Part shown: positions 1 through 25,838 of the stretch, in pieces
Position numbering within the stretch: the first letter of the stretch is position 1
Layout: each line of letters starts with the position of its first letter
Source of the DNA: a virus
DNA length: 25,838 nt
Reading direction: 5' to 3' (one strand)
IMG/VR virus record: IMGVR_UViG_3300024518_002350
Coordinates: 1-25,838 of that record
Translations under genes and position numbers: made by a program
The notes under the pieces: generated by a model
Databases searched by the model: none
What the model was told of the DNA's origin: nothing
What the model saw: the letters and a program-made list of their open reading frames with translations, nothing else

Positions 1-14
1 TAACTAGGAATTTC

Positions 15-1472
15 ATGGCAAACCTTCATAAAACATTTGGCAACGCGGTATGGCGCCTTAATCATCTATACCGCATTATCGATAAGCGAAACCAGCTGAT
101 TCGGTTTGAGCCTAACGCCATTCAGAAAATCATCAATCAAGTTACCGCACCCCGCAAAATGATACTCAAACCACGCCAGATCGGATCGACTACCAACGAA
201 GTGATCAAGCTACTTGACAAAACCATATTCAAAAAGAACGTAACTAGCTGCATAATTGCCCACGAATCCGACGCCATAAAGAAGATCTTCCGCATACCCA
301 AACGCGCCTATAGGTATCTTAAAGAGGGATTGAAACCAGATATAGATCGGGGGGGCGGCTCCAAATACGAAATGATATTTCCAACGATCAATTCTTTGAT
401 GTATTGCGATCTGGAATCTAGAGGCGACACGATATCGAATCTACACGTTTCCGAAGCTGCCTTTATGGAGCATGAACGTTTCATATCTACGATGCAGGCG
501 GTACCCGTAAATGGTCACGTCACTATCGAATCGACGGCAAACGGCGTCGGCAATTTCTTCTACGATATGTGGCATGAAGATAACGATTACCAAAAACTCT
601 TTTTCCCTTGGTACCTTGACGCGGGCTATAGGCTGCCCATTGGTAGGCAGATAACTTGGACTATGGACGAAAAAGAATTGAAGGCGCAGGCATTACGCGA
701 CTATGGCGCCAACCTATGCACAGAACAGATCCTTTGGAGACGGGCAAAGATTATAGAGCTAAAAGGGTTTTTCTACCAGGAATACCCCGAGGATGCGCAA
801 ACGTGTTTCTTGCTCTCGGGGGGTGCGGTTATCGATCGCTCCCTAGTTCAATCGCTCATATCCAATGCCGATCCCGAGATTTCAGACAATGACGATATCA
901 AAATATTCAGTAATCTCGAAAAGGGTAAGCATTACGTTATCGGTGCCGATCCCGCCCAAGGTACCGGAAACGACTATAGTACGGCGGTTTGCTTGGAAAT
1001 TGAGACTATGCGGGAAGTTGGTTCGATGCGCGGATACTGGACGCCCATAGACTTCGCAAAAAAGCTGCGAGCGTTTGCGCGGATTTTTACAAAGGGATAT
1101 AATTTCCCTATAGTGGCAGTTGAGAGCAACAACCATGGCCATGCTGTATTGCTTCAACTTATAGAGCATGAGAAGTGCCCGAATGTTTACTTTTCAAAGA
1201 AGGGGCAGCCAGGATGGATTACGAACAGCGTTACCAGGCCGATTATGATCGATCAATTTGTAGATGCTGTCACGAGCGAGACGATCAAAATCAATACGAT
1301 CGAAACCTTGAGGGAATGCCTAACGCTGGTAAACAACCGAGGGAAGATCGAAGCGGCAGACGGGAAGCACGACGATATGGTAGTTGCCACGGCAATAGCT
1401 GTTCAAATGCTTCTCAAGGAATCTAAGACGGTAAAGCTATACGAAGATATTGGGAGTGCGATATTAGTGTAA
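15..1472 (+). CDS. terL: Terminase large subunit (DNA-packaging ATPase/nuclease)
   Basis: This is the motor that pumps phage DNA into the prohead through the portal and cuts the concatemer. The 485 residues match the usual size. The N-terminal ATPase domain shows a terminase-type Walker A, LKPRQIGSTT (51-60), a Walker B-like NLHVSEAAFME (142-152) and a coupling motif IESTANG (171-177). The C-terminal RuvC/RNase H-like nuclease shows three acidic clusters: GADPAQGTGND (310-320, D312), IVAVES (E370) and KHDDMVVA (D453/D454). The ATG at 15 follows a TAGGAAT-type ribosome binding site. It is the first gene of the virion operon in this window; a small terminase subunit, if there is one, would lie to the left. 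All catalytic elements appear intact. Confidence 0.95.
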   Translation: MANLHKTFGNAVWRLNHLYRIIDKRNQLIRFEPNAIQKIINQVTAPRKMILKPRQIGSTTNEVIKLLDKTIFKKNVTSCIIAHESDAIKKIFRIPKRAYRYLKEGLKPDIDRGGGSKYEMIFPTINSLMYCDLESRGDTISNLHVSEAAFMEHERFISTMQAVPVNGHVTIESTANGVGNFFYDMWHEDNDYQKLFFPWYLDAGYRLPIGRQITWTMDEKELKAQALRDYGANLCTEQILWRRAKIIELKGFFYQEYPEDAQTCFLLSGGAVIDRSLVQSLISNADPEISDNDDIKIFSNLEKGKHYVIGADPAQGTGNDYSTAVCLEIETMREVGSMRGYWTPIDFAKKLRAFARIFTKGYNFPIVAVESNNHGHAVLLQLIEHEKCPNVYFSKKGQPGWITNSVTRPIMIDQFVDAVTSETIKINTIETLRECLTLVNNRGKIEAADGKHDDMVVATAIAVQMLLKESKTVKLYEDIGSAILV

Positions 1473-1510
1473 ATCTGATACATGGCGATTCGATCGCTAA
1501 GCTTATCACA

Positions 1511-2623
1511 TTGAAGGCCAACTCAGTAGATGCGTTGGTTTGCGATCCGCCCGCAGGTATTTCCTTTATGGGCAAGGGTTGGGATAGCAACAAAGGCGGT
1601 TCAAAGGAATGGATCAAATGGCTAACGCAGGTTATGGGCGATAGCTATAGAGCGCTGAAGCCAGGGGCGCATGGCTTGGTTTGGGCAATCCCTCGTACGT
1701 CTCATTGGACGGCGCAAGCGCTAGAGGCAGCCGGGTTTGAGATACGCGATGTAGTGACGCATCTATTCGGCAGCGGATTTCCTAAAAGCCTGAATATTGG
1801 TAAGGCGATTGATAAGGCGGCGGGCGTTGGCGCAAAGGCCGAAAAGGGTTTTAATGTGGCGGGGCAAGGGATCGGATTGAATCCCAACAAATCATTAAGA
1901 TCGGATCACCCGGACTATATAAAACCTAGAGGCATAACCCCCGAAGCTAAACAGTGGGATGGCTTCGGCACCGCACTTAAACCCGCATCGGAGCATTGGA
2001 TACTAATCCGCAAGCCGATATCCGAAAAGACGGTAGCTAAGAACGTGCTCAAGTGGGGCGTTGGCGGGTTGAATATTGATGAGTGTCGGGTTGGGACGGA
2101 TGAAAAATTATCTTTCGGCAGCCGGGAAATAGGCGATGGGGTAAAATACGGGACTATGCCCGCTCAAAACCTCCAAGGCCGCTTCCCCGCCAATCTCATT
2201 CTATCCGGTGACGCGCCGAAGATGCTTGATGAGCAGAGTGGTGAGCGTAAAAGCGCCGGGAAATATTTAGATATAGAAAACGCCAAAAAAGGCGGGAATG
2301 GTATGTTTGCGGGGGGCAATACAACAAACCGATATGCTGGCGATTCCGGCGGCGCCTCTAGATTCTTCTATACTCCCAAGGCTTCTAAATCAGATCGGGG
2401 CGACGGCAATAATCATCCAACCGTCAAATCAATCGCGCTTATGGAATACCTTATCAAACTAGTAACGCCCCCCGGCGGTACCGTCTTAGATCCATTCATG
2501 GGTAGCGGATCTACCGGCGTAGCTGCCCGCAATCTAGATATGGGCTTTATTGGTATTGAGAAGGAATTAGAATACTATCAGATAGCACGTAATCGAATTG
2601 AGGTAAGCAATGGAAGAATCTAA
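1511..2623 (+). CDS. Orphan DNA methyltransferase (N4-cytosine/N6-adenine type, DPPA motif)
   Basis: An S-adenosylmethionine-dependent DNA methyltransferase of the circularly ordered class: the catalytic motif comes first (DPPAG, residues 12-16) and the cofactor motif last (VLDPFMGSGSTG, from residue 325), preceded by HPTVKS and TPPGG. DPPA replaces the common DPPY; a DPPAG..FMGK..WD pattern is, from memory, a recurrent phage subgroup. No restriction endonuclease lies beside it, so it probably protects phage DNA or marks it for packaging or regulation. The TTG at 1511 is the first conventional start, but the frame is open upstream and encodes NLIHGDSIAKLI just before it, which fits the conserved N-terminus of such enzymes. 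An ATT at 1463, six bases after GGGAG, is a candidate true start. The gene overlaps the next by 14 bases. Confidence 0.85.
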   Translation: MKANSVDALVCDPPAGISFMGKGWDSNKGGSKEWIKWLTQVMGDSYRALKPGAHGLVWAIPRTSHWTAQALEAAGFEIRDVVTHLFGSGFPKSLNIGKAIDKAAGVGAKAEKGFNVAGQGIGLNPNKSLRSDHPDYIKPRGITPEAKQWDGFGTALKPASEHWILIRKPISEKTVAKNVLKWGVGGLNIDECRVGTDEKLSFGSREIGDGVKYGTMPAQNLQGRFPANLILSGDAPKMLDEQSGERKSAGKYLDIENAKKGGNGMFAGGNTTNRYAGDSGGASRFFYTPKASKSDRGDGNNHPTVKSIALMEYLIKLVTPPGGTVLDPFMGSGSTGVAARNLDMGFIGIEKELEYYQIARNRIEVSNGRI

Positions 2624-4751
2624 GAGACCAGATAAGGAAATATACGCGGCAACGTCTGCCACGTTCAAAGAGCAAACGGAAAAGCGTCTATCGTTAGATC
2701 CCGACTCCTTTTTCGAACCATGGAATCCCGACGATCTAGTGCGCAAGCGGGCGGACTTCTCACTCTATGAAGAAATGCTCAAAGATGACCAGGTAAACGT
2801 TGCCCTATCCTTGAAAAAGGATCTGGTGTTGGCGGGCGGCTTCGATTTCATTCCGGGCGAATCCGATCAAGACGATATCGTAGATGATCTAAACGTTGCC
2901 CTGCGGGAAGATCCCGATTGGTCATTCGATGAGATGCTAGAAGAAATCCTTAGCGCCTACGAATTTGGTCTATCGGTATCTGAAAAGCTATTTGCTACTA
3001 GGGAAGATGGCAGCATGACGTTGCGCCATATCAAGACACGTCACCCCGGCCCTTGGCTATTTCATCAAGATCAGGCCGGCAATATCGAGCGATACGAACA
3101 GCAGGGCGTATCCGGCGATATCGATCCGAAGTCTTTGATTCATTATGTCAATCGTAGGAAATTCCAAAATCCATATGGCATATCGGATCTAAGGGCGGCC
3201 TATAATGCCTGGTTCATTAAAAAGCACATTACGCGTTGGTATGCGATCTTTATCGAAAAGGCCGGCTCGCCGGTACCCATTGGCAAATACGATGCGAGCA
3301 AGGCAAGCAACCAAGCCAGGACGGACCTATACAATTCTCTGAAACGGTTTCAAACCCGTAGCGCATTGGTTATTCCTAATGAATTCGAGGTTGAATTCTT
3401 GGAAGCCAAATCCAATGGAGAAGCGTTTGCCAAGGGTATTGACCTGTTCAATATGTTTATCGGTCGATCCCTCATGATTCCAGACCTTCTAGGGTTTGCC
3501 GGCTCCGAGACGGGGGGCGGTAGTTTCAGTCTAGGCGCCAACCAAATGCAGATCTTCTATAAGCATATCGAGAGACGGCGCGCCCTACTAGAACGGATCG
3601 TCAATAAGGAAATCGTTTGGCCAATCGTCGTAGCCAATCATGGCTTCATAGATAACTATCCCAAATTCAAGCTACGCCCAATCACTCAAGAACAGATCAT
3701 AGATAGCGCTAAGGTCTGGCTAGAGGCGGTTAAGGCGCGCGCATGGCGTCCGACCGATGAGGAAATCAACCACTTCAAAGAAATTGTTAACTTCCCGGCA
3801 ACCGATACCGACGATATCGAACGTATCGAAGGGCCGGAAGAAATGCCTACCGCACCGGAAGCCGAAGATAGTGACGAAGATGCAAGCCCCGAGGTTGAGC
3901 GTATCGAAGTAGCAGACGGCGACGATTCGACGTTTGCAACCAAGACGCGTCCATTCAAACCAACGAAGGGGCCATTTGCGGCCAAGGTCAATTTCCCGGC
4001 TATCGAGAAGTCATTAGACGCCGGCCTTGAGGGATTCAAGGCAACTAGCCATAGGCTTGCCGACGATATATTCCAGGATCTAAAGGACCAAATCAACCGG
4101 AAGCGCATAACTCAGACGGGCAACCTTGCCAAAATGGAGACGGTCAAACCTCGCAAAACGTCTAAGCTGCGGACGCTACTAAATCGTGAGCTAAAAGCCA
4201 TGTATAGGAAGGGGCAGGAAATCGCCCAAACGGAACTGTTTAAGAGCAATTTTGCCAAGCCGATTGTAGATGAAAAATTCCTAGAAGTAATCGAGGAAGA
4301 AAATATCAACATGGTTAAAGACTGGGAATTTGCAATGTCTAAAAATGCCCGGATTGCTGTAACGCAGGCCATCAAAGACGGCAAGTCTATAGAGGATGTA
4401 ATCGAATTTACAAACGATAAGAGCAAAACATCTCTAGATCTTTACGCCCGAACGAAGATGACAGAAGTAATGAATAAGGGCCGATTGAACTTTTTTCAAA
4501 ATAGCAACGTAGTAGCAGGCTACCAATATAGTGCGGTTATGGATGATCGCACGACGGATATTTGCCGGGGGCTACATGGCAAGAAATTCAAGGAAGGTAC
4601 CGAGCCGGTTCCGCCGATGCACTTCAATTGCCGTTCAATACTGGTGCCCATAACGATATTTGAAGAATTCAAGCCAGATGAGAAGGTCGGCAAGGTACCC
4701 ATCGAGGGATTCATTGAAGATAAAAGGGGCGCAGGCTTCCCTAAACAATAG
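2610..4751 (+). CDS. Portal protein (DUF935, Mu gp29-like) fused to gpF/SPP1 gp7-like head morphogenesis domain
   Basis: Residues 1 to about 395 resemble DUF935/Mu gp29 portals: dodecameric rings at the capsid vertex through which DNA passes. A strongly acidic, low-complexity stretch (about 398-440, rich in D, E and P) links this to a second part. The C-terminus carries the signature of the Mu gpF/SPP1 gp7 minor head protein family: a tyrosine-rich strand, then MDDRTTDICRGLHG and PPMHFNCRS (about 668-676), with paired Cys and His residues. In Mu these are two separate genes; here one 713-residue chain carries both. Its ATG lies inside the methyltransferase end and the structural genes follow, so it belongs to the head module. 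The domain boundaries are estimates by eye. Confidence 0.85.
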   Translation: MEESKRPDKEIYAATSATFKEQTEKRLSLDPDSFFEPWNPDDLVRKRADFSLYEEMLKDDQVNVALSLKKDLVLAGGFDFIPGESDQDDIVDDLNVALREDPDWSFDEMLEEILSAYEFGLSVSEKLFATREDGSMTLRHIKTRHPGPWLFHQDQAGNIERYEQQGVSGDIDPKSLIHYVNRRKFQNPYGISDLRAAYNAWFIKKHITRWYAIFIEKAGSPVPIGKYDASKASNQARTDLYNSLKRFQTRSALVIPNEFEVEFLEAKSNGEAFAKGIDLFNMFIGRSLMIPDLLGFAGSETGGGSFSLGANQMQIFYKHIERRRALLERIVNKEIVWPIVVANHGFIDNYPKFKLRPITQEQIIDSAKVWLEAVKARAWRPTDEEINHFKEIVNFPATDTDDIERIEGPEEMPTAPEAEDSDEDASPEVERIEVADGDDSTFATKTRPFKPTKGPFAAKVNFPAIEKSLDAGLEGFKATSHRLADDIFQDLKDQINRKRITQTGNLAKMETVKPRKTSKLRTLLNRELKAMYRKGQEIAQTELFKSNFAKPIVDEKFLEVIEEENINMVKDWEFAMSKNARIAVTQAIKDGKSIEDVIEFTNDKSKTSLDLYARTKMTEVMNKGRLNFFQNSNVVAGYQYSAVMDDRTTDICRGLHGKKFKEGTEPVPPMHFNCRSILVPITIFEEFKPDEKVGKVPIEGFIEDKRGAGFPKQ

Positions 4752-4760
4752 AGGTACATC

Positions 4761-6062
4761 ATGGCAATGCCAAGTGAATTAAATCGACGCGAACACGACA
4801 AGTTTAAAGAAGGGCCATGCGGCGAAACGCGAGTACAAAGCTATAGCCTGTTTGAGCCGGATGGCGGATCGCTAGACGCTTTCGGAAACCTCCGCGTTGC
4901 CGAGCCGTTTACTATTTTCGATACCAAACAAATTACCGACAATCTGCCGCTACTCTATGACGACCAGCAAGTATCGGGAACGGCTACCACGTCCGTCTAT
5001 ACTACCAATACGGCGGCAAGCGTCATGGGCGTTGCAGCCAGCACAACCGGCGAGCGGGTCCGGCAATCGTTTGAGCGTCACAACTACCAACCCGGAAAAA
5101 GCCAACTAATCCGGCTTACCGGTACATTTGCAAACCAGTCGGCCGACCTTACAGGCATTACGTCGCGCATCGGTCTATTCGATGGCAACAACGGAATTTT
5201 ATTTTCCTACGAAGGCGGTACCATGAATGCCGTCGTGCGGTCGAACACAAGCGGAACGCCCGCCGACGATAAGGTTGCGCAGTCTAGTTGGAATATAGAC
5301 AAGATGGATGGCACCGGGGCGTCTGGCATTACCTTGGATTTTACCAAGACTTTAATCATGCTGATCGATATGGAATGGCTTGGGGTTGGCCGCGTCCGAG
5401 TCGGATTTGTGGCAGCAGGCGCCCCGATATATTGCCATCAATTCCTTCATTCGAATGTCAATAGCCTGGTATATATGTCGACGCCTAACTTACCGGTTCG
5501 CTATTCGATCGCCAATGACGGTACCGGCCTTGCTACTACGATGCAGCATATTTGTAGCTCTGTAGTTAGCGAAGGCGGGCAGCAAGAAAACGGAATAGTC
5601 GTTGGCATTAGTAACGATACTACCGAAGTGACGGCGACGAATGCAGATACTATCTATGCACTAAAGGGCATACGCCTAAATGCGAGCTACCTAGATCATA
5701 CCGTCAAGGTATTGCGAACCACGGTGTTGATGACTGCCGCAGGCGTATTCGAATGGCTTCTAATATTCAACCCAACCGTGGCCGGTACATTCGCCTATTC
5801 GCAAGTGACGAATACCGCAATTGATGAGGCTACCGGAGTTAGTACAAATACAGTGACGGGCGGAACTGTAATTGCTTCGGACTACGGCGCAAGTACGGGA
5901 TCGGGCGGCAACGCATCGGGCGGAAGTGGCGACGCGATCGATAACGCGCTAAAATTAGGGTCGGCGATAAATGGCACTCAAGATACGATCGTTCTATGTG
6001 TTCGGGCGACGACGAGCGGTAGAACGTTTTTGGGCGGACTAACAGTGAAACAAATTAGCTAA
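4761..6062 (+). CDS. Phage structural protein with DAFG(N)LRV-type N-terminus
   Basis: A 433-residue protein whose N-terminal segment LDAFGNLRVAEPFTIFD (38-54) recalls a family of virion proteins seen in many environmental tailed phages. The rest is rich in Gly, Ser, Thr and Ala with alternating hydrophobic residues, as expected for beta-rich structural folds, and has no enzymatic motif I can identify. It lies between the portal and the protease, so a head-associated or surface role is most likely. The ATG follows GAGGT at a good distance, ten bases after the portal stop. The function is uncertain: it may be a head fibre or another capsid surface protein. Confidence 0.6.
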   Translation: MAMPSELNRREHDKFKEGPCGETRVQSYSLFEPDGGSLDAFGNLRVAEPFTIFDTKQITDNLPLLYDDQQVSGTATTSVYTTNTAASVMGVAASTTGERVRQSFERHNYQPGKSQLIRLTGTFANQSADLTGITSRIGLFDGNNGILFSYEGGTMNAVVRSNTSGTPADDKVAQSSWNIDKMDGTGASGITLDFTKTLIMLIDMEWLGVGRVRVGFVAAGAPIYCHQFLHSNVNSLVYMSTPNLPVRYSIANDGTGLATTMQHICSSVVSEGGQQENGIVVGISNDTTEVTATNADTIYALKGIRLNASYLDHTVKVLRTTVLMTAAGVFEWLLIFNPTVAGTFAYSQVTNTAIDEATGVSTNTVTGGTVIASDYGASTGSGGNASGGSGDAIDNALKLGSAINGTQDTIVLCVRATTSGRTFLGGLTVKQIS

Positions 6063-6072
6063 GGGGGATGAA

Positions 6073-7110
6073 ATGCCAGATATTAACAATGTAGAAATCA
6101 TGGCCGAAGGCACTTGGAACGGAAACAAAATCACCAGCGAGACGTTGGGCGAGATAGTCGCCGGATTCGAAGCCACCAAAGATTTCAATCGGCCCGTCCT
6201 GAAATTGGGCCATAACAACGAACAGAAACTATTGGCGGAAGATGGCCTGCCGTCTGCCGGTTGGGTATCGAATGTTTACATCAAAGGGAAAAAGCTATTT
6301 GCAAACTTCGTAGATATCCCTGAGAAGATCTTCTCATTGATCGAAAAGGGCGCCTATAATAAGGTAAGTGTTGAGCTATTCGCCGGCTACAAATTCAAAG
6401 GCGAATCGTATAACAACCTTCTAGGTGCGGTTGCAATCCTCGGCGCAGATATCCCCGCCGTAGCTACGCTAAACGATATATTGTCTAGGTATTCGCAATC
6501 TTTTACATTTGAAGCCGAGAAGGATACAATTAAGAACGTAGTAACGTTTGAACGTAGTAGCGAGGAAACTATGGACACCGAAAACGATAACGCCGAAGTG
6601 GTAAAAGGACTAGAAGAAAAACTAGCCGCCGCCGAAGCCAAAAATGAAGAATTGGGTGCGAAGGTATCTGAATTCAAGGCGAATAAGGATTCAATCGAAT
6701 CTAAGTTTGACGAGCTGAAATCAGATACCGATGCGAAGATTGCAAGCTTGCAAGGCGAGCGGGATAGCGCAACCGTTGAGAAGTTTACATTGGATCTAGA
6801 AGGTAAAGACTTGGTTAGCCCAAGCATGAAGCCCTTTGTGTCCGCGTTGCTTGCCGATGGCGTAGCTGCGAAGCGAGAATTTTCAGTAGGCGGCGAGAAG
6901 CTATCAACTGCCGAGCTACTTGAAAAAATCTTCAAGCTTCAAAAGGAAGTTTATTCGATCAACACGGTTGAGAAGACTGCCGACGCCAAGCCATCCGAAG
7001 ACGTCGATAATGTTACCGAGATTGGCAACGCAATCGAAGGGCGCATTAAAGAGCACAAAGAATCGTACGCGGTAGCTTACAAAACAGTCATGCGAAACTT
7101 GGGCAAATAG
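6073..7110 (+). CDS. Prohead protease with C-terminal scaffold (Mu gpI/gpZ-like)
   Basis: The N-terminal half matches Mu gpI-type maturation proteases: RPVLKLGHNNE (40-50, with H47 as the likely catalytic His), GLPSAGWVSNVY (58-69), NKVSVELF (96-103, S99 a likely nucleophile) and the closing ILGADIPAV (122-130). From about residue 167 the sequence becomes a charged, helical coiled coil with EKLAAAEAKNEEL-like heptads, typical of a capsid scaffold. The protease would remove the scaffold during prohead maturation. An internal in-frame ATG at 6571 with its own ribosome binding site suggests the scaffold is also made alone. The main ATG follows GGGGGATGAA. The catalytic residues are inferred by pattern, not alignment. 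Confidence 0.85.
   Translation: MPDINNVEIMAEGTWNGNKITSETLGEIVAGFEATKDFNRPVLKLGHNNEQKLLAEDGLPSAGWVSNVYIKGKKLFANFVDIPEKIFSLIEKGAYNKVSVELFAGYKFKGESYNNLLGAVAILGADIPAVATLNDILSRYSQSFTFEAEKDTIKNVVTFERSSEETMDTENDNAEVVKGLEEKLAAAEAKNEELGAKVSEFKANKDSIESKFDELKSDTDAKIASLQGERDSATVEKFTLDLEGKDLVSPSMKPFVSALLADGVAAKREFSVGGEKLSTAELLEKIFKLQKEVYSINTVEKTADAKPSEDVDNVTEIGNAIEGRIKEHKESYAVAYKTVMRNLGK
6562..6570 (+). promoter_or_regulatory. Internal ribosome binding site for the nested scaffold
   Basis: GAGGAAACT directly before the in-frame ATG at 6571. The GAGG core (6562-6565) and five-base spacing are as good as those of the annotated genes nearby. Confidence 0.5.
6571..7110 (+). CDS. Nested in-frame scaffold protein (Mu gpZ-like), internal start
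   Basis: Codon 167 of the protease gene is ATG, preceded by GCGAGGAAACT, which places GAGG five bases upstream of the start. The product would be 179 residues, beginning MDTENDN and continuing through the heptad-rich helical region to the shared stop. Mu gene I/Z and lambda C/Nu3 are known to make a free scaffold from exactly this kind of internal start. The position at the protease/scaffold junction fits that model. Translation from this site is inferred from the sequence only. Confidence 0.6.
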   Translation: MDTENDNAEVVKGLEEKLAAAEAKNEELGAKVSEFKANKDSIESKFDELKSDTDAKIASLQGERDSATVEKFTLDLEGKDLVSPSMKPFVSALLADGVAAKREFSVGGEKLSTAELLEKIFKLQKEVYSINTVEKTADAKPSEDVDNVTEIGNAIEGRIKEHKESYAVAYKTVMRNLGK

Positions 7111-7133
7111 CCTTCACATAGGGGAATCTAATC

Positions 7134-7535
7134 ATGAGTGGAGCACATGTTATATCTGCCCGAGTAGCAACTACTCTAGCAGCATTTCGAATCGTCGCCG
7201 GCATTACCGGCACTGCAAAGGGCGTTCAATACGCTCCGAGCATTACGGCGCTGCCTCTGGGCATTACTATCGATACGGTTTTGGACACTACGCAGTCTAT
7301 ACCCGTGCAGGTTGACGGCGCTGCAAAGTGCCTTTTCAACCAGACCGTTTCAAGCGGTGAGCTAGTCACCTCGGATACGTCTGGTAGAGCGATTGTATTT
7401 AGCCTCGCGGCTACATCAACCGCAATCTCGGCACCGTCTGCATATGCGGGCGTACTTTGGGATACGACTATCGCGGCTACGGCCGCCGTAGCTGACATTC
7501 TTATCAACCCAGGCTTTGACCGCGTAGGCGCATAA
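7134..7535 (+). CDS. Capsid decoration/cement protein (DUF2190-like)
   Basis: A 133-residue protein rich in Ala, Thr, Val and Ile, lying directly between the protease/scaffold and the major capsid genes, where tailed phages usually encode a decoration or stabilising protein. The middle reads as short beta strands with glycine turns (ALPLGITIDTVLDT, then VQVDGAAKCLFNQTVSSGE), consistent with the small beta-barrel cement proteins of the DUF2190/gpD kind. The ending LINPGFDRVGA also suits a capsid-binding segment. The ATG follows ATAGGGGAATC. The family assignment rests on position and composition, so it is moderately sure. Confidence 0.65.
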   Translation: MSGAHVISARVATTLAAFRIVAGITGTAKGVQYAPSITALPLGITIDTVLDTTQSIPVQVDGAAKCLFNQTVSSGELVTSDTSGRAIVFSLAATSTAISAPSAYAGVLWDTTIAATAAVADILINPGFDRVGA

Positions 7536-7558
7536 GCTAGTAGCTAGGAGTTAATGAC

Positions 7559-8458
7559 ATGCCATTACAGAACCAATTACACGTTGACCAGCTACTAAGC
7601 AACGTTAGCGTCCGGTATAGCAATTCCGAATATGTCGCCATGAAGGTATTCCCGGAAGTGGGAGTAAAGAAGGATAGCGACCTATTCCGAATCTACGACC
7701 GTGATTTCAGAACGCCCGATACAATCAAGGCTAACAAAGGCGTAGCCAACGATTACTATTGGGAGGTATCGACGGCAACGTATCGCCTCGAAGATCATGC
7801 GCTCAAGGACTACGTGAGTGATGACGATCAAGACAATTACGACCTGGCAGACCTTCGGTCTGATACGGTTGAGGAATTGTCGGACGTGATTTTGCGAAGG
7901 CTTGAGCGAAGCGTTGCGGATCTGTTCACAACAACCAACTGGTCACTTAACGTGACATTGGCAGCGGCTTGGTCTAGCAACACCGTCACTACAAACCCAA
8001 TTCCTACAGTCGACACGGGCGCAACTGAGATCATCCAAAACTCAGGACGCGGGCCAAACTTCGGTGTGACTAGCCGTACGGGATTCATCAACGCCAAGAA
8101 TCATACATCGGTGCTTGATCGAACTAAGTACACTAGCGCAGAAATGACGAAGGAATTGCTTGCAGGTCTCTTCGATCTGGAAGAATTGCACGTTGCAACC
8201 GCTGTATACGATACGGCAGCCAAGGGGCTTGGGCCATCGATCACGTCGATTTGGGGCGATAACATGTTCTTGGGTTACAAACCAAGCCGGCCCGGACCTA
8301 AAACGCCTTCCTGTGGATACATCTTCCGCAAGAATGTGCCGATGGTTCGAAGATGGCATGACGACGAGAGAAACGCGGAAGCCATCGAAGTGCGCATGAA
8401 ATATCAGGCTCGCCCGGTAGCAACCCTTAGCGGTTTCCTCATAACTGGTGTACAGTAA
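7559..8458 (+). CDS. Major capsid protein (HK97-fold)
   Basis: A 299-residue protein at the expected place after the protease, scaffold and decoration genes. It opens with NQLHVDQLLSNVSVRY and an extended acidic region resembling the N-arm and E-loop of phage capsid proteins of this size. It contains VEELSDVILRRLERSVADL, an amphipathic long helix typical of the P-domain spine helix, and ends in a strand-rich segment (KYQARPVATLSGFLITGV) like the A-domain terminus. No separate delta domain is needed, because a scaffold is encoded just upstream. The start follows TAGGAGTTAATGAC, a strong binding site fitting high expression. A perfect hairpin follows the stop codon. Confidence 0.85.
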   Translation: MPLQNQLHVDQLLSNVSVRYSNSEYVAMKVFPEVGVKKDSDLFRIYDRDFRTPDTIKANKGVANDYYWEVSTATYRLEDHALKDYVSDDDQDNYDLADLRSDTVEELSDVILRRLERSVADLFTTTNWSLNVTLAAAWSSNTVTTNPIPTVDTGATEIIQNSGRGPNFGVTSRTGFINAKNHTSVLDRTKYTSAEMTKELLAGLFDLEELHVATAVYDTAAKGLGPSITSIWGDNMFLGYKPSRPGPKTPSCGYIFRKNVPMVRRWHDDERNAEAIEVRMKYQARPVATLSGFLITGVQ

Positions 8459-8474
8459 AGTAAACATACTTTAC
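8455..8474 (+). other. Perfect 8-bp stem-loop at the 3' end of the capsid gene
   Basis: GTAAAGTA (8455-8462), loop AACA, TACTTTAC (8467-8474). The left arm contains the capsid gene's TAA stop. No U tract follows, so a standard intrinsic terminator is unlikely. A 3'-end stabilising or mRNA-processing hairpin that raises capsid message relative to downstream genes is a reasonable reading. Confidence 0.6.
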
Positions 8475-8484
8475 AGGGGCCATT

Positions 8485-8742
8485 ATGCCGAAGCCAAAGA
8501 AATCAGTTGAAGGAAGTGTTGGGGAGGTAACTCCCCAGCATAAGCACGTCAAGAAACTACTTGATCAGGAAGCCAAGCGAAAAGCACAACCTATCGAGGT
8601 TGTAGAGCGAACTGTGAAGGAAGTAATGAGTGGGGGCGCCGCGCCCCGTCGCAAGTATCAGGAAATCACGCGACTAAGTAACGGCAATAAATTCTCTCGA
8701 CCGATCAGTAAAGAACAGTACGAAGAGCGTAGGGGTAGCTAG
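8485..8742 (+). CDS. Small basic protein, unknown function
   Basis: An 85-residue, strongly charged protein (many Lys, Arg, Glu) with no hydrophobic core segment; it looks helical and partly disordered. It sits between the major capsid and the head-tail connector genes, behind ACAGGGGCCATT. Its stop shares one base with the GTG start of the next gene. I do not recognise the family. The location suggests a minor head or assembly factor, but nothing in the sequence shows a specific function. Confidence 0.6.
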   Translation: MPKPKKSVEGSVGEVTPQHKHVKKLLDQEAKRKAQPIEVVERTVKEVMSGGAAPRRKYQEITRLSNGNKFSRPISKEQYEERRGS

Positions 8743-9233
8743 TGGGCACGTTTGCAACAACAACCGCACTAGATACCTTGATGCCAGGTACCGGCTTTGA
8801 TACCCAAACTAATAATGCGGGCACCAAGGCAATTGATTGGTCTGAGAATTGGATTAAGGGGAAGTTGTCGAAACGCTACAACGTGGCGGCGCTTCCCTTT
8901 ACGGCCTACACGTCTACCAGTCAATTGACCAGCTACGCCGAGCAATTGGCAATGGGTTATCTGTTCAAGATTCAATCACGCGGTAGCAAAGAATCGATAT
9001 CTAGGGGGCAAGCCCTAATCGATGAGGTAAAGCAATCCATTATGGAGATTGCAGACTATCAATGTGATCTGCTAGACGCATCTACTAGCTCCATTCCGGT
9101 TGGTGACAAATCAGGGCGCGTCGAAATCATAGGCAGCGCGAGCGGCTACCACACGACGTTTGACGAAGATGATCCGCTCAATTGGAAGCCGGATAGCGAT
9201 AAGCTTACCGATATCGAATCAGATAGGGATTAG
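8742..9233 (+). CDS. Head-tail connector/adaptor protein (Mu gp36 or gp6-like)
   Basis: A 163-residue mainly helical protein at the position where siphoviruses encode the first adaptor ring below the portal. The middle (WSENWIKGKLSKRYNV, then a helical LTSYAEQLAMGYLFK region) follows the DUF1320/gp36-like pattern of a short helical bundle whose conserved early segment ends in a ring-forming loop. The GTG start at 8742 shares a base with the preceding TAG stop and follows AGGGGTAGCTA, which supports it. The C-terminus is acidic and probably exposed. The family assignment is by position plus pattern. Confidence 0.65.
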   Translation: MGTFATTTALDTLMPGTGFDTQTNNAGTKAIDWSENWIKGKLSKRYNVAALPFTAYTSTSQLTSYAEQLAMGYLFKIQSRGSKESISRGQALIDEVKQSIMEIADYQCDLLDASTSSIPVGDKSGRVEIIGSASGYHTTFDEDDPLNWKPDSDKLTDIESDRD

Positions 9234-9239
9234 ATCCCT

Positions 9240-9743
9240 ATGGCCGAAACCTTAGTTACATTCGACAACAAAGAAGTAAATAAGCTACTGAAACGTATTG
9301 GCAAGAATCTCAAGGCTATCAAGGGCCGCGAAAAAGATTTCAACATGTTGCTATCGACAAATGTGTTTCAGGATTTGATGCACCATTTCGATAACGCCCC
9401 GCTCGGTACCCAATCCAAATCGTTCGGCGGATCCGGGGGTATATCATGGCCTAAATGGTCGGATCGATATATCAGGCGCCAAGCCGCCCTAGGTAGGCCG
9501 AACGCCAAGCAATTGAAGGATAGCGGCGATTTACGCAAGGGTTGGAAGCCGGTTAAATCCGGCAGCAATTTGCGGATTATCCCGAATGGCATTCAATGGT
9601 TTAACGAAGTAGAGTATTCGGCGGCCCATGACGAAGGGCGCGGTGTTCCGAAGCGGGAATTTACTTGGCTATCCATTCGGGCCATAAAGAAGATCGAAAA
9701 AGAAGTAGCTATGTTTATGGAAGGCGATAAGGTGAGAAGCTAA
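9240..9743 (+). CDS. Virion morphogenesis protein (Mu gpG/HK97 gp10-like neck protein)
   Basis: A 167-residue protein matching Mu gpG-type head-tail joining proteins. The marks are a WPKWSDRYIRRQAALG segment followed by QLKDSGDLRKGW, where members of the family typically read as an L-x-x-S/T-G-x-L block, then VEYSAAHDEGRGVPKREF and a closing amphipathic helix. In Mu gpG acts in virion assembly around the tail; in HK97 gp10 relatives are head-completion proteins. Here it lies between the connector and the tail-terminator candidate, which agrees with a neck role. It starts six bases after the preceding stop and ends in a TAATG overlap with the next gene. Confidence 0.75.
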   Translation: MAETLVTFDNKEVNKLLKRIGKNLKAIKGREKDFNMLLSTNVFQDLMHHFDNAPLGTQSKSFGGSGGISWPKWSDRYIRRQAALGRPNAKQLKDSGDLRKGWKPVKSGSNLRIIPNGIQWFNEVEYSAAHDEGRGVPKREFTWLSIRAIKKIEKEVAMFMEGDKVRS

Positions 9744-10249
9744 TGGCGCAAATAGATCTAGACGGCGTTAAGTCCGCCATCAAATCCATACTAGACGCGG
9801 CAAACACTACTACCGCAAGCCCCGTCAATCTATCCAATGGCTTGGCTACCGACGTGCAACGGGTTATGAAATTCGATCCTAATCGGATAGCTCCGCAGCC
9901 GTCCTGGTTTCCATTCGTTACCGTCTCGCTCTCGGATAAGGATATCGAGCAACAAACTATGGGCCATACCAGTAGCCAGATCAGTGCGCTTAGGGAAGGT
10001 ACACTCACCTTCGATATCTTCGCGGCCTGCTATGAGCCGTTCTTTACCGATCTAAACGAAGATCAGGGGCAAGAAAACGTCGAAATCCTAATGGAGAATA
10101 TGGAAGAAATACTCAGGGCCAACGTCTTGCTAAATTCAACCGTCAAATATTCGGTACCAACCGGCGTCCAGTATGGCGACATTCCATTCGACGAAGAAAC
10201 ACATTTGCGGGCGGGCATTCTTACGCTAGAGTGCAAAGTATACTATTAA
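9743..10249 (+). CDS. Tail terminator / tail completion protein candidate
   Basis: A 168-residue alpha/beta protein located right before the tail tube region, where tail-terminator proteins (lambda gpU-like) are encoded. It starts at ATG 9743 within TAATG, so it is probably translated by coupling to the previous gene. The pattern is an N-terminal helix, a strand series around WFPFVTVSLSDKD, an EGTLTFDIFAACYE strand, a long helix, and a final strand LTLECKVYY, which matches terminator folds that end in a strand. No specific motif fixes the family, so position carries most of the weight. Confidence 0.6.
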   Translation: MAQIDLDGVKSAIKSILDAANTTTASPVNLSNGLATDVQRVMKFDPNRIAPQPSWFPFVTVSLSDKDIEQQTMGHTSSQISALREGTLTFDIFAACYEPFFTDLNEDQGQENVEILMENMEEILRANVLLNSTVKYSVPTGVQYGDIPFDEETHLRAGILTLECKVYY

Positions 10250-10263
10250 GAAGGTATACGAAT

Positions 10264-11253
10264 ATGAGCCTATCCGAACAGCAGATCCGCGAACAGTCTA
10301 TCCAATGCTATACCCAATGGGCCGATCAATGGCGAGAACAGGCCAAGTATCATGGCGAGCGTTTCGAAATGAAACACTTCAACGATCTGCATCAAATTGG
10401 CGTCGGGCGTGCGGCGCTATGTATAGCCAATGGGTATTCCTTTGAGGAAAACATCGAAACGATTAAGAAATATCATCATAATGTTGATATCGTCGCCTGC
10501 GATAAGACGGTAGGCCATTGCCTAGATAATGGCATTACTCCCCAATATGTGATCCTTTGCGATGCCAACGTGAGCTACGACAAATATCTGGATAAGTGGA
10601 AGGATCAATTATCCGAGACGGTATTGATTGCCAACGTCTGCGCCTCTAAGAAATGGGCGACGTGCGGTAATTGGAAAGACGTTTACTTTTTTGTGAATCA
10701 GGACGTGCTGAAATCCGAAGCCGAATTCATGGCCATTTCTGGCTGCGAGAATTCCATAGTGGCCGGGACCAATGTGAGCAACGCTATGGTGATTATTCTC
10801 ACCCAATCCAACAACGATGGCGCCCGTAACTTCATGGGTTACGATAAGATACTACTAACCGGCTTCGACTATTCCTGGTTCGATCACTACTATGCGTTTG
10901 ACCATGACGGCGGCGGCAAGCGCAACTATATGCGCAACGTCTACCTTTGTACGCTTGGCGGGGATTTCGCATTTACATCGCCCAACCTCATGTTTTCGGC
11001 CAAGTGGTTTGAGCAATACATCAAAGCGTTTCGAGTGCCGGTAGTTCAATGCACCAAAAACTCCCTAGTAGCAGGGCTCAAACAGGGCGATCTAGCTGAG
11101 CAAATGCAATATGAGTATCAACCCGAGGATTCGCAATTCGTCCGAGATAAGGTTAAACTAAGAGATGAGTTGGAATGTAAACTAGCCGAAGTAAACGAAC
11201 GGCTACATAGCATTGCATTCGATCATCAATTATCTTTTCAACGGACCACATAG
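10264..11253 (+). CDS. DUF115/Maf-like putative glycosyltransferase in the tail operon
   Basis: A 329-residue protein with the pattern of the DUF115 family, which includes Maf flagellin glycosyltransferases that add pseudaminic or legionaminic acid, and MptE-like pterin kinases. Visible blocks are a nucleotide-binding-type strand-loop GRAALCIANGYSFEENI (48-64), VACDKTVGHCLDNGITPQYV (77-96) followed by ILCDAN, and GTNVSNAMVI with GYDKILLTGFDYSW (168-205). It lies between the tail terminator and the tail tube genes, a place for virion proteins rather than enzymes. The ATG at 10264 follows AAGAAGG and is preferred over the GTG at 10231, which lies inside the previous gene. Role in virion glycosylation is inferred from family and from the NeuB/SpsF-like genes elsewhere in the window. 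Confidence 0.7.
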   Translation: MSLSEQQIREQSIQCYTQWADQWREQAKYHGERFEMKHFNDLHQIGVGRAALCIANGYSFEENIETIKKYHHNVDIVACDKTVGHCLDNGITPQYVILCDANVSYDKYLDKWKDQLSETVLIANVCASKKWATCGNWKDVYFFVNQDVLKSEAEFMAISGCENSIVAGTNVSNAMVIILTQSNNDGARNFMGYDKILLTGFDYSWFDHYYAFDHDGGGKRNYMRNVYLCTLGGDFAFTSPNLMFSAKWFEQYIKAFRVPVVQCTKNSLVAGLKQGDLAEQMQYEYQPEDSQFVRDKVKLRDELECKLAEVNERLHSIAFDHQLSFQRTT

Positions 11254-11262
11254 GGGTTTATC

Positions 11263-12324
11263 ATGGCCAATGGAGATACCGCATTACTCGGCGCGTTTTC
11301 ATATTTGGCCGTTGGCCGCGAGACGGCTGCCGGCACTTATAACACATGCACTGCATCAATCGACTTCCTATCAACATCGCTTAAGACTGCTAAGGATTCC
11401 AAGATTCTTGAACAGGTTGAGCGCAAACGAACTTACTCAAAGCGTCTATCTCTAGGCAAAACCGTTGGCGGCGATTTGAGTATGTATGTATCGCCCTTGG
11501 AAACGGCGCAATCTTGGATCTTAGCAAACGCATTTGGCGGCACCGTAACAACGGCGACCGTGACCAGCGAGACTATAGGCGGCAGCGGCTTCGATCATGT
11601 GTTCTCTACGGGCAACATGGACCAAGCGGGCGGGCAAGCGCTATGTTTGAATCTTCGCAAAGGGCCGGCTACTACCGGGCGTATCTGGGAGTATTCAGGG
11701 ATCCGGGTAGATACCCTTGGCATATCGGCGCAGCTTGATGAGCCGGTAGCAATGAATATCGGCTTTGTCGGTATGGATTCTAGCCAAACGACTAACGATG
11801 TAGAATCGGTGCTGACGGTTACGGCCAATCCCTGCCTATCATTTGTCGATGCCAGGTTTTCAATTGAGGGCACCTTTGCAAGCCTTACCTCTACAGGGTT
11901 TTGGCACGTGCAATCGGTTGAATTCAGCTTGAGCAACAACCTAAAGAGCGGCAACGAATCTAGGCGCATCGGCTCGGATATCCTTGGGGTATTACCTCCC
12001 GGCGTCCAGACCTATGAGCTATCTACAACCCTTCGATTCAATACCACTACGGCCTATGATGCCATGATCGCAGGAACTACCGAGTATGGGTTGGAGCTAG
12101 AATTTACAGGGCCGACTATCTCGGGATCGATTGCCCCTCAAGGGTTATTGATCGAATGCCAGAAGGTAATGATTAAAGACGCGGGCGATCCTGAGATATC
12201 AGGGCCGGACGGAATACTAACCGCCAATGTTACCTTTGACGTGTTGAGGGATGAGAGCGCGGCCGGCTACGCCGTTCAAGCAACGCTCACCAACAACATT
12301 GCATCGGCTACAATGGCTATCTAG
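11263..12324 (+). CDS. Major tail tube protein
   Basis: A 353-residue protein typical of siphovirus tail tube subunits. The N-terminus (AVGRETAAGTYNT) resembles tube proteins that begin with a G-x-E-x-x-x-G-T motif, followed by a beta-rich domain with alternating Thr, Ser, Gly and Val and no hydrolase motif. It is followed at once by the tail-assembly chaperone pair and the tape measure gene, the standard arrangement. The second half (about residues 170-350) may form an additional domain, since simple tube proteins are often shorter. The ATG follows TAGGGGTTTATC. Assignment is by context and pattern. Confidence 0.8.
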   Translation: MANGDTALLGAFSYLAVGRETAAGTYNTCTASIDFLSTSLKTAKDSKILEQVERKRTYSKRLSLGKTVGGDLSMYVSPLETAQSWILANAFGGTVTTATVTSETIGGSGFDHVFSTGNMDQAGGQALCLNLRKGPATTGRIWEYSGIRVDTLGISAQLDEPVAMNIGFVGMDSSQTTNDVESVLTVTANPCLSFVDARFSIEGTFASLTSTGFWHVQSVEFSLSNNLKSGNESRRIGSDILGVLPPGVQTYELSTTLRFNTTTAYDAMIAGTTEYGLELEFTGPTISGSIAPQGLLIECQKVMIKDAGDPEISGPDGILTANVTFDVLRDESAAGYAVQATLTNNIASATMAI

Positions 12325-12331
12325 GGTTTAT

Positions 12332-12718
12332 ATGTGGCCTTTTTCTAGGAAGGAAACCGGCCTTAGGGATCACCTTAAGGCCGGTAAGAAGATAAAAGTG
12401 CATGGCGTGATATTCCATATCCGCAAGCTAAACGTGGCAGACTACCTAGAGGGTTCCCGCGTGATGCAAGAAATCTATGCCACATACAAAACGAATACTA
12501 GCGGCAAGATCGATAAGAAGGCGGCAACCAATAGCGTCAAAAAAGCCCGTGAGTATATGACCGATGTAATAGTGGGGGGCGTTGTAAAGCCAGTAATCGT
12601 GCGCAAACCCGGTGCCGATCCCGAAGCTATCTGCATTGAAGAAGTTTTCCAAGACTGGAATCTAGCCCAAGAATTGACCAACCAAATCATGTTGTATACA
12701 TACTCTAAAAAAAAGTAG
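12332..12718 (+). CDS. Tail assembly chaperone G
   Basis: A 128-residue protein starting MWPFSRKETG, behind AGGGTTTAT and seven bases after the tail tube stop. A longer frame opens at 12251 but would begin inside the tube gene without a good binding site. It is the upstream partner of a lambda G/GT-like chaperone pair that binds the tape measure protein and recruits tube subunits. The gene ends in the slippery string A AAA AAG immediately followed by TAG, so most ribosomes stop here and a minority shift. Its helical, polar composition and its position before the tape measure gene fit this family. Confidence 0.8.
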   Translation: MWPFSRKETGLRDHLKAGKKIKVHGVIFHIRKLNVADYLEGSRVMQEIYATYKTNTSGKIDKKAATNSVKKAREYMTDVIVGGVVKPVIVRKPGADPEAICIEEVFQDWNLAQELTNQIMLYTYSKKK

Positions 12719-12912
12719 AGCGGGAGCAATATTTTGCAGCCGCCAAAATCCGTGAGATTGACTTCTTAGCGCAGCGTTACAATTGCCTGCCATCTGATAT
12801 ACTGAAACTAGACTTAGCCGATCTGCAATTCAATCTATTAGTAGTTTCCGAATCGGCCAAGCATACCGAAAAGCTAAACCAGAAACGTGCGGTTTCCAAG
12901 GGTAGGGGTTAG
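12332..12912 (+). CDS. Tail assembly chaperone GT (product of -1 frameshift)
   Basis: Shifting -1 after the AAG codon at 12713-12715 continues translation at GTA (12715), giving VEREQYFAAAKIREIDFLAQ and onward to TAG at 12910-12912. The extension is 65 residues, so the fusion totals 193. The frame is fully open across 12715-12909 and contains no strong start of its own, as expected of the T part. It reads as an amphipathic helical domain, typical of T. The tape measure ATG follows four bases later. This is the classic G/GT arrangement in which a fixed low ratio of GT to G is needed for tail assembly. Confidence 0.85.
12709..12715 (+). promoter_or_regulatory. Slippery heptamer A AAA AAG for -1 ribosomal frameshifting
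   Basis: The zero-frame codons are TCT AAA AAA AAG TAG, so A AAA AAG lies in the correct register directly before the stop. This is one of the most efficient bacterial -1 slip sites. A run of eight A residues (12707-12714) contains it. A weak stem, GG with GCAA against TTGC with CC and two mismatches, may form just downstream (about 12722-12741); I give it little weight. Confidence 0.85.
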
Positions 12913-12915
12913 ATC

Positions 12916-15408
12916 ATGGCTAAGAAGGCCGAAGCTACGCTGACGATCAAAATTAAACAGCAGGGCGAAAAGGTACTTACAGGGATCAAAAAGGGATTAT
13001 CTAATATGATCCCTAGCGTCAAGCAAGTAGCTATCGGCATAACCGCCCTTGGCGTTGCTATGGGCAAGCTTGCCCTAGATGCAGCCCGCTTTGAGGATGT
13101 AGAAAAGAAGTTTAAGAAACTCGCCGATTCTCAGGGCGTAAACGCCGGCAACATGCTCGCCAATATGAAAGCACTCACCAAGGGTACAATTTCAGAACTT
13201 GAATTGATGAAAAAGGCAAACACGGCAATCCTGCTAGGTCTGCCGATTGATCGCTTCGATGAAATGTTACAGATTGCATTAGGTGCCGCCCAAGCAACCG
13301 GGGAAAGTAGCGAGTTCATGCTTAACTCCCTGGTTGTTGCTTTGGGTAGAGGTTCGAAGTTGATGCTCGACAATCTCGGAATTTTGATCGACGTCGAAAA
13401 GGCTCAAGAGGAATACGCTGCCAGTATGGGCAAAACGTCCGCCCAATTGAGTGACACCGAGAAGAAACAGGCATTTATAAACAAAGCCCTAGAGATAGGA
13501 AATCGTAACCTCGAAGCAATGGGCGGTGTTCAAGAATCGGTAGCTATCAAGTGGGAGCGCTTCAAGGCAACGCTACAGGACAATGCCATAGTGCTAGGCA
13601 AAAACCTAACGCCGGCCTTTGAGGTATTCGTAGACCTACTAGGGCAAGGCGCCGATGCATTCGGCAAATTTGCGCAAAGTGACCTGGCTATAGACCTATT
13701 CGAAGAAATGGCCGTAGGGGTAAACGCCGCCGCGCAAGCCCTTAGAAACTACCTATCCGAAGTGGAAGAAAAGCCATCGCAGGGGTTTTGGGCAACCCAA
13801 AGGGATATCCTAAACGCCTACATGAATCCCGTAACCGTTGGCGCACCTATGCTCAAAAAGTATTTTAAAGAGCGGGAGGAAACGGCTAAGAAGGAAGCGA
13901 AGCTGGCAAAGGAAACCATAGAAGGTGAAAATGCGATAAGAGTGAAATTTGACAAACTCCGAGTCGACCGTGAGCAAAAAGCGCGAGACGACGCGAAGGC
14001 CGCCGAGCAACGCAAGTTTGATGAAATCAATAGAATAGACTTTGAGCGCGGCAACGAACGGTTGCGCAAGCATGATCAGGATATCGATAGGCGGTTTGAT
14101 TCTGAATTGGAGTCGGTCAAGAAACTGGACGCTATGAAATTGGCGCAATTGAAATCGTTTAAGGACAACGAAAAGAAACTATTCATTCAGCATGAACAGG
14201 AAGCGCTACAACGAATACCGAATTTAAGTAACGAAATAGAATCATTTTTAAGCACCGGTATAGAGGGCGTTGCCCGGCGGGGCGTTACGGCATTTGCTGA
14301 AACGTTGTTGCCAGGTATAGGCGGCGCGGCCGGTGCGGTGTTCGATCTATTGGCCCAAGACGCGGACGATTTCGCGGCCCAACTAGATCAAATGTTTAGC
14401 GTCGATTTCCTCGGCAACATATTCGCCAACTTGACAACCTTAGTTGAGAAGGTGCCCGAGCTAGTAACGGCCTTGATCGAATCGTTTGACGAACAGGCTC
14501 CGGCGATGACCGAATCATTTACGGCAGCTATGGTTGCGTCGGCACCGGATATCATAGCAAGTCTAGCTAAGGGGGTTGCGGATCCGAAGTTTGCGGCCCA
14601 ATTAGCCAAGTCGATTGCTAAAGGGTTTATAGACGGGGCAAAACTCGCCGTTAAGGACGTAGCCAAGGCAATGGAGGAAGCTACCAAGACGGGCGCTAAA
14701 AGCGGTTTTCGGGTTGTTGCCGGCGTAGCTACGGGCGGGCAATCAGAAGTGGCAATACAAACCGCCGAGCAATTATCAGGCGGCGCTAGTTTGACCGGGA
14801 CTATTAGCCCCCTTGCGGGGATCACGGCCGCTATGAGGTCAATGGCGGATATAGGCAGCGCGGGCGCGGCGCAGGCCGAAATTGCAGAATTGCAAGCTTC
14901 GGTTTTGCAAATGGCGCAACTTGCAATTCTAGCCGAAGCCCTTGGGGATCCGTCACTAGTAGCGGGGTTGCCGGGGGGCAAGGAAGCCGGCGCCTTCACG
15001 GATATATTCGCGCAAATGGGATTTGCCGAGGAGGATGTTGATAATGACGTTGTATCGGGATTCTTTAGCCGGGGGCGGCGTTTCAGGGGCCATCAAGCGA
15101 AAGCACATGGCGGGCTAGTTAAAGGCTACGCCCTAGGCGGCCTGATCGACAATACATTGATTGCGGCAACCCCCGGCGAAATGGTTGTAAATAAAGCGTC
15201 TACGCAAGCCAACCTCGGACTACTAGAAGCCATCAACGGCAGCAATGGCCGCTCGGTAGGCGGCGGAAATACGATCAATATAACCGTCAATGGTGGTATG
15301 CTCGGCGATAGGAATGAAGCCAAGCAATTTGCCAAGGCCGTTGACGACGAATTATTCCAACTACGGCAGGGCCGCGAATCTCGGGCATTTGACGAAGGGC
15401 TTTTTTAA
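12916..15408 (+). CDS. Tail tape measure protein
   Basis: An 830-residue protein directly after the chaperone pair, the longest gene in the window. Residues 1-70 have a hydrophobic N-terminal helix region around MIPSVKQVAIGITALGVAMG; a charged coiled-coil block (about residues 310-430) is rich in Lys, Glu, Asp and Arg; hydrophobic helices follow. The C-terminus is the usual tape measure end: HGGLVKGYALGGLID, ATPGEMVVNKAS, then a Gly-rich NTINITVNGGM. It sets tail length; with about 0.15 nm per residue, a tail of roughly 125 nm would be expected. The ATG follows AGGGGTTAGATC. No lysozyme or peptidase motif was evident. Confidence 0.93.
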   Translation: MAKKAEATLTIKIKQQGEKVLTGIKKGLSNMIPSVKQVAIGITALGVAMGKLALDAARFEDVEKKFKKLADSQGVNAGNMLANMKALTKGTISELELMKKANTAILLGLPIDRFDEMLQIALGAAQATGESSEFMLNSLVVALGRGSKLMLDNLGILIDVEKAQEEYAASMGKTSAQLSDTEKKQAFINKALEIGNRNLEAMGGVQESVAIKWERFKATLQDNAIVLGKNLTPAFEVFVDLLGQGADAFGKFAQSDLAIDLFEEMAVGVNAAAQALRNYLSEVEEKPSQGFWATQRDILNAYMNPVTVGAPMLKKYFKEREETAKKEAKLAKETIEGENAIRVKFDKLRVDREQKARDDAKAAEQRKFDEINRIDFERGNERLRKHDQDIDRRFDSELESVKKLDAMKLAQLKSFKDNEKKLFIQHEQEALQRIPNLSNEIESFLSTGIEGVARRGVTAFAETLLPGIGGAAGAVFDLLAQDADDFAAQLDQMFSVDFLGNIFANLTTLVEKVPELVTALIESFDEQAPAMTESFTAAMVASAPDIIASLAKGVADPKFAAQLAKSIAKGFIDGAKLAVKDVAKAMEEATKTGAKSGFRVVAGVATGGQSEVAIQTAEQLSGGASLTGTISPLAGITAAMRSMADIGSAGAAQAEIAELQASVLQMAQLAILAEALGDPSLVAGLPGGKEAGAFTDIFAQMGFAEEDVDNDVVSGFFSRGRRFRGHQAKAHGGLVKGYALGGLIDNTLIAATPGEMVVNKASTQANLGLLEAINGSNGRSVGGGNTINITVNGGMLGDRNEAKQFAKAVDDELFQLRQGRESRAFDEGLF

Positions 15409-16193
15409 TGGAATTCATAAGCGCAAATCTCTTTGATACTACTACGGGCGCGGTAGTCAATTCGAATACTACAACCGTTGAAAGCATGTTGCTACGCGAT
15501 GAGCGGTTCCAGTATCAATCGAGCGGCCTAAACTCGGACGCCGGCACCAACGCCACGATAACGATCAGCTTTGGCCAGACTACTTCGGTAAGCCGCATAG
15601 CTATGATCGGGATCAATTGGAAGGATTTCACGGTATTCTATAACGGAACTACGGCCAACACGTTTGCCCTAACATCTACGGGAGCTACTACCGCTAGTGA
15701 CTTCTCGGCAAACTCCGAGACGTCTATGTATCTAATGGGGGCGGCAGTAAATTGCACGTCGGTATCGTTTGACGTCGCCGGAACTATGGTTGCAGATCAG
15801 GAAAAGGCAATAGGCTACCTGGCAGTTGCCAACGTGCTAAGTGATTTCGACGGCTACATCCCGCCCGCCCAAAACTACCAGCCGCGCTTTACTCAAAAAC
15901 AGGTAGTACACGAATTGGCAGATGGCAGCATTAGAACACAAACATTCGATAGGAAGTTTGCAGCCGATGTGCGGTTGGATTTCGTTACTACTTCATTGAA
16001 AACCGAGCTAAAAACGGTGTTCGATCTGCATAGCGACTTCATGTTTGCGGCATTCCCTACTACTACGGCTTGGGATAAGGTATTTTTTCCCTGCGTTTGG
16101 GTAAACGGATTCGACTTCCAAGCTTTTACCGATAACGCGGCGGCGGCAGGTCATTCGGGATCGATCCGCCTAGCAGAAACAAGGCCGGGCTAA
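15408..16193 (+). CDS. Distal tail protein candidate
   Basis: A 261-residue protein whose ATG overlaps the tape measure stop (TAATG), the usual place of the distal tail (Dit) or tail-tip protein. Residues 1-140 form a beta-rich domain (ATITISFGQTTSVSRIAMIG and similar) resembling a galactose-binding-like or coagulation factor 5/8 fold. The second half includes KQVVHELADGSIRTQTFDRK, which looks like Dit-type proteins that pair a barrel ring with a carbohydrate-binding domain. A role in ring formation at the tail tip is likely; sugar binding is speculative. Confidence 0.6.
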   Translation: MEFISANLFDTTTGAVVNSNTTTVESMLLRDERFQYQSSGLNSDAGTNATITISFGQTTSVSRIAMIGINWKDFTVFYNGTTANTFALTSTGATTASDFSANSETSMYLMGAAVNCTSVSFDVAGTMVADQEKAIGYLAVANVLSDFDGYIPPAQNYQPRFTQKQVVHELADGSIRTQTFDRKFAADVRLDFVTTSLKTELKTVFDLHSDFMFAAFPTTTAWDKVFFPCVWVNGFDFQAFTDNAAAAGHSGSIRLAETRPG

Positions 16194-17566
16194 TGGCAGA
16201 AACCCCAAGTTTAATACAGCAAATCAAGGCGCCAACGTCTAAAGTGTTTCGGCGCTTCCTGGTAAAGAGGCGCCAAGTATCCGATGGCCTATTCGAAGCC
16301 AACTGGCAAGATCTAACGAAGTTTGTAATGCGTTGGGGCCGCTTCCGTTGGTCGGTAGATACGCCCCGCTATGGCGATCTGCGGCTTGATAACGCCAACC
16401 TAAAGGTATTGAACGTAGAGGGTACATTCAACCCTAACGATAACGACGATTCATTCTGGTCTGGCTACGACGATATGCAACGTAGCCTAGTAAAGATTGA
16501 AGCCGGCTTCATTCATCAAACCCTATCGGCGGGCGGCGTCTGGACGAATACCGAATTCCCTAGTGCGCCTGCGATGTGGGTTGGGATCATATCGGGCGAT
16601 ATCTTCCTTACAGGTCAATCGGAGGTAAACATACCCCTTCGGCCTATGTCGCAAGTGTTTCGAGATTTCCCGTCTAGTGATTTGACTAGCTCAGGTTGGG
16701 CAGCACCGTCTAGCGGACTAAGTGCCGGCAGTTGGGTTGAGACGTTGCGAGATATGACAGACGGATCCGGCGTCTATACCTTCCGGCAATTCATCGGAAC
16801 GGGCGCGGCAAATGATTGGACGCTCGCAGCCGGGGGCAACCTCTACGCCAACCTAGACAGCAATAGCGCCGAAGATCTTCACGGCCTAGATTGCTGGAAC
16901 GTTACCGAGAAGATTGCCAACGCCGAGCAAGCCCTAGTCTACCTCAACAACAAAGGGCAATTTGTTTGGCAATCCAAGACGGCAACCGCTTCGGTGCAAT
17001 ACGAATTCCACGGGCAGGGATCCAACAACCGCACGTATGGCATGAACATGAAACGCATCAACCGATACGGGAAACGCCTCACGGCCTTCTATAGCCGCGT
17101 AGCCGTCAAATACGATAAGGCAGATACTAATACTTCATTTGTAAATACGGCCCTACCCTTTGCGGTAGCCGGATCCAATACGGCTTGGAATCTTGGCCAT
17201 AGAACGTTTTCAATCGACAACTTCTGGTTGGCAGATAGCGCAGCCGCCGCATCGGTAGCTGCATCGGTATTCTCGGACGTGTCTAGCCAGGACGAAGAAA
17301 TAGAATTCACTACTTCCTTCATACCGCACTTAACCCTAATGGATCGGGTAAGCATAACCTACGATGCAACGGATTTCGTTTCCAACAAATCCCTATGGGA
17401 TACTCGGGATTGGGCAGCCGGCCCTACCTCGAATACTGCCGACGATCTAATCTGGGATGCAGGGCGGGGCGATGCAATCATACTCCAATCGACTAACTTC
17501 AATCTGATATCAATCGATATCGACCTCGATAGGCTAGAGACTACATTTATTGGTAGGCAACTTTAA
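16193..17566 (+). CDS. Tail hub/tail-tip protein candidate (gp27/Tal-like)
   Basis: A 457-residue protein translationally coupled to the preceding gene (TAATG). It has an N-terminal basic segment (KVFRRFLVKRRQ), then a beta-rich body with paired strands around WQDLTKFVMRWGRFRW and a DNANLKVLNVEGTFNP segment recalling gp27-type hub domains. The C-terminal third (RVSITYDATDF onwards to LDRLETTFIGRQL) again resembles hub-domain strands. No peptidase or lysozyme motif could be picked out. It is the last plus-strand gene, and its stop overlaps that of the opposing gene. The family call is moderate. Confidence 0.6.
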   Translation: MAETPSLIQQIKAPTSKVFRRFLVKRRQVSDGLFEANWQDLTKFVMRWGRFRWSVDTPRYGDLRLDNANLKVLNVEGTFNPNDNDDSFWSGYDDMQRSLVKIEAGFIHQTLSAGGVWTNTEFPSAPAMWVGIISGDIFLTGQSEVNIPLRPMSQVFRDFPSSDLTSSGWAAPSSGLSAGSWVETLRDMTDGSGVYTFRQFIGTGAANDWTLAAGGNLYANLDSNSAEDLHGLDCWNVTEKIANAEQALVYLNNKGQFVWQSKTATASVQYEFHGQGSNNRTYGMNMKRINRYGKRLTAFYSRVAVKYDKADTNTSFVNTALPFAVAGSNTAWNLGHRTFSIDNFWLADSAAAASVAASVFSDVSSQDEEIEFTTSFIPHLTLMDRVSITYDATDFVSNKSLWDTRDWAAGPTSNTADDLIWDAGRGDAIILQSTNFNLISIDIDLDRLETTFIGRQL

Positions 17567-17901
17567 AGAATCTTTGCTTCTGCGCCGCTCGCAATATGGA
17601 ATGTTGAATTTGTCGGCACGTCCATATCACCCAAGCAGGCCAACCTAGCCGTAGATGTAGCTAGGTCGAACGTGCTTGCAGTTGGAATTGTAAAGTAGGA
17701 ACACATAAACGATGTGTTGCCCGTAATCGTCGTGCTGGTAGCTGTACTTAGCCGTTCGACTCTATAGCCGGTAGCCCAATGATCAAACATGCCGCCGGCA
17801 ATCATGTCGCCCGTAACGGTTGCAATCATGTTATTCATATCGGCGGCGCGCGCTCGGGTACCGGCAACGAATGAACTAGGACTGCTGGCTAAGATACCCA
17901 T
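17563..17901 (-). CDS. Short beta-rich fibre-like virion protein, candidate
   Basis: A 112-residue protein on the strand opposite to the tail operon. Its N-terminus, SSPSSFVAGTRARAADMNNM (residues 7-26), follows the pattern F-x-x-G-T-x-A-x-A-x-D-x-N common at the start of phage tail fibre proteins. The C-terminal half alternates Thr, Ser and hydrophobics (FTIPTASTFDLATSTARLA and FHIASGAEAKIL), typical of a beta-helix or trimeric tip. It may be a short fibre or collar protein. The start follows AGGGGAGTAATAGCC. It is the last gene of the minus operon, five bases after the methyltransferase gene, and its TAA interleaves with the tail hub stop. Confidence 0.55.
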   Translation of the reverse strand: MGILASSPSSFVAGTRARAADMNNMIATVTGDMIAGGMFDHWATGYRVERLSTATSTTITGNTSFMCSYFTIPTASTFDLATSTARLACLGDMDVPTNSTFHIASGAEAKIL

Positions 17902-17906
17902 GGCTA

Positions 17907-19217
17907 TTACTCCCCTGGCATTGGTAGATGCGCCATATCATTATACGCCCAAGTGGTAGCTTGCGCAAATGATGCGACGTTGGCGCCTTTGAGCATACGC
18001 GTGAACTCTAGAGCCTTGGCGATATGCTGCGCCCGATCTTCCTCAGATTTGGCTTTTTTGGCCATCGTGCGGTTGAGGTTGGCCATACCCATAAAACCCT
18101 CTTGACAGTTGGGGCGCACTTCTAAGAGCCGTTTGAGGTAGCCGGCGCACTCTTCAAACTTATCGTATCTCGCGGCTACATCGGCGGCGAATAACAACCC
18201 ATCCCCGCACTTATCATCTAGGGTAAGCCACGGTTGGATATGCTCCGCATCGATTGCTGCCCAACCCTTTTTGTGCATTTCTGCCCTAGAGTGTTCGTAT
18301 ACGGCGCGACGGGCTACCGGGAAGTGCGGCCAAATCTTAGTAGCCGCTACGAAATCCTTTTTCGTTAATGCCAAATCTGCCTGCTGTACGGCTTGCAGCA
18401 TCTTCAATACATCGTGAGCATTTGGAACGGGTAGGGCTTCCCTGGTTTCCTCCCCAACCTCTAGCATGTAGGCGCTGTCGTAGGTCCAGTGGTTTTCCTT
18501 AACGATCTTGAATCCGGCGTCGCGTATCAGCTTTTCGAAGTGCGGCCGCGTCCATACGTTGCAATGATCCGGATGATAGTAGTATTCGATATCCCAACCG
18601 CCTACGCCGAAATTGGATAGCTTGCCAAACCATGTGGGCACTGCTAGGTAGAATTTGCCGCCTGGTTTCAATGCCTTTTTGTAGCGTTGCAATTCGATCT
18701 GCGGATCATACATATGCTCAAGCACTTTGTAGGACGTGATTAGATCGTATTGCTTGGATTCATCGAAATCTTCCTTGAGGTTTAGCCCAAACTCGTGATG
18801 AGCAACGCGCCTATAAGATAGGGTTAGCTCTACCCCGTTTAGATCCGCGTCCGGAAATAGGGGCGCACCGTCCTGCGCCCGTGGGCCATTCTTCCACCAT
18901 TGTAGAAATAGGCCATAGGCGCCGCCAACGTCCGAGATAACCGGATCTTTCTTACCTTCTTTGGCCCATTCGCCTATTAGGTCCTGCAAGAAATCGGCAT
19001 GGTAATGCAGTTTGTTTTGGCCGCTATACAAATTTGCTATCTGCGGCGAGCCGCCCCGGTAGTCCTTGCGGTAGTATTCCAAGACGGCGGCTTTATCTTT
19101 GTACTTGGTAGGGTAGCCGACGAATCCGCAACCCTGGCATAGTTCCATGCCGCTAGGCTTGATTCGGTATCGGTCTACGTTCTGCCATTTGATACCGTTA
19201 CATATTGGGCAATTCAT
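17907..19217 (-). CDS. Zinc-binding class I SAM methyltransferase with C-terminal helical repeat region
   Basis: A 436-residue protein in three parts. A small zinc site CPIC...CQGC (C3, C6, C27, C30) opens the protein. A Rossmann methyltransferase domain follows, with motif I SDVGGAYG (95-102) and YDLITSYKVLEHMYDP (157-172) plus LKPGGKFYLAVP, which is the Methyltransf_23-like pattern. Residues about 285-436 are helical and could be TPR-like. Related proteins methylate sugars or lipids in surface glycan loci. Here it lies downstream of the NeuB-like and cytidylyltransferase genes, so O- or C-methylation of the phage-made sugar is a reasonable idea; the substrate cannot be told. The start follows AAGGAAGAAGAAAT. 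Confidence 0.75.
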   Translation of the reverse strand: MNCPICNGIKWQNVDRYRIKPSGMELCQGCGFVGYPTKYKDKAAVLEYYRKDYRGGSPQIANLYSGQNKLHYHADFLQDLIGEWAKEGKKDPVISDVGGAYGLFLQWWKNGPRAQDGAPLFPDADLNGVELTLSYRRVAHHEFGLNLKEDFDESKQYDLITSYKVLEHMYDPQIELQRYKKALKPGGKFYLAVPTWFGKLSNFGVGGWDIEYYYHPDHCNVWTRPHFEKLIRDAGFKIVKENHWTYDSAYMLEVGEETREALPVPNAHDVLKMLQAVQQADLALTKKDFVAATKIWPHFPVARRAVYEHSRAEMHKKGWAAIDAEHIQPWLTLDDKCGDGLLFAADVAARYDKFEECAGYLKRLLEVRPNCQEGFMGMANLNRTMAKKAKSEEDRAQHIAKALEFTRMLKGANVASFAQATTWAYNDMAHLPMPGE

Positions 19218-19232
19218 ATTTCTTCTTCCTTC

Positions 19233-19445
19233 TTAGTTTGCGTACAGTTGAGACGTTTGAGGGAGCCACCAAGCTATAACCGGTACCGCTTGCGGATCAT
19301 ATTCTATAGCTGCAAATGCCCGGAATTTGGCCCGTAGATGTTTCAATTCATCAATTTCAAACATCTTCGTAAGCCGGCAAGTAACCATGATTTTAGAATC
19401 AAGGCGATCCCGTTCTTTGTAATCGTAGCCAACTAGCACTAGCAT
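19233..19445 (-). CDS. Small hypothetical protein
   Basis: A 70-residue protein, MLVLVGYDYKERDRLDS at its start, with an excellent GGAGGTAAGGAA binding site directly upstream. That site overlaps the end of the tiny membrane-protein frame 19450-19560. Its sequence reads as a short alpha/beta fold (a strand, a basic turn, a helix, a strand ending in VPVIAWWLP). I do not recognise it. It lies fifteen bases before the methyltransferase gene, within the same operon. Confidence 0.6.
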   Translation of the reverse strand: MLVLVGYDYKERDRLDSKIMVTCRLTKMFEIDELKHLRAKFRAFAAIEYDPQAVPVIAWWLPQTSQLYAN

Positions 19446-19449
19446 TTCC

Positions 19450-19560
19450 TTACCTCCGCAGTATGTAAATTAGAGCGATGCCAACCGCAAGGATTAGCGT
19501 CAGGCGCAACCCCCGGAATATATCTTCAATGGCTTCCGCTTCATGCTTTTCTTTATCCAT
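19450..19560 (-). CDS. Tiny single-pass membrane protein (36 residues)
   Basis: A reading frame too short for routine gene calls. It begins MDKEKHEAEAIEDIFRG, a charged, negatively biased head, then a hydrophobic stretch LTLILAVGIALIYIL and ends with RR, so a single transmembrane helix with a basic C-terminus is predicted. Its ATG overlaps the end of the NeuB-like gene by eight bases (ATGGATAA), repeating the overlap style of four other junctions in this operon, which is the main reason to believe it. A small holin-associated, spanin-like or membrane-anchoring role is possible but not shown. Confidence 0.5.
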   Translation of the reverse strand: MDKEKHEAEAIEDIFRGLRLTLILAVGIALIYILRR

Positions 19561-20239
19561 TGATCCGATTTATCAACCTCGCAAACTCCATAGGATTCGC
19601 AGCATGTATCGTATCCCGATATGTCACGCCTTCAAACTCTACCGGACAGCCATCGGTTAGATGTTTCTCGATAACGGGTAGCGGCGCCTTTTCAGATAGC
19701 TCTACTAGATCCTGCGTCTTGATCCCGTGATGAGATACGCCGATGCGCCTGCCGTAATGTTTGCGAATTGCCTTGAACGTCTTTAGATCGATCTGTTCGT
19801 TGTAGCCAGTAGCGTAAAGAATCGTCGCATGGTTGCAGATTACTTCCGGGCGTAATGCCTTCATTGATACGATCGTATTCGGCCTATCAAATCGCCGGAA
19901 CGTGTCTGCACCAAGGGCTTCGAAGCGGGCGGCGTGCATCTTCTTATAGTCTTGGAATTTGTAGAGGTAGGATAGCCCGCGAGTAAGGACGGTATAGAAA
20001 ACGGGTATTCCGATTTCGTCGCCATATTCCATTAGCTCGCGGTATTCGGCGTAGCTCAATGCACATTGCCTGTAGAATCCATCGGGCATAGATCCGACGC
20101 CGATCATATCTTCGGCACGGAATGCCTGCCCCTTTACCGCATCGGCTCCCGAATACTTGGCAAGGCGGATTAGTTCTTTGGCCTTGGCCATCGATCCGCA
20201 ATGGATGTTTGATATTTCGGCGATAAAGTAAGTGCTCAA
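19553..20239 (-). CDS. NeuB-like (sialic-acid synthase family) enzyme without SAF domain
   Basis: NeuB-family enzymes condense phosphoenolpyruvate with an amino sugar to make nonulosonic acids such as sialic, legionaminic or pseudaminic acid. This 228-residue chain shows the barrel blocks: FIAEISNIHCGS (5-16), GADAVKGQ (31-38), KMHAARFEAL (100-109), IGVSHHG (166-172, where SDHT is usual) and VIEKHLT (189-195). It ends with a PMEFARLI helix and lacks the C-terminal SAF (antifreeze-like) domain of full NeuB proteins of about 340 residues. KGQ replaces the usual KFQ. The start is TTG 20239, overlapping the upstream TGA (TTGA), behind AAGGAACGG. The substrate is unknown. Confidence 0.75.
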   Translation of the reverse strand: MSTYFIAEISNIHCGSMAKAKELIRLAKYSGADAVKGQAFRAEDMIGVGSMPDGFYRQCALSYAEYRELMEYGDEIGIPVFYTVLTRGLSYLYKFQDYKKMHAARFEALGADTFRRFDRPNTIVSMKALRPEVICNHATILYATGYNEQIDLKTFKAIRKHYGRRIGVSHHGIKTQDLVELSEKAPLPVIEKHLTDGCPVEFEGVTYRDTIHAANPMEFARLINRING

Positions 20240-20610
20240 AACCGTTCCTTTTTGATATGCGCTTCAATAGCCAAATCCCTTGCCCGCTTTTCGTCGATCG
20301 TATGGCCATACTCGCCTTTGTTGAATGAATTATCTAGGGCCATAGGATTATTCAACTTCATTATATCCTTCATGGTCCGTTCTATGCTGCCTTGGACGCG
20401 CACGAACCAATCGCACATTTTGGGGGTGTTCATTTTTTGCTTGGCCAATTCATTCATTCCCGATTGAAACCGGTAGGCCATCTTTTCCAATTCCTTTAGA
20501 TCCCGATTGACTAGGCAGCGCGTTAGATATTGGTTCCATTGCTCGTGATGCACGTTGCCATACATCCATAGCAGGTCGATCGGTTGTTGTTTGCCTTTTT
20601 GATCAGCCAT
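20236..20610 (-). CDS. Hypothetical protein between sugar genes
   Basis: A 124-residue, mainly helical protein rich in Lys, Met, Asn and Gln, with no motif I recognise. It reads as a small soluble helical bundle (HEQWNQYLTRCLVNRDLKEL, then VQGSIERTMKDIMKL). Its ATG overlaps the upstream glycosyltransferase stop by eight bases (ATGGCTGA) and its own stop overlaps the NeuB-like start by four, so it is translated in strict coupling with both. That context suggests an accessory role to the sugar enzymes, or an unrelated phage protein carried in the same operon. Confidence 0.65.
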   Translation of the reverse strand: MADQKGKQQPIDLLWMYGNVHHEQWNQYLTRCLVNRDLKELEKMAYRFQSGMNELAKQKMNTPKMCDWFVRVQGSIERTMKDIMKLNNPMALDNSFNKGEYGHTIDEKRARDLAIEAHIKKERF

Positions 20611-21988
20611 CCACTAACCCCCCGCCCGTTATGCCCGCGTCCAGCTTCGCCTTGATCGCCGCACGTTGCGGGCTATCCGTTCGGCTCATGCTATCTTGAG
20701 AATGGGTATAAAACCATGTAGGCGAATTATCCCAATAGGAAATATTGAGCGTATCTTTGGCCCGCTCAAAGAAATCCAAACCTTCGTAGCCGCGTAGCTT
20801 CTCTGTGAATTGGAAATGCCTCATCGCTCGCGTATCAAACAATGCGCAACCTACATGGTGATGTGTCCGGGGGTTGCCAACGTCGTCATAGTTACCGTCT
20901 CGGTAGGTCGAGTATAGGGCGTCACATTTGCGATCTAAGATTCCTTTGAATAACCAATAGGCGCCCATAGCAAATATCCTATCGTCCGCATCGATCCGCA
21001 TAATGTAGCGGCCTCTAGCCATCTTCAAAGCAATATTGGAGCTACTAGCCAGACCGATATTCTTTTCGTTTACTACTAGGCGCCCCGTGAATTCCTCATC
21101 TTCTAGTATCCGCTCTAGGGTATCGTCGGTAGATGCGTCGTCTACAATTATGTATTCCGAAGATTCGATATTGCTAGACGCTTCGGCAACGCTCTCAATA
21201 GTGCGGTTGATTGTATCGGCACCGTTGTAGACACATGAGTAGAACGTGATCAGAGGAAGCCGGTTGATATCCTTTAGAACGGGCTTGCGATCTAGCATTT
21301 GTAGAACGTCCGCCATAGGCCGATCAGGATCGCCCCGCAATACAACCTTCATTAAGGTCTCATCTTCCGGGTAGTCTAGTAACAACCTGGCATCGGATTG
21401 CGCATAGGGCGCCGGCTTATAGTCGATCATTTCCGGCTTGAAGTATCGAATGGCATAGCTCACATGCTCTACATTCTGCCCCGCAAACTTCTCGGCAGCC
21501 TGATCTAGCAATTTCCTAGAGAAGATTTCGAAGCCGCAGCCGTCCGCTAGATGCGAGCTATAGAGATATTGATTCTGGTTCGTATACTGGGATAGGGCGT
21601 CCAGTATGATATCGGGATCGACTAAGATTTTGTCATGACATACGCGGATAATTACATCTAGGTTGTTGCGTTTGGCAACGTCGGCCATTCGATGCAACGG
21701 GCTTCCGGCATGGCCTGGTTCCAACCACGTTCCGAAGACGCCGCTCGGATAGGCGTGATGAATGCCATGAAACCCATAGTTCCTATCGGGCCATTCGGTA
21801 TTCAAGTGGTATTCGTATTCGTCGTATTCTTCGTCGGGAACCGCCAAATATACGCCTAGCTCGGTTTTTTCTAATCGCCGCAATAGATTGACGATAACAG
21901 GTTGCCCCGCAATCTCACGAAACGCTTTTCGCGGTAGGCGTTGGGATTGGAGGTGCGAGCACAAAATCACGCCTACCTTGCGAGTCAT
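20603..21988 (-). CDS. SpsF-like cytidylyltransferase fused to GT2 glycosyltransferase
   Basis: Two enzymes in one 461-residue chain. Residues 1 to about 185 match SpsF/CMP-sugar synthetase-like nucleotidyltransferases: VGVILCSHLQSQRLPRKAF (5-23), IIRVCHDKILVDPDII (113-128) and the DGCGFEIFS block (149-157). Residues about 246-430 are a GT-A family 2 glycosyltransferase: ITFYSCVYNGADTI (247-260), IIVDDASTDDT (280-290), KNIGLASSSNIAL (309-321) and the metal-binding RIDADD (331-336). The product would both activate a sugar with CTP and transfer it, or feed two separate reactions. The start is ATG 21988, overlapping the upstream TGA as ATGA; the longer frame to 22075 lies inside the previous gene. 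The acceptor is unknown. Confidence 0.8.
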   Translation of the reverse strand: MTRKVGVILCSHLQSQRLPRKAFREIAGQPVIVNLLRRLEKTELGVYLAVPDEEYDEYEYHLNTEWPDRNYGFHGIHHAYPSGVFGTWLEPGHAGSPLHRMADVAKRNNLDVIIRVCHDKILVDPDIILDALSQYTNQNQYLYSSHLADGCGFEIFSRKLLDQAAEKFAGQNVEHVSYAIRYFKPEMIDYKPAPYAQSDARLLLDYPEDETLMKVVLRGDPDRPMADVLQMLDRKPVLKDINRLPLITFYSCVYNGADTINRTIESVAEASSNIESSEYIIVDDASTDDTLERILEDEEFTGRLVVNEKNIGLASSSNIALKMARGRYIMRIDADDRIFAMGAYWLFKGILDRKCDALYSTYRDGNYDDVGNPRTHHHVGCALFDTRAMRHFQFTEKLRGYEGLDFFERAKDTLNISYWDNSPTWFYTHSQDSMSRTDSPQRAAIKAKLDAGITGGGLVDG

Positions 21989-23163
21989 ATCTTTACCGCC
22001 TTCTCGCCTGTGAATTCTTCGAAGCGTTTGATGATCACAGACACGTAGTGCGGATCGATTTCCATTCCAAAGCATTTGCGCTTGGTCTTTTCGCAGGCGA
22101 TTAGGGTTGAGCCTGAGCCGAGGAATAGATCGACGATTAGAGTTTTGTCCTTACCCCACCGCCTAAAGAATTCATCTATTAATTTAACTGGTTTTTGCGT
22201 TGGGTGGACGCGCTTTGCGCCGTCGTTTTTTTTGTGATGGCCAAACGGCCCAAACCAAACCGCCTTGATAATCTTTAGGCCATGAATCTTTTTAGACCAG
22301 CATAATTCAAAATCGGATCCGGCGACGCGGGCGCTATCTTCGGTGGTTCGTTTGTCCCAAACCATCCAACCATGTTCGTTTCCGGGTGGAAGAAAATTCG
22401 CGTAATTGTTTGCGCCAAACAAAAATATTTCTTCGGTATCTGGAAAGTGATCTAGTATTATATTGGGGTTGATAACGCTATGATCCCACGGACTATCACG
22501 GTAGGTGTTGCGTTTTAGCTGCCTTCCGTCAGTTAGCTTCTCATTAGACGGCTTCCTAGAAGTAACTTCCCCTATACTTATTCCATACGGCGGATCAGTG
22601 AAAACCATATCCGCCTTCTCGCCTGCCATCAATTTATCTACATCTTCCTTCGATGTAGAATCGCCGCACATGATTCGGTGATTGCCTAGCTGCCAGATAT
22701 CGCCCCGTTGTACTCCATAGGGGTTTTCTTCTACTTCCGGCACTTGATCGTCTTTTTCACTAGGTTCGGCGCCGGCGTTTTCTTCCTCTAGCATTTTGTC
22801 GAGATTGATATACGCAACGTCTCGCAATTCGTCGTCTAGCGCGGCCAATTGTTTATCTAGGGCGTCTTGATCCCAAGTGGCTAGTTCGGCGGTTCGGTTA
22901 TCTGCAATGGCATAGGCCGTCATATCCGGCCCGTCTAACTCACTTTCAACTACCGAGATATCTTGCCAACCCAATTGCTTGGCCGCCTCCCAAGTTCCAT
23001 TGCCGGCCCTAATCACGCCATTGGCATCTACGACGATTGGTTTTTGTTGGCCGAAGCGTAGCAAACTAGCCTTGATAGCCGTTAGATTCACATGATCATG
23101 CAACCGCACATTGGCGGGATCCGGGAATAGGCTATCAATCAATACTGTTTTGCTGTCATTCAT
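21985..23163 (-). CDS. ParB-like domain fused to DNA methyltransferase
   Basis: Residues 1-95 form a ParB/sulfiredoxin-like domain: DPANVRLHDHVNLTAIKASL, then GQQKPIVV and RAGNGTWEAAKQLGW (52-66), the place of the usual GERR block. After an acidic linker (125-147) comes a DNA methyltransferase with catalytic DPPY (190-193), HPTQKP and the cofactor motif DLFLGSGST (345-353). This fusion is common in phages and conjugative elements and gives orphan methylation of a short site; the ParB-like part probably helps choose DNA, as nuclease activity is not obvious. It overlaps both neighbours by 8 and 4 bases. The start ATG follows AAGGAAGATGTAG. Confidence 0.9.
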   Translation of the reverse strand: MNDSKTVLIDSLFPDPANVRLHDHVNLTAIKASLLRFGQQKPIVVDANGVIRAGNGTWEAAKQLGWQDISVVESELDGPDMTAYAIADNRTAELATWDQDALDKQLAALDDELRDVAYINLDKMLEEENAGAEPSEKDDQVPEVEENPYGVQRGDIWQLGNHRIMCGDSTSKEDVDKLMAGEKADMVFTDPPYGISIGEVTSRKPSNEKLTDGRQLKRNTYRDSPWDHSVINPNIILDHFPDTEEIFLFGANNYANFLPPGNEHGWMVWDKRTTEDSARVAGSDFELCWSKKIHGLKIIKAVWFGPFGHHKKNDGAKRVHPTQKPVKLIDEFFRRWGKDKTLIVDLFLGSGSTLIACEKTKRKCFGMEIDPHYVSVIIKRFEEFTGEKAVKI

Positions 23164-23488
23164 CTACATCTTCCTTCACTAAACTCAACCAGGGCTTTCG
23201 CTCGGGCTCGGCGTTGTTGCTCTTCGATCTGCGCCATTCCTGCAAACGCTCCATTATCTCACCATAGTTTGTAGTCTGATCATGGGTAAGGCGCCGCCAA
23301 TTCATAATCGTACATGACAGCACGTTGAACTCATCAACCAACCCCTCTACGAATGTGCCTGGCAAAAACGGGCCATCGAAGGAAGCCATGAAGTTGGTCG
23401 GATGACAGGGGCCGAATTCCTCAAACTTGACATAGACGGATACTAGGTACCATCGTGCGGTAGGATCGAATTTGTGGGCGCTAGTCAT
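23156..23488 (-). CDS. Hypothetical protein between two DNA methyltransferases
   Basis: A 110-residue protein with aromatic strands at the N-terminus (ARWYLVSVYVKFEEFG) and a helical, Arg-rich centre (MNWRRLTHDQTTNYGEIMER). No known motif is seen. It overlaps the Dam-like gene's end and the ParB-methyltransferase start by eight bases each. Its sequence is unlike the methyltransferases and could be a small partner or DNA-binding factor; this is only a guess from context. Confidence 0.6.
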   Translation of the reverse strand: MTSAHKFDPTARWYLVSVYVKFEEFGPCHPTNFMASFDGPFLPGTFVEGLVDEFNVLSCTIMNWRRLTHDQTTNYGEIMERLQEWRRSKSNNAEPERKPWLSLVKEDVDE

Positions 23489-23915
23489 TCGATCCCTTCA
23501 AATAAAATAGGGCGGTATGCTGCCCGATGCCCTTACCTGCGGCTCCATCTTCGGTAGCGCACCATTTTACATCGCCGAGATTTCTAACGTATTCGGCCTT
23601 GGCTAATAACATCAAAACCCATTTCGGCAGGGGGTAGACCATGACTACATCGTTACCCTTGGATTGCTCTAGCAACGCCTTGCGCGCCCAAGCGGTCGGC
23701 CCTTTTTTCTTGCCTTCATGTATGATCGATCCAAAGGGCGGATTGATGTAGGTTGATTTGCCCCAATCGCAAGTTAGCCCATCAAACCCTTCCGGCAATG
23801 GATACGGGCAGCCATCAAAATCAAACCCATATTCGGATTGCAATTCGGCCAATAGATCGGGGGGCGTTAGCCAATAATGTTTGCCGTCTTTGTTGCCATT
23901 ATGAAAACCCATCAA
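23481..23915 (-). CDS. Dam-like phage N6-adenine DNA methyltransferase
   Basis: A 144-residue enzyme resembling the phage N6-adenine-methyltransferase family: WLTPPDLLAEL (15-25), a DFDGCPYP segment, and the catalytic NPPF (58-61) in DWGKSTYINPPFGS. The C-terminal GIGQHTALFYLKG strand suits the domain's end. It may protect phage DNA or alter its methylation state. It starts at ATG 23915, overlapping the radical SAM stop (TGATG), behind a G-rich site (GGGGTAGTTG). At 144 residues it is near the short end of the family. Confidence 0.8.
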   Translation of the reverse strand: MMGFHNGNKDGKHYWLTPPDLLAELQSEYGFDFDGCPYPLPEGFDGLTCDWGKSTYINPPFGSIIHEGKKKGPTAWARKALLEQSKGNDVVMVYPLPKWVLMLLAKAEYVRNLGDVKWCATEDGAAGKGIGQHTALFYLKGSND

Positions 23916-24865
23916 CTACCCCATGGTGCGCGATAGCCTGCATAGGATTCAAACGAACTGCAATTTTTGCAGGGATCGAATTTGAAGGCGTCGCCCGATT
24001 TGAGAGCGTCGCGCCAATACTTAGCCAATGCGCCGTTGAATAGTTCGGCCATCGACTTTTCATGAATATTGCCAAGCACGATTTTGTTGCGTAGGTCCGG
24101 GCAGCACATACCAGCATTTCCCTGCCAATCGAATACCAACCGCACATAGGCTTGCAAACATGGCGCACGTTTAGGCGCCCGCGTTTTGACCAGGATATCG
24201 GGATCTGTATCAGATTCCATACGCCCCCCAACTACATCGCGTATCGATACGGCTACACCCGGCCATCTGGCTTCGGCTAGTTCCGCGATCGGCTCGTCTT
24301 TGTTGGCTTGCGTTCGGACGGCCTGAATGACGATATCCGTTTTGCGATCAGGCCAATCATAGAATTTGTCTACATTGGCGGTTACTCGCTCCCAATTCGC
24401 ATTGATGCGTTGCCCTTCGGCTACCGAGGAATCGAATGAATCATAGGAAATCTTGACCTTCGTTTGGTGGGCAAGCCCTTCGAAGATATCGTCGCGCTCT
24501 GTTTGGAAGTTGAAATTGGAATTTGTAATGCGATCAATGTAGGTGCCGCCCTTGGCCAAGGAAGCCGCTAACGTCGCCGCATATGCGAAGCGTTTGTTTA
24601 GGGTAGCTTCGCCCCTATTATTCAATTTGATCGACGACACGCCCAATTCCGCGCCTTGAGTGATGATTTTTTCAATCGTCTCTGCTGCCATCAACTTCCG
24701 TTTGAACGGCAACGTTTTTTGGTTTTCCTTTGAGTGATAACAAAATGAACATGCTAGATCGCACCGTGAACTCAATTCAAGCATGATATCGACGGGCGCA
24801 CCTAAGGGTAAATGCCGGCCGTAACGGTATTTTAAACGGTATTTGAGGTAGTCGAGATTTTTCAT
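23912..24865 (-). CDS. Radical SAM enzyme with SPASM-like C-terminus
   Basis: Radical SAM proteins bind a 4Fe-4S cluster to split S-adenosylmethionine. From ATG 24865 the chain is 317 residues with the cluster motif CDLACSFC (C35, C39, C42). A C-terminal cysteine set, APCLQAYV, MCCPDL and DPCKNC, plus GNIHEKSMAELF, is typical of SPASM or twitch extensions that carry further clusters. Such proteins modify peptides, sugars or nucleotides, and this pattern is frequent near surface glycan or nonulosonate loci. Two alternative starts exist: ATG 24958, overlapping the previous gene by 44 bases, and an ATT at 24901, eight bases after a G6 run. ATG 24865 has no clear binding site. The true substrate cannot be told. 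Confidence 0.82.
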   Translation of the reverse strand: MKNLDYLKYRLKYRYGRHLPLGAPVDIMLELSSRCDLACSFCYHSKENQKTLPFKRKLMAAETIEKIITQGAELGVSSIKLNNRGEATLNKRFAYAATLAASLAKGGTYIDRITNSNFNFQTERDDIFEGLAHQTKVKISYDSFDSSVAEGQRINANWERVTANVDKFYDWPDRKTDIVIQAVRTQANKDEPIAELAEARWPGVAVSIRDVVGGRMESDTDPDILVKTRAPKRAPCLQAYVRLVFDWQGNAGMCCPDLRNKIVLGNIHEKSMAELFNGALAKYWRDALKSGDAFKFDPCKNCSSFESYAGYRAPWGS

Positions 24866-24887
24866 ATGCCGATCGTAAACATTCGGC

Positions 24888-24914
24888 GGGGGGTTGGCAA
24901 TATGTTTTACCCCC

Positions 24915-24915
<1 letters not shown>
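24888..24915 (-). promoter_or_regulatory. G6/C6 hairpin before the radical SAM gene
   Basis: On the minus strand GGGGGGT (24909-24915 read backwards) can pair with ACCCCCC (24888-24894) around a 14-base loop. No U tract follows, so it is not a standard terminator. The G6 run also resembles a ribosome binding site lying eight bases before an in-frame ATT, so the hairpin could block or gate translation of the radical SAM gene. Confidence 0.45.
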
Positions 24916-25676
<761 letters not shown>

Positions 25677-25718
25677 AGATAGATCCCTTTTTCAATTTTT
25701 CTGATATCTGGTAGTCGA

Positions 25719-25746
25719 AGTATACAAAAAAGGATTGAAGATGCAA
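25719..25746 (-). promoter_or_regulatory. Candidate promoter for the minus-strand operon
   Basis: On the minus strand TATACT (25719-25724; five of six match the -10 consensus) lies 16 bases after TTGCAT (25741-25746; weak -35). It would start transcription near 25712, about 36 bases before the first ATG. This is the only good intergenic place for such a promoter. Confidence 0.4.
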
Positions 25747-25806
25747 ACGCCATTTGATAGGTTGTGTGTGAGGCTCTTTTTCAGTCTTTTATCTGGTTTC
25801 AAATAG
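25741..25806 (+). CDS. Tiny plus-strand ORF (21 residues), possible leader peptide
   Basis: An ATG at 25741 with an AAGGA binding site six bases upstream encodes MQTPFDRLCVRLFFSLLSGFK and ends with TAG inside the left arm of the terminator that follows. The encoded peptide is hydrophobic and carries Arg and Leu. It overlaps the proposed minus-strand promoter. A short peptide followed directly by a terminator is the layout of an attenuator, but a true coding role is not shown. Confidence 0.3.
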   Translation: MQTPFDRLCVRLFFSLLSGFK

Positions 25807-25833
25807 CGGCTTACGGGCCGCTATTTGTATTTT
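25800..25833 (+). terminator. Intrinsic terminator, plus strand
   Basis: An 11-base-pair perfect stem, CAAATAGCGGC (25800-25810) with GCCGCTATTTG (25817-25827), loop TTACGG, followed by TATTTTA. On the minus strand the stem is followed by AAACC with no U tract, so termination is expected for rightward transcripts only. Confidence 0.7.
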
Positions 25834-25838
25834 AGGGG

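Follow-up and report, generated by a model that had tools for sequence, protein, structure and literature searches.

What is a tailed phage doing with a PEP-condensing synthase of the NeuB type and an SpsF-like cytidylyltransferase fused to a GT2 glycosyltransferase? The window, that is, the whole stretch of DNA analyzed here, is an IMG/VR phage contig of 25.8 kb, and an earlier note on it had proposed that the phage has, as an integral part, a dedicated sugar pathway in which PEP condensation is followed by CTP activation and transfer. This proposal is supported in that the unit recurs, as a larger cassette, on 36 contigs (the window among them), none of which derives from an isolate. We consider it probable, at roughly 0.58, that the product of the cassette is a 3-deoxy-2-ulosonic acid in CMP-activated form and that this sugar is joined to an acceptor within the host cytoplasm; a virion protein is the likeliest acceptor, for instance the adjacent tail-fibre-like protein.

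The tailed-phage origin of the contig is clear from its terminase, portal, protease, capsid, and tail genes, which lie on the plus strand up to 17.6 kb. The minus strand carries an operon that spans 24865 to 17563, in which neighboring genes from the radical SAM (rSAM) gene to the NeuB-like gene share 4 to 8 nt, so that its description as tightly overlapping was correct. The functional unit does include the NeuB-like and SpsF-GT2 genes, as had been suggested, but is larger than the earlier note had it (about 17563-24865):

23912..24865, minus strand: radical SAM/SPASM-domain protein, first cassette gene (Pfam SPASM, Radical_SAM; homologues)
23481..23915, minus strand: relative of Dam-like DNA methyltransferases, inserted (PHROG 111, 5e-14; Pfam Dam, 2e-5, below cut-off)
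23156..23488, minus strand: 110-aa protein with no assigned family, in the insertion (no match below E 0.01)
21985..23163, minus strand: ParB-N / N6-N4 DNA methyltransferase, in the insertion (PHROG 498, 3.5e-90)
20603..21988, minus strand: SpsF-like cytidylyltransferase-GT2 fusion, 461 aa (Pfam CTP_transf_3 and Glycos_transf_2; alignment; fold model)
20236..20610, minus strand: 124-aa conserved cassette protein (group 1 phages have homologues; group 2 has a more divergent counterpart)
19553..20239, minus strand: short NeuB-like PEP-condensing synthase, barrel only (Pfam NeuB; AlphaFold2; PDB; active-site columns)
17907..19217, minus strand: SAM methyltransferase, Cys-rich at the N terminus and TPR-like at the C terminus (Pfam Methyltransf_23, 2.2e-15; homologues)
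17563..17901, minus strand: short fibre-like protein, last in the operon (profile of fibre N termini, E 0.003)

Two of these starts were set by homology: the rSAM open reading frame extends to 24958, with the start chosen at 24865, and that of the fusion is 20603-22075 (minus strand), with homologues supporting the ATG at 21988 from which it had been read before. A possible open reading frame of 36 codons with a hydrophobic stretch (MDKEKHEAEAIEDIFRGLRLTLILAVGIALIYILRR), read by eye, overlaps the NeuB stop at 19450-19560 (minus strand), and a further DNA methyltransferase gene is found among the head genes (1511-2623, plus strand).

The overlap with a DNA methyltransferase gene had been taken as proof that the sugar genes are an integral part of the operon. 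The overlap is real, but it proves no integration because DNA methyltransferase genes are missing at that position in relatives; on comparison of sequences, those of the window are an insertion between the rSAM and SpsF-GT2 genes, outside the conserved cassette. The Dam-like relative has no counterpart at this place in relatives, and a relative of the ParB-N / N6-N4 methyltransferase lies just upstream of the cassette in L044 and L046. The presence of DNA methyltransferase genes inside the window operon, together with the phage glycosyltransferases known to decorate DNA (cited in PMC12619734), might suggest that phage DNA is hypermodified with a sugar acid by means of the cassette. We judge this very unlikely, given that the DNA methyltransferases stand apart from the conserved cassette and that no modified-base gene was recognized among the window open reading frames searched.

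The 228-aa NeuB-like protein (19553-20239, minus strand, TTG start) matches Pfam NeuB (PF03102) at E 4.8e-10, with 39.7 bits against a cut-off of 22.1. Its AlphaFold2 model is a confident full (beta/alpha)8 barrel (pLDDT 93.7, pTM 0.91) with PseI (8h2c, 6ncs) and NmNeuB (1xuu) as top PDB matches, and structure prediction and fold search thus confirm the NeuB-like identity by placing the barrel closest to NeuB/PseI structures. In NmNeuB numbering, the protein keeps E25, the PEP-binding residues K53, K129, and S213, the metal His pair H215 and H236, and D247. Unusual changes, which count against the pathway proposed below, are E134 to R, at a position that is Q in most relatives, and D214 to H.

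The label "nonulosonate," in contrast, is not supported. The window protein stops at the equivalent of NmNeuB residue 266, and because the C-terminal SAF/antifreeze domain is missing, it lacks Arg314, which in NmNeuB contacts ManNAc and is essential (PMC6795526). Relatives are likewise short (222 to 259 aa), and canonical-length NeuB is rare in phages. The window protein scores 56.9 bits against the N-acetylneuraminate synthase equivalog TIGR03569 (NCBIfam cut-off, 399.65) and 42.7 bits against the pseudaminate synthase equivalog TIGR03586 (cut-off, 340.25), and family searches of the window operon found none of the amino-sugar precursor genes (epimerase, aminotransferase, acetyltransferase). 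The missing domain, the changed E134, the scores below the equivalog cut-offs, and a synthase slot that is DAHP synthase (DAHPS)-like in other phages all speak against the label; what is supported as the product class is an ulosonic acid of unspecified chain length.

The second assignment, an SpsF-like cytidylyltransferase joined to a GT2 domain, stands. Both Pfam domains exceed their cut-offs (CTP_transf_3, PF02348, 33.6 bits against 22.6; GT2, PF00535, 69.5 bits against 23.3), and the fold model (pLDDT 88.9) agrees in having two domains, which match 6oew (cytidylyltransferase, TMt 0.8) and 6p61/2z86 (GT2). Across a 24-member alignment, SpsF and GT2 are joined in every main-group member, the RxPxK nucleotide motif of the SpsF domain is nearly invariant, and the DxD motif of the GT2 domain, here DADD, is conserved. 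KdsB/NeuA-type cytidylyltransferases use 3-deoxy-2-ulosonic acids as substrates, whereas less is known about SpsF itself. More distant phage loci (L051 and L111, in G036 and G025) have separate SpsF and GT2 genes along with an rSAM and a DAHPS-like gene, and G025, with additional GT2-like matches, may hold a larger glycan cluster.

How widespread is the cassette? Single-sequence queries of IMG/VR and INPHARED returned no direct relatives of the window NeuB-like, rSAM, or methyltransferase proteins and only generic GT2 matches for the fusion. The cassette was first reached through a related phage, identified by its capsid, and two-sequence profiles, followed by profile and motif scans of IMG/VR. 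This 44-kb phage (G008; capsid 61% identical to that of the window) encodes on one strand, as taken from open reading frame lists rather than gene-by-gene annotation, the rSAM/SPASM protein, SpsF-GT2 (44% identical), a 124-aa homologue, a synthase, and the methyltransferase-TPR protein, and this order (rSAM/SPASM, SpsF-GT2, 124-aa protein, PEP-condensing synthase, methyltransferase-TPR) is that of the cassette. The count of 36 refers to contigs with both rSAM and fused SpsF-GT2; it includes two near-identical-looking pairs (L033/L034 and L057/L070), the metagenome-assembled genome (MAG) contig L108, and L047, in which the cassette genes are scattered across some 12 kb, and some of the contigs terminate within the cassette. 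The 35 other carriers all appear to be uncultivated phages. The cassette stays together at varied sites, namely, after tail-fibre genes, upstream of terminase (L041-L044), in the terminase-portal gap (L108), or inverted, as in the window.

Beyond viral collections, an rSAM profile found no relative in 84,980 genomes. A DNA-motif scan of genomes for RAGTYP matched a single MAG contig, which is phage DNA in which terminase and portal flank the cassette, and a search for the fusion in 295 genomes of one phylum gave a single full-length match, the phage contig L108. The term "phage-restricted" therefore has the rSAM scan and the RAGTYP motif as its whole basis, with IMG/VR as the source biasing toward viral copies. 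L108/L109 (JASEHK010000003.1), a tailed-phage contig whose cassette separates terminase from portal, was binned in an Endomicrobiia MAG, a possible clue to its host. Searches of an open-access library found no paper that describes this cassette.

NeuB-type and DAHP-synthase-type enzymes both make 3-deoxy-2-ulosonic acids, and the synthase slot of the cassette is filled by a NeuB-like enzyme in some phages and by a DAHPS-like enzyme in others. Among 20 whole records searched, 7 have only the NeuB-like form, 12 only the DAHPS-like form, 1 has both, and none has neither (Fisher p 1e-4, kinship ignored). On a tree of SpsF-GT2, which was built with a quick method and has many weak branches, 7 changes in the NeuB label are required, of which starred branches force at least 4. 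The close sisters L026 and L112 carry different synthase types even though they are 72% identical in rSAM, 70% in SpsF-GT2, 54% in the small protein, and 67% in the methyltransferase (over 60 aa at a contig end). The aligned NeuB-like proteins (222 to 259 aa) keep the catalytic, PEP, and metal residues of NmNeuB except in L032 and L036, both of which have both synthases: the NeuB-like copy in L036 lacks E25, K129, S213, H215, H236, and D247, and that in L032 lacks Q55, S154, and D247. We read the exchange of synthases and the decayed NeuB-like copies, as they appear in these alignments, as functional displacement. That the synthase was swapped for another family several times points to a real but undescribed pathway.

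The DAHPS-like protein matches DAHP_synth_1 at E 1.1e-44 and 1zco at E 2.5e-78 and retains the metal and PEP residues. Yet KPRTS, the E4P-binding motif of type I-beta DAHP synthases, is gone from all aligned phage DAHPS-like proteins, most of which have RAGTY and the remainder RAGTF, SAGTY, or VYGTY. In a bacterial comparison (phylum sample), 8 of 9 DAHPS loci had KPRTS, and the ninth gave no match. The DAHPS matches in the isolate-phage collection were rejected as cassette enzymes; they come from records that lack annotation, and many of these bear the names of Listeria, Staphylococcus, or Enterococcus phages. At about 40% identity, the matches look like ordinary bacterial DAHPS. The closeness of the phage DAHPS-like proteins to type I-beta enzymes could also mean that the synthases serve as auxiliary metabolic genes, stimulating the shikimate pathway or sialic acid metabolism of the host, and have nothing to do with virion chemistry. 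This is hardly probable at all: apart from the replaced KPRTS, the NeuB-like form occupies the same slot, and both types stay with SpsF-GT2 in main-group phages.

Because the NeuB-like form is barrel-only, without the Arg314 domain, and the E4P motif is missing from the DAHPS-like form, the simplest reading of these sequences is that the acceptor would be an aldose other than those of Neu5Ac-type or DAHP chemistry. The L025 cassette contains genes for a UDP-sugar dehydrogenase and an epimerase, which are compatible with sugar supply, and L047 contains an epimerase gene.

The other cassette proteins are less easily placed. The rSAM protein matches SPASM (1.2e-9) and, under Pfam's cut-off, Radical_SAM (1.1e-5), and is 45 to 52% identical to 16 phage homologues, with an invariant CxxxCxxC; we found no precedent for a radical SAM enzyme in such a sugar pathway. 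Homologues of the methyltransferase-TPR protein, for which Pfam detects TPR in the relative L041, terminate the cassette in relatives. The 124-aa protein, for which PHROGs gave nothing convincing, has homologues between fusion and synthase in group 1 phages. Many radical SAM proteins with a SPASM domain mature peptides, although the family matches here are weak, and one might thus imagine that the rSAM protein and the methyltransferase mature a peptide or protein in a RiPP-like manner, with the 124-aa protein, which is conserved together with the cassette, as the substrate and the sugar genes as mere decoration. However, the 124-aa protein is divergent, charged, and without an evident core peptide, and SpsF-GT2 and a PEP synthase recur just as constantly as the rSAM protein, which makes this scenario quite improbable.

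Returning to the ulosonic acid pathway, we propose that the NeuB-like enzyme, or the DAHPS-like enzyme replacing it, would condense PEP with a host-derived aldose to a 3-deoxy-ulosonic acid, which the SpsF domain would activate with CTP to a CMP-sugar and the fused GT2 domain would transfer onto a protein, plausibly a virion fibre. The rSAM/SPASM and methyltransferase-TPR proteins might modify the sugar or aid acceptor recognition, and the 124-aa protein may also have a part in the pathway. There is precedent for proteins modified in the cytoplasm with Kdo or nonulosonic acids (PMC7591256) and for virions glycosylated by phage transferases (cited in PMC12619734).

The case for the fibre comes from gene neighborhoods. 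In most group 1 phages, a gene of a fibre-like family with an N terminus like FTxxTKARASQVNxNFxxxRGH lies immediately, or almost immediately, upstream of the cassette, and in L028 and L031 a fibre-like gene follows it at once. PHROGs label a few of these proteins tail fibre or baseplate related and leave the remainder unmatched, and the window fibre-like gene is short and matches the family of its relatives weakly. Group 2 phages of at least 33 kb encode the family away from the cassette, which, in group 2 as well as in L108, is found close to terminase and apart from the fibre gene; the target is therefore uncertain, as fibre adjacency is not universal.

Possibly, the same sugar is instead placed on the host surface, by lysogenic or infection-time conversion, where it would block other phages or alter receptors. 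Tail genes on one side and lysis genes on the other often flank the cassette, and this interval is a common site for host-surface-altering genes. An open reading frame in G008 resembles a tyrosine integrase by eye, which may mean that one carrier, if not more, is temperate, and phage enzymes altering bacterial nonulosonic acids are known (PMC12053666). On the other hand, the cassette has no recurrent membrane gene of the flippase, polymerase, or GtrA/GtrB-like kind, the GT2 domain is modeled as a plain soluble fold, and the rSAM protein had no relatives in the genomes scanned, where prophages would be expected. We therefore favor the virion as the target and keep the host surface as a rival that we think rather unlikely. 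More tentatively, the cassette may constitute a virus-only pathway to an undescribed 3-deoxy-ulosonic acid, in which a DAHP-synthase-derived enzyme displaces a NeuB-derived one, radical-SAM tailoring takes place, and activation and transfer onto the phage's own fibre are fused.

If the proposed pathway is correct, some phages do more than borrow host sugars in that they encode a dedicated pathway leading to an acidic sugar in activated form, and their virions or hosts would bear a chemically distinct decoration that affects adsorption and host recognition. The repeated exchange of two PEP synthases in one slot amounts to a natural experiment on which chemistry is selected, and the activating-transferring fusion, the altered DAHP synthase, and the barrel-only NeuB lend themselves to direct assay.

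Among known systems, the phage barrel resembles NeuB/PseI/SpsE (1xuu, 8h2c, 1vli) along its full length (VIA Z 20 to 24, rmsd 2.5 to 2.9 A, about 20% identity) and shares their metal His pair, PEP lysines, and catalytic Glu and Asp, but differs in its size of about 222 to 259 aa and in having neither the SAF/antifreeze domain with Arg314 nor E134. The alternative synthase aligns along its length with type I-beta DAHP synthases (1zco, 1rzm) and shares their metal and PEP residues, but has RAGTY for KPRTS and a cytidylyltransferase-glycosyltransferase cassette as its setting. A bacterial cluster, L177 (G323:C62:1-8000), likewise places a DAHPS-like gene with an altered motif (KPCTF) next to a GT2-cytidylyltransferase fusion (L177:247-1755); here, the domain order is reversed, neither rSAM nor methyltransferase-TPR occurs within the 8 kb read, and the 83-kb contig is chromosomal. 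A second GT2 protein of this cluster (3302-4795) has a C-terminal part that looks cytidylyltransferase-like by eye and has no Pfam match. As far as gene content can tell, the cluster supports the link between DAHPS-like enzymes and cytidylyltransferase-GT2 outside phages. Flagellin O-glycosylation by FlmG and Maf (PMC7591256) similarly involves a soluble transferase, an ulosonic-acid donor, and a TPR recognition part, whereas in the phages the TPR is on the methyltransferase, the transferase is a GT2 fused to SpsF, and the genes are viral. Finally, mycobacteriophages also use phage-encoded transferases on virion proteins (Freeman et al. 2023, as cited in PMC12619734), and in comparison with these, a phage with the cassette would additionally make and activate the sugar itself, by a dedicated route of a kind that the passage citing this work does not mention.
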